DNA of 64,000 nucleotides from Parabacteroides goldsteinii. Its GTDB lineage: Bacteria > Bacteroidota > Bacteroidia > Bacteroidales > Tannerellaceae. The stretch lies in the NCBI RefSeq assembly GCF_015550595.1, contig NZ_JADNBB010000020.1, positions 1 to 64,000 of the forward strand, read 5' to 3'. Made by a program: the position numbers and the translations under genes. This document shows, one piece after another, positions 1-64,000 of the stretch. Below the pieces are notes generated by a model. The model saw nothing but the letters and a program-made list of their open reading frames with translations, was not told the DNA's origin and did not search any database. Positions within the stretch are counted from its first letter, which is position 1. Every line of letters begins with the position of its first letter.

Positions 1-165
1 CCAAACTTAACCGATTTGTTTCATATTCGTGAACTACTGATAATTTAAAGGACATGCTGTAATCCTTTTGTGTACGTCTAACGTACTTGCTTTCTAACTT
101 TTCCATTTCGTTACTTTGTTAGGTGTAACGATATTTTAGGACTAGACACAGATTAAATATAGGAA

Positions 166-196
166 GCCACTCTGCATTTGCAGGGTGGCTTTTTTA
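166..196 (+). terminator. Intrinsic terminator of a gene left of the window
   Basis: Ten-base stem GCCACTCTGC (166-175) pairs with GCAGGGTGGC (180-189) with one G-T pair, loop ATTT, followed by six T. The T-run is on the plus strand, so it probably ends a transcript entering from the left. It abuts the stop codon of the leftward MFS gene and may also serve it. No gene is recognisable in 1-165; a small palindrome GTACGT-CTA-ACGTAC sits at 72-86. Confidence 0.75.
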
Positions 197-1597
197 TTTG
201 AATCCTTTCAATGGGCGTGGTTGTGAAATTCTCAGGCAGCTGACTATTGCGGCAACAACAGCAAAACCGGTAGCTAAATATAGACACGCTTGCGAACTAT
301 TGGTCGGGATTAAGTTGAATATCATGGCAACTAATGTCGCTCCCAATGTTTGTCCCAGTAAGCGTGCCGTTCCCAACATCCCGCTTGCTCCGCCACTTCG
401 GTTGGATGGAGCAGAAGAGATAATAGTACTGTTGTTGGGTGTCTGGAATAAGCCGAATCCTGCACCACAGATGAACAGACGCCATACAATATCCATATTT
501 GTTGGATCAGAGGGGAGAATGGCTAAAAGGAAGAGCCCTGTTGCAAATATGGTCATGCCGATTCCTCCCAATATACCTGCATGGATACGTTCAACCAGGC
601 GTCCCGCAAGGGGAGCCATGATCATAGTGGCCAGTGGCCAGGGTGTCAGAAGTAATCCGGTTGTTACATCGCTACGTCCCAACGAACCTTGCAGGAAAAA
701 AGGAAGGGAGATCATCGCTAGCATTTGTCCGGTGAAGGAACAGATAGATGTGCCGATCGACATGGAGAAGATCGGGATACGCATCAGGTCGACGGGAAGT
801 AATGGAAATTGCTGTTTCAACTGGCGGCGGACAAAGAAATATCCGGTCACGCATAAAGCAATGATCCCTCCTATGATCAGTGAAAGGTTTTCTTTATGAG
901 CAATACCTTCAAGTGAGAAAATCAACAATCCGAAGGTAAAAGCGTTCATTACACAACTGATTTTATCGAAGAGCCTGCCGGTTACCTTTACCGGATTTGC
1001 GGGTAAGTGCATCATCCCGATCACTAAAGCTGCGATCCCGATCGGGATATTGATTGCAAAGAGCCAGTGCCAGGAACCTAGTGATAAAATGATAGAGGCT
1101 ATAGTTGGTCCTGCGGCGATGGATACTGCGACAACCAGTGCATTAATACCCATCCCACGACCTAGAAAACGTTTTGGATAAATGATCCGGAGCAGCGCCG
1201 TATTCACGCTGGTGATGGCAGCAGCTCCGAATCCCTGTAATATACGTGCAGCAGTCAACATCCAGAACGAATCGGCCAAAGCGCAGATAGCAGATGTGAT
1301 GCTGAACAGCAAGATTCCTGATAAGTAAATCCTCCGATAACCGTAAATGTCTCCCAATGAAGAGAAAGAGAGAAGCGAAATGGTGATGGCCAGCTGATAG
1401 GCATTGACTACCCAGATCGTTACGGACGGTGATGTTCCCAGGTCGCGTGCTATGGTCGGTAATGCAACGTTGGCAATGGTTCCGTCTATCACCGACATTC
1501 CTACTCCTAAAGCTGTGGCTAAGATGGCCCAGTAACGCTTGGGTAACGGCAATCCGTCGTTTTCATTTACAGTTGTGGCGTGATTTGACAATATCAT
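194..1597 (-). CDS. MFS drug-efflux permease, DHA2 (EmrB/QacA-like) family
   Basis: Inner-membrane proton-coupled exporter of 467 residues. Seen: a hydrophobic protein with the DHA2 start VIDGTIANVALP (TM1), motif A LGDIYGYRRI between TM2 and TM3, and an antiporter motif C-like AAGPTIASI in TM5. The length suits 12-14 TM segments. ATG start at 1597, 10 bases after the stop of the upstream metallopeptidase gene, so the two are probably co-transcribed from the promoter near 3670. The substrate cannot be read from sequence; drugs, bile compounds or small metabolites are possible. No regulator lies beside it. Confidence 0.9.
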   Translation of the reverse strand: MILSNHATTVNENDGLPLPKRYWAILATALGVGMSVIDGTIANVALPTIARDLGTSPSVTIWVVNAYQLAITISLLSFSSLGDIYGYRRIYLSGILLFSITSAICALADSFWMLTAARILQGFGAAAITSVNTALLRIIYPKRFLGRGMGINALVVAVSIAAGPTIASIILSLGSWHWLFAINIPIGIAALVIGMMHLPANPVKVTGRLFDKISCVMNAFTFGLLIFSLEGIAHKENLSLIIGGIIALCVTGYFFVRRQLKQQFPLLPVDLMRIPIFSMSIGTSICSFTGQMLAMISLPFFLQGSLGRSDVTTGLLLTPWPLATMIMAPLAGRLVERIHAGILGGIGMTIFATGLFLLAILPSDPTNMDIVWRLFICGAGFGLFQTPNNSTIISSAPSNRSGGASGMLGTARLLGQTLGATLVAMIFNLIPTNSSQACLYLATGFAVVAAIVSCLRISQPRPLKGFK

Positions 1598-1607
1598 TTT
1601 ATCTTAT

Positions 1608-3611
1608 TTACTTGATAACTTCTCTTACTGCTTCCAGCATGGGTTCGACTGTGAGCGGACTTCCGGTTGCCAGTATCATCCATTGGTTCGGTGTAAGGCG
1701 TCCCTGGCGGAAGATACGTTCGACTTCGTTGGCAAAATCCTTGCCTTCCAGATACTGGTCGAGTTGGAATTCGATGATCTGTCCGAAGGCATAGGCCGAC
1801 AAATACAGCGGATAACTGATCATATGCGAATAAACAGCCAATACTGTTTCATCTTTTACACCGAATACCGGTGCATAATATTTATTCCAAATTTCTTTCG
1901 ATAATCCGATTGTTGCCTCCTTCAGTTGCTCGACAGTTGCTTCCGGGTGGGCATACATCCATTTCCAAACGGAAATATCCAACATGGAAACACCACATAT
2001 TTCGTACATGCTCCATATCTTATCCAGGATATCCATCGCTTTTTTATCCGGATTCGGATCGGTAATGCCTAATATTTCAAGGTCACGTTTCTGGAATACA
2101 AAGGCCAGTGCTTCGGTAAAGGCTGTGTTCGGAACACCGCTCAACATATAATAATCTACGTCATAAAGTGATAGTGTTTGTTCCACATTATGGCCGAATT
2201 CATGGATAGCTATGTTGTATCCTTTGTAATTCATTCCGGTTGCCGGAATACGGGTACGCAGGTGTGATTGCTGCCCTTTCATAGCTGCTCCCCAAGCATG
2301 TCCTGAACCACGAGCTGCATCTACGATGATCTTGTCGGCCAGATAATTGGCACGTTCGGCACTGAAGCCAAGTTTCATCAGGATATCCGGCAGTTTCTTA
2401 TCCAGTGTGGCAGCATCCGGATAAAGGGCCTGGGTTTGTGCATCCAGTTTTGTTTCGTCGAGGTTACTGCGTGCTTTGAAACCGTCGTACCAGATATCAT
2501 AGGCTTCCAGTTTTCGTCCGAGCCGTTTGGAAATCATTTTGCCGACCTCTTTTAGTTCAGGGGCAGACAGAAATTCGTCGAATAACTTTTCAACGTCCTG
2601 AAGGGAAACTTCCATGTTGTCGTTGAAATTTCGGTCGATAAAAGTATCGCCGGTATATTTATCGATACCCTGCATTGCTTTGAAGTTGTTCAGCATTTTC
2701 TGATAACGGACAGTCGACTCAGGAGTTGCTTTAACTTCTTTATTGTCCTGACTGATCGTGTTACGATACGGGTTCCATTCGCAGGCACCCGAGTTAATCA
2801 CTTCGACCGGAATCTCCTGTGATACGATCCGTTTCATTACCTCATAAACGGTACGTTGTTTATCCAGCCCCTCTTTTCCTTTATTATAGTTAGCCTTGAT
2901 CTCATCGCGCAGATTCCAGTGCGATAGCAATATCATGTCTTTAGGAAACAAGAACTGATCCTTTTTGTTTTGTACATGTCCCATATAAATATTGTACTGG
3001 GAAATATAAATGTCGGCATCACTTCCGGCATTGGCTACTACTTGTTTCAGAGAAGCCGGGATACGTTCGGTGAACAAGTCACCCATGCGGGCATAGGCCC
3101 AGGCTTTACGGTCGGGACCGAGTGCCTCTTTTTCTTCCAGTGTAAGATGAGGAAAGTTAAGGGCAATGATGAAAGCGATCTTGTTGTTATATAAATCGTC
3201 GCTGAGGTGAGTCGACGGACTGTAGGAACCGAACTTCTCGTCGATAGGAAGCAGCGGGCCATTATCCAGATGCAGGCTTTTTTGCAGGCGTAAAGACATT
3301 TCGTTGAAATGTCCGTCGATACCTTCCAGGTAGTCACTGATCTTGAGGAATACCTGATACTTCTCGTCCGGATTGGCGATGTAGTTTGCTTCGCAGAAGG
3401 TTTGGAAGGCCGCGTTGTCTCCATCTGCCTGTTGCCAGAGACGGGCTACTTGTGTGACACCTTTTTCAATACCGGATTTGTTGCTGTTGTCTTTGGCTGT
3501 CAGCGCCTTGATTGTAGATTGCACAACTGACGGGTCGATTGCCGCTTGTCCGTTCAGATACGCTAATGAGCAAATAAGCATGATGAAAGTGCGTTTAATT
3601 AGATTTCTCAT
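1608..3611 (-). CDS. Exported zinc metallopeptidase (HExxH, M3-like gluzincin)
   Basis: About 667 residues. N-terminal signal peptide (MRNLIKRTFIMLICSLAYL then NGQA), then a long mainly helical region and the zinc motif HEFGH near residues 470-474. A Glu about 30 residues later (NTAFTEALAF) is a good third ligand, as in gluzincins. The reading frame runs up to a TTG at 3668, but the -7 box at 3666-3673 would start transcription near 3655, so I take the ATG at 3611. Probably a periplasmic or surface peptidase; the family name M3-like is tentative. First gene of a two-gene unit with the MFS pump. Confidence 0.8.
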   Translation of the reverse strand: MRNLIKRTFIMLICSLAYLNGQAAIDPSVVQSTIKALTAKDNSNKSGIEKGVTQVARLWQQADGDNAAFQTFCEANYIANPDEKYQVFLKISDYLEGIDGHFNEMSLRLQKSLHLDNGPLLPIDEKFGSYSPSTHLSDDLYNNKIAFIIALNFPHLTLEEKEALGPDRKAWAYARMGDLFTERIPASLKQVVANAGSDADIYISQYNIYMGHVQNKKDQFLFPKDMILLSHWNLRDEIKANYNKGKEGLDKQRTVYEVMKRIVSQEIPVEVINSGACEWNPYRNTISQDNKEVKATPESTVRYQKMLNNFKAMQGIDKYTGDTFIDRNFNDNMEVSLQDVEKLFDEFLSAPELKEVGKMISKRLGRKLEAYDIWYDGFKARSNLDETKLDAQTQALYPDAATLDKKLPDILMKLGFSAERANYLADKIIVDAARGSGHAWGAAMKGQQSHLRTRIPATGMNYKGYNIAIHEFGHNVEQTLSLYDVDYYMLSGVPNTAFTEALAFVFQKRDLEILGITDPNPDKKAMDILDKIWSMYEICGVSMLDISVWKWMYAHPEATVEQLKEATIGLSKEIWNKYYAPVFGVKDETVLAVYSHMISYPLYLSAYAFGQIIEFQLDQYLEGKDFANEVERIFRQGRLTPNQWMILATGSPLTVEPMLEAVREVIK

Positions 3612-3665
3612 AAGACTTATGTTATTAAGTTTAAGATCTTCCCCTATGTAAATAAAAGCAAGAAA

Positions 3666-3673
3666 CAAATGTA
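3666..3673 (-). promoter_or_regulatory. -7 box TACATTTG of the metallopeptidase-MFS operon
   Basis: Reads TACATTTG on the minus strand, matching the Bacteroides TAnnTTTG box; no clear -33 element. Predicted start near 3655 lies between the TTG at 3668 and the ATG at 3611, which settles the start codon. Confidence 0.5.
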
Positions 3674-3686
3674 GGGATAATATTTG

Positions 3687-3694
3687 TATCTTTG
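3687..3694 (+). promoter_or_regulatory. -7 box TATCTTTG of the DUF4923 gene
   Basis: TATCTTTG fits TAnnTTTG and lies 31 bases before the ATG at 3725. It is back-to-back with the leftward promoter at 3666-3673, so the two genes share one short divergent control region. Confidence 0.6.
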
Positions 3695-3724
3695 TATGTT
3701 TTAAAAAAGAGTAAAACTAGAGAA

Positions 3725-4345
3725 ATGAAAAAAGTGTGGATTATAATGGTTGCAGTATGCAGCCTGCTGTCTGTATCCGGTCAGGTTTACGGACAATCGT
3801 TGAAAGACCTGTTGAACTCGTCTACAGTAAAAGATGCAGTGACTTCCGTGACGGGAGGTAAGAAACTGACCGTTGATAATCTGGCGGGAACCTGGACGTA
3901 TACGAATCCGGCTGTTCAGCTGGAAGGAGATAACGCCTTGAAGAATGTTGCCGGAAGTGTAGCTGCCGGTGAACTGGAAAAGAAGCTGAAAACATATTGT
4001 GCTAAGGTTGGTATCGTTGAGGGTATGTTCAATTATGTATTCAATAGTGACAGCACATTTACGAATGCATTGAAGAAGAAAACCTTGAAAGGTACTTTCT
4101 CTGTTAATCCGGATGAGAAGACGGTTGAACTGAAATATGCTTTGGGTGGAAAACTGAAAGTGACCACTTTGACAGCTCATGTCGTTATCTCCGGCGATGA
4201 GTTATCGTTATTGTTCAATGCAGATAAGTTGCTTGATTTTCTAACTAAAATATCCTCTATATCCGATAACTCTACGTTGAAAATGGTTAATAAATTGGCC
4301 AGTGAGTACGATGGAATGATGTTAGGGTTTGAATTGAAGAAATAG
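3725..4345 (+). CDS. DUF4923 family exported protein
   Basis: 206 residues. A signal peptide (MKKVWIIMVAVCSLLSVSG, cleavage near VYGQ) is followed by a lipocalin-like domain with the family's typical stretch LAGTWTYTNPAVQLEG and repeated beta-strand segments (TFTNALKKKTLKGTFSV, VELKYALGGKLKV). The family is common in Bacteroidales and has no established function; a periplasmic or outer-membrane-associated place is likely. An in-frame TTG at 3692 overlaps the -7 box and is rejected as a start. Monocistronic; its stop lies about 18 bases before the left end of an IS element whose end-hairpin may now terminate it. Confidence 0.85.
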   Translation: MKKVWIIMVAVCSLLSVSGQVYGQSLKDLLNSSTVKDAVTSVTGGKKLTVDNLAGTWTYTNPAVQLEGDNALKNVAGSVAAGELEKKLKTYCAKVGIVEGMFNYVFNSDSTFTNALKKKTLKGTFSVNPDEKTVELKYALGGKLKVTTLTAHVVISGDELSLLFNADKLLDFLTKISSISDNSTLKMVNKLASEYDGMMLGFELKK

Positions 4346-4362
4346 AAATAAATGTAAAATAG

Positions 4363-4379
4363 GAGGTTGTGTCAAAACT
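4363..4379 (+). repeat. Left terminal inverted repeat of the IS
   Basis: GAGGTTGTGTCAAAACT; matches the reverse complement of 6194-6210 except at two positions. Its outer part also pairs internally with 4384-4390. Confidence 0.85.
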
Positions 4380-4397
4380 CTGGCACAACCTTTTTTT
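4365..4397 (+). terminator. Terminator-like hairpin at the IS left end
   Basis: GGTTGTG (4365-4371) pairs with CACAACC (4384-4390), followed by seven T (4391-4397). It would stop rightward read-through into the transposase and can end the DUF4923 transcript. Confidence 0.7.
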
Positions 4398-4479
4398 ATG
4401 CACAAAGCCCAGACTTTCACAAGCCCGGGCTTTGTTATTACCCAAAGTTTTTATATCTTTAGGCATAAAGTTTTTCGTT

Positions 4480-6141
4480 ATGGCAAAGTTACATTTTCGT
4501 CCTTACATTCCCAACCAAACAGTTCTTTTTCCCGGAAGAATTGATGAAAACATAGCAGCGAACGATCCGGTTCGCATAGTTAATACTGTTGTTGATACTC
4601 TCAATCTTGACAATTTCAAGAAGCTTTATAAAGCAACCGGTCGTTGTCCTTATCATCCTAAAATGATGCTTAAGGTGATTATCTACGCCTACATGAACAA
4701 TATCTATTCGTGCCGCAAAATAGAGAAGCTTCTCCTACGTGACATTCATTATATCTGGCTTTCCGGTAATGAACATCCGGATTTTATTACCATCAATCGT
4801 TTTCGAAACCGTGTAAAAGAGGAAATAAATACCGTATTCACGCAGTTGGTTCTTGTCCTTGCCGACAAAGGTTTCATCAACCTTGACGTAGAGTATATCG
4901 ACGGTACCAAGATTGAGTCCAAAGCCAACAAATATACTTTTGTCTGGCGCAAGACAGTCGAAAAGAACCGTACAAAGCTGATGGATAAGATCCACATTCT
5001 CCTGGAGCAGGTGGATGAAGTCATAGCCCAAGAGAACTCCATGAAAGACACACCCGTAGAGTTCACTCCCGCCATGCTCTCAGATATAGTGAATGAACTT
5101 AAAGAGGTGCTGGAACACCAGCCTGTAACAAAGGACAAGGAACAAAAGAAAGTCATCCGGGAAAAGAAGAAACAGGTCCGGGAACTTGAGGAGTACCGTG
5201 ACAAGTTGATGGAATACGACAACCATCTTGATACTCTTGGAGAACGCAACTCCTACTCCAAGACCGATCCTGATGCCACCTTCATGCGCATGAAAGAAGA
5301 CGCCATGAGAAACGGGCAGACCAAACCCGGATATAATCTGCAAATAGGTACCGAGAACCAATTCCTCATAGACTTCCGACTGTTTCCCAACCCAACCGAT
5401 ACACTGACCCTCATACCTTTCTTCCACTCCTTTGAGCAACGCTATAACCGCTTACCAACTGTCGGTGTGGCAGACTCCGGGTACGGCTCGGAAGAAAATT
5501 ATCGATTCATGCAAGATAATGGGATAGAAGCCTTTGTCAAGTACAACTACTTCCATAAAGAACAGCGTCCCCGTTATACCCCCAATCCATTCCATGCGGA
5601 GAGTCTCCATTACAATGCGGGGGAGGATTATTACGTTTGTCCTATGGGGCAGCACATGAACCGTATAGGAACCAGACATGACAAAACAGAGAGCGGATAC
5701 ATCACCGAAAGTGCCCGGTATAAAGCACAAAGATGTGAAGGGTGTCCTTTGCGTGGCAGTTGCTTTAAAGCTCGGGGGAACCGTATTATAGAAGTCAACC
5801 ACCGGTTAAACCAATACAAACGGCAGGCACGGGAAAGGTTACTCTCGGAAGAAGGCATCAGGCATAGGAGAAGGCGATGTATAGAACCGGAAGCAGTTTT
5901 TGGACAAATGAAACACAACATGGCATACAAAAGGTTCCGGCATGTGGGAGAAGACAAGGTTACAATGGACTTTGCCTTCTTTGCTATAGCTTTTAATATC
6001 AAAAAGATGTGTACAAAACTACTAAAAGCAGGAAAGAGAAGGAGTGCACACACTATATTTATCTTTATCAGACCACGTGTGACTCAAAATACGACGAATA
6101 TTAAGCCTTATTACCTAATTACTGAAAAAATAGTCGCATAG
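4480..6141 (+). CDS. IS1182-family DDE transposase
   Basis: 553 residues from the ATG at 4480 (MAKLHFRPYIPNQ); upstream in-frame codons run into the IS end and are unlikely to be used. N-terminal DUF772-like domain (about 40-115, with HPKMMLKVIIYAYMNNIYSC), a coiled charged insert (about 200-270), then the DDE fold: first Asp in YIDGTKIESKANKY, second in VADSGYGSEENY, Glu in EAVFGQMKHNMAYKRF. A Cys-rich stretch (CPMGQH, CEGCPLRGSC) before the last motif is typical of the family. Frame intact and full length. Its promoter must lie in the 80 bases after the left end. Confidence 0.95.
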   Translation: MAKLHFRPYIPNQTVLFPGRIDENIAANDPVRIVNTVVDTLNLDNFKKLYKATGRCPYHPKMMLKVIIYAYMNNIYSCRKIEKLLLRDIHYIWLSGNEHPDFITINRFRNRVKEEINTVFTQLVLVLADKGFINLDVEYIDGTKIESKANKYTFVWRKTVEKNRTKLMDKIHILLEQVDEVIAQENSMKDTPVEFTPAMLSDIVNELKEVLEHQPVTKDKEQKKVIREKKKQVRELEEYRDKLMEYDNHLDTLGERNSYSKTDPDATFMRMKEDAMRNGQTKPGYNLQIGTENQFLIDFRLFPNPTDTLTLIPFFHSFEQRYNRLPTVGVADSGYGSEENYRFMQDNGIEAFVKYNYFHKEQRPRYTPNPFHAESLHYNAGEDYYVCPMGQHMNRIGTRHDKTESGYITESARYKAQRCEGCPLRGSCFKARGNRIIEVNHRLNQYKRQARERLLSEEGIRHRRRRCIEPEAVFGQMKHNMAYKRFRHVGEDKVTMDFAFFAIAFNIKKMCTKLLKAGKRRSAHTIFIFIRPRVTQNTTNIKPYYLITEKIVA

Positions 6142-6180
6142 ACAAAAAAAGAGGAACGACTATTTTTGCCAAAAAAAGAA

Positions 6181-6215
6181 GGGGATGTGCCTTAGTTTTG
6201 ACACATCCCCTTTTT
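6181..6215. terminator. Terminator-like hairpin at the IS right end
   Basis: GGGGATGTG (6181-6189) pairs perfectly with CACATCCCC (6202-6210); five T follow on the plus strand, and a T-rich stretch follows when read leftward. It can end the transposase transcript and the leftward PUL operon. Confidence 0.7.
6194..6210 (-). repeat. Right terminal inverted repeat of the IS
   Basis: The reverse complement reads GGGGATGTGTCAAAACT, matching the left end at 15 of 17 positions. Confidence 0.85.
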
Positions 6216-6217
6216 GG

Positions 6218-7087
6218 TTAGATTTCAGTATCCGGTGCTTCCGGATCGATGATTGTTCGTATTACGTTGTAAAACTTGAATTCGCTCATGGTCCAATAAA
6301 CTGTATTATTGTTTGTTTTATTCACAATGAGACGAATGTAACTAAACGGTTGTGAAACCTTAATGACAGGGGATGTATAGTCATCTGAAGCGGTAATTGG
6401 CAATCCGTCGTTTTCCTGGGTAAAATTCTTGATTAAAAACCAGTTTATTCCATCCTTACTACCCATCAGATCGAAATCGGTCGGCTTATTGCTCGCATTA
6501 TTTCGTGGAGCATAATAAAATTTAAAGTGATCATCCACTGTTTGTTTTAAATTTATTTGCATCCAATGAGGTGCTTCGACTGATATACTCCAAGCCGTAT
6601 GGAAATAGGTCGCAGTATTGTTATCCAGTAAATTTTCGATACTTCCTTCCGATGGTTCCTGGGCATTTGTACTCAGATCGTTGGCTGAGAGTTTTATTTG
6701 TTCACTTTTTTCTTCGACAGTAATAGGAGCGGCTTCAGAAGTCGCCTCGATTGTTTGTACTTTCCCTCCGGTATCCGTATAACTGAACGGCTGTACTGTG
6801 AATGAATAAGTACCGTATTTTTTGCGGGTATTCGGAATCAGGAGACTGTCGCTGTAAATGCTTGCCAGCCTGGTTACCTCTTTCCCTTGTAATTTATCAT
6901 AATAAGATACTTTTGTGTAACGGATAGTCTCATCACTGGGCAATTCCCAATATAAAGAGATTTGTCCCGGACTGCTTTGAGTTTGTAGATTTGTTATGTC
7001 TGAAGGGATCATTTCCTCTTTCTTTTCGCAACCTGCTAAACCAAAATATAACAGGCTGATTAATATGTTGATTATAGTTATTCTCAT
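6218..7087 (-). CDS. PUL lipoprotein with Fn3-like and discoidin-like domains
   Basis: 289 residues. Signal peptide II with lipobox LAGC, so a lipoprotein, probably displayed on the outer membrane beside SusD. About residues 30-125 look Fn3-like/DUF4959-like (ISLYWELPSDETIRYTKVSY). About 150-280 resemble an F5/8 type C (discoidin) fold: NLLDNNTATYFHTAW, HWMQINLKQ, SKDGINWFLI. Likely a surface glycan-binding protein. Third gene of the susC-susD operon, 12 bases after the SusD stop. Its own stop is only about eight bases from the IS right end, so whatever once followed may have been displaced. Domain names are by resemblance. Confidence 0.75.
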   Translation of the reverse strand: MRITIINILISLLYFGLAGCEKKEEMIPSDITNLQTQSSPGQISLYWELPSDETIRYTKVSYYDKLQGKEVTRLASIYSDSLLIPNTRKKYGTYSFTVQPFSYTDTGGKVQTIEATSEAAPITVEEKSEQIKLSANDLSTNAQEPSEGSIENLLDNNTATYFHTAWSISVEAPHWMQINLKQTVDDHFKFYYAPRNNASNKPTDFDLMGSKDGINWFLIKNFTQENDGLPITASDDYTSPVIKVSQPFSYIRLIVNKTNNNTVYWTMSEFKFYNVIRTIIDPEAPDTEI

Positions 7088-7099
7088 ATAATTGATCGA

Positions 7100-8998
7100 T
7101 TAATATCCTGGATTCTGTACTAAATTCTCGTTTTTGTTTACGTCGCTGATCGGTATAGGCAATAGATATTGCGTCGGACTTTCAAATTTACGTTCAAAGA
7201 TCACTTCTTCTGTTTTGGCATATTCTTCGAGAGTCGCAGCTTCTATATTCATTCCCTGTGCCTTATTATTGAAATACTTTTCTGCAAGTTTCCATCGTCG
7301 CATATCCCAGAAATTCTGATTTTCAAGATAGAATTCGATCATTCTTTCCTGGCGAACAATATCCCGCAGTTTATCCTGCGTCAACGTGGCGATTTTGTTC
7401 CATGCAGTTTCTACTGTCGGTATACCGGCGCGTTCTCTAACTTTGTTCAGGTAGATTTTTCCGTTTACAAGATCATTCGTTTCGATACAAGCTTCTGCAT
7501 ATCCAAGGTACAGGTCTGCTAACCTGACGATTGGCCACGGATAATCAAGAGGTCCCTGCAGGCTCTTGGATACGGCATAGCCTGGGTCGACTCCTTTTTT
7601 ATTGAGAAATCCGGTTGGGGAATAGTTGTTTGCACGAAGATTTCCAACGCTGCCGCGTGCTGTATTTCCACCCAGTACGAAGTCACAAACCAATTTCCCC
7701 TTGTTGTCGGCAGGACTGTATTTTTGGTAGCTGGAATCATCAGTATAGGCACCATTGGTTGGTGCACTTAGTATTTCATAAAAACCATTTTGGAAAGCAA
7801 CCCATGCATAAAAACGGGGCTCCCTGTTCAGATTGAATTTAAGTGTTTGTGATCCTTTATCTGCGATATTCGCATGTTCATCATCTACTGTTATCAGGTT
7901 GAACATGGTAGAGAGATCGAAATCCGGGTCCTCTTCGATCGGGAGCCCATTTTTCGTATAAAATCGTTTAAGCATGCTGAGAGTCGGAGCGATGCCATTC
8001 CAGGCACTTCCATTACAGAATGGGATCGATTTATTCTGAATGCCGTAAGCTCCTTCATCTCTGCTGTCAGCCCAGATAATCTCTTTATTGCCGGCTTCTA
8101 TGATATTGTAGCGCAGGCAATGTTGTGTAGGATCTGTCGGTTCCAGGTTTCCACCATTATATCCGGTGTTTGTATACAAAGCATGACCGGCAGTTTCTGC
8201 CAAATTTATAGCCTCTTTATAAGCCTCTTTGGCTTTACCCCATTTATTGGCATCATAACTGAGAGGCATCAGTGGAGTTCCGTCTTTATTAACAAAATTG
8301 TTGTAAAACTCACTGTTTCCATTAAACAGTGGTGAGGCTGCATATAATAACATTTTGGCTTTTAAAGCTTTGGCGGCAACATTCGTGGCAAGTCCGTACT
8401 GTCGTACCGGACGTGTATCCGGTAGGCTGGCTGCTGCTTCATCGAATAGGTCGCACACATATTGAACGCATTCGTTTAACGGACTTCTTCCCAGATATTC
8501 GGAAGGAGGTGTTATCAGTGAGGGTTCTTCTTTTATCAGAATGACCGGGCCATAGCAACGTATGAGTAGAAAATGATAATAGGCGATGAGGAATTTGGCC
8601 TGAGCCACATAATCGTCTCGTGTGTTTTGTGGTAGATTAGGGACCTGATCGATATTATTGAGCATGATGTAACATTGTCTTAACCCTTGGAAGAACGTAT
8701 TCCAATAGGAAATAACCGGTGTAGATGCTGTGTAGTTTCCTTTGGGGAAAGAGGCGAATGTTTCATGTTCGAAGGCCGTAACAACTTCGTCTCCTGTCAT
8801 TAAGTCGAGTGACGAGGTACCGCTCCTGGGAGCAGGCAGATAGGAATAGCAGGAGTACATGAACCGTTCTGCCGCATTAGTGTCTTCGAAGGCATCCTTT
8901 TCTGTCGGTTTCTCATCCGGAACCACGTCCAGATAGTTACATGAAGTAAAGCAGATAACAAACAGTATCGATATTGAAAATCTATGTAATATATTCAT
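7100..8998 (-). CDS. SusD/RagB-family nutrient-binding outer-membrane lipoprotein
   Basis: 632 residues. Lipoprotein signal (lipobox FTSC, then NYLDVVPDEKPTEKDAFED, the usual SusD start). A TPR-rich helical core follows, e.g. AAKALKAKMLLYAASPLFNG, and the typical C-terminal region RLADLYLGYAEACIE, then RDIVRQERMIEFYLENQNFW and PTQYLLPIPISDVNKN. SusD proteins cap the SusC barrel on the cell surface and bind the oligomer before import. Ten bases after the susC stop. The substrate is not evident, as no glycoside hydrolase, sulfatase or protease is adjacent. Confidence 0.95.
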   Translation of the reverse strand: MNILHRFSISILFVICFTSCNYLDVVPDEKPTEKDAFEDTNAAERFMYSCYSYLPAPRSGTSSLDLMTGDEVVTAFEHETFASFPKGNYTASTPVISYWNTFFQGLRQCYIMLNNIDQVPNLPQNTRDDYVAQAKFLIAYYHFLLIRCYGPVILIKEEPSLITPPSEYLGRSPLNECVQYVCDLFDEAAASLPDTRPVRQYGLATNVAAKALKAKMLLYAASPLFNGNSEFYNNFVNKDGTPLMPLSYDANKWGKAKEAYKEAINLAETAGHALYTNTGYNGGNLEPTDPTQHCLRYNIIEAGNKEIIWADSRDEGAYGIQNKSIPFCNGSAWNGIAPTLSMLKRFYTKNGLPIEEDPDFDLSTMFNLITVDDEHANIADKGSQTLKFNLNREPRFYAWVAFQNGFYEILSAPTNGAYTDDSSYQKYSPADNKGKLVCDFVLGGNTARGSVGNLRANNYSPTGFLNKKGVDPGYAVSKSLQGPLDYPWPIVRLADLYLGYAEACIETNDLVNGKIYLNKVRERAGIPTVETAWNKIATLTQDKLRDIVRQERMIEFYLENQNFWDMRRWKLAEKYFNNKAQGMNIEAATLEEYAKTEEVIFERKFESPTQYLLPIPISDVNKNENLVQNPGY

Positions 8999-9008
8999 TT
9001 TATCTATA

Positions 9009-12000
9009 TTATTTTAATGTCATTTGAAAACCTATATTATACACTCTTTGAGTGGGATAGCTTAACCCTTTTCCTCCTCCCATTTCCGGATCCCAGTATT
9101 TGAAAGGAGCGAAAGTCAGTAGGTTGGTGCCGCTCAGATATATCCTCATGTTTTTGAAAGAATATCCGATTTCGGCATTTTTCAATTTAAGGAATGCTGC
9201 ATTTCGTAACCAGAAATCGGAAGTCTGACTATTATGGTCGTTGTTATATTTTGTCAGTCTCGGATATTTCGCATTGATATTCTGGTTGGTATCTGACCAG
9301 TAATCGTCGGCTACAAACTGTAGTACATTCCGGTTGTACTGTGTACCGAAAGGGTGGAAACCACTCATCATCAGCGAAGTGTTGGCAACTCCCTGAAAGA
9401 AAAATGAGAAGTCCCATTTCTTCCATTGGATGGAAGGACCGAAGCCATAGACTATTTCCGGGACAGTGGGAAAACCCAAAGGCACGCGGTCGTCTGAAGT
9501 GATCTTTCCGTCATAGTTCCCTTCGGTGTCCGGTTGGTCTACATATTTAATATCTCCCGGTGCGATGGCTATATTTCCGAGTGTGGAAGTCGGGCTGTTG
9601 GCTATGTCCGCATAATCGATAAATAACTTATCGGTTATGTAACCGTAGTACGTATTTAACTTCTTGCCGACTTGTGAAAGTGAGGAACGTAATCCCGGAG
9701 CTTCATCATATTCCAATACTTTATTGCGGGCAAAAGTGAACGTCCCTTTGAATTGAATCGACAAATCTCTGGTTAGTTGTTCTCCATAATCAATGGACGC
9801 ATCGAATCCCCAGTTTTTGACTTTTGCCAGGTTCCCGTAAACGACAGTTCCGGCTGTCCCCAGGTAATTGGGTATGGATTTTTTCTGTTGGAAGATGTCG
9901 CGTCTTATTTCACGGAAACCATCGATGGTAAAATTTATGGAGTTCAGTAACTGTAAATCCATTCCGACATTGAGCTTTTCTCCGACTTCCCAGGTAATGG
10001 AATTGTTTTGATAACGGTTGTAAGTCGGTCCTTTGTGCGACACTTTATTATTCCCATATCCGGTGGTGAAATCTGCCGTGTTTTGTAAATTTATATCGGA
10101 TAAATAAATGAATCGCACGAGTACATTATCCTGGGTGATCTGGTCGTTTCCTACTAATCCATATGAACCGCGTAATTTTAAGTTAGAGATAACGGGGGTT
10201 ATGGGGTTGAAGAAATTCTCTTGTGCTACATTCCAGCCGATAGCTATTGACGGAAAGAATCCCCAGCGGTTACCGGATGCAAAATTCTCCGAACCGTTAT
10301 ATCCGGCATTGACCTCTATCATATAGCGATGTCCGTAATCATAAGAAAGACGTCCGGCTATTCCCATTTTTCGTCGAGGCAATGACTGTATTAGGTCCGA
10401 TCCCGGTACGTTATTATCGTATTGGTCGAGGTTCCATAAAGCCATTCCATTTACATGATGATCCCCGAAAGAATGTGTATAATCCAGGTAAGCCTGTGCA
10501 TAAATACGACGGTCCCCGTAAACGTTGCTGGTTGTACTTAGTGTCGGTTTAGTCGGGTTACCCATCGGAGATATTTCATACGAATAGGTGCCGTCTTCAT
10601 TTTTGCTATAACTGTTTAATGTATAGCGGTTATATCCTTGTGAACGGAATGTTTCGGTCTTATTCCAATTCTTGAAGGAAAACAGTGCCTTAAATCGCAG
10701 TCCTTCTGTGATAAAGTCCAGTTTTTGGTCGAAGTCGATGTTTGCAAGCACGGTACTTTCGAAGAGGCTTTTATATCCATTGGTAAATAAAGCCATTGGA
10801 TTGGTTGCTCCCTGGTCGTTTCCTCCGGCATAGGCACCCCATTTGATCCAGTTGGAAGAATTGTCTTTTGGATAAGATACCGGGAAATCGACCGGGTTGG
10901 AGTTCATAATAGAACTATATATATCGTTGACGGCGGTGTTAGGGGAGTTCATGTCATTTAATTGTACATTCAGATGTAATGAAATGGTGGAGGTCCTGCT
11001 CATATGGAAATCGATGTTGTTCTGGAAAGCATACTTTTTCAGGTCTATATTGTTGTTGTAGGAAAACAGATCCGCAGTACGATTCTTTAGCATACCGGTT
11101 TCATGGTTGACACCTATATTCATGAAATAGGTGATCTTTTTGGTACCTCCCCGAATATTGAAATTTGCTTTTTGGTTGAATGCCAGATTTTTGAATATTT
11201 CATCATACCAGTCGACATTAGGAAAAACATATGGATTCAGGTTATTCCGGGTCCCGTAGATCTGCTCGTCGGTAAACATGACGTCACCCGTTCCCTGGTT
11301 GGTGATCGCTTCATTAAACATCTCCATATATCTGGCCCCATCGACAAATTTGGGTACTTTGGTCGGGGTGGACACATTGCCTTCTATACGGAATCCAATA
11401 ATCGGTTTTTCAAGGTCTGCTCCACTTTTGGTTGTGACTATCATTACTCCATTGGCACCTCTGGTTCCGTACATTGCAGTAGCTGTGGCATCTTTCAAGA
11501 TAGAAAAACCGTCTATGATCTCAGGATCGAGTGCATTAAGATCGGCGGAACTGACTTCCACACCATCCAGGATAATTAATGGAGAAGTGATGCCGCTCAA
11601 CGTTGATACTCCCCGGATAAAGAAGTCTGCACTGTTACTTCCCGGTTGTCCGCTTCTTTGATAGGCAACGACTCCTGAAAGTCGGCCGGCAAATGAGGTG
11701 GAGAGGTTGGAAGACGGTACTTTTAAATCTCCCGGACGTATTGTTTGGACAGAACCTACAATACTTTCCTTTTTCTGACCGGCACCAAAGGCTGTGACTA
11801 CGACTTCATCAAGCATTTCGGTGTCTTCCTCTAATCTGATGGTGAAGATGGTATTTTTACCGACTTTTATTTCCTGGGATGTATATCCTATAAAGGAAAT
11901 AACGAGTGTATTCTCGGATGAGCATGAGATATTGAACTTACCATCAATATCAGTAATGACACCTGTCGTCGTTCCTTTTACCTGTATAGTGGCATTAATG

Positions 12001-12170
12001 ACCGGCTCATTTGTTTTGGCATCTAAAACAACACCTGTAATGTTTTTTTTCTGCTGTATCGAAGGTAAGGAAACATTTGGTTCTGTCTCTTTGGCTGCGA
12101 GATTTCCTATCCCAGAAAGAAAATAACATATAGCGAGAGAAATAAATACTTTATTCATACATACTTTCAT
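9009..12170 (-). CDS. SusC/RagA-family TonB-dependent outer-membrane transporter
   Basis: 1053 residues. Signal peptide; carboxypeptidase-regulatory-like domain about 42-118 (ITGVVLDAKTNEPVINATI, GKFNISCSSENTLVISFIGY); TonB-box-like DEVVVTAFG; plug domain (ATAMYGTRGANGVMIVTTK); then a 22-strand barrel ending in YNIGFQMTLK. It imports oligomers across the outer membrane with the SusD lid. ATG at 12170; a second ATG at 12158 is possible. First gene of susC-susD-lipoprotein. The 610-base upstream region holds two inverted AGTTC-N5-GAACT sites flanking a promoter, so expression is probably phase variable. There is no N-terminal STN domain or adjacent FecIR pair. Confidence 0.96.
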   Translation of the reverse strand: MKVCMNKVFISLAICYFLSGIGNLAAKETEPNVSLPSIQQKKNITGVVLDAKTNEPVINATIQVKGTTTGVITDIDGKFNISCSSENTLVISFIGYTSQEIKVGKNTIFTIRLEEDTEMLDEVVVTAFGAGQKKESIVGSVQTIRPGDLKVPSSNLSTSFAGRLSGVVAYQRSGQPGSNSADFFIRGVSTLSGITSPLIILDGVEVSSADLNALDPEIIDGFSILKDATATAMYGTRGANGVMIVTTKSGADLEKPIIGFRIEGNVSTPTKVPKFVDGARYMEMFNEAITNQGTGDVMFTDEQIYGTRNNLNPYVFPNVDWYDEIFKNLAFNQKANFNIRGGTKKITYFMNIGVNHETGMLKNRTADLFSYNNNIDLKKYAFQNNIDFHMSRTSTISLHLNVQLNDMNSPNTAVNDIYSSIMNSNPVDFPVSYPKDNSSNWIKWGAYAGGNDQGATNPMALFTNGYKSLFESTVLANIDFDQKLDFITEGLRFKALFSFKNWNKTETFRSQGYNRYTLNSYSKNEDGTYSYEISPMGNPTKPTLSTTSNVYGDRRIYAQAYLDYTHSFGDHHVNGMALWNLDQYDNNVPGSDLIQSLPRRKMGIAGRLSYDYGHRYMIEVNAGYNGSENFASGNRWGFFPSIAIGWNVAQENFFNPITPVISNLKLRGSYGLVGNDQITQDNVLVRFIYLSDINLQNTADFTTGYGNNKVSHKGPTYNRYQNNSITWEVGEKLNVGMDLQLLNSINFTIDGFREIRRDIFQQKKSIPNYLGTAGTVVYGNLAKVKNWGFDASIDYGEQLTRDLSIQFKGTFTFARNKVLEYDEAPGLRSSLSQVGKKLNTYYGYITDKLFIDYADIANSPTSTLGNIAIAPGDIKYVDQPDTEGNYDGKITSDDRVPLGFPTVPEIVYGFGPSIQWKKWDFSFFFQGVANTSLMMSGFHPFGTQYNRNVLQFVADDYWSDTNQNINAKYPRLTKYNNDHNSQTSDFWLRNAAFLKLKNAEIGYSFKNMRIYLSGTNLLTFAPFKYWDPEMGGGKGLSYPTQRVYNIGFQMTLK

Positions 12171-12356
12171 TTCGTATTAAATTAGATTGGTAAATAAATT
12201 CTACGTTGGCAGAATGTGAGTTGTGAACTCTGAAGGGGTTACCCAATAGGGCAACGGGTAGATAATTGGTACTCAAGTCTTTCTTTCCATATTCATGATG
12301 TATTAGGTTAAAAATAATAAATGATACATGCACGATTGTTTGAAATGGTTGAATCT

Positions 12357-12372
12357 TAGTTCTCGAAGAACT
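12357..12372 (+). repeat. Inner inverted repeat of the putative invertible promoter
   Basis: TAGTTCTCGAAGAACT. It contains AGTTC-N5-GAACT, itself a palindrome, and the exact reverse complement of this 16-mer lies at 12690-12705. Confidence 0.85.
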
Positions 12373-12437
12373 ATGTAGTTATTTCTTGTTCTTAAATTCA
12401 AAATAAGAAATCTTCCGTTGTTTTACAATCGATGCGA

Positions 12438-12445
12438 CAAATATA
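12438..12445 (-). promoter_or_regulatory. Second -7-like box TATATTTG inside the invertible segment
   Basis: Minus-strand TATATTTG fits TAnnTTTG; only a weak TTG about 15 bases upstream. It may be a secondary start or chance in A+T-rich DNA. Confidence 0.35.
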
Positions 12446-12646
12446 CAACTATTTATACAACAATTACCATATATAAATCAAATATTTTTTATTTATTGTA
12501 ATATTTCATGCCGAAATATAAAATCAAAGCCACAAGATCACATAAAAACACAGTTTTCACTCTCTATTATCATATCCTCATGCCAGATTTGCAAAACCCG
12601 TAACAAAGCCATAAAAACGAGTCTCTATGTTTATCTTTTCAATACC

Positions 12647-12678
12647 CAAACATATCGTTTTCCAAAGAAAAAAGCAAA
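12647..12678 (-). promoter_or_regulatory. Near-consensus promoter for susC inside the invertible segment
   Basis: On the minus strand, TTTG (12678-12675), 20 bases, then TATGTTTG (12654-12647): a full match to the Bacteroides primary-sigma pattern. Predicted start near 12640, giving a leader of about 470 bases before the susC ATG. It lies just inside the outer inverted repeat. Confidence 0.7.
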
Positions 12679-12689
12679 CATTTTAATTG

Positions 12690-12705
12690 AGTTCTTCGAG
12701 AACTA
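12690..12705 (-). repeat. Outer inverted repeat of the putative invertible promoter
   Basis: Plus strand AGTTCTTCGAGAACTA; its reverse complement is identical to 12357-12372. Confidence 0.85.
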
Positions 12706-12784
12706 TGGTAAGTTGATTTTTACGTATTTTGTTGTGATTTAGCTGTTTAGATAATAGCGATAAATAAGATTCTTTGTATACTAT

Positions 12785-13456
12785 TTATTTTAAACCAGGC
12801 AATAACCTGTAAAGCGTTTTTCTTGTCATAATCCTCTTATTCAGAAAGCTAACAATATATCCGGTTATACAGGCTGCAATAAGTGATCCTTCGCGTATAC
12901 CTTCGATCCCTTGAGTGAATATAAGTGAAATTAGTATAGCTAAAGTAACTAATGTGACATCAAAATAAACCTTGAACTTTCCAAACTCTTTGTTATAACA
13001 ACGGGAGGCATACTTAACAAACGCTTCTGCACTCATCATCGCGACTTTCGGTTTAATTTCGAGTACAACACCGACCGACTGCACAAGACATCCAATAAGT
13101 AATAATGCCATCGACATTCCATAGCCGGACGGATGTAAATTGCCAGTCAACGCCATGTTGAAGTCGATAAATGCAGAAAAAAGAAGGGAGAATGGTAATT
13201 GAAGAAGTATTTCTATTATATCCTGTCGGCTCCTGTCTTTTCTGATAAGCCAGAATTGTCCCAAAATCAAAACCACATTCACTATAAATGTCCATGTCCC
13301 TAATGATAAGGGCGTATTCAGACTTAACACATAATTTACACTGGATATAGGGGTGGTTCCCAAAGCGGAACGAACAATCAGTACAATACCTACAGCTAAA
13401 AAGTATAATCCCAAAATGAATACCGAATACTTCTTTAGTATCTCTTTTATTTCCAT
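12785..13456 (-). CDS. YczE/YitT-like integral membrane protein
   Basis: 223 residues, about five or six TM segments (FILGLYFLAVGIVLIVRSAL, FIVNVVLILGQFWLI, SMALLLIGCLVQSVGVVLE, VTLVTLAILISLIF). The N-terminal stretch GLYFLAVGIVLIVRSALGTTPISS is characteristic of the YczE/DUF6198 group of uncharacterised membrane proteins. No function is established. Monocistronic on the minus strand; its 3' end faces the invertible susC promoter, which would transcribe it antisense if flipped. Confidence 0.75.
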   Translation of the reverse strand: MEIKEILKKYSVFILGLYFLAVGIVLIVRSALGTTPISSVNYVLSLNTPLSLGTWTFIVNVVLILGQFWLIRKDRSRQDIIEILLQLPFSLLFSAFIDFNMALTGNLHPSGYGMSMALLLIGCLVQSVGVVLEIKPKVAMMSAEAFVKYASRCYNKEFGKFKVYFDVTLVTLAILISLIFTQGIEGIREGSLIAACITGYIVSFLNKRIMTRKTLYRLLPGLK

Positions 13457-13542
13457 ATCAAATCTCTATTTGTATATCTTCTTCACAGTTTCCGAAAAAG
13501 ACATACAAATATACGATTTTTTTGTTAAATAAAGAGGAGATG

Positions 13543-15672
13543 TTACTCCTGTTTTTTTGTATATTCCTTTACAAGTCCCAGTAGTATACTTCCATAGTTT
13601 TCGATGATCTTCTTTCCGATCCCGGGTATTGCCAGTAGTTCCCTTGAATTGGTAGGTAACGTGTTTACAATTCCCAGTAATGCTTTTTGTTGCAGGATTG
13701 TGTAGGGAGGTAATTCTTTTTCTGTTGCCAGTTCATATCTCCACCGTTTGATACTGTTGTAAAGCTCCGGATGCAGTATGTCGCTTGAGACAGCCACCTT
13801 AGCCGGTTGCGAAGAACGTTCGGAACGTTTCTTTGCCGAAGCTGGTGGTTCGATTGCTGCTTTCGATCTGGCTGAGAGATACCGGGCGACACTGAAACCC
13901 TCTTTGCATGCTTTCAACGTCTCCTGTTTCAGATGAAGCTCCTCAGTGAATTTGCCGATCGCATTGTTTACTGCTTTCCGGCTCTCCTTATTGTCTATTT
14001 CAACGGCAGAGTTCTCTTCCAGGGAAGAGCACAGGCTGTCGATGTGTTCTATGAAGTAAGCAACTCCTTTCCTGACACGTTCCTGGATCATTTCATCCTG
14101 CTGGTAATTCGGATTTCCCGAAATCATACGACTTAACTGTTGTTGGAAACGTCCCCCCACTTCTGTTATTACATCGCGGAATGCATCGCGGGTATTGGCA
14201 TATTGTGTGTTGAGTTCCGGATATAACTTTTGCAAATGAGTATAAACCATATAAGCCGCATATTGCAGGCGTTGTTGTATAGAAGTGAAATTAAAAAGAT
14301 CAGTTACTAATTCTTCGAAATAGTGCTGCTGTGCCTTTTCAAGCTGTTCTTTCCCCGGTTGCTTATCGGCTACGGAAGAGGAAAACTCTTGTATCCGTAA
14401 GTCCTTGATCATGGCGTTACGGGTGATCGGACTGCTTAATACCAAACCTTCCAATGTTTTGCAACGGCTAAGTGCGACATATACCTGACCGTGCGAGAAA
14501 GCGGCAGAAGCATCGATAATGGCATGTTCGAAGGTAAGTCCCTGACTTTTATGGATCGTGATGGCCCAAGCCGTTTTCAATGGATATTGGCTGAATGTTC
14601 CGGCAATCGTTTCCGTAATCTCTTTCGTTTCCGGATTGATCGTGTATTTAACGTTACTCCAGGTCTCTTTTTCAACCTGTATCTCATTTCCGTCTTCTCC
14701 CACGACGGTGATTTTGTTTGGGTTGATAAAGACAATCTTTCCGATTTTCCCGTTATAGTAACGATGATCGCCCGAAGAATCATTCTTCACAAACATCACC
14801 TGGGCACCGCATTTCAGTTCCAGGTTATCGTCTGTCGGATAGGAGTATTCCGGGAAATCGTTATTTATCTCGGCCGTGAACCTGTATGATTTACCGGGTA
14901 ATTCGGCCAGCTTCCGCTTGTTGATTTGCTGGGCCTGATAGTTATGTGTCGTAAGAGTGATATACCCCAGTTTGTCATCAGGTCTGAAATCGGGAACATA
15001 CCGCTGGTTAAGCATCCGGAGGGTTTCGTCATCGAAGCAGTTCTCACGGATATTGTTCAACAGGTTGATAAATACACTGTCGCTTTGGCGGTAGACATGT
15101 GTGAGTTCGATACTGAAATAAGTACTTTCGGAGAGTGCTTTGCTGTCGAAGAAGAAAGTAGAAGCATAATGCTCTTTCAGCAGGTTCCATTCTTCATCTT
15201 TGGCAACGGGCGCAAGCTGTTGCAGGTCACCGATAAGCAGTAACTGCACGCCTCCAAAGGGTTTTGAATGATCTTTGTAACGGCAAAGTACATCACTTAT
15301 CGCATCCAGCAGATCGGCACGTACCATGCTGACCTCGTCTATCACCAGTAAATCCATGCTGCGGATAATATTGATTTTATCCCGGCTGAATTTATTAGAG
15401 AAGTTATTCGACTGGCTCCCGGCTTTGTTGGCCGAAGGAATATAAGGGCCGAAAGGCAACTGGAAGAAAGAGTGGATCGTAACGCCACCGGCATTAATAG
15501 CCGCTACTCCTGTGGGAGCTACAACGATCATTCGCTTGGGGGAGACCTCTTTTAATCTTTTCAGAAATGTTGTTTTTCCGGTTCCTGCCTTTCCTGTCAG
15601 GAAGAGGTGGGTACCGGTGTTCTGCAGGAAGTTGAAGGCAAGGTCAAATTGTTGGTTCATTTGCATAGTCAT
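13543..15672 (-). CDS. PIF1/RecD2-like superfamily 1 helicase with C-terminal HRDC domain
   Basis: About 709 residues from the ATG at 15672 (ATGs at 15666 and 15660 are alternatives; the frame's upstream TTG overlaps a terminator stem). Walker A GKAGTGKTT about residue 26, APTGVAA (motif Ia), LLVIDEVSM (motif II), GDLQQLAPV (motif III), then AWAITIHKSQGLTF and QVYVALSRCKTLEGL (motifs V and VI). C-terminal HRDC-like domain with LLAIPGIGKKIIENYG. Expected to unwind DNA 5' to 3' in replication or repair. Own promoter at 15696-15724; not in an operon. The PIF1-HRDC layout is common in Bacteroidetes. Confidence 0.9.
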   Translation of the reverse strand: MTMQMNQQFDLAFNFLQNTGTHLFLTGKAGTGKTTFLKRLKEVSPKRMIVVAPTGVAAINAGGVTIHSFFQLPFGPYIPSANKAGSQSNNFSNKFSRDKINIIRSMDLLVIDEVSMVRADLLDAISDVLCRYKDHSKPFGGVQLLLIGDLQQLAPVAKDEEWNLLKEHYASTFFFDSKALSESTYFSIELTHVYRQSDSVFINLLNNIRENCFDDETLRMLNQRYVPDFRPDDKLGYITLTTHNYQAQQINKRKLAELPGKSYRFTAEINNDFPEYSYPTDDNLELKCGAQVMFVKNDSSGDHRYYNGKIGKIVFINPNKITVVGEDGNEIQVEKETWSNVKYTINPETKEITETIAGTFSQYPLKTAWAITIHKSQGLTFEHAIIDASAAFSHGQVYVALSRCKTLEGLVLSSPITRNAMIKDLRIQEFSSSVADKQPGKEQLEKAQQHYFEELVTDLFNFTSIQQRLQYAAYMVYTHLQKLYPELNTQYANTRDAFRDVITEVGGRFQQQLSRMISGNPNYQQDEMIQERVRKGVAYFIEHIDSLCSSLEENSAVEIDNKESRKAVNNAIGKFTEELHLKQETLKACKEGFSVARYLSARSKAAIEPPASAKKRSERSSQPAKVAVSSDILHPELYNSIKRWRYELATEKELPPYTILQQKALLGIVNTLPTNSRELLAIPGIGKKIIENYGSILLGLVKEYTKKQE

Positions 15673-15695
15673 AGAAATGTTGTTTATGGTATCTG

Positions 15696-15724
15696 CAAAT
15701 ATAAGATAAAAAATATGAAACAAA
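15696..15724 (-). promoter_or_regulatory. Promoter of the helicase gene
   Basis: Minus strand TTTG (15724-15721), 17 bases, TATATTTG (15703-15696). Spacing is slightly short. Predicted start near 15689, just before the ATG at 15672. The -33 element is buried in the terminator stem of the upstream gene. Confidence 0.5.
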
Positions 15725-15763
15725 GGCTCACAATCTAAAAATCAAGCTTGCAAGCCTTTGTTT
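15718..15763. terminator. Terminator of the AspT-type transporter gene
   Basis: AAACAAAGGCT (15718-15728) pairs perfectly with AGCCTTTGTTT (15753-15763); read leftward it is followed by a T-rich tract. Seven T also lie on the plus side (15761-15767). It is 18 bases after the transporter stop. Confidence 0.7.
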
Positions 15764-15781
15764 TTTTATAATGGGGAGAGA

Positions 15782-17380
15782 TTAGACGATCAAACCGGCA
15801 ATTAATTGGATAAACAGGATCAGGAATACCATCGCGATCGGGTAAACTGTTGCGTAAGCAATGCTCGGGGCCGAACTATCGGTCATCGAGTCGGCTGCTG
15901 CAAGTCCGGGTGTACTAGTCATACCTCCGGCAATCGTTCCGATCAGGTCGAGGATGTTGATCTTGAAAACCCAGTATCCGAAACCGACGGCGATAAGCAT
16001 CGGTACTATGGTTATTGCCATACCTACTCCAAACAAGGTCCATCCGCTCTCCTGAAAGGTCGATACCAGGTTTACGCCGGCCGACGTACCGACTTCAGCG
16101 AGGAACAATAACAGACCTAACTGACGGAGCAATTGGTTGGCTGATCCGGACATGGACCAAACGATCGGACCTGTTTTCCCTATTGCACTTAATATAAGGG
16201 CTATCATCAGAATACCTCCGGTAAGACCCGGAGAGAATGAAAACGAGTCGGAGAATGACAAGTTCAACTTTCCGAACAAAACGCCTAATACAATACCTGC
16301 GGCAATCGGGAAGAAGTCGGTATCGGAAAGTCTTTTTTCGTCATTACCGAGTACCTGTCCAACTTCTATCAAATCTTCTTTTTCACCGGCAATCATCAGT
16401 TTATCACCAAATTTCAGAGCCAGGGAAGGTTCGGGAGGAAGATCGATACCGCTTCGGCGGATGCGGGTAACCGTACAGTTGAAGTTCCCTTGTAAATTCA
16501 GATAACCGAGTGTCTTGTTGATTACACTTTTGTTCGTGATCAGCATAGACTGAAGCTCCTGAGTGCTGCCGAAAGGCAGATCGTCTTTAATGCGTTCGCC
16601 TACCAATATCTCCAGTTGCTCCAGCGATTTGTCGTTACCGACGGCTTTGATCAGGTCGCCTTCAACCAACACAGTCTGGGCAGTAGGGATAGATGTTATT
16701 TCGTTATGTTTGATACGTGACACAACAGCTCCCGTCATGCTGCGGATCTGTAACTGAGCCAGTGTCTTGCCACAGATATTGCTGTTTACGATGCGAAACG
16801 CAGCCGTATGCAAGGGAGGGTATTTCCCTTTTCTTTTAGCCTCGAGAGCTTTTGCTTCAGCCATCAAGTCGATATGTAATATTTTCGGCAATAGTTTGAC
16901 AAATAAGATAACTCCGATCACCCCGAACGGATAAGCGATACCATAAGCAATGGATGCCGAGGATGATTGAGTCGAATCGATTGCAACGGCAAGACCGGGG
17001 GTACTGGTCAATGCTCCGGCTATCAACCCGACGAGGCTGGGCGTATCTATATCCAGAAGATACTTGAATACGAGTCCGGTGATACAGGAAGAGCCGACGA
17101 TCAATAAGGTTAGTATGATCAATGTTTTCCCTTTCGACCGGAACGAATCAAAGAATCCGGGACCGGCCTGTATGCCAATGGTAAAGATGAATAACACCAG
17201 TCCAAAGTTTCCAAGTTCTTTAGGAATAATCACTCCGAAATGACCAAATAAAAGTGCAATAAAGATGACGGCAGAGACGTCGAGTGATAAACCCTTAATC
17301 TGTATCCTGCCTAAAATGAATCCTAATGCAACGATCAGGAACAAGGAGAAATAGGAGGACTGAAGCAATGTTTCAAACAT
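15782..17380 (-). CDS. AspT/YidE-type transporter with two RCK_C domains
   Basis: 532 residues from the ATG at 17380 (MFETLLQSSYFSLF); an in-frame TTG at 17416 is less likely. Two halves of the Asp-Al_Ex duplication (each with a STPGLA motif: ALTSTPGLAVAIDS and GMTSTPGLAAADSM) flank a cytoplasmic region with two TrkA-C/RCK_C-like domains (about 205-360; SMTGAVVSRIKHNEITSIPT and PEPSLALKFGDKLMIAGE). The family includes the aspartate:alanine exchanger AspT; members in Bacteroidetes have unknown substrates. Stands alone, with its own terminator. Confidence 0.88.
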   Translation of the reverse strand: MFETLLQSSYFSLFLIVALGFILGRIQIKGLSLDVSAVIFIALLFGHFGVIIPKELGNFGLVLFIFTIGIQAGPGFFDSFRSKGKTLIILTLLIVGSSCITGLVFKYLLDIDTPSLVGLIAGALTSTPGLAVAIDSTQSSSASIAYGIAYPFGVIGVILFVKLLPKILHIDLMAEAKALEAKRKGKYPPLHTAAFRIVNSNICGKTLAQLQIRSMTGAVVSRIKHNEITSIPTAQTVLVEGDLIKAVGNDKSLEQLEILVGERIKDDLPFGSTQELQSMLITNKSVINKTLGYLNLQGNFNCTVTRIRRSGIDLPPEPSLALKFGDKLMIAGEKEDLIEVGQVLGNDEKRLSDTDFFPIAAGIVLGVLFGKLNLSFSDSFSFSPGLTGGILMIALILSAIGKTGPIVWSMSGSANQLLRQLGLLLFLAEVGTSAGVNLVSTFQESGWTLFGVGMAITIVPMLIAVGFGYWVFKINILDLIGTIAGGMTSTPGLAAADSMTDSSAPSIAYATVYPIAMVFLILFIQLIAGLIV

Positions 17381-17464
17381 GTCAGATAGTTTTGTTTTAA
17401 CGATTTGAGAGCGCAAAAGTACACTTTTTTGAGCGTTCAGGCAATCTCCTGGCGAGAATTCTGT

Positions 17465-17472
17465 TACCTTTG
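17465..17472 (+). promoter_or_regulatory. -7 box TACCTTTG upstream of truA
   Basis: Matches TAnnTTTG; about 33 bases before the GTG start at 17505. No clear -33 element at the usual spacing. Confidence 0.5.
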
Positions 17473-17504
17473 CACCGAATAATAAAAAGCAAATAGATCC
17501 GGAC

Positions 17505-18257
17505 GTGAATCGCTACTTTATATATCTTGGATATAACGGTAAGAATTTCAGTGGTTGGCAAGTGCAACCCAATGGTATAACCGTGCAGCAATGCATAGAA
17601 GAGGCACTGGCCACTTTGTTTCGCCGTCCTGTTCCCATCGTTGGGGCCGGGCGTACGGATGCCGGTGTACATGCCCGTACGATGATTGCTCATTTCGATT
17701 GGGACGAGCCGATTGCTGATCTGCCTTTCCTGGCGGAGAAGCTGAACCGTCTGCTTCCGAAAGATATTGCCATTTACCGGATCGTCCCGGTGCGGCCGGA
17801 AGCGCATGCCCGTTTCGATGCCACTTCCCGTACCTATAAATATTATATCACTACTCATAAAGACCCGTTCAATTACGACCTGGTTTATAAAATGACCGGT
17901 AAACTGGACTTTGATGCGATGAATGAAGCCTGTAAAGTTTTATTCGACTTTGTCGATTTTACCAGTTTCAGTAAGTTGCATACGGATGTGAAGACGAATA
18001 ACTGCCGTATCTATAAGGCCGGATGGGAGCAGGAGGGGGATGTCTGGGTTTTTACCGTACAGGCAGATCGTTTTCTGCGTAATATGGTGCGGGCTATCGT
18101 CGGCACTCTGTTGGAAGTGGGACGGGGCAAATTAACAATAGAAGGTTTTCGTAAAGTAATAGAGGCAAAAGACAGATGCAAAGCCGGTACTTCCGTGCCC
18201 GGGCATGCACTTTATCTCGTGGATGTAACCTATCCCGAAGAATTGTTTAATAGTTAA
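17505..18257 (+). CDS. truA: tRNA pseudouridine(38-40) synthase TruA
   Basis: 250 residues, GTG start at 17505. Makes pseudouridine at positions 38-40 of the tRNA anticodon arm. Catalytic Asp lies in [11 protein letters not shown]; the start [16 protein letters not shown] and the later [20 protein letters not shown] and [17 protein letters not shown] match the family, and the length is normal. First gene of a unit with the EamA transporter (5-base gap) and DUF3256. Confidence 0.96.
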
Positions 18258-18262
18258 TATTT

Positions 18263-19159
18263 ATGTGGGTAGCATTAGCATTTGCCTCCGCATTCCTGCT
18301 GGGATGCTATGAGGTGAATAAAAAGATTTCCTTGAATGGGAATGCCGTAATTCCGGTATTGTTCCTGAATACGTTGATAAGCAGTCTTATCTTCGTTCCT
18401 TTTATAATCCTGTCGTTTAGTACATCCGTATTGGACGATACGATGTTTTATGTGCCGCGTGTATCCTTCCAAACACATGTGGCCGTATTTATCAAGGCTG
18501 TCATCGTCTTATCCTCATGGATATCCGGTTACTTTGCCTTAAAGCACCTGCCGCTAACCATAACGGGGCCCATCAAGGCGACACAGCCCGTTCTAACCTT
18601 GGTCGGAGCAATGGTTATATTCGGCGAACGGCTGAATTTGTATCAATGGATCGGGGTACTGCTCTCGATCGCTTCTTTCTATCTGCTTTCATCTTCGGGA
18701 AAGAAGGAGGGGATTCACTTCACTCATAACAAATGGATCTTTTTTACGGTGATATCCATCCTGACCGGAGCTATGAGCGGTTTATACGACAAGCACCTGA
18801 TGGGAACGATGGATGTGATGACGGTGCAGGTTTGGTTCAATGTTTATCAGTGCTTTATCATGTTGCCGATCCTGCTGTTGCTGTGGTATCCTCAACGGAA
18901 AAAGAGTACACCGTTCGTTTGGCACTGGAATATAGTCTTTATCTCCGTCTTTCTGATCATTGCCGATTGGATTTACTTCTACGCCTTAAGTTTCCCCGAC
19001 TCGATGATCTCGATCGTATCCATGATACGTCGTAGTAACGTACTTGTCACTTTCATTGCCGGAGCGATCTTCTTCCATGAAAAAAACTTAAAGAGCAAGG
19101 CGATAGACTTATTCCTTGTGTTGTTAGGAATGATATTCCTATATTTGGGGACGAAATAG
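18263..19159 (+). CDS. EamA/DMT-family membrane transporter
   Basis: 298 residues, about 10 TM segments in two EamA repeats. The first repeat has AIKAVIVLSSWISGYFALK-like stretches ending in GAMVIFGERLNLYQWIGV, and the second ends in FIAGAIFFHEKNLKSKAID. Such proteins export or import small metabolites; the substrate is unknown. ATG five bases after the truA stop, so probably translated from the same mRNA. Confidence 0.88.
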   Translation: MWVALAFASAFLLGCYEVNKKISLNGNAVIPVLFLNTLISSLIFVPFIILSFSTSVLDDTMFYVPRVSFQTHVAVFIKAVIVLSSWISGYFALKHLPLTITGPIKATQPVLTLVGAMVIFGERLNLYQWIGVLLSIASFYLLSSSGKKEGIHFTHNKWIFFTVISILTGAMSGLYDKHLMGTMDVMTVQVWFNVYQCFIMLPILLLLWYPQRKKSTPFVWHWNIVFISVFLIIADWIYFYALSFPDSMISIVSMIRRSNVLVTFIAGAIFFHEKNLKSKAIDLFLVLLGMIFLYLGTK

Positions 19160-19169
19160 ACATTAGAAT

Positions 19170-19802
19170 ATGAAACGACTTATTTTTTCTATATTGATTT
19201 GTGCTTTCGCTTTGGGTGTGAAGGCACAGGAGATGGATGCTTTATTTATCTCGATGCCCGACCAGAACATTCCCCAGCTGGAAAATGCCTGGCGTAAGGA
19301 TTTGGTTGATTTGTATAAATCTGGTAAAGATGCTACGTTGAAGAATACAATGAACGGTTCTTCCTCGCTGAAGAAGCTGACTTCGGATTATTTGTTATTG
19401 CAGGCTACCGAGCGGAGCTCAATAGAAATGAAGCTCTTACCTTTGGTGAATAACACGAATGTTATCTGTATGATAAGAACGGTAAACGGTCCGGTAGCAG
19501 ACAGCCAGATCGAGTTTTTTACCACAGACTGGCAGCCGTTGGCTGTATCCGACCTGTTTACACCGGTAGATGCAGATTGGTTTATCAAAGACGATACCGA
19601 CAAAAACAGTAATGCGTTTCAGGATGCCGCATCCCGTTTGGATATGGACCTGATACAGTATACCTTGAGCCCGGATAACCTGACATTGACAGCTACTTAT
19701 ACCACTCCTTTATACCTGAGCCGGGAGGACCGGAAAGCGGTAATTCCTTTTATAAAGGAATCTCCCAAAGTATATACCTGGGAGAAGTACCATTTTAAAT
19801 GA
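19170..19802 (+). CDS. DUF3256 family exported protein
   Basis: 210 residues. Signal peptide MKRLIFSILICAFALGVKA, then the DUF3256 start FISMPDQNIPQLENAWRKDL. No catalytic motif visible. The family is restricted to Bacteroidales, and I know of no function. Ten bases after the EamA gene, last gene of the truA unit, followed by a very strong terminator. Confidence 0.85.
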   Translation: MKRLIFSILICAFALGVKAQEMDALFISMPDQNIPQLENAWRKDLVDLYKSGKDATLKNTMNGSSSLKKLTSDYLLLQATERSSIEMKLLPLVNNTNVICMIRTVNGPVADSQIEFFTTDWQPLAVSDLFTPVDADWFIKDDTDKNSNAFQDAASRLDMDLIQYTLSPDNLTLTATYTTPLYLSREDRKAVIPFIKESPKVYTWEKYHFK

Positions 19803-19823
19803 ATTTGATTGTAACTTATAAAT

Positions 19824-19872
19824 AATAGCCTCCCCGGTACGGCAGTCATGTTTTACCGGGGAGGCTATTTTG
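19824..19872 (+). terminator. Strong terminator of the truA-EamA-DUF3256 unit
   Basis: Perfect 16-base stem AATAGCCTCCCCGGTA (19824-19839) with TACCGGGGAGGCTATT (19854-19869), 14-base loop, then TTTG. The stem is symmetric, so it may also block leftward transcription. Confidence 0.85.
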
Positions 19873-19894
19873 TTCGTTAGGCATTTAATCCTTT

Positions 19895-19982
19895 TGCCAT
19901 GCCTTTGGCAAAACTCTGCCATGCCTTTGGCAAAACTCTGCCATGCCTTTGGCAAAACTCTGCCATGCCTTTGGCAAAACTG
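19895..19982. repeat. Four tandem copies of a 22-bp palindromic repeat
   Basis: Unit TGCCATGCCTTTGGCAAAACTC begins at 19895, 19917, 19939 and 19961; copies are identical except the last base of the fourth. Each holds TGCCA-N6-TGGCA. 22 is not a multiple of three, so this is not a coding repeat. It lies between the terminator and the stop of the convergent PepSY gene (19991). A related array lies at 44082-44169. Confidence 0.95.
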
Positions 19983-19990
19983 TAAGCTCG

Positions 19991-20440
19991 TTATTCTATG
20001 AGTTGTCCTTCCGAGTCGAAAGTCAGCTTTACTTCATTATTGTCCATCTTCAGTTCGAATACATAGAACATGCCTGTGGGTTTTTCTATGGCATCTACTT
20101 CTTCAATTTTGTACTGATTGTAAGCGGAACTGGCCAGTTCATCCATCACGACAACCGGAACATCTTCCGCACGGATATCCCATTTGGTATATATCCATTC
20201 GTTGTTAGTATTGAACAGGACTTCCTTGCGAATGCCTTTGTCTTGTATATCGACTTCCGGACCGCTTTTTTCTTTGTCAAATTCCAGTATGGTTGCGTCC
20301 GGATACTTTTGCGAGAGGATCTTTTGAATGGCCTGGGGGACTTCAACGGTATTCTTTACTTTCTTTTGATTATTGTTACAACCGATAAACAGCGAGATGC
20401 AACATACGAGAACTGCTAAAACAGATAGTTTTCCTTTCAT
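19991..20440 (-). CDS. PepSY-like (PF11396) lipoprotein, single domain
   Basis: 149 residues; signal with lipobox LFIGC. One PepSY-like unit: IQKILSQKYPDATILEFDKEKSGPEVDI, KEVLFNTNNEWIYTKWDI, then a second half ending in FYVFELKMDNNEVKLTFDSEGQ. These small envelope proteins typically sit next to two-component systems and are thought to bind or sense ligands in the periplasm. Its closest relative here is the C-terminal half of the 280-residue neighbour (both have WDI and IEKP motifs in register). It is separated from that gene by a terminator, so it may be expressed less. Confidence 0.85.
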   Translation of the reverse strand: MKGKLSVLAVLVCCISLFIGCNNNQKKVKNTVEVPQAIQKILSQKYPDATILEFDKEKSGPEVDIQDKGIRKEVLFNTNNEWIYTKWDIRAEDVPVVVMDELASSAYNQYKIEEVDAIEKPTGMFYVFELKMDNNEVKLTFDSEGQLIE

Positions 20441-20459
20441 GACTTTTTACTTTAATTGT

Positions 20460-20506
20460 TTAAAAAGAAAACACGAATACAATGAAGGTTCACCATTGTA
20501 TTCGTG
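20460..20506 (-). terminator. Intercistronic terminator between two PepSY-like genes
   Basis: Perfect 14-base stem ACACGAATACAATG (20471-20484) with CATTGTATTCGTGT (20493-20506), loop of eight; read leftward, TTTTCTTTTT follows. It lies between the stop at 20562 and the start at 20440. Confidence 0.75.
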
Positions 20507-20561
20507 TAGTTTATTCTCGTAAGAAACAAATTCACGCTATGCAAAGTTCTCTTTTACATAG

Positions 20562-21404
20562 TTAATCTTTACGGGTGTTTTCGATATTTCCTTCGGCACT
20601 GATGGTCAGGTCTATTTCCCGTTCCCCTTGTTCCAGTTCGAAGAGGTAGAAGACACCGGCCGGCTTCTCGATCAGGTCGATGTCGTCGATCTTATAGTCT
20701 TTATATTCAGAAGCTTTTAGTGCATTCATGACGATGGTGGGCACATCAGCTATTTTAATATCCCATTCCGTATAGATCCATTGGTTTTCAGAGTTGAAGT
20801 ATACATCCTTGTAGATATTGTTGTGAAGGATATCTACTTCGAAACCATTCTTTTCCTGATCGAACTCAACAATGGTTGCACCTGCATACATTTCGTTGAT
20901 CGCATCTTTTATGGCCTGCGGGATTACAACGGGTTGGAAGTTGTTGTCATCATCGGGTACTGCTTTTAAAAGGGTACCGTTTTCAGTGTAATATAAGTCG
21001 AACTCCTGTTCCCCTTGTTCCACCTCTATAACATAGACTGTGGCGGTGTTGGAGCGTTCCAGCTTGTCAAAGTCTTTTTTATTCCAGTTTTTATATTCAC
21101 TGCTGTTCAGGCTTAAGCGTACCGGTTCGGGAAGCAGGCCGAAGTTGATTTCTGTCTTTGTCATCAACCAGTTGCCTTTATTGTCAAACCAGGCTTCGGT
21201 GTCATTTCCACTTAGATGGAAGTCTGCCACTTCGTAACCATTCTTTGTTTCCCATTCTACTTTTCCGGCATTCGGATATTTCTCATCGAACGCTTTTGTA
21301 ACTGTCTGGTCAGGTAGGTAGTTGTTGTCGTCATCATTGTCGCAGCTGCTGAAAGTCAGTAAACTGCACATTGCTAAAGCTACTACGGATAATTTTGTTT
21401 TCAT
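20562..21404 (-). CDS. PepSY-like (PF11396) lipoprotein, two tandem domains
   Basis: 280 residues; lipobox FSSC followed by an Asp/Asn-rich tether (DNDDDNNY). Two tandem PepSY-like units, about 28-145 and 155-280; each has a Tyr-Pro-x-Ala start, an EV-D strand and a W-x-x-T segment (AWFDNKGNWLMTKTEI; VYFNSENQWIYTEWDI), showing internal duplication. Probably an envelope ligand- or cation-binding protein in the regulon of the adjacent two-component system. Follows the 146-residue PepSY gene by 23 bases. Confidence 0.85.
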   Translation of the reverse strand: MKTKLSVVALAMCSLLTFSSCDNDDDNNYLPDQTVTKAFDEKYPNAGKVEWETKNGYEVADFHLSGNDTEAWFDNKGNWLMTKTEINFGLLPEPVRLSLNSSEYKNWNKKDFDKLERSNTATVYVIEVEQGEQEFDLYYTENGTLLKAVPDDDNNFQPVVIPQAIKDAINEMYAGATIVEFDQEKNGFEVDILHNNIYKDVYFNSENQWIYTEWDIKIADVPTIVMNALKASEYKDYKIDDIDLIEKPAGVFYLFELEQGEREIDLTISAEGNIENTRKD

Positions 21405-21427
21405 ACTTATTTCTTTTTGTTGTTTTA

Positions 21428-21868
21428 TTAATCGAATTTCTTGAAGTTGCCGTTACGATCGAATTTGAGTTCAAGGTCGTTGTTTAGCTTGAGTTCGTAT
21501 TCGCGTGTGTCCTTATCTACCGATATTACCGTGTTGTCGGGAAAGTTTTTCCTGATATAATCGGCTATTCTTTGAGGTAAAGCAGTCAGTGGGATAAAGC
21601 TATGACGTGCTTCGATCTCTTTCCATTCGCCGGCCTTGTCGAACTCTACGTTTACTCCGTTCGTCAGGATCACATCGTATCCTTTCGTTCCCAACAGATT
21701 ACTTTCTATCTTGATGTGAGAAATGTCTGTCTGTCCGAAATTGGCAGAAAGGAAGTTGCGTGACACGGAAGGTAATACCGATTTGTCTCTTGTAATCTTT
21801 TCGTTATCAGCAAAAAGGGCCATTGTCGACAGTAACAAACTGACCAGAATTAATCCAAACTGTTTCAT
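21428..21868 (-). CDS. PepSY-like (PF11396) periplasmic protein
   Basis: 146 residues; cleavable signal (MKQFGLILVSLLLSTMALFA) without a lipobox, so soluble in the periplasm, unlike the two lipoprotein relatives. Two half-repeats: VLPSVSRNFLSANFGQTDIS...VNVEFDKAGEWKEIE and LPQRIADYIRKNFPDNTVIS...LELKFDRNGNFKKF. First of the three PepSY genes, 69 bases after the histidine kinase stop, on the same strand. Confidence 0.85.
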   Translation of the reverse strand: MKQFGLILVSLLLSTMALFADNEKITRDKSVLPSVSRNFLSANFGQTDISHIKIESNLLGTKGYDVILTNGVNVEFDKAGEWKEIEARHSFIPLTALPQRIADYIRKNFPDNTVISVDKDTREYELKLNNDLELKFDRNGNFKKFD

Positions 21869-21937
21869 AATATCTTTCTTTTAATTTATACTGCAAAGAA
21901 AAGGGAACATTTGGGAAAGATTTGGGAAAACCATCCG

Positions 21938-23203
21938 TTAGAATGTTAAAATGAATTTATGCAGGCCGTTATATTCATATTTTATATCTATTCCATAAAT
22001 GGATGTGATAGATTTAACGATGGCAAGTCCCAATCCTGTCGATTCTTTCTTATGCGTTTGCTTTTCGAAACGATTGAATAAGGTCGCTTCGTTCAGTCTG
22101 GTGCTTTCACTGCTGTTTGATATTGTCAGTGTCCGGCCGGTTACGGAAATGGCGATCGATCCGTTTTCTATATTATGTATAAAAGCATTCTTTAAAAGAT
22201 TGCTGAGCAGGGTAGAGGCCAGCGATTCATTCATTGTATATATTAATGTGCCGGTTTCGGAATAGGTGACATGTATATTCTTGTATTCATGCATATCTTC
22301 GAAGTCCGGCAAATATTTATTGATCAGTTTATTGAAGTCTATCTCGGAAGTATCGGGGAACTGTTTGTTGTCGATACGCGAAAGAAGCAGCAAAGACTTG
22401 TTCATCTTGATGATGCCCCGAATCGTATGGTTGATCCCGGCTATTTCGGAGAGTTGCTCTTCCGTGCAATCGGGATTTTCGCTGAGTAGTTCCAGTTTAT
22501 TCATGCAGATGGCCAATGGTGTCTGTAATTCGTGAGATGCATTTTCAACAAATTGTTTTTGCTGGTTATACATTTCCGTGCTCCGGTTGATAGTCGTCTG
22601 GATAGCTTTGTTGAGGATATCGAACTCTTCTACCTGTGTTTTGTTGACCAGTGGAGTGGTATGTTTCCCCAACCGGTATTCTTTCAACCATTTTACCAAC
22701 GTATAAAGTGGTCGGAAGCTGGACTTGAATACGAAATGCGATACCAGCAGGATGCAACACAAAAGGCTTACATATAGAATAATGATACTCACAAAGATTG
22801 CTTCCGCCATATCCTCTTTTTCGAGGGTGGAGGTTTCGATCGTCAGTTCGTAATATTTCCGGTCGGCTGTCATGAACCAGGTACGTAACACACGTACCGG
22901 TTCATCTTCCATCTCTATTTCGATGTAAGTTGTCGAATCGAAGAACTCGTCTTTATCCAGATCGGCTTCTGATTCGGGGACTTCGCGGATATAATATTTA
23001 GTCATTATATCCACCTGGTCATGCAGGAGCGTGCTGTCGGCAAGTACCGTCTTGATGATGATTTCCTTGTAATTTTCCAGGCTGTCGTTGGTCTCGTCGT
23101 CTATTTCATGCATGATAACGAAATAGAAACAACATGCCCAGGCCGTTAGAATGATCAACAGCGGGATGGACAGGTTGCGGAATGTATAATGGATCAGTTT
23201 CAT
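21938..23203 (-). CDS. Membrane sensor histidine kinase (OmpR-partner type)
   Basis: 421 residues. TM1 about 12-30, a periplasmic sensor of about 105 residues rich in Asp/Glu (DETNDSLENYKE; ESEADLDKDEFFD), and TM2 about 140-163. HisKA with the phospho-accepting His in NASHELQTPLAI (about residue 223), then HATPase_c with N-box LLKNAFIHNI and G-box STGLGLAIVKSI. The acidic periplasmic loop could bind cations or cationic peptides (inference). Four bases separate it from the response regulator, so the two form one operon followed by PepSY genes. Confidence 0.93.
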   Translation of the reverse strand: MKLIHYTFRNLSIPLLIILTAWACCFYFVIMHEIDDETNDSLENYKEIIIKTVLADSTLLHDQVDIMTKYYIREVPESEADLDKDEFFDSTTYIEIEMEDEPVRVLRTWFMTADRKYYELTIETSTLEKEDMAEAIFVSIIILYVSLLCCILLVSHFVFKSSFRPLYTLVKWLKEYRLGKHTTPLVNKTQVEEFDILNKAIQTTINRSTEMYNQQKQFVENASHELQTPLAICMNKLELLSENPDCTEEQLSEIAGINHTIRGIIKMNKSLLLLSRIDNKQFPDTSEIDFNKLINKYLPDFEDMHEYKNIHVTYSETGTLIYTMNESLASTLLSNLLKNAFIHNIENGSIAISVTGRTLTISNSSESTRLNEATLFNRFEKQTHKKESTGLGLAIVKSITSIYGIDIKYEYNGLHKFILTF

Positions 23204-23206
23204 CGG

Positions 23207-23887
23207 CTATTCTTCATTTACCATTTTATAGCCATAACCGTATACGGCTTTTATTTCCGGGACAGCCCCGGCTGACTTCAACTTCTTACGCAGATTCTTC
23301 ACCTGGCTGTAGATGAAGTCGAAACTATCTGCCTGGTCGATATAATCTCCCCAGATGGACTCGGCAAGCGCTCCTTTACTGATCAGGCGGTCGGGATTGG
23401 TGACAAAATAATACAACAGGTCGAACTCCTTCCGGTTAAAAGCCAGTTCCTCTTCATTAATATATACGGTACGACGATCCGGGTAGACGGTGATGTTGGA
23501 CAGGTTGATATGCAGTTCGCCATCCTGTTGCTTGCGGCGGATGATACATTTGATACGCGCATTCAGTTCCGCCAGGTGGAACGGCTTCGTCAGGTAATCG
23601 TCCGCACCCAGGTCGAGGCCCGTCACTTTGTCTTCGATCGAGTCTTTGGCAGAAACGATGATGACACTATCCTTTTTCCGCATCTTTTTAAGTTCTTCAA
23701 GCAGGTCGAGCCCGCTGCCACCCGGCAGCATGATGTCCAACACGATACAGTCGTAATCATAATCATTGATCTTCAGTAATGCTTCGTTATAGTTGGCGGC
23801 ACTTTCCACGACGTAACGTTCCTTCTCCAACGAACGGATCATTATTTCACGTAAAGAATCTTCGTCTTCTACAATCAGAATTTTCAT
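23207..23887 (-). CDS. OmpR/PhoB-family response regulator
   Basis: 226 residues. Receiver 1-120 with acidic pocket EDED (7-10), phospho-acceptor Asp51 in VLDIMLPGGSG, and Lys in the TKPF motif. C-terminal winged helix about 130-225 (FNRKEFDLLYYFVTNPDRLI...VYGYGYKMV). Partner of the kinase that follows. Likely controls the downstream PepSY genes and itself. Promoter: TAACTTTG on the minus strand at 23914-23907. Confidence 0.95.
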   Translation of the reverse strand: MKILIVEDEDSLREIMIRSLEKERYVVESAANYNEALLKINDYDYDCIVLDIMLPGGSGLDLLEELKKMRKKDSVIIVSAKDSIEDKVTGLDLGADDYLTKPFHLAELNARIKCIIRRKQQDGELHINLSNITVYPDRRTVYINEEELAFNRKEFDLLYYFVTNPDRLISKGALAESIWGDYIDQADSFDFIYSQVKNLRKKLKSAGAVPEIKAVYGYGYKMVNEE

Positions 23888-23906
23888 GAGCTATCTTGTT
23901 TGTTTA

Positions 23907-23914
23907 CAAAGTTA
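23907..23914 (-). promoter_or_regulatory. -7 box TAACTTTG of the two-component operon
   Basis: Fits TAnnTTTG; start predicted about 13 bases before the ATG at 23887. The nearest TTTG upstream is 14 bases away, shorter than usual. Confidence 0.45.
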
Positions 23915-23984
23915 TGCAATAATTCTGGCAAAAAACTGGAATATTGATGTTATGTTTTCTTTCCTTTGCCGTCATATAAACAGA

Positions 23985-24494
23985 ATGGAACTTGAAACGT
24001 TTAAAATAACCGTACTGCCACTCCGGGAAAAGCTGATCAACTTTTCCCTGAAACTGACGCAGGAGAGAGCCGACGCCGAGGATATCGTGCAGGAGGCTTT
24101 CCTGAAGCTCTGGTATATCCGCGAGAAGCTGGACGGTTATCATAGTGTGGAAGCCCTGGCGATGCAAGTCACCAAGAATCTGACGCTGGATAAACTGAGA
24201 GCACGCCGTCCGGAAGGCCCCGACATCGACACCTTGTCGATCGACTCGGGAAGCCGTTCGCCGGCAGAGCAGTTGGAACAAAAGGATGCCGCCGCCCGTA
24301 TCCGGGAACTGATTGCCCAACTGCCCACTGTGCAGCAGACTATCATCCGGATGAAAGACGTGGAAGGCTACGAACTGTCCGAGATCGCGGAAATAACAGG
24401 ATCAGCCATCGAAGCCGTCCGCAGCAACCTTTCAAGGGCCAGGAAAAAGATACGGGAACAATTTTTACAGTTAAACAAACAGGAGCAGTTATGA
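23985..24494 (+). CDS. ECF (sigma-70 family) RNA polymerase sigma factor
   Basis: 169 residues from the ATG at 23985 (MELETFKITVLPL); the longer frame starting at 23886 overlaps the response regulator start and adds non-family sequence. Region 2: DAEDIVQEAFLKLWYIRE. Region 4: LPTVQQTIIRMKDVEGYEL and EIAEITGSAIEAVRSNLSRA. Directs polymerase to envelope or stress genes. ATG of the next gene overlaps its stop by four bases, typical of sigma/anti-sigma pairs. Divergent from the two-component operon. Confidence 0.93.
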   Translation: MELETFKITVLPLREKLINFSLKLTQERADAEDIVQEAFLKLWYIREKLDGYHSVEALAMQVTKNLTLDKLRARRPEGPDIDTLSIDSGSRSPAEQLEQKDAAARIRELIAQLPTVQQTIIRMKDVEGYELSEIAEITGSAIEAVRSNLSRARKKIREQFLQLNKQEQL

Positions 24495-25018
24495 ATATAG
24501 AAGAGGTATTAAACCGGTATTTTGAAGGAGAAACTTCGGCAGCCGAGGAACGCGAACTCCGCCGTTTCTTTGCCGGGGCGAACGTTCCGGATCATCTGTC
24601 GGCCTACCGTCCGCTGTTCGCATACTTTGATGAGGAGATTGCAGTGCAGCATGATCCGGCAGAAGAGATATGGGCGGAAGTGACAGCCACGACAGAACCA
24701 GCCAAGCGTTTTACACTCAGTCGACGGTCGATCGTATATCTTCTGTCTACGGTGGTAGCTTGTGTGGTGGCACTGCTGGGGATCAGCCAGTTGTTATATC
24801 CGACCGATCCCTGTTTCTGTTCGGATAATTATGTGGTGATAAACGGTCGGTGCTATACCGATATCCATAAGGTACGGTCTTCTGCTTTCGAGGCGTTGCA
24901 TGAGGTGGCCACTCCTGCCGACGAATATTTCCCCGGGGAAGACAGCGATGAAGCCGACCGTCGGATTATTGATAACCAGTTAAAGGAACTCGGTTCCATA
25001 TTTAGTGAAGACGAATAA
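24491..25018 (+). CDS. Putative anti-sigma factor, single-pass membrane protein
   Basis: 175 residues. Cytoplasmic N-terminus with the LNRYFEGETSAAEERELRRFF pattern seen in Bacteroidetes anti-sigma proteins, one TM segment (SIVYLLSTVVACVVALLGI, about 79-100), then a short periplasmic part with three closely spaced Cys (CFCSDNYVVINGRC) and an acidic tail. Translationally coupled to the sigma gene. No zinc HxxxCxxC motif. The role rests on position and architecture, not on a recognised domain. Confidence 0.7.
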   Translation: MNIEEVLNRYFEGETSAAEERELRRFFAGANVPDHLSAYRPLFAYFDEEIAVQHDPAEEIWAEVTATTEPAKRFTLSRRSIVYLLSTVVACVVALLGISQLLYPTDPCFCSDNYVVINGRCYTDIHKVRSSAFEALHEVATPADEYFPGEDSDEADRRIIDNQLKELGSIFSEDE

Positions 25019-25030
25019 AAACATGTAACG

Positions 25031-25504
25031 ATGAAACAGATAAGATACACATTACTCGTATTGCTGGCTGCCCTTTTTCTGTTCCCTTCCGGAGCAGGGG
25101 CAACAGATGCAGAGGTTCTGCAAAAAGACCTGAAGATACAGGATGTTTTCCAGCGTTACGGCCGGAAGAAAAATGTAACGATGGTCGAACTTTCCAATGA
25201 GATGCTCGAAACCTACGGCATGACCCGGTATAAGAGCATCACGATCAAGAACGATCCCGACGCCCTGCGCTTCACCCGCCAATGCCTGGAAGCCGACCAG
25301 AAGGGAGCCCGGAAGATTAAGGAAGTGACCGACGATGGCGGCGTTATCTCCGCCTACTACCAGCTACCCGGTAAGGAGGCAGACATCAACCGCTTCGTCC
25401 TCTTCAAGGTTAGCTCCAAAGGAGTGATCACCCTGGTTTATATCGAAGGAGATCTGGACAGCGACGACCTGATCACGATCCTCTTCACCAAAAAAGATTT
25501 ATAA
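25031..25504 (+). CDS. DUF6108-like small exported protein
   Basis: 157 residues with signal peptide (cleavage near SGAGA). Core: DVFQRYGRKKNVTMVELSNE, TRYKSITIKN, and C-terminal VLFKVSSKGVITLVYIEGDL. I recall this as the DUF6108 family; it also resembles DUF4252 proteins, which sit in the same place in other Bacteroidales sigma operons. Function unknown; periplasmic. Thirteen bases after the putative anti-sigma gene. Confidence 0.65.
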   Translation: MKQIRYTLLVLLAALFLFPSGAGATDAEVLQKDLKIQDVFQRYGRKKNVTMVELSNEMLETYGMTRYKSITIKNDPDALRFTRQCLEADQKGARKIKEVTDDGGVISAYYQLPGKEADINRFVLFKVSSKGVITLVYIEGDLDSDDLITILFTKKDL

Positions 25505-25524
25505 ACGAATAAAACAATACAAAG

Positions 25525-26412
25525 ATGAAAAGATTATTACTGATTGTGGCAGCCTTTCTCCCTGTGATGGGCTTGCTGGCTGCCGAAGCCGGACCAATGC
25601 CGGCCGATACAATCTTCCGGTTGGAAAAGAAACGCATAGAAGTGAAAGATAACGGCGACCGTATGAAAGTACGCGTCTATGAAGAACAGGAAGACGGCAC
25701 CGAGGTAGATGACGAAATGGTCTTCGAAGGACAATACCGTGACGGCCAGAGCTATGAGCGACGCAAACATATCAAGACGCTGAACATTCCTCTTCCAACT
25801 TGGGATCGTGATTTCTCCGCACACTGGGCGGGCTTCGGTATGGGCTTCAACAGCTTCACAGGAGACGATGTGTCTCTGCGCAAAGGAAACTCGCTGGAAT
25901 ACAATCTTAACTTTATGGAATTCAGCCTTCCTTTCTCCCGCTACAACTGGGCGGTAGTGACCGGTGCCGGTCTGCGCTGGAACCGTTACCGCATCGACGG
26001 GAATGTTCATTTTCAGGAGGTGGACGGTGTCACTCTGTTAGTTCCTGCCGCCGATGGTATCACCTATAAGAAAAGCAAGCTGAATATGACCAGTGTCACC
26101 ATCCCCGTCCTGCTGGAGTGGCAGACCAAGAAGGTACGGCATCGCCCGCGTTTCTTTATCTCCGGTGGCGTTGTTGCCGTAATCAAGACAACCTCTTCAT
26201 CCAAAGTTGTTTATGAAGACGGAAGTGGAAAGACCAAGAAGCAGAAGATGGATGGCGGCATGAACCTACGCCCCGTGACAATGGATCTCCTTTTCCAGGC
26301 GGGTGTCGGCTGTATGGGCGTTTACTGCAAATATTCTCCTATCGAAATGTTCGAGAACAACAAAGGCCCGGCACTCCATCCGGTTTCTTTCGGGTTGCAG
26401 ATACACTTATAA
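25525..26412 (+). CDS. Predicted outer-membrane beta-barrel protein
   Basis: 295 residues; signal peptide ending near LLAAEA. About 85-295 alternate hydrophobic and polar residues in strands with aromatic girdles (HWAGFGMGFNSF, NFMEFSLPFSRYNWAVVTGA, VTIPVLLEWQT, RFFISGGVVAVIK), ending in VSFGLQIHL, a typical barrel terminus. Residues 25-80 are charged (KKRIEVKDNGDRMKVRVYEE). Probably PorT-like or OMP_b-brl. Fourth gene of the sigma operon, so likely a target or partner in envelope homeostasis. Confidence 0.75.
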   Translation: MKRLLLIVAAFLPVMGLLAAEAGPMPADTIFRLEKKRIEVKDNGDRMKVRVYEEQEDGTEVDDEMVFEGQYRDGQSYERRKHIKTLNIPLPTWDRDFSAHWAGFGMGFNSFTGDDVSLRKGNSLEYNLNFMEFSLPFSRYNWAVVTGAGLRWNRYRIDGNVHFQEVDGVTLLVPAADGITYKKSKLNMTSVTIPVLLEWQTKKVRHRPRFFISGGVVAVIKTTSSSKVVYEDGSGKTKKQKMDGGMNLRPVTMDLLFQAGVGCMGVYCKYSPIEMFENNKGPALHPVSFGLQIHL

Positions 26413-26445
26413 CATAATTTTAATCTCTTTTTCCCGATGATGTGT

Positions 26446-26453
26446 TAACTTTG
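26446..26453 (+). promoter_or_regulatory. -7 box TAACTTTG of the MFS gene
   Basis: Matches TAnnTTTG 27 bases before the ATG at 26480; the -33 region is only T-rich. Confidence 0.5.
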
Positions 26454-26479
26454 CGCCCGAAAAGTTTAGGTTATCGGTT

Positions 26480-27655
26480 ATGAAGAAAAGTCTTATCGCC
26501 CTGGCGTTCGGTACGCTGGGGCTCGGTTTGTCCGAGTTTGTGATGATGGGGATACTGCCCGATGTGGCGAATGACCTGGGTATATCTATCCCCAGTGCCG
26601 GACATCTTATCTCCGCTTATGCGCTGGGTGTTTGTGCCGGTGCTCCCTTACTGGTTTTACTGGCCCGTACACGACCGTTGAAGCAAATCCTGCTTGCGCT
26701 GGTCGCTATCTTTATCGTTGGGAATCTGTTTGTCTCGCTTTCACCTGACTACTGGACGATGATGGCGATGCGGTTTATTTCCGGATTGCCTCACGGGGCC
26801 TTTTTCGGTGTAGGCTCTATCGTGGCGGAACGATTGGCGGCGGAAGGGAAGAAGTCGGAGGCGGTGGCTATTATGATCTCCGGGATGACGGTGGCGAACC
26901 TGCTGGCTGTGCCGCTCGGTACTTATATAAGTCATGCCCTTTCGTGGCGGGCTACCTTTTTCGGTGCTGCCTGCTGGGGACTGGTGGTATTTTGGTTTAT
27001 CTGGCGATGGGTGCCGTACGTGGCTGCTTTGCCGGATAATGGGTTTAGGGGGCAGTTTCGTTTTCTGCGCAACCCAGCTCCGTGGTTGTTGATCTTTGCT
27101 ACGATGTTCGGTAACGGCGGGTTCTTTTGCCTGTACAGCTATATCACGCCACTGCTTACGAATGTTTCCGGTGTTCCTGTTGCCGACATGACCTTTATCA
27201 TGGTGCTTGCCGGGCTGGGTATGTGCATCGGTAATATGCTGGGAGGGAAGCTTTCCGACCTTTATACTCCGGGGCGCGTGGCGGCTGTTACGCAGGGAGT
27301 GATGTGCCTGGCTTTACTGATGTTGTTCTTTTGGTCAGCCAATCCGTGGATGTCCGTCTTGTTGATGTGTGTCGGCACGACTTGTTTGTTTGCCGTTTCG
27401 GCACCGCAACAGTTGCTGCTCATACAGAATGCCAAGGGGGGAGAGATGCTTGGAGCGGCAAGTGTGCAGATCGCTTTCAATCTCGGGAATGCGCTGGGGG
27501 CTTATTGCGGCGGACTGCCCATAGAAGCTGGCTACAGCTATCAATATGCGGCTCTTCCGGGGGCGGCTTCGGCTTTGGCGGGATTTTTGTTGTTAAGTTA
27601 TTTTAGCCGTAGGTTTGAATGTCGACGTATTTCTGCTACTTGTATTCCGGCCTAA
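26480..27655 (+). CDS. MFS permease, AraJ/DHA1 (arabinose-efflux-like) family
   Basis: 391 residues, 12 predicted TM segments. The start ALAFGTLGLGLSEFVMMGILPDVANDLGIS matches the AraJ/YdhP/CmlA branch. LARTRPLKQILL replaces motif A, and RFISGLPHGAFFGVGSIVAERL is the usual TM4 stretch. Likely exports sugars, drugs or metabolites; substrate unknown. Own promoter; not tied to the upstream sigma operon. The last 15 residues are polar and Cys-rich and look less conserved. Confidence 0.9.
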   Translation: MKKSLIALAFGTLGLGLSEFVMMGILPDVANDLGISIPSAGHLISAYALGVCAGAPLLVLLARTRPLKQILLALVAIFIVGNLFVSLSPDYWTMMAMRFISGLPHGAFFGVGSIVAERLAAEGKKSEAVAIMISGMTVANLLAVPLGTYISHALSWRATFFGAACWGLVVFWFIWRWVPYVAALPDNGFRGQFRFLRNPAPWLLIFATMFGNGGFFCLYSYITPLLTNVSGVPVADMTFIMVLAGLGMCIGNMLGGKLSDLYTPGRVAAVTQGVMCLALLMLFFWSANPWMSVLLMCVGTTCLFAVSAPQQLLLIQNAKGGEMLGAASVQIAFNLGNALGAYCGGLPIEAGYSYQYAALPGAASALAGFLLLSYFSRRFECRRISATCIPA

Positions 27656-27661
27656 ATTATT

Positions 27662-27669
27662 TATCTTTG
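27662..27669 (+). promoter_or_regulatory. -7 box TATCTTTG of the DUF1232 gene
   Basis: Matches TAnnTTTG directly after the MFS stop; the ATG at 27714 follows by 44 bases. Confidence 0.5.
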
Positions 27670-27713
27670 CTAGCGGAGGGGTGGCTTACAAACTGCCTGT
27701 ACGATAAAAAAGA

Positions 27714-28115
27714 ATGAGTATGAGTAGAAATAGGATTGAAGATGTGCCTTTCGAAGAGGTGCACGAAGTACAAAAGTACGGTACGTATTATTCGGATAAC
27801 CGCTTTTGGAAAAAGATAGAACGGGTGGCGAAGAAGGTCGGCTCTACGGTGCTACTGCCTGTTTTCACACTCTATTATACATTGCAGGATGAGAAAGTGC
27901 CGGTGAAGCATAAAGCGTATATCATCGGTGCACTCGGTTATTTTATCCTGCCGATAGACCTGATACCCGATGGGATTCTTCCGGTGATCGGTTTTACCGA
28001 CGATATTGCGGTCATGACCTTCGTCATCAGCATGATCAAGGATAGCATCACCCCGGAAATCAAAGCCCGTGCCAATGAACGCGTGGCAGAGATTATGGGA
28101 ACGGATAGGGTGTAA
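27714..28115 (+). CDS. YkvA-like DUF1232 membrane protein
   Basis: 133 residues. Family core: VPVKHKAYIIGALGYFILPIDLIPD followed by GFTDDIAVMTFVISMI, the conserved P-x-D-L-I-P-D and DD pairs of DUF1232. One or two membrane helices. Function unknown. Alternative ATG two codons later (27720). Single gene, convergent with the biotin operon. Confidence 0.88.
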   Translation: MSMSRNRIEDVPFEEVHEVQKYGTYYSDNRFWKKIERVAKKVGSTVLLPVFTLYYTLQDEKVPVKHKAYIIGALGYFILPIDLIPDGILPVIGFTDDIAVMTFVISMIKDSITPEIKARANERVAEIMGTDRV

Positions 28116-28135
28116 AAGCCTGTAACAGCCTCTGT

Positions 28136-28159
28136 ATGGGCGGCTCGTGGACCGCCCAT
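28136..28159. repeat. GGGCGG palindrome after the DUF1232 gene
   Basis: ATGGGCGG (28136-28143) pairs with CCGCCCAT (28152-28159), loop of eight; no T-run follows. It may terminate the two convergent genes or be a REP-like element related to the larger palindrome at 30290-30324. Confidence 0.5.
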
Positions 28160-28205
28160 TATGCACGAGATTGTTCGGCAAAGTCTCATAAATACAATCC
28201 TGGCT

Positions 28206-28883
28206 TTACAGATTGGTCTGTTCTAGTTTTGCTGTACCTGTTTCTTTTTCTTCCGAGAGGAGGAAGAGATTCGTACCCGGCCATTCGCGACGGAGATATT
28301 GACGCAGATAATCCAGGGTGTTGTCTTCTATCAACCGGTCGATCTGCGGATATAGATTATATATGACACTGTCCACCGTAATACCCTGCTGCCGACAGGC
28401 GTAGAGACTGAGCAGGGTATGGTTGATACTACCTAGTTTGCCGGAAGTGACCAGTACGAGTGGGTAATTTTGCTCCTTCACATAGTCGATCGTCAACGAT
28501 TCGAAATCGTTCGGCACCATCAGTCCGCCTGCCCCTTCGAGAAGGACGTAGTCGTAATGTTCCTGTAATTCATGTGTCGCACGGGTGATCGTGGAAAGTT
28601 CGATCCGGCGACCGTCGCGTTCGGCTGCCATGTGCGGCGAACAAGGGTAAGTGAAGATGTAAGGGCAGGTGAGGCCTGCACGGTCTTCTTCGGTAAAGGG
28701 GATTCCCATCAGGCGGCGGTGCATTTCGATATCTTCCGAGACGTCGGTACATCCGGTCTGGATCATTTTCTGGGTGATGACTTTGTGGCCTTCAGCGGCC
28801 AGCTGGCGGGCAAGGATACCAGTGGCAAATGTCTTGCCGACATTGGTGTCGATACCTGAGATAAAAAGTACTTTTCCTTTCAT
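28206..28883 (-). CDS. bioD: ATP-dependent dethiobiotin synthetase BioD
   Basis: 225 residues. Closes the ureido ring of biotin from DAPA, CO2 and ATP. P-loop GIDTNVGKT at the N-terminus, KMIQTGC substrate loop, LLEGAGGLMVP (the E-G-A-G-G motif) and GSINHTLLSL. Last gene of the bio operon, seven bases after bioC. Length normal. Confidence 0.95.
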   Translation of the reverse strand: MKGKVLFISGIDTNVGKTFATGILARQLAAEGHKVITQKMIQTGCTDVSEDIEMHRRLMGIPFTEEDRAGLTCPYIFTYPCSPHMAAERDGRRIELSTITRATHELQEHYDYVLLEGAGGLMVPNDFESLTIDYVKEQNYPLVLVTSGKLGSINHTLLSLYACRQQGITVDSVIYNLYPQIDRLIEDNTLDYLRQYLRREWPGTNLFLLSEEKETGTAKLEQTNL

Positions 28884-28890
28884 TTGTTAT

Positions 28891-29646
28891 TCATTTTCTT
28901 ACTGCCACGATGTAAAGCGGGCGGTATGTGAGTGTTACTTTATTGTCGGCGGTGCCATACAGGGCGGTGTAGCGGCGGCAGAAATCCGTTTGCTGTCCGC
29001 GTGTCCAGGAGCCGTTGCCGGTGGCGGTTACGCCCGTATTTTTCAGGTGGCGGAGTATATCCATCGGGGTGTCGAAGGTCAGCGTGATCTCTTCTTCCCG
29101 GAGGTGAAGCAGGTGGTAGTCTGCCGTCAGCCATTCTGTCAGGCGGTCTGCCGTGGGATAATCGAGGCCTTTACCGGTGAGCTGACGGACTTCCCGCAGA
29201 TTGCCGGGTGCAAAGGTGTTGAATACCAGTGTGCCGGCGGGAGAGAGCTTCGCGGCCAGTCGGTGCAGGAACGTTTCCGGTTGCTGTATCCACTGGAAAG
29301 CGGAGGCTGAGACGATCAGGTCGAAACAACCGGGAAACTCGGTCTCTTCCGCATTCCCGGTGATGAAAAAGGGTGACTGACCGGGAAAAAGCCCGGCGAT
29401 CTTCTCGCGGCAACCTTCACAAAGGTCGTTGAGATACCATTCGTCGATGATGCAACTTTCTTTTAGTAAACGGGTGAAACCGCCTGTTCCGCAGCCGATT
29501 TCGAGGACACGCCGGAAATGCATGGCTGTGTAACGGGAGAGCAGTCCGGTGAGCCGGCGGCTGATCTGCTGTTGTGCCACAGCCTGTCGGTCGTAACTGT
29601 CGAGGGCACGGGTGAAGCGGGTTATAATTCGTTCCATTGTTTCCAT
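28891..29646 (-). CDS. bioC: Malonyl-ACP O-methyltransferase BioC
   Basis: 251 residues. SAM-dependent methyltransferase that disguises malonyl-ACP to start pimelate synthesis. SAM motif I VLEIGCGTGGFTRLL, then NLRE-type acidic loop and FDLIVSASAFQWIQQPETFL, a characteristic BioC stretch. Its start (METMERII at 29646, or the ATG at 29637) lies inside the 3' end of bioG, a 25-base overlap that indicates translational coupling. Confidence 0.93.
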   Translation of the reverse strand: METMERIITRFTRALDSYDRQAVAQQQISRRLTGLLSRYTAMHFRRVLEIGCGTGGFTRLLKESCIIDEWYLNDLCEGCREKIAGLFPGQSPFFITGNAEETEFPGCFDLIVSASAFQWIQQPETFLHRLAAKLSPAGTLVFNTFAPGNLREVRQLTGKGLDYPTADRLTEWLTADYHLLHLREEEITLTFDTPMDILRHLKNTGVTATGNGSWTRGQQTDFCRRYTALYGTADNKVTLTYRPLYIVAVRK

Positions 29647-30263
29647 AGGTGAAAAGGGTAATGAGGTGAAGAAATTTGGGTAACGTTGCAGCGACCGCTC
29701 CAGTAGGCGAGTTGGTTGGCTACGGGAAAGATTCGGTCGTCGCTTCCGACGAGGGCGCGTGTCCAGGGGATAGGATTGCCGGCAGAGGAGGAACAGCGGT
29801 CGTAAATGGCTTGCAGTTCATCCCTGACTTCGTCCAATGGGCGGGCGGCGACGGTTTGATAGTGGGTATGTATCTCACGTGTGCCGCACATCCGGCGGTT
29901 GAAACGGTGGAGACCTTCGGCTGTCAGGTTGTCGAGTGTGCCACGGAAAATGTCGACGGGGATACCGTATGCGTCATCGATCGGGCAGGGTGTTCCGTTG
30001 ATGGCAGTGGCGGTAGCGAATGTGTATTTGCTGCCTAAAGCGAGTTCCGCCATCCGTACGCCCATCGACCAGGCGACGAGGTGTATCTCATCGTACCGGG
30101 TAAGGTCTTCCTCAAATGCCATCTCCCTGTAATCGTAGCAGATCATAATGTCTGTTTCTTCCCTGGCCTCCAACCGGGTGAATAGTTCCGGAGATGCGGA
30201 CCAGCCGGAGAAAAAGAGGAGGAGACGTGCGGCGTGATTATCCGTTTGTTTTATTATTTTCAT
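29622..30263 (-). CDS. bioG: Pimeloyl-ACP methyl ester esterase BioG (DUF452)
   Basis: 213 residues. Alpha/beta hydrolase that removes the methyl group to release pimeloyl-ACP, replacing BioH. Nucleophile Ser in VAWSMGVRMAE, acid Asp in LVGSDDRIFP, His in SSPHYPFHLW. The family start LLLFFSGWSASPELF is typical of BioG. Between bioF and bioC in the operon, overlapping bioC. A 15-base-pair palindrome separates it from bioF. Confidence 0.9.
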   Translation of the reverse strand: MKIIKQTDNHAARLLLFFSGWSASPELFTRLEAREETDIMICYDYREMAFEEDLTRYDEIHLVAWSMGVRMAELALGSKYTFATATAINGTPCPIDDAYGIPVDIFRGTLDNLTAEGLHRFNRRMCGTREIHTHYQTVAARPLDEVRDELQAIYDRCSSSAGNPIPWTRALVGSDDRIFPVANQLAYWSGRCNVTQISSPHYPFHLWKQWNEL

Positions 30264-30289
30264 ATTGGGTAATTAATGTATAACGGTAT

Positions 30290-30324
30290 CCTTGTAGGGG
30301 CGGGGGGGACCCGCCCCTACAAGG
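30290..30324. repeat. REP-like palindrome between bioF and bioG, overlapping the bioF stop
   Basis: CCTTGTAGGGGCGGG (30290-30304) and CCCGCCCCTACAAGG (30310-30324) pair perfectly over 15 bases with a five-base loop. The bioF stop codon (30317-30319) is inside the right arm. The TGTAGGGGCGGG motif resembles dispersed REP-like elements of many bacteria. Confidence 0.85.
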
Positions 30325-31456
30325 CCTGTATTAACTGTTGTATGTCTTCGGTTGTTACATCTGCTGTCAACGAGAAACGTATCCGTGCCGTTCCTTTCGG
30401 TACTGTCGGGGGACGGACGGGGAGGCAGTAGAAACCTTTGCGTTGCAGTTCTTCTGCTTTGAGGATGCAATCTTTATTATCGCCTATTATATAAGGTATG
30501 ATATGGCTTCCGCTGATTTCTCCGCCTTTTCCGCTCAATGCATCTATTAAAAGGTGGCTTGTTGTGGCCAATCGCTCGCGTTCTTCAGAGAACTCCGGAA
30601 GCCTTTCAAAGATAAATTGTGTCCATGCGATCTGCGCAGGAGGCAATGCTGTACTGAATATCAGCGGACGCATGCAGTTGATCAAGTATTCACGGATAAC
30701 GCGGCTACAAATCACATAGGCTCCCATGGAAGCCAGTGCTTTACCGAAGGTACCGACGAGAAGGTCTATCTCTTGTATGCAATCTTGTTCTTCTGCAATT
30801 CCCAGCCCGTTTTTTCCGCGTACACCGATGGCGTGCGCTTCATCTACATAGAGGCAGACATCCGGATAACTTTTCTTCAGACTGACAAGACGGCGGAGGT
30901 TGGCTACATCGCCGTCCATGCTAAAGATGCTTTCTGTTACAATGAATATTTGTTCGTACTGCCCGGTATTCTTTTGTAAAAGTGTCTCCAGTTGGTCATA
31001 GTCATTGTGGCGAAAACGTTGGAAGGGCGCGTTGCTTAGCAGTATCCCGTCGATAATGCTGGCGTGAACAAGTTTGTCGGCAAGGATCAATGTTTGCTTA
31101 TCGGCGAGAGCCGGAAGTATCCCGGTGTTTGCGTGATAGCCGCTGTTGAATAATAGGGTGGCTTCACGGTCGAATCGCTCCGCGATAACTTGTTCGAGTT
31201 CGGTATAAATACGGAAGTTGCCGGTCAATAGACGAGAAGAAGAGGAGGAGAAAGGATATTGCTTCTCTTGCCATTCCTTCAGGAATGCTTGCTGCAGGTC
31301 ACGGCGAGAAGCCAGTCCCAGGTAATCGTTAGAGGAGAGGTTGAGCATTGTGAGACCGCCTTTTTCAACGAGATTACCTTTATGGACAATCTCCGGCAGA
31401 CGGCGCAGGTTGCCTGAATTTTCCAGTTCTTGTAATATTGAATTATAATCTTTCAT
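30317..31456 (-). CDS. bioF: 8-amino-7-oxononanoate synthase BioF
   Basis: 379 residues. PLP enzyme joining pimeloyl-ACP and alanine to give KAPA. LNLSSNDYLGLA near the N-terminus, FNSGYHANTGILPAL, the VDEAHAIGVRGKNGLGI cofactor loop, and PLP lysine in LVGTFGKALASMGAY (about residue 238). Third gene of the operon, 80 bases after bioA. The final codons overlap the palindrome at 30290-30324. Confidence 0.93.
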   Translation of the reverse strand: MKDYNSILQELENSGNLRRLPEIVHKGNLVEKGGLTMLNLSSNDYLGLASRRDLQQAFLKEWQEKQYPFSSSSSRLLTGNFRIYTELEQVIAERFDREATLLFNSGYHANTGILPALADKQTLILADKLVHASIIDGILLSNAPFQRFRHNDYDQLETLLQKNTGQYEQIFIVTESIFSMDGDVANLRRLVSLKKSYPDVCLYVDEAHAIGVRGKNGLGIAEEQDCIQEIDLLVGTFGKALASMGAYVICSRVIREYLINCMRPLIFSTALPPAQIAWTQFIFERLPEFSEERERLATTSHLLIDALSGKGGEISGSHIIPYIIGDNKDCILKAEELQRKGFYCLPVRPPTVPKGTARIRFSLTADVTTEDIQQLIQAL

Positions 31457-31496
31457 TTATCAGTCTTATTTTATCGTTAAATAGCATCCGGAGTAC

Positions 31497-31524
31497 TTTT
31501 TCCCCTTTCGAGAGGGGAAAAAGG
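31497..31524. repeat. Hairpin in the bioA-bioF gap
   Basis: CTTTTTCCCCT (31497-31507) pairs perfectly with AGGGGAAAAAG (31514-31524), loop TTCGAG. No T-run follows, so it looks like an mRNA stability or processing element rather than a terminator. Confidence 0.65.
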
Positions 31525-31536
31525 GTGTGTTAGCTA

Positions 31537-32814
31537 TCAGTTCCCAATACATTTTAAAACCCCTTTCGTCAACCGTGACAACTGCTCCGGCCTGATAACA
31601 AACGGCGGCATCAAATAAACCAGCTTGCCGAAAGGCCGTACCCAAATACCTTCCTCTACGAATCGTCGTTGAAGGACTGCCATATCGACCGGCTCCTTCA
31701 TTTCAATTACCCCGATAGCTCCGAGTACGCGTACCTCCTTCACATTGCTGTATGACCGGGCAGGAGCCAGTTCTTGCTGAAGCTGCGCCTCGATCGCTTT
31801 TACCTTTTCTTGCCAACCACTTTCCAATAACAACGATACGGAAGCTGAGGCAATAGCACAAGCCAGTGGATTACCCATAAATGTCGGACCATGCATGAAA
31901 CAACCTGCTTCACCGGAGCAAATCGTATCGGCAACCTGTTTGGTCGTCAGTGTAGCCGATAAGGTCAGATAGCCACCGGTCAATGCCTTACCTATACACA
32001 TAATGTCGGGAACAACATTTGCATGTTCCCAGGCAAACAGTTTACCTGTACGACCGAATCCTGTCGCTATTTCATCAAAGATGAATAATACGTCATATTG
32101 TTTACAGAGTTCTTTTGCCCGAACCAGAAAGGTGGGAGAGTAAAAATACATTCCTCCGGCCCCCTGTACAATCGGCTCCAGTATTAAAGCTGCAATATCA
32201 CCGGCATGTTGCTCCAACAGATCTGTCAAAGGCCGCATAGCTTTCTCATCCCATTCTTCCCCGAACTTAACAGAAGGCTGAGGAATAAAATATTGTACCG
32301 GGAGGCTTCCCGAGAATATCCCGTGCATCCCGGTTACCGGATCGCAGACCGACATCGCATGCCATGTATCACCGTGGTAACCGCTACGGATAGTCGCAAA
32401 TCCATACTTTCCGCTCTTCCCTTGTGACTGCCAGTACTGGATGGCCATCTTCATCGCTACCTCGACGGCAACGGAACCGCTGTCGGCGAAGAATATCTTT
32501 TCCAGTTCCGGAGGGAGAATGCCGAGTAGCTTCTCTGCCAGTTCAACAGCCGGTTCATGTGTGATACCGCCGAACATGATATGGCTCATCTTTTCCAACT
32601 GTTTTTTTGCTGCGGCATTTAATACCGGATGATTATACCCGTGTACGGCAGCCCACCAGGACGACATACCGTCGATTAACCGTCTGCCGTCTTTTAATAT
32701 TATTTCTACTCCTTCCGCCCCGTCTACCGGATATACAGGAAGAGGATCGATTGTTGAAGTATAAGGGTGCCAGATATGCTCTTTGTCGTATTGTAGTAAT
32801 TCTTCTGTTGTCAT
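31537..32814 (-). CDS. bioA: Adenosylmethionine-8-amino-7-oxononanoate aminotransferase BioA
   Basis: 425 residues. Class III PLP aminotransferase converting KAPA to DAPA with SAM as amino donor. [21 protein letters not shown] start, [45 protein letters not shown], and PLP lysine in [12 protein letters not shown]. Full length. Ten bases after bioB, so co-transcribed. Confidence 0.96.
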
Positions 32815-32824
32815 TTTGTCTTTT

Positions 32825-33805
32825 TTATCCGACCCAGTCGGTTTCTCTTGTTAATGAATAGCCTGCAGTAGTAAATAATTCACGGTCTTCCTCCACACAG
32901 CTGCCGATCGTAGTAAGCAGGTCGCCGATAATGGCTGCATTTATACCTATATATAAGGCTTTCTGTTGTGCTTCTTTACTCAACAGTGAACGGCCACCTG
33001 AGAAGCGAAGGTAGGCTTCCGGATTAATGAAGCGGAATAAAGCGACTGTTGTCAGGAATTCCTCTTCTGGCAGTTTGGGAGTTCCGGCAAGCGGTGTACC
33101 CGGAATCGGTTGCAGCAGGTTTAAAGGAATAGAGTGTACCTGTTCTTTTTGGAGCAGTAAAGCCATTTCAATACGTTGTTCCATTGTTTCACCCATGCCG
33201 ATGATACCACCGGAGCAAATGCGGAAACCTTCTTCACGTGCCATGTTGATCGTTTCCAACTTTTGCTCGATCGTATGTGTGGTGCATAGGGTACGGAAAT
33301 AGGAGGGAGCTGTTTCTATGTTACAGTGATAATTCTCGACTCCACTTTCTCGTAATTCCTTTAATTGTTCCCTGTTTAATAAGCCAAGGGAAGCACAGCA
33401 TTTTATGTCGCTGGTCTGTTTGATATAACGGACTGTTTCAGTTATTTTTCTGATTTCTCCATCCGATAGACGTTTGCCGCTTGTCACCAGACCGAAACGC
33501 TCGATCCCTTGTTGCCGGTTGTGTAATGCCTGGTGGACACACTCTTCGGCAGGTAGTAAAGGATATAAGGCTACAACCGTGTTGTAATGTCCTGATTGTG
33601 CACACCATCTGCAATTCTCGCTACAATTGCCGCTTTTGGCATTGATGATGGAGCAGGTATCGAACTTATCTCCCATAAAATGACGTGTGATTTGATGGGC
33701 CGCTTCATACAAAGCTTCCTTGTCCGTACATTGTGACAGGGCTATTGCCTGCTCTTCGTTTATCGATCCCCCTTCAATAACAATCTTTTTAAGTGTTTCA
33801 ATCAT
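32825..33805 (-). CDS. bioB: Biotin synthase BioB
   Basis: 326 residues. Radical-SAM enzyme inserting sulfur into dethiobiotin. Cluster motif C-x3-C-x2-C in [27 protein letters not shown] and RFSGGR, with the conserved Arg of the [2Fe-2S] site. First gene of bioB-A-F-G-C-D. Its ATG is only 23 bases after a strong leftward terminator hairpin, so read-through or anti-termination is needed unless a hidden promoter lies in the short A+T-rich gap. Confidence 0.96.
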
Positions 33806-33816
33806 ATACTTTATCT

Positions 33817-34176
33817 TTAATAAATAAAAAAGCGGAAAGTTTCAGTATAGGCTGAAACTTTCCGCTTTAGGAAATATAAATTATTAATGTCAGCAGACGA
33901 ATCCGCTGACGATGTCTGTTTTACCGTCAAAACCTCTGCGAACGTTTGTTCCTGGGAGGGTTCGCCCGTGTCTTCTTTTTCTTCTTTTACTGTCTGGTCC
34001 GCAAACAGGACAGACGCGTGTATCGAGCCGTTCTTTGTCTGGAATCTCTCCGATACATTCGAAGATAGCTGACCGATCGTAACAGCTCGTTGAATACTGA
34101 TAAAAGCAGCATACTTCTTCCTGCTCCATCTTTTAAAACGGAGTGCGGTTGAATTGAATGTCTGCTGCTTTTTCAT
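33817..34176 (-). CDS. Small basic conserved-looking protein preceding the bio operon
   Basis: 119 residues, function not recognised. The N-terminal half is basic and well formed ([20 protein letters not shown], then [14 protein letters not shown]); I recall similar short hypothetical proteins in Bacteroidales but cannot name a family. The C-terminal half is acidic and low complexity. The last 17 or so codons are the terminator hairpin 33829-33868 and its T-run, ending at TAA in the T-run. Nine bases after the POT transporter stop, so probably co-transcribed with it. It could act as a leader ORF for bioB. Confidence 0.55.
33820..33868 (-). terminator. Strong terminator or attenuator ahead of bioB
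   Basis: AAAGCGGAAAGTTTCAG (33829-33845) pairs perfectly over 17 bases with CTGAAACTTTCCGCTTT (33852-33868), loop of six; read leftward it is followed by TTTTTTATTTATT. It ends 23 bases before the bioB ATG. Confidence 0.85.
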
Positions 34177-34185
34177 TCGTACTTA

Positions 34186-35847
34186 TTATTTAGCTACTTT
34201 TTCCAATCGTTTCATGATAGAGAATATGAACAGTGCCGATAACAGACAGCACACGATCAGTACGCTCCATACCATCCACAACTGCATTCCTCCCCACAAG
34301 TAACCGATGATAGCCACCAGATAGTTACCGATAGCCGTAGCAACGAACCATCCTCCCATCATCATACCTTTATATTTAGGAGGTGCAACTTTGGATACGA
34401 ATGAAATACCCATCGGTGATAATAATAACTCGGCGAAGGTCAATACCAGGTAAGTAGAGATCAGCCAGTTAGGAGAAACCAATACATCTGCAGAAATACC
34501 ATTCGCTTCAACAGCGGCCGGTGTCGGTAATCCTAAAGATCCTAATGCCATGATAAGGAAACCGCAAGCAGCGATAACCATACCGATACCGATCTTACGG
34601 GGAGCAGAAGGTTCTTTCTTTTTCTTTGCCAGATAACCGAATACTGCCAGTGATACCGGAGTCAGCACAATTACAAAGAACGGGTTGAACTGCTGGAAGA
34701 TCTGTGGCAGGATAGTCACTGTCGAATCCATAGAACTATAGCTCCATCCCAATAAGCCCAGCATGATTATCAACACACCGGCTGAGATGCCTTTAGCCTT
34801 ACCTGTCTTTGACTGGAACAGGGAGAATGCTGAATAAACAACAACCAGTAGGAAAGTGAGGTTTACGATATTGAATCCTAAACGATTCAGACCTGTTACA
34901 GCCTGTGCGGTATAGTCACGTGCAAAGAACGTCAGAGTTAAACCGTTCTGGTGGAATGCCATCCAGAAGAAAATAACAACGGCAAATACCAGTAATAAAG
35001 CCTGGATGCGTGCTTTTGTCTGTTCCGGTGTCAGTTCTTCTTCCTGTACGTTGGCAGGTTTAGCCTGTTTAGAGTTGTAATCGGCATGTTTGAATGTCGG
35101 GCGGAACACCACGTAGATCAACATGGATACAACCAGGGAGATACAAGCAATAGCGAAGCCGTAGTTGTATGCCTCGGATAATTTGTCGATATAGGTTGTA
35201 CAGAAAGTAGCTGTGTCGCCAACGAAATTCTGGGCAGCCTGTAAGCCGCTCAGTGTTGTAGCTCCTTCTTCTGTAATCGTTCCGTTCAGGAATTGATGGG
35301 CGAGTGAAGGGATCTGCGGCACATAAGTGAATCCGGCTTTTCCCAACATCTTGTTAGTGATCATAGTAGCTGCTGTCGGAGCATACATCGCACCGATGTT
35401 GATCGCCATATAGAATATACTGAATGCGGTATCACGTTTTGCTCTGTATTCGGGAGCATCGTATAGGTTACCTACCATTACCTGCAAGTTCCCCTTGAAA
35501 AGGCCTGTACCACAGGCAATCAGGGCTAAAGCACCGAACATCAGTACTTTTCCGGTAGAAGAGGGTGTAGGAATAGATAACAATACATATCCGATGAACA
35601 TCACAATGATACCTGTTGTTACCATTTTTCCATATCCGAACTTATCGGCGAGGATACCTCCGATAAGCGGCATGAAATACACTGCTGCTAAGAAAGAACC
35701 GAAGATGGTTGATGTCTCGGCGGCTGTAAAGCCGAACTTAGCTTGTAAGAATAAAGTAAAAATCGCGAGCATCGTGTAATACCCGAAACGCTCGCCGGTA
35801 TTCGCTAAGGCTAACGCGTATAAACCTTTAGGTTGTCCTTCAAACAT
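34186..35847 (-). CDS. POT/PTR2-family proton-coupled peptide transporter
   Basis: 553 residues, about 14 TM segments. Imports di- and tripeptides. Start GLYALALANTGERFGYYTML carries the POT E-x-x-E-R-F motif with the first Glu replaced by Asn (NTGERFGYY). GGILADKFGYGKMV is the MFS motif A; FSIFYMAINIGAMYAP is the PTR2 signature; FAELLLSPMGISFVSKVAP is the conserved TM10 region. Follows the DUF4831 gene by 19 bases. Confidence 0.93.
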   Translation of the reverse strand: MFEGQPKGLYALALANTGERFGYYTMLAIFTLFLQAKFGFTAAETSTIFGSFLAAVYFMPLIGGILADKFGYGKMVTTGIIVMFIGYVLLSIPTPSSTGKVLMFGALALIACGTGLFKGNLQVMVGNLYDAPEYRAKRDTAFSIFYMAINIGAMYAPTAATMITNKMLGKAGFTYVPQIPSLAHQFLNGTITEEGATTLSGLQAAQNFVGDTATFCTTYIDKLSEAYNYGFAIACISLVVSMLIYVVFRPTFKHADYNSKQAKPANVQEEELTPEQTKARIQALLLVFAVVIFFWMAFHQNGLTLTFFARDYTAQAVTGLNRLGFNIVNLTFLLVVVYSAFSLFQSKTGKAKGISAGVLIIMLGLLGWSYSSMDSTVTILPQIFQQFNPFFVIVLTPVSLAVFGYLAKKKKEPSAPRKIGIGMVIAACGFLIMALGSLGLPTPAAVEANGISADVLVSPNWLISTYLVLTFAELLLSPMGISFVSKVAPPKYKGMMMGGWFVATAIGNYLVAIIGYLWGGMQLWMVWSVLIVCCLLSALFIFSIMKRLEKVAK

Positions 35848-35866
35848 AGAAATTTAAATTAGATTA

Positions 35867-36934
35867 TTATTGAATTATTTGTTTTATGGCGCCGGTCTCC
35901 GGATAGAAATAGACTTTCACCGGAGCTTTTTTGTCTTCAAACATAACAGGAGCAAGGCCTTCGCGTGAACCGAACTGAGTGATTTGGGCTTCTCCTTTAT
36001 ATAGTGTTTTCTTGTTCATGCTGATTTCGATACTAGCTTTTCCCGGTACATTATAAATAATACCTTTCATGGATTTTTCTTTCTTTTCGGCTTCTTTGGG
36101 ATCTAGTATCGGAGCTCGTTCGGTAGCTTTCAAGTTCATATATACAGGAACTCCGCCTAAATCGTCAGCGTCGACAATTCCCATCAGGTTGGAGAAACGG
36201 AATAGAACTTCTTTATCCAGGTTATCATAAGGGGTAATGTTTACCTCATAGTGGGTCGTTTCTTTGGTTACAATACCGGTGAACAGATTGGTTAATGCTT
36301 TTTCCTGTTCTTCCAACTGCTGGATAACCAGCTTCATCGCTTCACCGTCGGGAGGCAGATTGTCCGCGTCTCCGGTTAATATATTCAAGCGGCTTTCACG
36401 GATACGATAGATCTGTTTGGCTGCAACTTCAGCTTGTCTGGCAGTCGATCCAGCCATGAGTAATTCTTCTGAGAATACAGATGCGTCGGTCACTTTAACC
36501 GGTGCTTGTCCACTTTTCTTGATCGTTTCGAGTTCTGACTCTTCAGGAGTGTATTCGGCATTGATGGAACATAATAATCCTTCTTCTGTCAGATAAGCGT
36601 ACGGAGCTACTGTCCCGCTTTTAAATTCAACGATATAAGTATTGTCAGGATCAGGTATTCCCTTGTTGACAAGCGATACTTTACCTAACTCATAATATAC
36701 TTTATCTTCTGTTATTGCATCTTTTACTCCGAGGTATTTTTCTGCATATTTGTAATAAGGCCCGGCTTTACAGGTAACCTTTGTTACTTCAGAATCTACG
36801 ATTAGTTGTGTTTTCGGTAATGAATAGGTAATACCGAAATTATTAGCTTTGACGGCATTTTTCTTTACCACTTTGGTTTGAGCCATGAGCGGCAAGCTAA
36901 ACAAAAGACATGCTATTGTGATCAGATTTTTCAT
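35867..36934 (-). CDS. DUF4831 family exported protein
   Basis: 355 residues from the ATG at 36934 (MKNLITIACLLFSLPLMA, a signal peptide); the frame's TTG at 36940 is unlikely. Family-like core YSLPKTQLIVDSEVTKVTCK, GPYYKYAEKYLG, RESRLNILTGDADNLPPDGE. Bacteroidales-restricted, function unknown, periplasmic. First gene of a unit with the peptide transporter; own promoter at 36971-37001. Confidence 0.85.
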   Translation of the reverse strand: MKNLITIACLLFSLPLMAQTKVVKKNAVKANNFGITYSLPKTQLIVDSEVTKVTCKAGPYYKYAEKYLGVKDAITEDKVYYELGKVSLVNKGIPDPDNTYIVEFKSGTVAPYAYLTEEGLLCSINAEYTPEESELETIKKSGQAPVKVTDASVFSEELLMAGSTARQAEVAAKQIYRIRESRLNILTGDADNLPPDGEAMKLVIQQLEEQEKALTNLFTGIVTKETTHYEVNITPYDNLDKEVLFRFSNLMGIVDADDLGGVPVYMNLKATERAPILDPKEAEKKEKSMKGIIYNVPGKASIEISMNKKTLYKGEAQITQFGSREGLAPVMFEDKKAPVKVYFYPETGAIKQIIQ

Positions 36935-36970
36935 ATCCAAACAAATTATTTTATCTCAATTATGATTGTA

Positions 36971-37001
36971 CAAAACTAGGAAATATTTTGTTAGAAACCA
37001 A
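36971..37001 (-). promoter_or_regulatory. Promoter of the DUF4831-POT unit
   Basis: Minus strand TTG (37001-36999), 20 bases, TAGTTTTG (36978-36971). Start predicted near 36964, 30 bases before the ATG. The rest of 37002-37210 shows nothing I can name. Confidence 0.6.
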
Positions 37002-37210
37002 CCGTAAAGCGTTCTTTTAGTCTTTTGTAATGCAGATGATACGTTTGATTTGTAGTATCTTGGTCTGGTAAGAGAGGTTTATATAAAGCATAGTTAAAGT
37101 TTTGATTAGCCAGAGCAACTTGTGAAAGGAAAAGGAGATCGAGATATGAAGGTTGGTTAAATTATCCTCACAAATTGCTCTAAAAACATAAATTTCAGTA
37201 CGATGCAAAG

Positions 37211-37570
37211 TTATTCAATAACAAATGAGCCAGTTAAGGTCCCATAGTTATGGATTAAACTTAATGTATACTCTCCACTCTGAACGCTCAATGGTATTGT
37301 ATAACTTTGCGGGGTCGATACAGATATATTTTCTTCATAGACTACCGCGCCTGTATTGTCTGTTACTTTTACTGTCAGGTTGCTTAATGGATCAGCAAAT
37401 TCGATTCTTAAGTCATTTCCTTCAATAAATGCTACTGGTGGTGCAGGAATAATGGAACGAACGTCTTCTTGTCCCCATTTGCCTTTTGAAGGGATTCGAT
37501 CAGCGTATATTGACTGAACACAGAACATTCCACAAATCACTAAAAATAAAGCTGCGATTAACCGTTTCAT
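37211..37570 (-). CDS. DUF3244 family small exported protein
   Basis: 119 residues. Signal peptide (MKRLIAALFLVICGMFCVQS), then one small beta-sandwich: FIEGNDLRIEFADPLSNLTV, VTDNTGAVVYEENISV, GEYTLSLIHNYG. It looks like a Por-secretion C-terminal fold without its passenger. It lies downstream of a TPR-HTH regulator on the same strand, 116 bases apart, a common arrangement for DUF3244 genes in Bacteroidales; the regulator may control it. Confidence 0.8.
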   Translation of the reverse strand: MKRLIAALFLVICGMFCVQSIYADRIPSKGKWGQEDVRSIIPAPPVAFIEGNDLRIEFADPLSNLTVKVTDNTGAVVYEENISVSTPQSYTIPLSVQSGEYTLSLIHNYGTLTGSFVIE

Positions 37571-37686
37571 AATCCTATTAATTTAAATTGTCAGTTGATA
37601 AAATTGATAATGCTCCACAAAATTATAATTCGTATCTTAATACCTACTATTTTTTTGTTGACAAAATGGTGACAATGTATAAACTG

Positions 37687-39408
37687 TTATAAACCAGCGA
37701 TGAAAGAGTCGAATTTCTCTGCGTTTTCAGCTTCTTTGGTTAGTTTTTTGTATAATCTTCTGCGGCACTGGGACACTCCTGAGCTAGTAATGTTCATGAG
37801 TATGGCTATTCTTTTTACTGGAATATTAATTTTAACAAGGTAACAAATGCGCAGTTCTTCGAGAGATATTCGTGAGCAAAGTTCTAAAAGACCTTTCTTG
37901 AAATTAGGATAGGTTGCATCTACTAAGAGGAAAAGTTCAGACCATTCACTGTCACTCAGTTTTTCTTCTGTTTGGTGAATCTTTGTATATAAAGTCGATT
38001 TTCTAAGATCTTGTTCTACCAGAAGCATTGTGTCATGTTTCAATGAAATTTGTCTGTTCTCCATTTCAAGCATCAATTTCCTGGTTTCAAAGAGTTGTCT
38101 TTTTACATCACCGATTGTTTCCTGACCAGACGAAAGTTCTTGTTCCAGCAAAGCTATCTTCTTTTTGTTCTCTTCAAGATATTCCAAACTTTGTTTATAT
38201 AACTTTTCCTTTAAGTCTAATAGCCTTTTCTTTTTCTGTTGTTCTTTCTTGAAAAAGAAGAAGAATATGATCAATAGAGCAGTAATGATGATAAGTATCT
38301 GATATATTATGATCATTCTCTGTGTAGCTTCCTGCTCATATTTGTTTTTCTCATCGGATATGCGTTGATAATTAAACATGCTTTGTGCTATCCGAATGTT
38401 TTCAAAATGCGAATCGTGATCGATAGAGTCTCTTAGCTGTTCATATTGATCCCAATACTTCAGATAGTTCTTAAAATCAAGTTTTTGTTTTTCTATCTGA
38501 GCAAGAAAATATAAACTTCCTGCTTGAGTGTATAATATAGGACTTTGCAAACTACGATTCAGATAATGTTGTGCAGAGTCGTGTTGCATAGTCTTATAGT
38601 AGTACTCTCCTAAATTGAGGTAAAAAGGATATAGTAACTTAGGGTTGTTACAAGATTGAATTGCTTTTTGAATACAAATATAAGCTTCATCGTATTTTTC
38701 CATTTGAAGATATAAGCTGCCCAATCCATTTTGAAGAGCTGATATACTTTGAGGTGTGGCTATTTTTATTGCTTGTTCATAATAATAAATAGCACTGTCC
38801 GGTTGATGGGTTTCTGTGAATACACGTGCGATATTGCGTAGAACAAAAGACATATTTGTTGAATCATTTGTATTCTCGAAAAGAGGTAATGTCTTTTTGT
38901 AAAGAGGTAAAGCCATTTCATAAATATCCTGATAACTATAAAGAGTTCCGAGATTACTATTGATCTTTATCAACAGTTCAGGTAAATTGAGACTCTCTCC
39001 TAAAGCAAGTGCCTTTAAATAATATTGTTGAGCTTGTAAAGCATCCTGCATATCTGAATATACACGTCCTGCGTAGTAGTAGGATAAAGCCAGAGGTAAT
39101 AAATCATTATGTTTCTCATAATAATTTGTGGCTATCATAATTAATGAATCCGAGTCATGTATGTAGTAGTTCTTATCCAGTGCCTGAGTAAGTAGCAGGC
39201 AATAGGCGGCATATTCTTTTTCAGATAGTTTTTCGGGAGAGGTTATATTATCGAGTATGGCTAATGAACTGTCCGAGGCCATTTCCATTAACGACCTGGC
39301 CTTATTGAGCTCAGTTGAAACAGAAGTTCTGTTGGAACATGAAACTAAGCATAATAAGCTAATTACAAATGATATTTGTAAAACAATATTTCCAGGTTTA
39401 TTTATCAT
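37687..39408 (-). CDS. TPR-transmembrane-HTH regulatory lipoprotein
   Basis: 573 residues. Lipobox-like LVSC (Cys24); TPR helices about 70-340 (YYYAGRVYSDMQDALQAQQY, NLGTLYSYQDIYEMALPLYK); TM about 363-382 (IYQILIIITALLIIFFFFFK); coiled coil about 390-460; C-terminal HTH-like region (LEELRICYLVKINIPVKRIA, MNITSSGVSQCRRRLYKKL). It could sense in the periplasm with its TPRs and bind DNA in the cytoplasm. A paralogue with the same layout lies at 58029-59699. Likely target: the DUF3244 gene just downstream. Confidence 0.8.
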   Translation of the reverse strand: MINKPGNIVLQISFVISLLCLVSCSNRTSVSTELNKARSLMEMASDSSLAILDNITSPEKLSEKEYAAYCLLLTQALDKNYYIHDSDSLIMIATNYYEKHNDLLPLALSYYYAGRVYSDMQDALQAQQYYLKALALGESLNLPELLIKINSNLGTLYSYQDIYEMALPLYKKTLPLFENTNDSTNMSFVLRNIARVFTETHQPDSAIYYYEQAIKIATPQSISALQNGLGSLYLQMEKYDEAYICIQKAIQSCNNPKLLYPFYLNLGEYYYKTMQHDSAQHYLNRSLQSPILYTQAGSLYFLAQIEKQKLDFKNYLKYWDQYEQLRDSIDHDSHFENIRIAQSMFNYQRISDEKNKYEQEATQRMIIIYQILIIITALLIIFFFFFKKEQQKKKRLLDLKEKLYKQSLEYLEENKKKIALLEQELSSGQETIGDVKRQLFETRKLMLEMENRQISLKHDTMLLVEQDLRKSTLYTKIHQTEEKLSDSEWSELFLLVDATYPNFKKGLLELCSRISLEELRICYLVKINIPVKRIAILMNITSSGVSQCRRRLYKKLTKEAENAEKFDSFIAGL

Positions 39409-39544
39409 CTCTCCTTTTCTTATAGATGTCGAATATACAGCTTTTTTTGAAAAAGAAGGTTAGTGGTATTTATAATAATTTGCTAAAAATGTGGCAAGGG
39501 GAATAAAGCGATTGATTTTTATAGCTGGAGTATTGGCATCATTA

Positions 39545-39593
39545 CTAAAATATGGCCAGCCTGTTTCTTCTGAACAAAAACAGGCTGGCCATA
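39545..39593 (-). terminator. Terminator of the NAD(P)H-hydrate repair gene
   Basis: Perfect 16-base stem TATGGCCAGCCTGTTT (39551-39566) with AAACAGGCTGGCCATA (39578-39593); read leftward, TTTTAGT follows. 28 bases after the stop at 39622. Confidence 0.8.
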
Positions 39594-39621
39594 TGAGTTA
39601 TTCACTAATCCGGGGATTAAT

Positions 39622-41133
39622 TTATTTGATCTGTTTGAATGCTTTTCCCAGCATATCCGTAATATCTCCGGCTATCATACTTTCTTCTGAGCGGTAGACT
39701 GCTGCTAGGTCTCCAGCTGTGCCATGCAGGAATACACCGGCAACGGCGGCTGTTTCGGGTTCGGCTCCCTGAGCTAACAGACCGAGAATAATACCGGTCA
39801 GCACATCGCCGCTACCGGCCGTGGCCATACCCGGGTTGCCGCAGCTGTTGAAGTAAACGTTTCCGGTAGCTGTACAGATAGCTGTATAAGTCCCTTTGAG
39901 GATAACACAAAGCTTATGCTCGGTGGCGAAAGCCTGTGCCTTCTTTAGCCGTTCGTACATCGTATTACTTTCTCCTGCAATGCGGTCGAACTCTTTGGGA
40001 TGCGGCGTCAGGATGCTTCTCGGCGGAATGCGGTTCAACAGGTCTTTATTGGAAGCAAGCAGGTTAAGAGCATCTGCATCCAGGACGACAGGTTTCTCGG
40101 TTGTTTGGAGCAAACGTTCCAGTGCTGCTGCCGATTCCAGATGTTGTCCCAGGCCGGGGCCGACACCGATTGCTGAATAGGGAGCTATTTCCGGTACTGT
40201 CGTGAAATAATCCTGATGAGGATCGAAGCTGACCATTGCTTCCGGAAAAGCAGCCTGCATAATCACTTCCCCACGTTGCGGGATATGTACGGTCAGTAAT
40301 CCGGTGCCGCTTCTCAGGCAGGAACGGGCGGCTAGTAAAGCAGCTCCCATCTTGCCTTTACTTCCGGCGATGAGTAATGCGTGACCGTAGGTTCCCTTAT
40401 GGGAGAACTTTTCACGAGGTTGCAATACTTCGGCTATATCCTCTTCGGTAACCATCATATATGGAGTGGGAGTATTGTCGACAATATCAGGATGGATACC
40501 GATATCCAATACTTTCCATTCGCCGACATATTGTGCATTCTCCGGGAAGAAGAAGGCCAGTTTCGGGAAACCGAACGTAAGTGTCAGGCTGGCTTTTATG
40601 ATAGAGTCCGGATCATTTGTCTGGTTGTTCTCACCGAACAGTCCCGAAGGAATATCGATCGATACGACGGTAGCATCCGACTGGTTTATATATTTCACCA
40701 TTGCAGCAAAACCTCCGGTAATCGGGCGATTCAGGCCTGATCCGAACAAACCGTCGATCACGACATCGCGGTCGGTCAGTACAGGCGGAACAAAGTCGGC
40801 AATAACTTCCGTGAATTCTACTTTTTCCAGTCCGAGTATCCGTTGCTTATTCATTTCGCAATCGAAAGAAAGATGTTCGGTCGGGTTGAACAAATAGGTC
40901 TCTACCTTATAACACTCGTCTTTCAATAGACGTGCGATGGCAAGTGCATCCGCCCCGTTGTTCCCTTGTCCGGCAAAGACGATGATACGTGTTTGTTTGG
41001 AATAACGGCGGCAAAATTCATGTACAAATACAGTAGAGGCGCGTTCGACGAGATCGATAGAACTGATCGGTTCATTTTGAATGGTGTATTGATCGAGTTC
41101 TTTAACTTTGTCTGTTGGAAATATCTTTATCAT
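39622..41133 (-). CDS. nnr: Bifunctional NAD(P)H-hydrate epimerase / ADP-dependent dehydratase
   Basis: 503 residues, fusion of two repair enzymes. The N-terminal YjeF domain (1-215; IVFAGQGNNGADALAIARLL, VVIDGLFGSGLNRP, VVSIDIPSGLFGEN) epimerises damaged NAD(P)HX. The C-terminal ribokinase-like domain (225-500; GHALLIAGSKGKMGAALLAA, SILTPHPKEFDRIAG, GMATAGSGDVLTGII) dehydrates it. Cytoplasmic. Monocistronic with own -7 box (41166-41173) and terminator. Confidence 0.96.
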   Translation of the reverse strand: MIKIFPTDKVKELDQYTIQNEPISSIDLVERASTVFVHEFCRRYSKQTRIIVFAGQGNNGADALAIARLLKDECYKVETYLFNPTEHLSFDCEMNKQRILGLEKVEFTEVIADFVPPVLTDRDVVIDGLFGSGLNRPITGGFAAMVKYINQSDATVVSIDIPSGLFGENNQTNDPDSIIKASLTLTFGFPKLAFFFPENAQYVGEWKVLDIGIHPDIVDNTPTPYMMVTEEDIAEVLQPREKFSHKGTYGHALLIAGSKGKMGAALLAARSCLRSGTGLLTVHIPQRGEVIMQAAFPEAMVSFDPHQDYFTTVPEIAPYSAIGVGPGLGQHLESAAALERLLQTTEKPVVLDADALNLLASNKDLLNRIPPRSILTPHPKEFDRIAGESNTMYERLKKAQAFATEHKLCVILKGTYTAICTATGNVYFNSCGNPGMATAGSGDVLTGIILGLLAQGAEPETAAVAGVFLHGTAGDLAAVYRSEESMIAGDITDMLGKAFKQIK

Positions 41134-41165
41134 ACTTGTCGGATATCTAATGTTTATTCTGCATA

Positions 41166-41173
41166 CAAATGTA
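41166..41173 (-). promoter_or_regulatory. -7 box TACATTTG of the nnr gene
   Basis: Minus-strand TACATTTG, about 33 bases before the ATG at 41133; no clear -33 box. Confidence 0.45.
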
Positions 41174-41234
41174 TAACAAACTTTGCTATGTTGTAGCTAC
41201 TTATTCCAAAAAGGGGAGAAGGCATTTACTCCGG

Positions 41235-42557
41235 TCAGGGAAAAGTAAGCAGGAAACGGCTTCCTTGTCCGGCTTCGGAAATAACGGTGAGGCTACCTTT
41301 ATGCATGTGCATGATCTGCCTGGAAATACTGAGTCCGATGCCCGAACCTGTTGGTTTGGTGGTGAAGAACGGGATGAAGATACGTTCCTGTACATCTGCC
41401 GGGATGCCTGTACCGTTGTCACTGACCTGGATATATGTTTTCCCTTCCGCATTAATCCCAGCCGACAGTTCAATCGATGGCTCACTGCAATTCTGAGTGG
41501 CGTCGACGGCGTTTCGGATCAGGTTGATCAGTATCTGTTCGATCATTGCTTTATCCGCTATTATCTGCAAATGGGAGGTTACGGGAAGTATCTTGACGAT
41601 GTCCGATTTCTCTTTGAATAATACGACGGCACTGTTCAGCAGGCTATCGACGGTAATGATTTCGACGGCAGGTGCGGGAAGTCCTGTCACTTTTCTGTAA
41701 TTCTCTACAAAACGGACCAGCCCGCTACTTCTCCGGAAAATCGTATCGACTGCCTGGTTTACCTCTTCCCGGTCTTCTTCATTGTTATCACCGGATACTT
41801 GTTTGTTTTTCAATAGTTCGGACAAAGATACGATCGGAGTCATGGAGTTCATGATTTCGTGTGTGAGCACCCGTATCAGTTTTTGCCATGCTTCCGTTTC
41901 CTTGTTCTCCAGTACGGAACGGATGTTTTTCATACTTACGACAGTCAACGGCTTACCCAATACCACGAATGACATGGCCGACAGGATCAGTTGTGAATAC
42001 CCCTCTTTCCGGCGGACTTGCAGGATGGAAAGCTCCCCGGGATGTAAAATACGCAGGCGGGCAGGAAGTTCCGGATGATAGACGGCCAGATCGTCTACCG
42101 TTTCGGCAAAGTTCAGTCCCGTTTGTATCCTGGCTGCCTGGTTCATCCATTCTATCTTCCCTGTTTCGGAGGAGTAGACCAGGACCGAAAGGTCGATATG
42201 ATTTGCCAAAGCCTGGAAGTATTGCAACTGGCTTTCCTTCTGTTGCAGGTTCTTTTTATAATGCTGCAACGCTTCCTCCATCGCATCGATCAACTCTTGT
42301 GGCAAGGCCTCCGGTCTGTTTGCCGACGGGATACCGGAAGACAGGAAGTCGGAATAACGGACAGACCAGATAAATTGCCGGAACAGACGGTCGCTTTTCC
42401 CCATCAGGCGGAAAAGGTAATATACTTCAATCAGTATGACGCCCATGACGACAAATGCAGAGATATAAAACTTCCCGGTGACCAGAAATGCAAATACCAG
42501 GCAGGTAATCACCAGTAAAAGGATCAGCCCGGCAGCCTTTTTCGAATACTGTTTCAT
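41235..42557 (-). CDS. NtrB-like sensor histidine kinase
   Basis: 440 residues. Two adjacent TM helices at the N-terminus (AAGLILLLVITCLVFAFLV, FYISAFVVMGVILIEVYYLF) with almost no periplasmic loop, so it probably senses in the membrane or cytoplasm. A PAS-like domain follows (about 105-200, VLVYSSETGKIEWMNQAAR). HisKA with His in VLTHEIMNSMTPIVSLSE; HATPase with NLIRNAVDA and GSGIGLSISRQIM. Overlaps the regulator gene by four bases. Partner of the NtrC-like protein. Confidence 0.92.
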   Translation of the reverse strand: MKQYSKKAAGLILLLVITCLVFAFLVTGKFYISAFVVMGVILIEVYYLFRLMGKSDRLFRQFIWSVRYSDFLSSGIPSANRPEALPQELIDAMEEALQHYKKNLQQKESQLQYFQALANHIDLSVLVYSSETGKIEWMNQAARIQTGLNFAETVDDLAVYHPELPARLRILHPGELSILQVRRKEGYSQLILSAMSFVVLGKPLTVVSMKNIRSVLENKETEAWQKLIRVLTHEIMNSMTPIVSLSELLKNKQVSGDNNEEDREEVNQAVDTIFRRSSGLVRFVENYRKVTGLPAPAVEIITVDSLLNSAVVLFKEKSDIVKILPVTSHLQIIADKAMIEQILINLIRNAVDATQNCSEPSIELSAGINAEGKTYIQVSDNGTGIPADVQERIFIPFFTTKPTGSGIGLSISRQIMHMHKGSLTVISEAGQGSRFLLTFP

Positions 42558-43921
42558 AGTCCGTATTTTTCGAGTCGCCTATATAAAGATGTACGTGTAA
42601 TACCCAATAGCTCGGCAGTCTGTGTCATATTGCCGGAACAATGACGCAACGCATCCTGTATGGTATTCTTTTCCAGCTCTTCGAGATTGAACTTTTCCTC
42701 TTTCTCCTGAGAGGATCGAACCGGTATGCGGAGCATGAAGTCATCGTATTGTAACTGTTTACGGTCGGAAAGGATCACGGCGCGTTCGATGATATGTTGC
42801 AGCTCACGCACATTCCCCGGCCAGTGATACTGCTTTAGAAGCTGACGCGCTTCCTGGGAGAAACCTTCGATCTCCTTCTTATATTTATGGCAGTAGTGCC
42901 GCAGGAAATGGTTGGCCAGGAGAGAGACGTCGTTCCCCCTTTCACGTAATGGAGGAATAGTAATTTCGATTGTATTGATGCGATAAAGCAGATCCTGGCG
43001 GAAACTCCCGTCCTGTACGGCGGCGTGAAGGTCGGTATTTGTGGCACATATCAGGCGGACATCGATCTGTGTCTCCCGGGTCGATCCGAGCCGGTTGATC
43101 TTTTGCTGTTCGATAACGGTGAGCAGCTTCGACTGGAGGGTAAGCGGCAGGTTTCCGATCTCGTTGAGAAACAGTGTGCCGCCCGATGCAATCTCGAAAC
43201 GGCCCGCTTTGCTTTTTCCGGCATCTGTAAAGGCTCCTTTTTCGTATCCGAACAATTCGCTTTCGAACAGGTTATGAGGAATACTACCCAAGTCGATCGG
43301 GATGAAAGCCTCCTGGCTACGGGACGATTGTTTATGCAACGTGTAGGCTATCAGGTCTTTTCCCGTACCGTTTTCGCCGAGCAGGAGGATGTTGGCATCC
43401 GTATTCTTTACTTTTTCCAGGGTGTTGAATACGCTCTTCATGGCAGGCGAGTTGCCGATTAGTTCTATTTCCGGCTCTGTGGTGGTAAGAACAGACTTTT
43501 GTTCCTTCAGCGCTTGTACTTCCGTTCGCCGCAGGCTGAGTTCGAGGGCCGACGAGACAGTGGCCAGCATCTTCTCATTCTGCCAGGGTTTCGGTATAAA
43601 GTCGGTGGCCCCGGCTTTGATAGCCCGCACGGCTTTCTCTGTATCCGAATAGGCTGTGATAAGTATGACTACCGTGTCGGGCGAAATCTCCCGGATACGT
43701 TCCAGCCAGTAAAAGCCTTCTTTCCCGCTGACGGCATCGGCCGTGAAGTTCATATCGAGCAGGATAACGTCGTATTTGGTTCTTGATACCAGGGAGTTGA
43801 TCTCTTTTGGGTCGGTACAGGTCGTGATGCTTTCCACTCGTGGGCGAAGCAGCATTTTCAGGGTGAAGAGGATATCTTCGTTATCATCTATTACCAGTAT
43901 TTTTCCTTGTCGTACAGCCAT
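42554..43921 (-). CDS. NtrC-family sigma-54-dependent response regulator
   Basis: 455 residues. Receiver 1-125 with Asp56 in ILLDMNF. AAA+ domain about 150-385: Walker A GENGTGKD, sigma-54 contact loop GAFTDA, and GGTLFLNEIGNLPL with Asn in place of the usual Asp in the Walker B D-E pair. C-terminal Fis-type HTH (HCSGNMTQTAELLGITRTSL). Activates sigma-54 promoters on phosphorylation by its kinase. The likely target is the divergent ABC transporter at 44374, which has a -24/-12 element and upstream dyads. Confidence 0.95.
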   Translation of the reverse strand: MAVRQGKILVIDDNEDILFTLKMLLRPRVESITTCTDPKEINSLVSRTKYDVILLDMNFTADAVSGKEGFYWLERIREISPDTVVILITAYSDTEKAVRAIKAGATDFIPKPWQNEKMLATVSSALELSLRRTEVQALKEQKSVLTTTEPEIELIGNSPAMKSVFNTLEKVKNTDANILLLGENGTGKDLIAYTLHKQSSRSQEAFIPIDLGSIPHNLFESELFGYEKGAFTDAGKSKAGRFEIASGGTLFLNEIGNLPLTLQSKLLTVIEQQKINRLGSTRETQIDVRLICATNTDLHAAVQDGSFRQDLLYRINTIEITIPPLRERGNDVSLLANHFLRHYCHKYKKEIEGFSQEARQLLKQYHWPGNVRELQHIIERAVILSDRKQLQYDDFMLRIPVRSSQEKEEKFNLEELEKNTIQDALRHCSGNMTQTAELLGITRTSLYRRLEKYGL

Positions 43922-43952
43922 AGCCTTGTTCTTCGTATATTATAGAGTCCCC

Positions 43953-43960
43953 CAAACTTA
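43953..43960 (-). promoter_or_regulatory. -7 box TAAGTTTG of the NtrC/NtrB operon
   Basis: Minus-strand TAAGTTTG, 31 bases before the ATG at 43921; no -33 box seen. Confidence 0.45.
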
Positions 43961-44081
43961 GGTAAAATTTCCGGATAGCCGGCATATTAGTCCGAACTAT
44001 CCGAACTTTTAATAAATTACTCCCTGATGTGTACTGGTAATCCCGTAAGTCTTCGGTGCAGTGCATACAGGAAAAACATTT

Positions 44082-44169
44082 TGCCACTGCCTTGGCAGAG
44101 CTTTGCCACCCTATTGGCAGAACTCTGCCATGCCGATGGCAAGACTCTGCCAATAGGATGGCAAAACAT
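44082..44169. repeat. Four-unit 22-bp palindromic array, two units inverted
   Basis: TGCCA begins at 44082, 44104, 44126 and 44148, exactly 22 apart; each unit is TGCCA-N6-TGGCA with loops CTGCCT, CCCTAT, TGCCGA and ATAGGA. Units 1-2 end in TGGCAGA, units 3-4 start TCTGCCA and end in TGGCAA, so the second pair is inverted relative to the first. Same period and arms as 19895-19982. Confidence 0.9.
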
Positions 44170-44207
44170 ATTGTCCCTGGCAGACAACGAATACCTGCGT
44201 GATATCT

Positions 44208-44231
44208 GCACGATCTGCAATAGAATCGTGC
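44208..44231. promoter_or_regulatory. Candidate enhancer dyad, distal
   Basis: GCACGAT (44208-44214), 10 bases, ATCGTGC (44225-44231). Centre about 125 bases before the predicted sigma-54 start, a normal distance for an NtrC-family site. Confidence 0.5.
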
Positions 44232-44248
44232 GGAATTGTATAGGAAGT

Positions 44249-44262
44249 GTACGATATCGTAC
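44249..44262. promoter_or_regulatory. Candidate enhancer dyad, proximal
   Basis: Perfect 14-base palindrome GTACGATATCGTAC, sharing ACGAT/ATCGT half-sites with 44208-44231; about 88 bases before the predicted start. Confidence 0.5.
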
Positions 44263-44316
44263 GGTTGCCACTTCTTTGAGGATGTTTATATATTTAGTTT
44301 TTAGTGTTTTATGAAA

Positions 44317-44332
44317 CTGGCATGGATATTGA
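44317..44332 (+). promoter_or_regulatory. Candidate sigma-54 (-24/-12) promoter
   Basis: CTGGCATGGATATTGA: GG at 44319-44320 and GA (consensus GC) at 44331-44332 with the required 10-base spacing. The expected start near 44344 is 30 bases before the ATG at 44374. One departure from consensus, at the -12 C. Confidence 0.55.
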
Positions 44333-44373
44333 ATGTTTCTAATCAGATATTGGCAATTATAAAAGAAGTAACC

Positions 44374-46761
44374 ATGTTTAAACATTACATCAAAGTAGCC
44401 ATCCGCCAGGTTAAACGGAGTTTTCTGTTTTCCTCCATCAACATATTGGGATTTGTGTTGGGGATGACAGCTGCTTTCCTTATCTACTTATGGATTGTGG
44501 ATGAACTGACGTTTGAAGATTTCAATAAGAACGGTGATTCTATCTATCGGGTGATCCGGGAAGAGCAAACCGCTAACGGGCAGGTACCTTCTACGGTCAC
44601 TCCGCTTAGTGAAACGTTCCGGAAAGAATATCCGAAGGTGGAGAATGCGACCTTTATAAAGTATGGTGGTAAATATGACATTCGTACAAAGGAGGTAGCT
44701 ATAGATGTTAACTATGCATTTGTCGATACGACCTTCTTTGATGTATTCACTTTCCCCGTTGTGGCAGGCGATCCGTCCCTGCTGAAGAAAGATCCGCAAC
44801 AGATCGTGCTGTCGGAAGAGACAGCCGGGAAACTGTTCGGTAAAACATCGGCTATAGGAAAAGAAATCGAGTGTAAATCGAGTAATAAATATTATAAGGT
44901 AGCAGCTGTCTTGAAAGTACCGCGCAAAAGCCATATCCAGTTTGAGGTATTAGGTAGCTGGGATGCTTATAAATGGCCGGAAATAGAGAATGAAGTATGG
45001 AGCTTTTCTGAAAGAATGCACGTCTTTATTCAACTGAAGAAAGGGAATACATTGACGGATGCAGACCGGTTGGCCATGCGCGATCTCTGGATGAAGCATT
45101 CGCAATGGGGGAAACCCTTGGCGTTTCAGCCGTTGAAAGATATCCATCTGCACACATCTTTCAAGGAACCCAACGATGTATTCAACCACGGAAATATGCA
45201 ACAGATTTACCTCTTTGCTGTGTTGGCTATCCTGATCGTCTTTATGGGAGCGTTTAACTTTATGACGTTGTCTACGGCTCGTGCATCCATGCGCTCAAAG
45301 GAGATCGGTGTCAGGAAGGTGACCGGGGCAAAAAAGAAAAAGCTGATTGTGCAGTTCCTGTCGGAAAGTCTGGTACAGGCTTTTATCTCGTTATTGCTGG
45401 CATTGGCACTGACGGAATTGCTGTTACCCTTTTTCAATATGTTTGTCGGAAAGGATATTACTTTGCAGTTCAATTGGCAGACTTTGTTGTTTGTATTGTT
45501 CGGTATTGTCGGTGTAGGTTGTCTGGCCGGGGCTTTCCCTGCTTTCTATATGTCGTCGTTCAGTCCGTTATTGGCTTTCAAAGGAGGGCAGGCAGCCGGT
45601 AAGAAGGGGACATTGATCAAGGGACTGGTTTGTGTACAGTTCGTGATCGCAATAACCATGATCGTTTGTACGACTCTCATATTCAAGCAACTTCATTATC
45701 TGCAAAATGCCGATCTGGGGTTGGATAAAGAGCATCTGATCGAAGTGGATGTTGTGGACTGGCGCCGGGGAGCAGACGGGTTTAAACAGGAGATACTTAA
45801 AAATCCGTATGTAAAGAGCGTAGCGTTGGGCGTGGAGATCACAAACTATCTGCAAGGGTATGGCTTTGAACAAAGTATGTTCAGTTGGGAAGATGAGTAC
45901 GGAAAAACGGACTCGGTGAAGATGGTCGGAATGGTCGGAGACAGCGACTTTATCTCTGCTTTGGGACTGACTTTACTGAAAGGGGAAACTTTCGGAGCGA
46001 ATCCCGACCATTACTGGGATGGTTCCTATGCAAAGGAATCGCCGATTGTTATCAATGAAACGGCATGGAAGATACTGAAGGTCGAGAATCCGGTCGGCAT
46101 GTTGCTGACGGGCGGGGGCATCGGTATCCGTAATTCCAGGGTCGTAGGTGTTGTGAAAGACTTTAACTTCCAGCCCTTGAGAGAAAAGATTAAACCTGCA
46201 TTCTTCTATTATACGGTTCAGTTATTTAATTATATGTATATCCGTATCTCGGCAGATAACCAGACCGAGACGTTGAAGTTCCTGAAAGAGAAATATGAGG
46301 AAGCACGTCCGGATATGCTCTTCAACTACCGTTTCCTGACGGATGTATTGAGTGATAGTTATGCCCGTGAACGGCAGCAAAGCCAGATGTTCCTGATTTT
46401 TACGGTTCTGGCGATTATCGTTGCCATGATGGGAGTATTTGGATTGGTTGCCCTTTCTACGGTGCAGCGGACAAAAGAAATAGGTGTCCGCAAGGTGAAT
46501 GGGGCGCATTCCGACCGGATCGTAAAGATGTTTTGCCGTGAATATATGATTTGGGTGGGTGTTGCTTTCGTGATCTCCTGTCCGCTAGCCTATCTGTTCA
46601 TGTTGGAATGGTTGAGTAATTTTGCCTATCAGACTGCGATCAGTTGGTGGCTCTTTCCGTTGGCCGGCGGCATAATACTGCTGATAACCATATTGACAGT
46701 CATAGCCCAGACCTGGCGTGCCGCTTCCCGGAATCCGGTGGAATCGTTGAGATATGAATAA
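44374..46761 (+). CDS. MacB/FtsX-type ABC transporter permease
   Basis: 795 residues from the ATG at 44374 (MFKHYIKVAIRQVKRS); the frame's earlier ATG at 44311 would precede the predicted transcription start. Tandem-duplicated FtsX: TM1 and a MacB-PCD periplasmic domain (about 50-245), three TM with RSKEIGVRKVTGAKKKKLI, a second TM1/periplasmic domain (about 425-660), and three TM with RTKEIGVRKVNGAHSDRI. Such permeases move lipoproteins, peptides or toxic compounds across the envelope or act as mechanotransducers. Followed after 27 bases by its ATPase. Confidence 0.9.
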   Translation: MFKHYIKVAIRQVKRSFLFSSINILGFVLGMTAAFLIYLWIVDELTFEDFNKNGDSIYRVIREEQTANGQVPSTVTPLSETFRKEYPKVENATFIKYGGKYDIRTKEVAIDVNYAFVDTTFFDVFTFPVVAGDPSLLKKDPQQIVLSEETAGKLFGKTSAIGKEIECKSSNKYYKVAAVLKVPRKSHIQFEVLGSWDAYKWPEIENEVWSFSERMHVFIQLKKGNTLTDADRLAMRDLWMKHSQWGKPLAFQPLKDIHLHTSFKEPNDVFNHGNMQQIYLFAVLAILIVFMGAFNFMTLSTARASMRSKEIGVRKVTGAKKKKLIVQFLSESLVQAFISLLLALALTELLLPFFNMFVGKDITLQFNWQTLLFVLFGIVGVGCLAGAFPAFYMSSFSPLLAFKGGQAAGKKGTLIKGLVCVQFVIAITMIVCTTLIFKQLHYLQNADLGLDKEHLIEVDVVDWRRGADGFKQEILKNPYVKSVALGVEITNYLQGYGFEQSMFSWEDEYGKTDSVKMVGMVGDSDFISALGLTLLKGETFGANPDHYWDGSYAKESPIVINETAWKILKVENPVGMLLTGGGIGIRNSRVVGVVKDFNFQPLREKIKPAFFYYTVQLFNYMYIRISADNQTETLKFLKEKYEEARPDMLFNYRFLTDVLSDSYARERQQSQMFLIFTVLAIIVAMMGVFGLVALSTVQRTKEIGVRKVNGAHSDRIVKMFCREYMIWVGVAFVISCPLAYLFMLEWLSNFAYQTAISWWLFPLAGGIILLITILTVIAQTWRAASRNPVESLRYE

Positions 46762-46788
46762 AACAATAAGAATAATAATCAGAAGATC

Positions 46789-47463
46789 ATGATAAAAGCA
46801 GTAAATTTAACGAAAGTATTTCGTACGGAAAGTGTTGAGACAACGGCCCTTAACGGCATCAACCTGGAAATAAACCAAGGGGAGTTCCTGGCTATTATGG
46901 GACCTTCCGGTTGTGGTAAATCTACCTTATTGAATCTGTTGGGCTTATTAGACAATCCTACTTCCGGCGAATTATGGTTTATGGGAGAGGAAGTTTCCGG
47001 CTATACGGAAAACAACCGTACCGACCTGCGGAATGGTAACCTGGGATTTGTCTTCCAAAGCTTCAACCTGATAGACGAACTGACCGTGTTTGAAAATGTG
47101 GAGCTACCCTTGTTGTATGCCGGAGTTTCGACAAAAGAACGGGTAACGCGGGTAAACGCTGCACTCGACCGGATGCAGATAGCCCATCGCTCGGAACATT
47201 ATCCGCAGCAGCTCTCCGGCGGTCAGCAGCAACGTGTAGCTATTGCCCGTGCCATCGTTACGAATCCCAAGGTCATCCTTGCGGACGAACCGACCGGAAA
47301 CCTGGACTCTGTAAACGGCAGTGAGGTGATGAATCTTCTTCTCGAATTGAACAAAGAAGGGTCGACCGTCGTTATGGTAACCCATTCGGAAGAAAATGCC
47401 CGGATGGCAGGACGGCTGATCCGTATGATGGACGGAAATATCCTGACGGAAAGCCATAAATAA
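46789..47463 (+). CDS. LolD/MacB-type ABC transporter ATPase
   Basis: 224 residues. Walker A MGPSGCGKSTLLNLLG, Q-loop FVFQSFNLID, signature QLSGGQQQRVAIARAI, Walker B VILADEPTGNLDS, and the H-loop VMVTHSEENAR. Powers the duplicated FtsX permease encoded 27 bases upstream. Probably controlled by the divergent NtrC/NtrB pair through a sigma-54 promoter. Confidence 0.95.
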   Translation: MIKAVNLTKVFRTESVETTALNGINLEINQGEFLAIMGPSGCGKSTLLNLLGLLDNPTSGELWFMGEEVSGYTENNRTDLRNGNLGFVFQSFNLIDELTVFENVELPLLYAGVSTKERVTRVNAALDRMQIAHRSEHYPQQLSGGQQQRVAIARAIVTNPKVILADEPTGNLDSVNGSEVMNLLLELNKEGSTVVMVTHSEENARMAGRLIRMMDGNILTESHK

Positions 47464-47517
47464 TGAACCCGCTTTGAAGCCCGTATGAATCCGAAAACCA
47501 GAGCCGGGTTCATACGG
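47463..47517 (+). other. Overlapping alternative hairpins after the ABC ATPase gene
   Basis: ATGAACCCG (47463-47471) can pair with CGGGTTCAT (47505-47513), and CCGTATGAA (47481-47489) with TTCATACGG (47509-47517); both use 47509-47513, so the pairings exclude each other. No T-run follows. Confidence 0.45.
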
Positions 47518-47583
47518 TAAGAACCGATAATCAATGAGCAAAACCCTGTTATGAATGCGTGAAACCTAAAACGTAAAACAATG

Positions 47584-47614
47584 TTTGTGCTTCGCTGAAA
47601 ATGTTGTACCTTTG
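47584..47614 (+). promoter_or_regulatory. Consensus promoter upstream of hpt
   Basis: TTTG (47584-47587), 19 bases, TACCTTTG (47607-47614): full Bacteroides consensus. The ATG at 47638 follows. Confidence 0.75.
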
Positions 47615-47637
47615 CTCCCTCGAAAAATAAACGGCAT

Positions 47638-48174
47638 ATGGATAAGATCCGATTAAAAGATAAAGAATTCGAACTGTTTATCCCGGAGAAGGAGATCAAT
47701 GAGGCCATTGCGATGATGGCTGAACAGATTAAAGCAGATGTGGGGGATAGCAATCCTCTGTTTGTAGGCGTATTGAACGGAGCGTTTATGTTTACCGCCG
47801 AACTGATGAGGCAGATGGATACGCACTATGAAATTACATTTGCCCGTTACTCTTCTTATCGGGGACTCAATACCACCGGAGTTGTTCGCGAGATCATGCC
47901 GGTGCAGGCCGATGTGAGGGGACGTACCCTGATCCTCCTGGAAGATATTATCGATACCGGCTATACCATGCAGTTTGTGATGGATAAGTTACGGAATCAC
48001 GGCGCTGCCGATGTAAAGCTGGCAACCATGTTGTTTAAACCGGATTCCCTGAAATGTGATTTGAAACCCGACTATGTCGGCCTGCAGATTCCCAGTGATT
48101 TTATCGTAGGTTACGGCCTGGATTATGACGAGATGGGACGTGCTTACCGGGATATATATAAAGTGATAGGTTAA
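47638..48174 (+). CDS. hpt: Hypoxanthine phosphoribosyltransferase
   Basis: 178 residues. Purine salvage: joins hypoxanthine or guanine to PRPP. PRPP-binding loop LILLEDIIDTGYTM, early FVGVLNGAFMFTAEL loop, and ARYSSYRG flexible-loop residues. Full length. First gene of a run with adk and obgE (gaps 35 and 14 bases). Confidence 0.95.
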   Translation: MDKIRLKDKEFELFIPEKEINEAIAMMAEQIKADVGDSNPLFVGVLNGAFMFTAELMRQMDTHYEITFARYSSYRGLNTTGVVREIMPVQADVRGRTLILLEDIIDTGYTMQFVMDKLRNHGAADVKLATMLFKPDSLKCDLKPDYVGLQIPSDFIVGYGLDYDEMGRAYRDIYKVIG

Positions 48175-48209
48175 AAGGATATACATTTATATAAATAAGA
48201 AACAATATT

Positions 48210-48782
48210 ATGTTGAACGTTGTTATTTTTGGAGCTCCGGGTTCAGGAAAAGGAACACAGAGCGAGTTGATTATTAAAGAATATGGTTTGGATCACATTT
48301 CAACAGGTGATGTGTTGCGTGCTGAAATGAAAGGTGAAACCGAACTTGGTAAGATCGCAAAAGATTATATCGAAAAAGGTCAACTTGTACCGGATGAACT
48401 GATCGTCGATATGCTGGCGAAAGTATTAGACAGCAAAGTTGGTTCTAAGGGTGTTATTTTCGATGGTTTCCCCCGTACTATTCCGCAGGCAAAAGCATTG
48501 AAAGAAATGTTGAACAAACGTGGTACTGATGTATCTGTGATGTTGAACCTGCAGGTAGAAGAAGAAGAACTGATCAACCGTCTGTTGGAACGCGGTAAAG
48601 TATCCGGACGTTCTGACGACAACTTGGAGACAATTAAATCCAGACTGGATGTATACCACAATCAGACAGCTCCTTTGGCTGACTACTATGTAGGCGAAGG
48701 CAAGCACGTGGCTATTCACGGTATGGGTACAGTCGAAGAAATCTTCGGACGTATTAAAGAAGCAGTAAATAAAGTAAAATAA
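48210..48782 (+). CDS. adk: Adenylate kinase
   Basis: 190 residues, short form without the extended zinc LID. P-loop GAPGSGKGTQ, HISTGDVLRAE, VIFDGFPRTIPQAKAL, and RLLERGKVSGRSDDN. Interconverts AMP, ADP and ATP. Confidence 0.97.
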   Translation: MLNVVIFGAPGSGKGTQSELIIKEYGLDHISTGDVLRAEMKGETELGKIAKDYIEKGQLVPDELIVDMLAKVLDSKVGSKGVIFDGFPRTIPQAKALKEMLNKRGTDVSVMLNLQVEEEELINRLLERGKVSGRSDDNLETIKSRLDVYHNQTAPLADYYVGEGKHVAIHGMGTVEEIFGRIKEAVNKVK

Positions 48783-48796
48783 GAAAGAAATAAAAA

Positions 48797-49954
48797 ATGG
48801 CTGAATCAAACTTTGTAGATTACGTAAAGATCTATTGCCGCTCGGGGAAGGGCGGAAGAGGGTCTTCTCACTTTCGTCGTGAGAAATATATTCCGAAAGG
48901 AGGCCCCGACGGAGGCGACGGAGGGCGAGGAGGCCATGTGTATCTTCGCGGTAACCGGAATTACTGGACGCTCCTCCACCTGAAGTTCGAACGTCATATT
49001 ATGGCGACAAGCGGTGAAGGCGGCGGTGCCAAACGTAGTTTTGGTAAAGACGGTGAAGACCGTGTGATTGAAGTGCCTTGTGGAACTGTTGTATACGATG
49101 CTGAAACAGGTGAATACATCTGCGACGTAACAGAAGACGGTCAGGAAGTCATGCTGCTGAAAGGCGGACGTGGCGGACAGGGTAACTGGCATTTCAAAAC
49201 ATCAACCAATCAGGCTCCCCGTTATGCTCAACCGGGCGAACCGGCTCAGGAACGCAAAGTGATCCTGCAATTGAAGCTGCTTGCCGACGTTGGTCTGGTA
49301 GGTTTCCCGAATGCAGGAAAGTCGACTTTGTTGTCTGTCGTATCGGCAGCCAAACCGAAGATCGCAAACTATCCGTTTACGACACTCGAACCGAACCTGG
49401 GTATCGTTAGCTATCGTGACCACCGCTCATTTGTGATGGCCGATATTCCCGGTATTATCGAAGGAGCCAGTGAAGGCAAAGGACTCGGACTTCGCTTTCT
49501 TCGTCATATCGAGCGTAACTCGTTACTTCTTTTTATGATCCCGGCAGACTCTGACGATATAAAGAAAGAGTATGAGATCCTTCATAACGAACTGGTTAAA
49601 TACAATCCGGAATTGCTGACTAAAAGTCGTGTATTAGCTATTACTAAAAGTGATATGCTGGACAACGAGTTGATGGAAGCACTGGAACAGGAATTACCGG
49701 AAGGTGTTCCGCATGTGTTTATCTCTTCGATCACCCAACAGGGCATTACCGAACTGAAAGACTTACTCTGGAAGGAACTGAACAAGGAAACCTTCCATGA
49801 AGTCGAACGTATCGTTCATAAAGATATCGATGTAAGTTCGATACCGTTTGACGATGACGACGATGATTACGTATTTCCTGTTGAAGAGGATGATCCGGAT
49901 GAAGAATATGAAGAGTACGAATGGGATGACGACGATGAAGAAACTGAAAAGTAA
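48797..49954 (+). CDS. obgE: Obg-family ribosome-assembly GTPase
   Basis: 385 residues. Glycine-rich Obg domain about 5-160 ([16 protein letters not shown]), G domain with [12 protein letters not shown] (G1), DIPGIIEGA (G3) and ITKSDM (G4), and a very acidic C-terminal tail rich in Asp/Glu. Acts in 50S maturation and stress control. Its 3' end overlaps frames that could start the next gene early. Confidence 0.96.
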
Positions 49955-49964
49955 TAAAGTTGAA

Positions 49965-50750
49965 ATGTTGCAATTCTCCGGATTAAGCGGAGAATGCAAC
50001 ATTTCTCATTTTATAACGACCCGTCACGGCGGAGTGAGCGAGGACAACTATGCCTCTATGAATCCGGGTGAGTATAGTGGCGACGATCCTGAGTTCGTCC
50101 GGATGAACCGACAACTTCTCTCGGATGCAATCGGAATTTCTCCCGAAAGGATTTTTGTCCCTTTCCAGGTACATGAAGCGGAGATCGGTTGTATTAATGC
50201 CGATTTTCTTTCGTTGACTACCGCTCGGCAGAAAGAAGAAATGAACGGGAAAGATGCTCTGGTCACTGATATGCCCGGAATATGTATCGCTGTTTCAACG
50301 GCCGATTGTGTCCCTGTTCTGGTGTATGCTCCTAATAAGAATGTGGTAGCTGCTATTCATGCCGGATGGCGTGGTACTGTAAAGCAGGTCGTGGCTAAGA
50401 CAATCGGATATATGGTTGCTCATTACGGTTGTGAACCTTCATGTATGTTGGCCGGTATTGCCCCGTCGATCTGTAAGGATTCTTTTGAGGTAGGAGACGA
50501 GGTGGTGGATGCGTTCCAGGCAACCGGAGTCGATATGAACCGTATTATGGAACGGAATATTCGGACAGGCAAGGCACATATCGATCTTTGGGAAGCAAAC
50601 CGGATTCAGTTGCTTCAATCCGGTTTACGACCGGAACATATAGAAATATCCGGAATCTGCACATTCCGGTACCACAATGACTTTTTCTCTGCCCGCCGGT
50701 TGGGTATCAAAAGCGGACGTATCCTGTCCGGAATAATGATTAAAGACTAA
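49965..50750 (+). CDS. pgeF: Purine nucleoside phosphorylase / peptidoglycan editing factor PgeF (YfiH)
   Basis: 261 residues from the ATG at 49965 (MLQFSGLSGE). An ATG at 49935 would overlap obgE by 20 bases and is an alternative; starts further up lie deep in obgE. Multicopper-type fold with metal ligands: HFITTRHGGVS, STADCVPVLVY, AAIHAGWRGT. Family members cleave purine nucleosides and remove misincorporated L-Ser from peptidoglycan precursors. Ten bases after obgE. Confidence 0.93.
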   Translation: MLQFSGLSGECNISHFITTRHGGVSEDNYASMNPGEYSGDDPEFVRMNRQLLSDAIGISPERIFVPFQVHEAEIGCINADFLSLTTARQKEEMNGKDALVTDMPGICIAVSTADCVPVLVYAPNKNVVAAIHAGWRGTVKQVVAKTIGYMVAHYGCEPSCMLAGIAPSICKDSFEVGDEVVDAFQATGVDMNRIMERNIRTGKAHIDLWEANRIQLLQSGLRPEHIEISGICTFRYHNDFFSARRLGIKSGRILSGIMIKD

Positions 50751-50757
50751 CAGTATT

Positions 50758-51447
50758 ATGATACATGTTTCCATCTTGGAAGAAATAATAAAAGCCTGCC
50801 CGGATCTGCATGTGGCAGTTGTGGCTTGCGACGTAAAAAATACAATATCTGACGAACAGTTATGGAAGGAGATCGCTGAAGTGGAAAATAAGATACGTAT
50901 GTCCGGAAAGCTGGAGGATATAAATAAATTCCCTCCCATACAAGCTACCCGGCAAGCTTATAAGCGTCTGGGGAAAGATCCGAACCGTTACCGCCCTTCC
51001 GCAGAGGCACTTCGTAGGCGTATATTCCGGAACCTGCCTTTATATAAGATCGATACATTAGTCGATATAATCAATCTGTTGTCTATCCAAAGCGGTTATT
51101 CTATCGGAGGATTTGATGCGGCAAAGATAGACGGCGACCTGGTGTTAGGCGTAGGCAAAGAAGGAGAGATTTACCACGGGATAGGTCGTGGCGAACTGAA
51201 TATTGCCGGGCTTCCTGTCTACCGCGATAATCGGGGAGGCGTTGGAACGCCGACCAGCGACGAAGAACGAACCAAGATCGACATGGATACAAGAAAGCTG
51301 TTAATGATTATAAACGGCTACTCGGGAAAGGAGGGCTTGCAGGAGGCTGTTGCTTATGGGGTATCTCTTTTAACCCGATATGTATCAACAACTAATTTGG
51401 AAATAGAGTTAATTGCGCCTGAAAGTAGAGTTAAATTATTGTTATAA
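50758..51447 (+). CDS. B3/B4 tRNA-binding-domain protein
   Basis: 229 residues, a stand-alone B3/4 domain as in the PheRS beta-subunit editing region (PIQATRQAYKRLGKDPNRYR, SAEALRRRIF, LVDIINLLSIQSGYSIGGFD). Members may edit mischarged tRNA or bind small ligands; the exact job is unknown. Seven bases after pgeF, so last gene of that run. Confidence 0.85.
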   Translation: MIHVSILEEIIKACPDLHVAVVACDVKNTISDEQLWKEIAEVENKIRMSGKLEDINKFPPIQATRQAYKRLGKDPNRYRPSAEALRRRIFRNLPLYKIDTLVDIINLLSIQSGYSIGGFDAAKIDGDLVLGVGKEGEIYHGIGRGELNIAGLPVYRDNRGGVGTPTSDEERTKIDMDTRKLLMIINGYSGKEGLQEAVAYGVSLLTRYVSTTNLEIELIAPESRVKLLL

Positions 51448-51512
51448 ACGTGTTAATTATGTTTACAAACCTCAAAAGTGGCCGGTTTTATGCTAAAAAA
51501 CATCTATTTCCT

Positions 51513-51542
51513 TTTGTAGTAACCGATTAATCTATAAATTTG
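51513..51542 (+). promoter_or_regulatory. Promoter of the small winged-helix gene
   Basis: TTTG (51513-51516), 18 bases, TAAATTTG (51535-51542); ATG at 51576. Confidence 0.65.
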
Positions 51543-51575
51543 CTCCCGTTAACGAATTAACAAAACGAAAAGAAA

Positions 51576-51776
51576 ATGATCGAATTGATTGGAACAAACG
51601 CCGGCCTCGTTTGGACAGTATTGAACGAAGGCGGAAAAATGAGTGTTAAGGCAGTAAAGAAAGCAACTAAGATCAAAGCAGAAAAAGACATGTATGCTGC
51701 GTTTGGTTGGTTAGCTAAAGAAGGCAAACTTGCTTTCGAAGAGATTGAAGGTGAATTATTTGTTGCGCTGATCTAA
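51576..51776 (+). CDS. Small winged-helix protein (PF10771-like)
   Basis: 66 residues, a single winged helix-turn-helix: NAGLVWTVLNEGGKMSVKAV, then KDMYAAFGWLAKEGKLAFEE and a wing (GELFVAL). Matches the short Bacteroidales DUF2582 proteins. DNA binding is predicted, targets unknown. Monocistronic, with promoter and terminator; small and probably well expressed. Confidence 0.88.
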   Translation: MIELIGTNAGLVWTVLNEGGKMSVKAVKKATKIKAEKDMYAAFGWLAKEGKLAFEEIEGELFVALI

Positions 51777-51803
51777 TCACGTAACCGATACTAGGTAAAG
51801 GAG

Positions 51804-51834
51804 GGCTGTTCGGATGATATTTGGACGGCCTTTT
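51804..51834 (+). terminator. Terminator of the winged-helix gene
   Basis: GGCTGTTC (51804-51811) pairs with GGACGGCC (51823-51830) using two G-U pairs, then TTTTG. Confidence 0.6.
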
Positions 51835-51874
51835 GTGTGTCCTGACGTTTTCGGTTCAAAAAAACGGACTGACT

Positions 51875-51906
51875 GTTGCTTTATTCAATTCTAAATTTTA
51901 CTTTTG
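51875..51906 (+). promoter_or_regulatory. Promoter of the coiled-coil-zapA unit
   Basis: TTGC (51875-51878), 20 bases, TACTTTTG (51899-51906). Start near 51912, so the TTG at 51904 cannot be the start codon and the ATG at 51925 is chosen. Confidence 0.65.
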
Positions 51907-51924
51907 TGTAGAATTTGGTGTGAA

Positions 51925-52218
51925 ATGACCGAAGATCAAAAGAGATTGTTGGCAGTATTTGAGGTAAGAGTTCGTGATTTGATGGAATTATGTAATAAGC
52001 AAAACCATAAGATTGACGAGCTCACGACTACTTTGTTTCAAAAAGAAGCGGAGTTGAAGCTGGCAAAGAATACGATTGAAGAGTTGAATACCAAGTGCGA
52101 TAAGTTGCTGACGGCAAGAGTAGTTTCTGTAAACGAAGGAGAAATGAAAAGTGCGCGGATGCGATTATCGAAGTTAGTGCGGGAAGTAGACAAGTGCATT
52201 GCATTATTAAATGAATAG
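51925..52218 (+). CDS. Small coiled-coil protein paired with ZapA (ZapB-like role possible)
   Basis: 97 residues, nearly all coiled coil with heptads (VRDLMELCNKQNHKIDELTT, LKLAKNTIEELNTKCDKLL). No enzyme motif. Five bases before zapA in the same operon, so a division-ring partner is a reasonable guess; similarity to ZapB is in shape, not in sequence I can confirm. Confidence 0.75.
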   Translation: MTEDQKRLLAVFEVRVRDLMELCNKQNHKIDELTTTLFQKEAELKLAKNTIEELNTKCDKLLTARVVSVNEGEMKSARMRLSKLVREVDKCIALLNE

Positions 52219-52223
52219 AAGCG

Positions 52224-52520
52224 ATGGACGATAAATTTCTTATACATTTAGAAATAGCCGAAAAGAGTTACGGCCTTTGGATCGATCGAAAGGATGAGAA
52301 ACTTGCGCGGGATGCCGCCAAGCAGATTCGTAATAAGATCAACCAGTATCGGCAAAATTTTGCTCAATCCGATGTGGATGTAAAAGATTTGTTAGCCATG
52401 GTAGCTTTTCAGTTGTCTATGAATAATTTGCAATTGGAAGATAAAAACGATACAAGTCCTATTACAGATAAGATACAGGAACTCACGGGTGAGTTGGAAC
52501 AGTATTTGAAGGATAAGTAA
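52224..52520 (+). CDS. zapA: Cell division protein ZapA
   Basis: 98 residues. Stabilises FtsZ filaments. N-terminal beta-alpha head (IHLEIAEKSYGLWIDRKDE, ARDAAKQIRNKINQYRQNF), then a coiled-coil C-terminus (LLAMVAFQLSMNNLQLEDKN). Length normal. Between the coiled-coil gene and rny. Confidence 0.9.
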   Translation: MDDKFLIHLEIAEKSYGLWIDRKDEKLARDAAKQIRNKINQYRQNFAQSDVDVKDLLAMVAFQLSMNNLQLEDKNDTSPITDKIQELTGELEQYLKDK

Positions 52521-52548
52521 TTCTATTATAATTGTAAGAAGAGTTTCC

Positions 52549-52591
52549 GCACTGCTCTGCACGGTTTATCGTGTATTGTAGTGCTTTTTTT
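52549..52591 (+). terminator. Terminator of the zapA unit
   Basis: Outer stem GCACT (52549-52553) with AGTGC (52580-52584), inner pairing GCACG with CGTGT, then seven T. In E. coli the spot after zapA holds 6S RNA, but nothing here suggests one. Confidence 0.65.
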
Positions 52592-52627
52592 GTTTTTATA
52601 TATAAATGAATTTAAACTATAAGTAAA

Positions 52628-54166
52628 ATGACAGTGTATATAATCATATCATCAATTGTAGCTCTCCTGATAGGAGGGTTGTTGACATGGTTGAGCATGC
52701 GTTTTCTTCTGAAGTCGAGATACGATTCCGTATTGAGAGAAGCTGAGAAGGAAGCGGAAGTGATCAAGAAAAATAAGTTGTTGGAAGTAAAGGAAAAGTT
52801 TCTGCACCTGAAAGCGGATCTGGAAAAACAAGTGTCGGCAAGGAATGCCAAGATCCAGTCGGTTGAAGGAAAGCTGAAACAACGTGAATTAACACTTAAC
52901 CAGCGTCAGGAAGATTTGCAGCGTAAAAACTGTGAGGTAGACGCTGTAAAAGAAAACCTGGCAGCCCAGTTGGAACTGATAGATAAGAAGAAACTGGATC
53001 TGGAAAAACTTCATCAGCGGGAAATCGAACAACTGGAAGCCCTTTCCGGACTTTCTGCAGACGAAGCAAAAGAACGACTGATCGAGTCGTTGAAAGATGA
53101 AGCTAAATCGGAGGCAACTTCTTTTATCAATGAAATAATGGAAGAAGCCAAGATGACTGCTAATAAGGAAGCGAAAAAGATCGTTATCCAGTCTATCCAG
53201 CGTGTGGCTACTGAAACAGCTATTGAAAACTCTATTACTGTATTCCATATTGATTCGGATGAGATCAAGGGACGTATTATTGGTCGTGAAGGTCGTAATA
53301 TCCGTGCTTTGGAAGCTGCAACAGGTATTGAGATTGTTGTGGACGATACCCCTGAAGCAATCGTTCTTTCCGGATTTGACCCTGTTCGTCGTGAAATAGC
53401 TCGTTTGGCATTGCACCAGTTGGTTCAGGACGGACGTATCCATCCGGCCCGTATCGAAGAAGTGGTTACCAAAGTTAAGAAACAGGTGGAAGATGAAGTG
53501 GTTGAAACCGGTAAGCGTACCGTGATCGACTTGGGTGTACATGGTCTGCATCCTGAATTGATCCGTATGATCGGTAAAATGAAATACCGTTCTTCTTATG
53601 GTCAGAACTTGTTGCAGCATGCCCGTGAAACGGCTAATCTTTGTGCAGTGATGGCTTCTGAGCTTGGACTGAACCCGAAAAAAGCAAAACGCGCAGGTTT
53701 GTTACACGATATCGGTAAAGTGCCTGATGACGAACCGGAATTGCCGCACGCTATTCTGGGTATGAAACTTTGTGAAAAATACAAAGAAAAACCGGACATC
53801 TGCAATGCAGTCGGTGCTCACCATGATGAGGTTGAAATGCAAACACTGCTGGCTCCGATCGTTCAGGTTTGTGATGCTATCTCCGGTGCTCGTCCGGGTG
53901 CTCGCCGTGAGATTGTAGAAGCTTATATCAAGCGTTTGAATGATCTTGAACAGTTGGCTCTTTCTTATCCGGGTGTTGTTAAGACCTATGCTATCCAAGC
54001 TGGTCGCGAACTCCGCGTAATTGTAGGAGCTGACAAGATTGACGACAAGGATACAGAAAGCCTGTCAAATGAAATAGCAAAGAAGATACAGGATGAAATG
54101 ACTTATCCGGGACAGGTAAAGATCACGGTTATTCGTGAAACTCGTGCTGTAAGTTATGCTAAATAA
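52628..54166 (+). CDS. rny: Ribonuclease Y
   Basis: 512 residues. N-terminal TM anchor ([20 protein letters not shown]), long coiled coil about 35-190, KH domain about 205-265 ([19 protein letters not shown]), HD domain with HDIGK near residue 360, and a C-terminal Rny domain. Membrane-bound endonuclease that starts mRNA decay. Normal length. Confidence 0.96.
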
Positions 54167-54196
54167 AGTATTTAAAGAGATTTTGCATACAAAAAT

Positions 54197-54235
54197 AAAA
54201 ATGGCTGATCTTTCCGGATCGGCCATTTTTATTTT
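54197..54235 (+). terminator. Terminator of rny
   Basis: AAAAATGGCTGATC (54197-54210) pairs with GATCGGCCATTTTT (54217-54230), one G-U pair, followed by ATTTT. It could also serve the leftward sulfatase gene. Confidence 0.8.
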
Positions 54236-54290
54236 ATGTAGCTGTTTGTAATAGGATGCTTTTGCCTTCCCCCCATTCGCATCAACAGAA

Positions 54291-56129
54291 TTAGCGCTTG
54301 CCTAAATCGTCATATAGGGTTTGTAGAAGCACTTTTCCTTTATCCAGGCGGGTTTGGCTGTCTGTTGAAGGTTCTTCCAGCAATGGCCTGTTGCTTTCAT
54401 TGTCGTAGACTGAGACGCCAGTACTGTCTATAAATCCAAAACCGTTTGAGAATGTATAGAAGGAATACTTCGGATAACCCGCATCAAGTATGTCACGGCT
54501 GAATGTAAACTGATCGTGCGGCAGGTTCAACTGGCTTAATAGTGTAGCGGCCAGGTCTGTTTGATTAGCATATATGTCGATGATTGCCGGTTCTTTGACC
54601 GCTCCGCCCAGCCATATCATCGGGATATGGAAACGGCGAGGTTCATAATCAAGCATGGGGGAAGGGTAACGATAGCCGTGGTCGGATATCAATACGATCA
54701 ACGTATTCTTCCAAGCAGGCAGTTCTTTCAGTTTGTCGACAAAGCTACCGATACAACTGTCCGTGAAAGCAACAGAGTTGAGGTAAGGATCTTCCAGGTG
54801 GTGGAAAGGTACTTCAAATGGTTCATGGCTGCTTAACGTCAGGAAAGTACTGAGCCACGGAGTCTTTTCGTCCCTCTCCCTGATCGATTCGTACAGATGA
54901 GAAAAAGTAATATCATCGTTAGCTCCCCATTTGCTTAGGCGGCTGCTTAGCGGAAAGTCGCGGTCGGCCGTGATCTTGCTGTATCCGGAACCGAAGAAAT
55001 AGCTCTGCATATTGGTGAAGTTGATATCTCCGCCATAAAGCATATCGGCTGTGTATCCCTGTTCACCAAGGCTTTTGGCAATGGATGGGAGTGTCTGGCT
55101 TTTAGCCGGATATTTCATGATGGAAGTTGTAGGTTGTGCCAGGTGTCCGTTCAGTACAGCCACCAGTCCGCGATCGGTACGGAAAGAGTTGGCATACATA
55201 TTAGTGAATGTAATCCCTTCTTTACTTAGCTTGTTCAGATTGGGAGTGATGCCTGCTTCTCCACCGACAGCTTCAATAGCATTGGCCGTGAAGCTTTCCA
55301 AAAGAATGATCAGGATATTGGGACGGTCGGTAGTCAGTAGTTTGATCTTTTCCGCATTGTTTGTCAGGCTATCGTTATATTGGGTAAGTGTAGCGTAACG
55401 TTCCTGTCTTTCTTCTTCGGGAAAGAAATTGAACTGTGCGGCAAAGTCCTGTTGTTTACTCATCGATGCGATCAGGCTGAATGTAGGGTTGATGGCAGCA
55501 TGGTTCAGGAATTGGTTTTTGCTGAAATAGACCATGCCGACATTTGCCGTAGAAGTAGTTATACCTCCCCGGATAGGGATGAACAGGATACCGCCTACCA
55601 GCAGGATACCGATTGTTCCGCCTAATCGCCTGTGAACCGGGGTCGAGGGAAACAATGGTATGATCAACCGTTTGAATAGCCAGTAGATGACCCATGCGTA
55701 GGCTGCGAACATCACCAGTTGCAGGGCGAAAGTCTTTAGCGGCACGCTGGCCATCGCATCTTTGGGTGATTGCAGGTAAAAGAACAAGGTCGCATCCAGT
55801 CGAAATCCCCAATAACCGTATAATGCGACATCAACGGCATAGATTGCTGCAACAAGGATGGCAATAATAAGGAAGTAACCTTTCAATATTTTTTTATAGA
55901 CAGTGCCCGGCAGCCAGATCGACACCAGTACACAAAGAAGAGGTATGACAGTCAAATATCCGCTGATCGTACAATCCAGTAATACTCCGTGTAGGATTAC
56001 CTGTAGGTAATCAGTTAGAGAACTGCTGTTCTCTAAAGCATGGTATAGCATGAACACCGGTTTCTGGATAGCAAAAACCGGAAGCCAGAGGGCGAACACT
56101 GCCAAAAGGAAGATCAATCGTTTACTCAT
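54291..56129 (-). CDS. LTA-synthase-like sulfatase family membrane protein
   Basis: 612 residues. Five N-terminal TM helices (1-200), then a periplasmic alkaline-phosphatase-fold domain: metal Glu in NILIILLESFTANA, Thr nucleophile in ANSFRTDRGLVAVLNG, YGGDINFTNMQSYFFGSGY, and metal Asp-His in IVLISDHGYRYPSP. In Gram-negative bacteria such enzymes transfer phosphoglycerol or phosphoethanolamine to envelope glycans or lipids; the exact acceptor is unknown. Leftward, behind the ABC-F gene with a hairpin between. Confidence 0.9.
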   Translation of the reverse strand: MSKRLIFLLAVFALWLPVFAIQKPVFMLYHALENSSSLTDYLQVILHGVLLDCTISGYLTVIPLLCVLVSIWLPGTVYKKILKGYFLIIAILVAAIYAVDVALYGYWGFRLDATLFFYLQSPKDAMASVPLKTFALQLVMFAAYAWVIYWLFKRLIIPLFPSTPVHRRLGGTIGILLVGGILFIPIRGGITTSTANVGMVYFSKNQFLNHAAINPTFSLIASMSKQQDFAAQFNFFPEEERQERYATLTQYNDSLTNNAEKIKLLTTDRPNILIILLESFTANAIEAVGGEAGITPNLNKLSKEGITFTNMYANSFRTDRGLVAVLNGHLAQPTTSIMKYPAKSQTLPSIAKSLGEQGYTADMLYGGDINFTNMQSYFFGSGYSKITADRDFPLSSRLSKWGANDDITFSHLYESIRERDEKTPWLSTFLTLSSHEPFEVPFHHLEDPYLNSVAFTDSCIGSFVDKLKELPAWKNTLIVLISDHGYRYPSPMLDYEPRRFHIPMIWLGGAVKEPAIIDIYANQTDLAATLLSQLNLPHDQFTFSRDILDAGYPKYSFYTFSNGFGFIDSTGVSVYDNESNRPLLEEPSTDSQTRLDKGKVLLQTLYDDLGKR

Positions 56130-56158
56130 AATGTCGGATATGTGGTCTATTAAGAAAC

Positions 56159-56185
56159 GAAGGGCGACTGAAACAGCCGCCCTTC
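56159..56185 (-). terminator. Hairpin between the ABC-F and sulfatase genes
   Basis: GAAGGGCG (56159-56166) pairs with CGCCCTTC (56178-56185), extended by CTG/CAG past one mismatch; read leftward, GTTTCTT follows. Moderate terminator. Confidence 0.6.
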
Positions 56186-56191
56186 ATCTGA

Positions 56192-57826
<1,635 letters not shown>

Positions 57827-58028
57827 TCAAATGAGTGTGCAAAGATACTAAAACGGGCGTTTTGTACCAACCGGAATCGCTTTAATCGTAGTTGTCCCAT
57901 CAAAATATCATATCTGAAGTTATGATATAGGCATACCGGACAATCCTTTTTTATAAATATTGCTTTTGTGGATGTGGTCTAATGGAAATAAAGTTTTACT
58001 TTAGCATTATTAATTATCCATAGTTGAT

Positions 58029-59699
58029 ATGCTCAAACTACCGTTAAGTCTTTTTCTTTTGCTTTTTCTTTTGTTGATAGCCTGTAATGGAAAAAATGAG
58101 GTAGCTTCCCTGTTAACAGGGGCCGAAAGCTGTATGGCCGCAAAGCCGGATAGTGCCTTATGTCTTTTAGACAGTATAAAACATCCGGAAGAATTGTCTC
58201 GTAAGGAACAGGCTCTTTGGTGTTTGTTGCATACGCAGGCACGGGATAAGAACCGGATAAAACATGTATCCGATTCTTTGATACGAATAGCTGTCAGATA
58301 TTATGAAAAGACCGACTTGGAAGAGCGAAAAATGCAGGCATATTATTATTGTGGCAGGGTTTACCAGGATTTAAACGATGCACCTCAAGCCCAGGAATAT
58401 TATCTGAAGGCTTATGACGTAGGAAAGAATTTGAATACTCCCTCTTTGCAGGGACAATTGTGTGCTAATTTAGGCTCTTTATATACCCTTCAAAAGCTTT
58501 ATCAACCCGCTTTGACTTATCAGAAAAAAGCCGTTGACTATTTTTTCCTGGATACAGATACAGTTAGTTTGTCTGTGACTCTCCGGAATATCGCTCGTAT
58601 TTATGTGTGCGAGAATAAGTTGGATAGTGCAATTATCTATTATTCGATAGCCCTGGCTCATACTACCGATTCGCATAAACTTTATATGTCGAATGAATTA
58701 GCGGATGCGTATAGTCGGGTGGGAGAGTATGAAAGAGGCTTGTCTTCCGCCTGGCAAGCATATTCAAAAATAGAGACTATGGATGATTCCTGTCTGGTTA
58801 GTTTAACTTTAGGAGATTTGTATTTAAAAACAGGGGAGATGGATTCTGCTTATCATTATTTTTCTTTTGCCAGGAAGAGCTCTGATCTTTATACTATGTG
58901 CGGTGCATATCGTAATTTGTCACGCTTCGAGAAATCCAGGAAAAATTGGCAGGCCTATGCCGATTTCCAGAAACAATATGAGATATTGAGAGATTCGATT
59001 GATAAACAAACATATATGGAGGCATTGGCCCGGTTGCAAAGTTTGTATGATTATCGGTTGGTAGAAAAAGATAAAGAGTATTACAGGCAGGAGTCGGACC
59101 GTAAAACGAATTATCTATACAGGTTTTTGGGAGGAGGTTCTTCATTATTATTGGTAGCGGTATGTATTGCTTTTTATTTGTTTAAGAAAAAGAGGAAAAA
59201 AGAAGAACAGTTGGACCAGTCATTGCGTCTTCAGGAACAGAAATATAAAGAAAGCCAGGGGTATCTGAAAGAGCGAAATATGACTATTGCCAAATTGGAA
59301 CAACAAATAACTGCAGAACAAAAAAAGATAGAAGAAAACACTTTGCAGTCTGAAAGCGAGTTGGCGGAGGATACGTTTTTTATTTCAGACTTATACCTGG
59401 GATTATGTACAAAGTGGAAAAAGTTAGATGAGGCACAATGGCCCGAAGTGGTTAAGGCTATAGATCATGTGTTGTACAGAGATTTTACCAGCAAGATAAG
59501 AATGTTGTATCCCCGAATCTCTGAGTTGGATTTGGTTGTATGTTGTTTGACCAGGCTGGATATTCCGGTAGGACGTATAGCATCATTATTATCGGTAAAT
59601 AGCCAGGCGATATCTAATAAGCGTAAACGTTTATATGAAAAACTGACTCACCAGAAGGGAGCGGCACAGGACTTTGATGAATTTATAAGAGCTTTTTAA
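58029..59699 (+). CDS. TPR-transmembrane-HTH regulatory lipoprotein, second paralogue
   Basis: 556 residues with the same plan as 37687-39408: lipobox-like LIAC (Cys19); TPR helices 60-340 (YYYCGRVYQDLNDAPQAQEY, NLGSLYTLQKLYQPALTYQK); TM about 363-387 (SSLLLVAVCIAFYLFKKKRK); coiled coil 390-440; HTH-like C-terminus (SELDLVVCCLTRLDIPVGRI, LLSVNSQAISNKRKRLYEKL). Shared phrases with the other copy (SDSLI, ALWCLL/AAYCLL, NIARI/NIARV) show paralogy. Likely controls the beta-propeller lipoprotein gene that follows. Confidence 0.8.
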   Translation: MLKLPLSLFLLLFLLLIACNGKNEVASLLTGAESCMAAKPDSALCLLDSIKHPEELSRKEQALWCLLHTQARDKNRIKHVSDSLIRIAVRYYEKTDLEERKMQAYYYCGRVYQDLNDAPQAQEYYLKAYDVGKNLNTPSLQGQLCANLGSLYTLQKLYQPALTYQKKAVDYFFLDTDTVSLSVTLRNIARIYVCENKLDSAIIYYSIALAHTTDSHKLYMSNELADAYSRVGEYERGLSSAWQAYSKIETMDDSCLVSLTLGDLYLKTGEMDSAYHYFSFARKSSDLYTMCGAYRNLSRFEKSRKNWQAYADFQKQYEILRDSIDKQTYMEALARLQSLYDYRLVEKDKEYYRQESDRKTNYLYRFLGGGSSLLLVAVCIAFYLFKKKRKKEEQLDQSLRLQEQKYKESQGYLKERNMTIAKLEQQITAEQKKIEENTLQSESELAEDTFFISDLYLGLCTKWKKLDEAQWPEVVKAIDHVLYRDFTSKIRMLYPRISELDLVVCCLTRLDIPVGRIASLLSVNSQAISNKRKRLYEKLTHQKGAAQDFDEFIRAF

Positions 59700-59770
59700 T
59701 AACTGGTTTTGTCTTCAATCTGCTGTTTATTAGCTTCTTGTGAAATGTGACATATTTGTGACATGAAAGC

Positions 59771-59802
59771 TTTGGCGGGTTTTAGGGTGGCTCTTACTTT
59801 TG
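59771..59802 (+). promoter_or_regulatory. Consensus promoter of the beta-propeller gene
   Basis: TTTG (59771-59774), 20 bases, TACTTTTG (59795-59802), 26 bases before the ATG at 59828. It shows that this gene is transcribed on its own, so the upstream TPR regulator could act here. Confidence 0.7.
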
Positions 59803-59827
59803 TGTAAAATCATTCAAATTTATTACG

Positions 59828-60994
59828 ATGAAAAACTATTTCTTGAATAAAACATTTGTTTTTGTAGTCCTATTAACATTAATGGGATGTGGAGGCGGTA
59901 AGTTTACCACCGACAGTTTTATCACAGTGGATGTCACTGCAAACTATCCAAAGAAGGATTTGATACTTCAAGATTTCATGAATGTGGAGTATATTCCGTT
60001 GAAGACGACGGATGAGTTTATAATTAAAGGTAAGGTAGCTGATGTTGGGAAAAATATCCTGATATTGACAAATGTGCGTCAGGGAGAAATTTTAATTTTC
60101 GACCGGTCTACCGGTCAGGGATTGAAGAAGATTAATCGCAGAGGGCAGGGGCCGGAGGAATATATACTGCCTTTTAATGTTCATTTAAATAAGGAAGAGA
60201 ACGAACTATTTGTGAATGACGGCCCTTCGAGTAAGATTCAGGTTTACGACTTGGAGGGTAATTATAAAAAAACGATCTTTTATAAAAAAGGAGCACTTGT
60301 TACGAATCTCTACGATTATGACGATCATCATTTTCTTTCTCAAAATGTTTATGCTCCGGAGAACGAATCTTCCACGAGTACATTCTTCCTATTGTCTAAA
60401 GAAGATGGAGGCTGGACGGATATCGAACTTCCATACGGAAAAAGAATATCGCCGGTAATAGTGAAACGTGTGGCGGATAGGGTTTATGCAAGTGTTCCCG
60501 GTAATAGCTTTATTTCCTCTTATCAGGGCGACTGGATTTTGAGTGAGCCTTCTTCCGATACTATTTACGCTGAACGCCCGGGTGGAGATCTTCGCCCTTT
60601 TATCGTCAGAACTCCTTCCGTACAGGTGATGGAACCGGAAATATTTCTTTTCCCGGGAGTACTGACGGAACGTTACTACTTTATGCAGACGGTGAAAAAA
60701 GAATGTGACTTCGAAAAGGATACAGAAATGCCTAAAGTCGATTTGGTATACGACAAGCAGGAAAAAAAGATTTATAACAGTGTCGTTTATAATGCTGATT
60801 TCGATCAGAGAAAAGAAGACATGTCAGCTTGTTCATTAAACGAGGAGATTGCTTTTTCAGTACAATTGGAAGCGGCGGAATTGTTGGAAGCCAACGAAAA
60901 AGGAAAGCTGAAAGGAAAACTGAAAGAAGTCGTAACCGATTTAAACGAAGAGGATAATCCGGTAATCATGCTGGTAAAGCTAAAAAAAGAATGA
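59828..60994 (+). CDS. Six-bladed beta-propeller lipoprotein (PF17170-like)
   Basis: 388 residues. Lipobox LMGC. The typical start of the family follows: NVEYIPLKTTDEFIIKGKVA, ILIFDRSTGQGLKKINRRGQ and GPEEY, and PSSKIQVYDLEGNYKKTIFY; then regular four-strand blades to about 330, and a charged C-terminal tail (EANEKGKLKGKLKEVV). Envelope-exposed binding protein of unknown ligand; such genes often follow TPR-HTH regulators in Bacteroidales. Confidence 0.85.
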   Translation: MKNYFLNKTFVFVVLLTLMGCGGGKFTTDSFITVDVTANYPKKDLILQDFMNVEYIPLKTTDEFIIKGKVADVGKNILILTNVRQGEILIFDRSTGQGLKKINRRGQGPEEYILPFNVHLNKEENELFVNDGPSSKIQVYDLEGNYKKTIFYKKGALVTNLYDYDDHHFLSQNVYAPENESSTSTFFLLSKEDGGWTDIELPYGKRISPVIVKRVADRVYASVPGNSFISSYQGDWILSEPSSDTIYAERPGGDLRPFIVRTPSVQVMEPEIFLFPGVLTERYYFMQTVKKECDFEKDTEMPKVDLVYDKQEKKIYNSVVYNADFDQRKEDMSACSLNEEIAFSVQLEAAELLEANEKGKLKGKLKEVVTDLNEEDNPVIMLVKLKKE

Positions 60995-61106
60995 TTGAAG
61001 ATGTTTTTTTACTGTTCCCACAGTTTTCAACAGATTCTAAGTTTTATTAAAGAATTCGCCCGGGAATAAAATAGTTACATTAATGTACATATTGAAAATA
61101 ATTGTC

Positions 61107-61114
61107 TACTTTTG
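61107..61114 (+). promoter_or_regulatory. -7 box TACTTTTG of purH
   Basis: Matches TAnnTTTG, 33 bases before the ATG at 61147; no good -33 box. Confidence 0.5.
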
Positions 61115-61146
61115 TGCTCTAAAACATTAAAATAAACTCAACAAAG

Positions 61147-62670
61147 ATGGCTGCAACAAAACGTATTAAGCGTGCATTAGTCTCTGTATTCCATAAAGAG
61201 GGACTGGATGAAATCTTAAAAAAGCTTCATAGCGAGGGCGTTAGCTTCGTTTCAACAGGGGGGACACAAACATTTATCGAATCATTAGGCATTCCTTGTG
61301 ATGCGGTGGAAGACCTGACCGGATATCCTTCAATTTTAGGAGGACGTGTTAAGACTCTTCACCCGAAAGTTTTCGGTGGTATCCTTAACCGTAGAGAGAA
61401 CGATGGCGACAAAGCACAGATTGCAGAATATGAAATTCCTGAAATTGATCTGGTGATTGTAGACTTGTATCCGTTTGAAGAAACAGTAGCTTCTGGTGCG
61501 GAAGAACAGGCAATCATCGAAAAGATAGATATAGGCGGTATCTCTTTGATACGTGCCGCTGCAAAGAACTTTAAGGATGTCGTGATCGTAGCTTCAAAAG
61601 CACAGTATCAGCCGTTGATGCAAGTGCTGAATGAAAAAGGGGCAGAAACTTCCCTGGAAGACCGTAAATGGTTCGCCAAAGAAGCTTTTGCCGTTTCATC
61701 AGGCTATGATTCTGCTATTTTCAATTATTTTGACGGACGCGAAGGCTCACACTTCCGTGCTGCCGTAGACCAGCCGATGAACCTGCGTTATGGTGAAAAT
61801 CCTCACCAGGCCGCTAAGTTCTATGGAAAGTTCAGCGATATGTTCGACCAGATACACGGCAAAGAGATTTCTTACAATAACTTGTTGGATATCGATGCTG
61901 CCGTCAGCCTGATTGACGAGTTCAACGAATTGACATTCGCTATCCTCAAACATAATAACGCTTGTGGTATCGCATCCCGTCCAACCGTGCTGGAAGCATG
62001 GAAAGATGCATTGGCCGGTGACCCGGTTTCTGCATTCGGCGGTATTCTGATTGCTAACAGCACAATTGATAAAGAAGTAGCTGAAGAGATCAACAAGATT
62101 TTCTTCGAAGTGATCATCGCCCCGGAATATACAAAAGACGCTTTGGATGTGTTGATGCAGAAGAAAAACCGCATCATCCTGATCCGTAAGGAGACAAAGA
62201 CTTGTCCGATGCAGTTCCGTTCACTGTTGAATGGTGCATTAATGCAGGAAAAAGACTTCAGTATCCAGACTGTCGCAGATCTGGAACCGATGACAGACAA
62301 ACATCCCTCTTCTCAGGAAGTGGAAGACCTGTTGTTCGCCAATAAACTGGTGAAACACAGTAAGTCGAACGCTATCACGCTGGTAAAGAATAAACAGCTT
62401 TGCGCAAGTGGTATCGGTCAGACATCGCGTGTAGACTCTTTGAAACAGGCTATTGAAAAGGCAAACTCTTTCGAGTTCGATCTGAAAGGTGCCGTTATGG
62501 CTTCGGATGCATTTTTCCCATTCCCAGACTGTGTTGAAATTGCTGATAAGGCAGGTATTACTGCTGTTATTCAGCCGGGTGGTTCTGTAAATGACAAGTT
62601 ATCCGTTGAGTATTGCAACGCGCATGGCTTGGCTATGGTTAAGACGGGAGTCCGTCATTTCAAACATTAA
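61147..62670 (+). CDS. purH: Bifunctional AICAR transformylase / IMP cyclohydrolase PurH
   Basis: 507 residues. N-terminal MGS-like IMP cyclohydrolase (1-190: VSFVSTGGTQTFIESLGIP, GGRVKTLHPKVFGGIL), C-terminal AICAR transformylase (MNLRYGENPHQAAKFYG, AILKHNNACGIASRP, VMASDAFFPFPDCVE). Last two steps of de novo IMP synthesis. Followed by mreB after 19 bases with no terminator seen, so probably co-transcribed. Confidence 0.97.
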   Translation: MAATKRIKRALVSVFHKEGLDEILKKLHSEGVSFVSTGGTQTFIESLGIPCDAVEDLTGYPSILGGRVKTLHPKVFGGILNRRENDGDKAQIAEYEIPEIDLVIVDLYPFEETVASGAEEQAIIEKIDIGGISLIRAAAKNFKDVVIVASKAQYQPLMQVLNEKGAETSLEDRKWFAKEAFAVSSGYDSAIFNYFDGREGSHFRAAVDQPMNLRYGENPHQAAKFYGKFSDMFDQIHGKEISYNNLLDIDAAVSLIDEFNELTFAILKHNNACGIASRPTVLEAWKDALAGDPVSAFGGILIANSTIDKEVAEEINKIFFEVIIAPEYTKDALDVLMQKKNRIILIRKETKTCPMQFRSLLNGALMQEKDFSIQTVADLEPMTDKHPSSQEVEDLLFANKLVKHSKSNAITLVKNKQLCASGIGQTSRVDSLKQAIEKANSFEFDLKGAVMASDAFFPFPDCVEIADKAGITAVIQPGGSVNDKLSVEYCNAHGLAMVKTGVRHFKH

Positions 62671-62689
62671 AAAAACACCTTATTAAAAA

Positions 62690-63709
62690 ATGGGATTATT
62701 TTCTTTCACACAAGAAATAGCGATGGACCTGGGTACTGCGAATACCATCATCATCAGTGGTGGTAAAGTAGTAGTAGATCAGCCATCGGTAGTTGCCCTC
62801 GACAGGCGTACTGACAAAGTATTGGCTGTTGGCGAGAAGGCACGCCAGATGCACGGAAAGACGCATGAGAACATTCGTACGATCCGTCCGCTTCGCGACG
62901 GTGTGATTGCCGACTTCTTTGCTGCGGAGCAGATGATACGCGGCCTGATCAAAATGATCAATCCGAAACACCGCTGGTTTTCTCCTTCACTCCGTGTAGT
63001 GGTATGTATCCCTTCCGGTAGTACAGAGGTTGAGATTCGTGCCGTACGCGACTCCGCCGAACATGCCGGAGGCCGTGATGTATATATGATCTATGAACCT
63101 ATGGCTGCAGCGATCGGTATCGGTATCGATGTCGAAGCTCCCGAAGGTAACATGATCGTAGATATAGGCGGTGGAACAACCGAGATCGCTGTTATCTCGC
63201 TGGGAGGTATCGTATCCAATAAATCGATCCGTATTGCCGGTGACGACCTAACGGCTGATATTATGGAATATATGCGTCGCCAGCACAACGTGAAGGTCGG
63301 TGAACGTACGGCTGAACTGATCAAGATCAATGTCGGTTCTGCATTAACGTTCCTGGATAATCCTCCTGAAGATTATATCGTACACGGTCCGAACCAGATG
63401 ACAGCTCTTCCGATGGAAGTTCCTGTCTCTTATCAGGAAATCGCACACTGTCTGGAGAAATCGATCTCGAAGATGGAAGCGGCTATCCTGAGTGCACTGG
63501 AACAGACGCCGCCTGAACTGTATGCCGATATCGTACGTAACGGTATCTATCTGGCCGGTGGTGGTGCTCTGATGCGCGGACTCGACAAACGTTTGACAGA
63601 TAAGATCAACATTCCGTTCCATATCGCTGAAGACCCGTTGCATGCGGTTGCGATAGGAACGGGTGTGGCGTTGAAGAATATAGATAAGTTTAATTTCCTT
63701 ATTCGATAA
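62690..63709 (+). CDS. mreB: Rod-shape-determining actin homologue MreB
   Basis: 339 residues. Organises lateral peptidoglycan synthesis. Phosphate loops MDLGTANTIII and MIVDIGGGTTEIAVISLGG, adenosine motif IYLAGGGALMRG; LLFS-type N-terminal amphipathic start (MGLFSFTQE). Normal length. Followed by mreC across a long inverted repeat. Confidence 0.97.
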   Translation: MGLFSFTQEIAMDLGTANTIIISGGKVVVDQPSVVALDRRTDKVLAVGEKARQMHGKTHENIRTIRPLRDGVIADFFAAEQMIRGLIKMINPKHRWFSPSLRVVVCIPSGSTEVEIRAVRDSAEHAGGRDVYMIYEPMAAAIGIGIDVEAPEGNMIVDIGGGTTEIAVISLGGIVSNKSIRIAGDDLTADIMEYMRRQHNVKVGERTAELIKINVGSALTFLDNPPEDYIVHGPNQMTALPMEVPVSYQEIAHCLEKSISKMEAAILSALEQTPPELYADIVRNGIYLAGGGALMRGLDKRLTDKINIPFHIAEDPLHAVAIGTGVALKNIDKFNFLIR

Positions 63710-63718
63710 AATAGTAGG

Positions 63719-63785
63719 CAGTTGACAAGTGACAGTTGACAGTTTAGTTTTTCTATTCTAATTGTCAACTGTCACTTGTCAACTG
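63719..63785. repeat. 23-bp perfect inverted repeat between mreB and mreC
   Basis: Left arm 63719-63741 (CAGTTGACAAGTGACAGTTG then ACA) and right arm 63763-63785 are exact reverse complements; loop of 21. Each arm holds two copies of AGTTGACA. No T-run follows and the next gene continues in the same direction. Confidence 0.9.
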
Positions 63786-63804
63786 TCAACTTGTTAAATA
63801 GATT

Positions 63805-64000
63805 ATGCGTAAACTGCTGGACTTCCTGGTAAGAAAGAGGCATTGGTTTCTGTTCGTTTTGCTCGAGATTGTTTCGGTGATGCTGATTTATCGCAATAGT
63901 GCATATCAGCGGAACATAATCTTCAGTTCGGCAAATGTATTGACAGGACACATTGCGTCTGTTTCCGGTTATGTAAGGTCCTATCTTGACTTGCGTGAAA
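63805..64000 (+). CDS. mreC: Rod-shape-determining protein MreC, 5' part
   Basis: Not complete: 65 codons are seen before the window ends. My translation begins MRKLLDFLVRKRHWFLFVLL and continues EIVSVMLIYRNSAYQRNIIF, the cytoplasmic/TM start of MreC, followed by SSANVLTGHIASVSGYV. The periplasmic coiled-coil and beta domains lie outside. MreC links MreB to the elongasome. Confidence 0.9.
   Translation, partial: MRKLLDFLVRKRHWFLFVLLEIVSVMLIYRNSAYQRNIIFSSANVLTGHIASVSGYVRSYLDLRE

Follow-up and report, generated by a model that had tools for sequence, protein, structure and literature searches.

A probable invertible promoter upstream of a SusC/SusD operon in Parabacteroides

Phase variation of SusC/SusD systems by DNA inversion is established in Bacteroides fragilis (PMC4747536), where invertible SusC/SusD regions controlled by Tsr0667 are described in the parts of the accounts considered here (PMC4747536, PMC11852207). 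The sections consulted of two accounts of gut Bacteroidales invertons (PMC11892184, PMC10939037) deal with promoters of the Bacteroides box type, flanked by short inverted repeats and located near surface genes; the second covers intragenic regions, shufflons, and regions within or near SusC/SusD systems, the last showing some of the largest differences between IBD patients and controls. A further relevant system is BT4244-47, a mucin locus of B. thetaiotaomicron in which, according to the portion of PMC11992087 used, BT4244 is an M60-like O-glycopeptidase, BT4245 is a surface protein that binds glycans and combines a linker with a CBM32 domain, and BT4246 (PDB 5CJZ) binds the core-1 disaccharide.

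Here we describe a 317-bp segment with its flanking sites that is a new Parabacteroides case of these known SusC/SusD invertible promoters. It lies in the window, that is, the whole stretch of 64,000 nt that was analyzed (bases 1-64000 of contig C12, from a genome of 6.5 Mb in 85 contigs, designated G000). As far as the excerpts of their description go, the Tsr0667 regions likewise involve SusC/SusD genes and one enzyme for many scattered regions, as would be the case here, but the window locus is from the genus Parabacteroides and has a simple two-site promoter instead of a multi-site shufflon. With the gut Bacteroidales invertons, as partially covered above, it shares the box promoter, the short inverted repeats and the vicinity of surface genes, and it shows the arrangement by which invertons are recognized, namely a gene preceded by a promoter-like box between inverted repeats; the portions compared of both inverton accounts, leaving aside their tables, do not name this locus. 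Compared to what the same portion of PMC11992087 says of BT4244-47, the order of susC, susD and a gene for a linker plus F5/8C/CBM32 protein is alike, and the window SusD is related to BT4246 (PDB 5cjz). Unlike that locus, the window operon has no adjoining M60 peptidase or sigma/anti-sigma pair and no STN domain, and has a flippable promoter instead, while the linker domain is DUF4959 rather than the DUF1735 of the BT4245 system.

Inverted repeats and candidate promoters upstream of susC

The susC-proximal site (12357-12372, plus strand; TAGTTC-TCGAA-GAACT) and the susC-distal site (12690-12705, minus strand) are exact reverse complements (16 of 16 bases) and enclose 317 bp (12373-12689). The first-pass annotation had reported identical 16-mers in inverted orientation at these positions, both containing AGTTC-N5-GAACT, and we found them exactly so; additionally, their spacers, TCGAA and TTCGA, are reverse complements. 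Within the 64-kb window, the two arms are the only exact matches to the site, and there are five matches with one mismatch (2.29 expected). Perfect inverted repeats of at least 16 nt within 1 kb were absent from 20 dinucleotide shuffles of the window, whereas the real sequence contains two, the 12357/12690 pair and another with 23-nt arms placed 21 nt apart (63719-63741 and 63763-63785).

Two candidate promoters, both on the minus strand and thus pointing toward susC as sequenced, occur in the segment. From its position, the likeliest -7 box of the switchable promoter is TATATTTG (12445-12438), passed over in the first-pass annotation, which conforms to TAnnTTTG and is 65 bp from the susC-side arm, the usual position in this site class; its -33 element is weak (TATG, 3/4, at a spacing of 22 nt). 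The match TTTG-N20-TATGTTTG (12678-12647), previously proposed as the susC promoter, is indeed present on the minus strand and facing susC, with a perfect -33; however, it is close to the far arm, 274 bp from the arm to which it points, and we regard it as a secondary candidate. Matches of this type appeared, on either strand, in 2.7% of 3000 shuffled inserts.

The comparison with other inserts flanked by the same sites favors the box near the arm. An outward-pointing TAnnTTTG at no more than 70 bp from one arm is found in 10 of the 13 inserts of the same genome (mean of 1.9 and maximum of 6 in 500 shuffles), and is absent from the other three. The corresponding inward-pointing box, used as a control, occurs in only one of 13 (1.75 in shuffles), which is that of the window. 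Likewise, the outward box is near an arm in all six inserts preceding homologous susC genes (mean of 0.7 and maximum of 4 in shuffles), a set that excludes L023, where a transposase gene lies between susC and the pair, which is 2.3 kb upstream; the later find L134 also has the box. Altogether, 15 of the 18 inserts compared with that of the window obey this rule of position, while no outward box near an arm occurs in any of the eight Bacteroides inserts of the FecR type, which is described below. By position and by this 18-insert comparison, the promoter driving susC is probably TATATTTG at 12445-12438 and not that at 12678-12647, which may contribute as well.

With the target gene of each inverton being our own choice, the box points toward the presumed target in three inserts of the genome (window, L010 and L016) and away from it in seven (L006, L007, L008, L013, L014, L015 and L018). 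In the homologous loci, it faces susC in L020 and L021 and the opposite direction in L019, L027, L035, L041 and L134. The operon is thus predicted to be ON as sequenced, as was previously proposed from the other promoter, and after inversion the promoter would read antisense into the adjoining gene (12785-13456, minus strand), which encodes a YczE/YitT-like (DUF6198) membrane protein, YczE-like in the earlier annotation. A sigma-70 scan was uninformative, with eight sites (7.5 in shuffles), and it detected no terminator.

The site class and its inversions in Parabacteroides and Bacteroides

The pattern AGTTCN5GAACT occurs 45 times in the genome, against two occurrences of a reversed control pattern. 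Forty-two of these sites, including the two from the window, fit AGTYYYN4GDACT, the motif that Nakayama-Imaohji reportedly gave in 2009 for the Tsr0667 regions of B. fragilis; on that basis we tentatively assign the window repeats to this B. fragilis class. Neighboring sites form 13 pairs less than 1 kb apart. In each of the 13, one spacer is the exact reverse complement of the other, and no two pairs share a spacer sequence, which is what strand exchange within the spacer would lead one to expect. This matched-spacer rule offers a simple means of listing the switches of this site class in one genome. Among 38 genomes of the genus, the highest counts are those of G009 (54), G037 (46) and G000 (45), each with two control matches; the excess is smaller in G013 (25/7), G014 (24/7), G012 (22/9), G021 (21/2), G002 (14/2) and some others, and many show none.

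The genome holds other arrangements of these sites. On contig C85, two sites separated by 7.8 kb and located amid three similar susC genes (L017, 4278 and 12053), and not counted among the 13 close pairs, could form a shufflon. The inverton on C50 (L016, 6269-6502) is between a sulfatase-like gene, identified by eye, and an integrase gene, which its promoter would face if flipped, and two others (L007, 6247-6472; L008, 6446-6713) adjoin HU-like DNA-binding/DUF4469 genes instead of susC.

Sites of this class do invert, as seen at two loci other than that of the window. Seven invertons of the genome have a full orthologous locus in the congener G037, and six of them show the same orientation; in the seventh (L012 versus L121), the insert is cleanly inverted between colinear flanks and the change ends at the sites. 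Two further comparisons gave a partial match in the same orientation (L016/L129) or were too repetitive for scoring (L017/L128). In Bacteroides, the inserts of L150 and L154, which are 98.8% identical, run in opposite directions between flanks that share 95-97% identity, and this locus precedes a SusC that is 60% identical to that of the window. L152 and L153 have the orientation of L154, and orientation is also uniform within L140-L142. Among the homologous susC inserts, L019 and L027, in the same orientation, were the only ones similar enough to compare. Because the same class inverts at two other loci, and from the matching anatomy, we infer that the window segment inverts too, and very probably it flips back and forth, switching nutrient uptake on and off.

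Same-class sites were also found within genes for FecR anti-sigma factors. On contig C10, an insert (L009, 6224-6797; C10:48923-49496) contains codons 1-66 of the gene for a 314-aa FecR. In the sequenced orientation, the FecR-susC-susD operon on the right has the complete FecR; flipping the insert in silico completes a 314-aa FecR on the left, heading another operon, and cuts the one on the right to 254 aa. Both proteins match FecR, both SusCs have STN domains, and G037 (L119) shows the same arrangement. In Bacteroides, sites of this class cut the FecR gene preceding a related STN-type susC: L150 has an intact FecR (313 aa, with FecR domains found), and in L152, L153, L154, L140, L141 and L142 a 5' part of 78-79 codons is antisense. 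Judging from these sequences, the same class of sites flips the 5' end of FecR genes, a phenomenon more unusual than the window switch. We found no FecR flipping in literature searches on anti-sigma inversion, intragenic invertons and FecR phase variation, nor in the parts of PMC13114119 considered, although related cases may be present in the tables of PMC10939037, an account used here in part. It seems somewhat more plausible than otherwise that one site class gates one SusC lineage in two ways, by flipping a promoter before STN-less susC genes and a FecR 5' exon before STN-type ones.

Pairs directly upstream of susC, of the same kind as in the window, are found with exact sites in L019, L021, L027, L035 and L134, and with one or both sites varied in L020 and L041. 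Visual inspection shows different genes on the far side of these loci, L020 and L021 alone having the same ones. Conversely, 21 of 28 loci with SusC relatives have no exact or near-exact pair directly upstream, or have it elsewhere; a survey of 30 Bacteroides loci gave five with the pair directly upstream, eight with it about 1 kb upstream, one with a lone site and 16 with none, and the P. massiliensis relative (54%) has no switch upstream. A scan of seven SusCs that have the switch (those of the window, L019, L020, L021, L027, L035 and L134) detected no STN domain, while STN scores were above the Pfam cut-off in L022, L140, L143 and L153 and below it in L023, L025, L028 and L150. An STN-less SusC need not have a switch: among ten Bacteroides frames with the length of STN-less SusCs, the pair is directly upstream in four and not in the other six. 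In a SusC tree of 38 rows, which did not include the switch-bearing L041, the window and six switch-bearing relatives fell in one set of eight (support 99/98), whose remaining member, L022, has sigma, FecR and STN instead; the switch could have been gained once and then lost, or gained twice.

The operon, its presumed cargo and its probable origin

The operon downstream of the switch, all on the minus strand, comprises a SusC-family TonB-dependent transporter of 1053 aa in which no STN domain was found (9009-12170), a SusD-family lipoprotein of 632 aa (7100-8998), and a protein combining DUF4959 with an F5/8 type C domain, a lipoprotein from its N-terminus as judged by eye, with a BT4245-like layout (6218-7087). 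The solved structures nearest to the SusD are 7bll, followed by 5ck1 and 5cjz (BT4246; E 1.2e-69). From the open reading frame lists, neither sigma/FecR genes nor an M60 peptidase gene are located beside the operon in the window or in its switch-bearing kin. The gene at 1608-3668, which encodes 686 aa and is not part of the extra stretch described below, matched no Pfam family. In four relatives (L022, L023, L025 and L028), however, a fourth gene encodes peptidase M60 and F5/8C domains, and L022 and L028 also have sigma and FecR genes. Although the first-pass annotation saw no linked degradative enzyme, the nutrient can be guessed at: because of the BT4245-47-like layout and the M60 genes of those four relatives, our best guess, by family resemblance, is that the cargo would be mucin-type O-glycopeptides or glycans.

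The window positions 195-4344 and 12784-13523 match stretches of G037 that are 88 bp apart. Since the genes flanking the operon are neighbors in that congener, about 8.4 kb containing the operon, the switch and a transposase gene (DDE_Tnp_1_6/DUF772; 4369-6141, plus strand), which marks the far-side boundary, are extra in the window. The best other match of the window SusC within the genus is 54%, whereas its relatives in Bacteroides and Phocaeicola reach 71-74%. Operon and switch thus likely arrived horizontally, with the empty place being read in one congener, G037.

Recombinase, alternative explanations and meaning

The genome contains 48 matches to PF00589 and contig C12 none, which supports, for PF00589 recombinases, the earlier statement that no invertase is encoded nearby and agrees with a recombinase acting in trans. 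The integrase beside the C50 inverton (L051) was considered as the enzyme required by the class and rejected on two grounds: copies of it, 93-100% identical, are scattered over genomes of Parabacteroides, Phocaeicola and Bacteroides, and the nearest match to it in G009, a site-rich genome, has 49% identity. Nor did co-occurrence single out any candidate, since several recombinase groups are common to the three site-richest genomes (those like L054, L055, L056-L060 and L058). This profile covered six short recombinases and 19 genome handles, two of which (G013 and G045) are one genome, and the clustering covered 39 of the matched regions; NCBIfam yielded nothing more specific than XerC/XerD-like matches, all of them under the curated cut-offs. 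The hits of G013, a member of the genus, coincide in identity and coordinates with those of G045, the P. massiliensis SN4 genome reached through L040, which gives the genus as Parabacteroides.

We propose that a tyrosine-type site-specific recombinase supplied in trans would recombine both AGTTC-TCGAA-GAACT sites and invert the intervening 317 bp, carrying an outward-facing Bacteroidales promoter whose -7 box would be TATATTTG. In the sequenced, ON orientation, transcription would proceed through the site at 12357 into the susC-susD-lipoprotein operon; in the flipped, OFF orientation, it would leave through the site at 12705, antisense to the DUF6198 gene. The population would then be divided into users and non-users of the transporter, probably for mucin-type O-glycopeptides or glycans. 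To this mechanism as a whole we assign a probability of roughly 0.87.

It is unlikely, but worth considering, that the segment inverts and yet susC is driven by the promoter at 12678-12647, or by both promoters. That full match is infrequent in shuffled inserts and faces susC as sequenced, and the eight FecR-type inserts show that an arm-proximal box is not indispensable in this site class; against this, the promoter is at the far end of the segment with respect to the arm it targets, and inward boxes near an arm are no more common than in shuffles, the single case being that of the window. Somewhat less probable is a former switch that is now locked, its sites retained in a strain devoid of the active enzyme: the operon looks acquired, so the matching enzyme might be missing, and none of the recombinases was singled out as the invertase. 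However, the genome maintains 13 matched pairs, one of them flipped relative to G037, and it has 48 PF00589 matches. It is very improbable that the palindromic sites are operators of a dimeric regulator; the sites do have the internal inverted-repeat symmetry that an operator could have, but such a role offers no reason for pair-specific spacers that are exactly reverse-complementary in 13 of 13 pairs, and real inversions end at such sites (L012/L121, L150/L154).

If the proposed inversion of the window segment occurs, a nutrient transporter of Parabacteroides, perhaps for mucus-derived glycopeptides, joins the surface systems under coin-toss control, with its switch sitting in a stretch that is missing from a congener. 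The FecR exon flips, in turn, connect two regulatory layers usually treated separately; if the one site class does gate that SusC lineage in both ways, sigma/anti-sigma sensing would come under, or give way to, stochastic genetic control.
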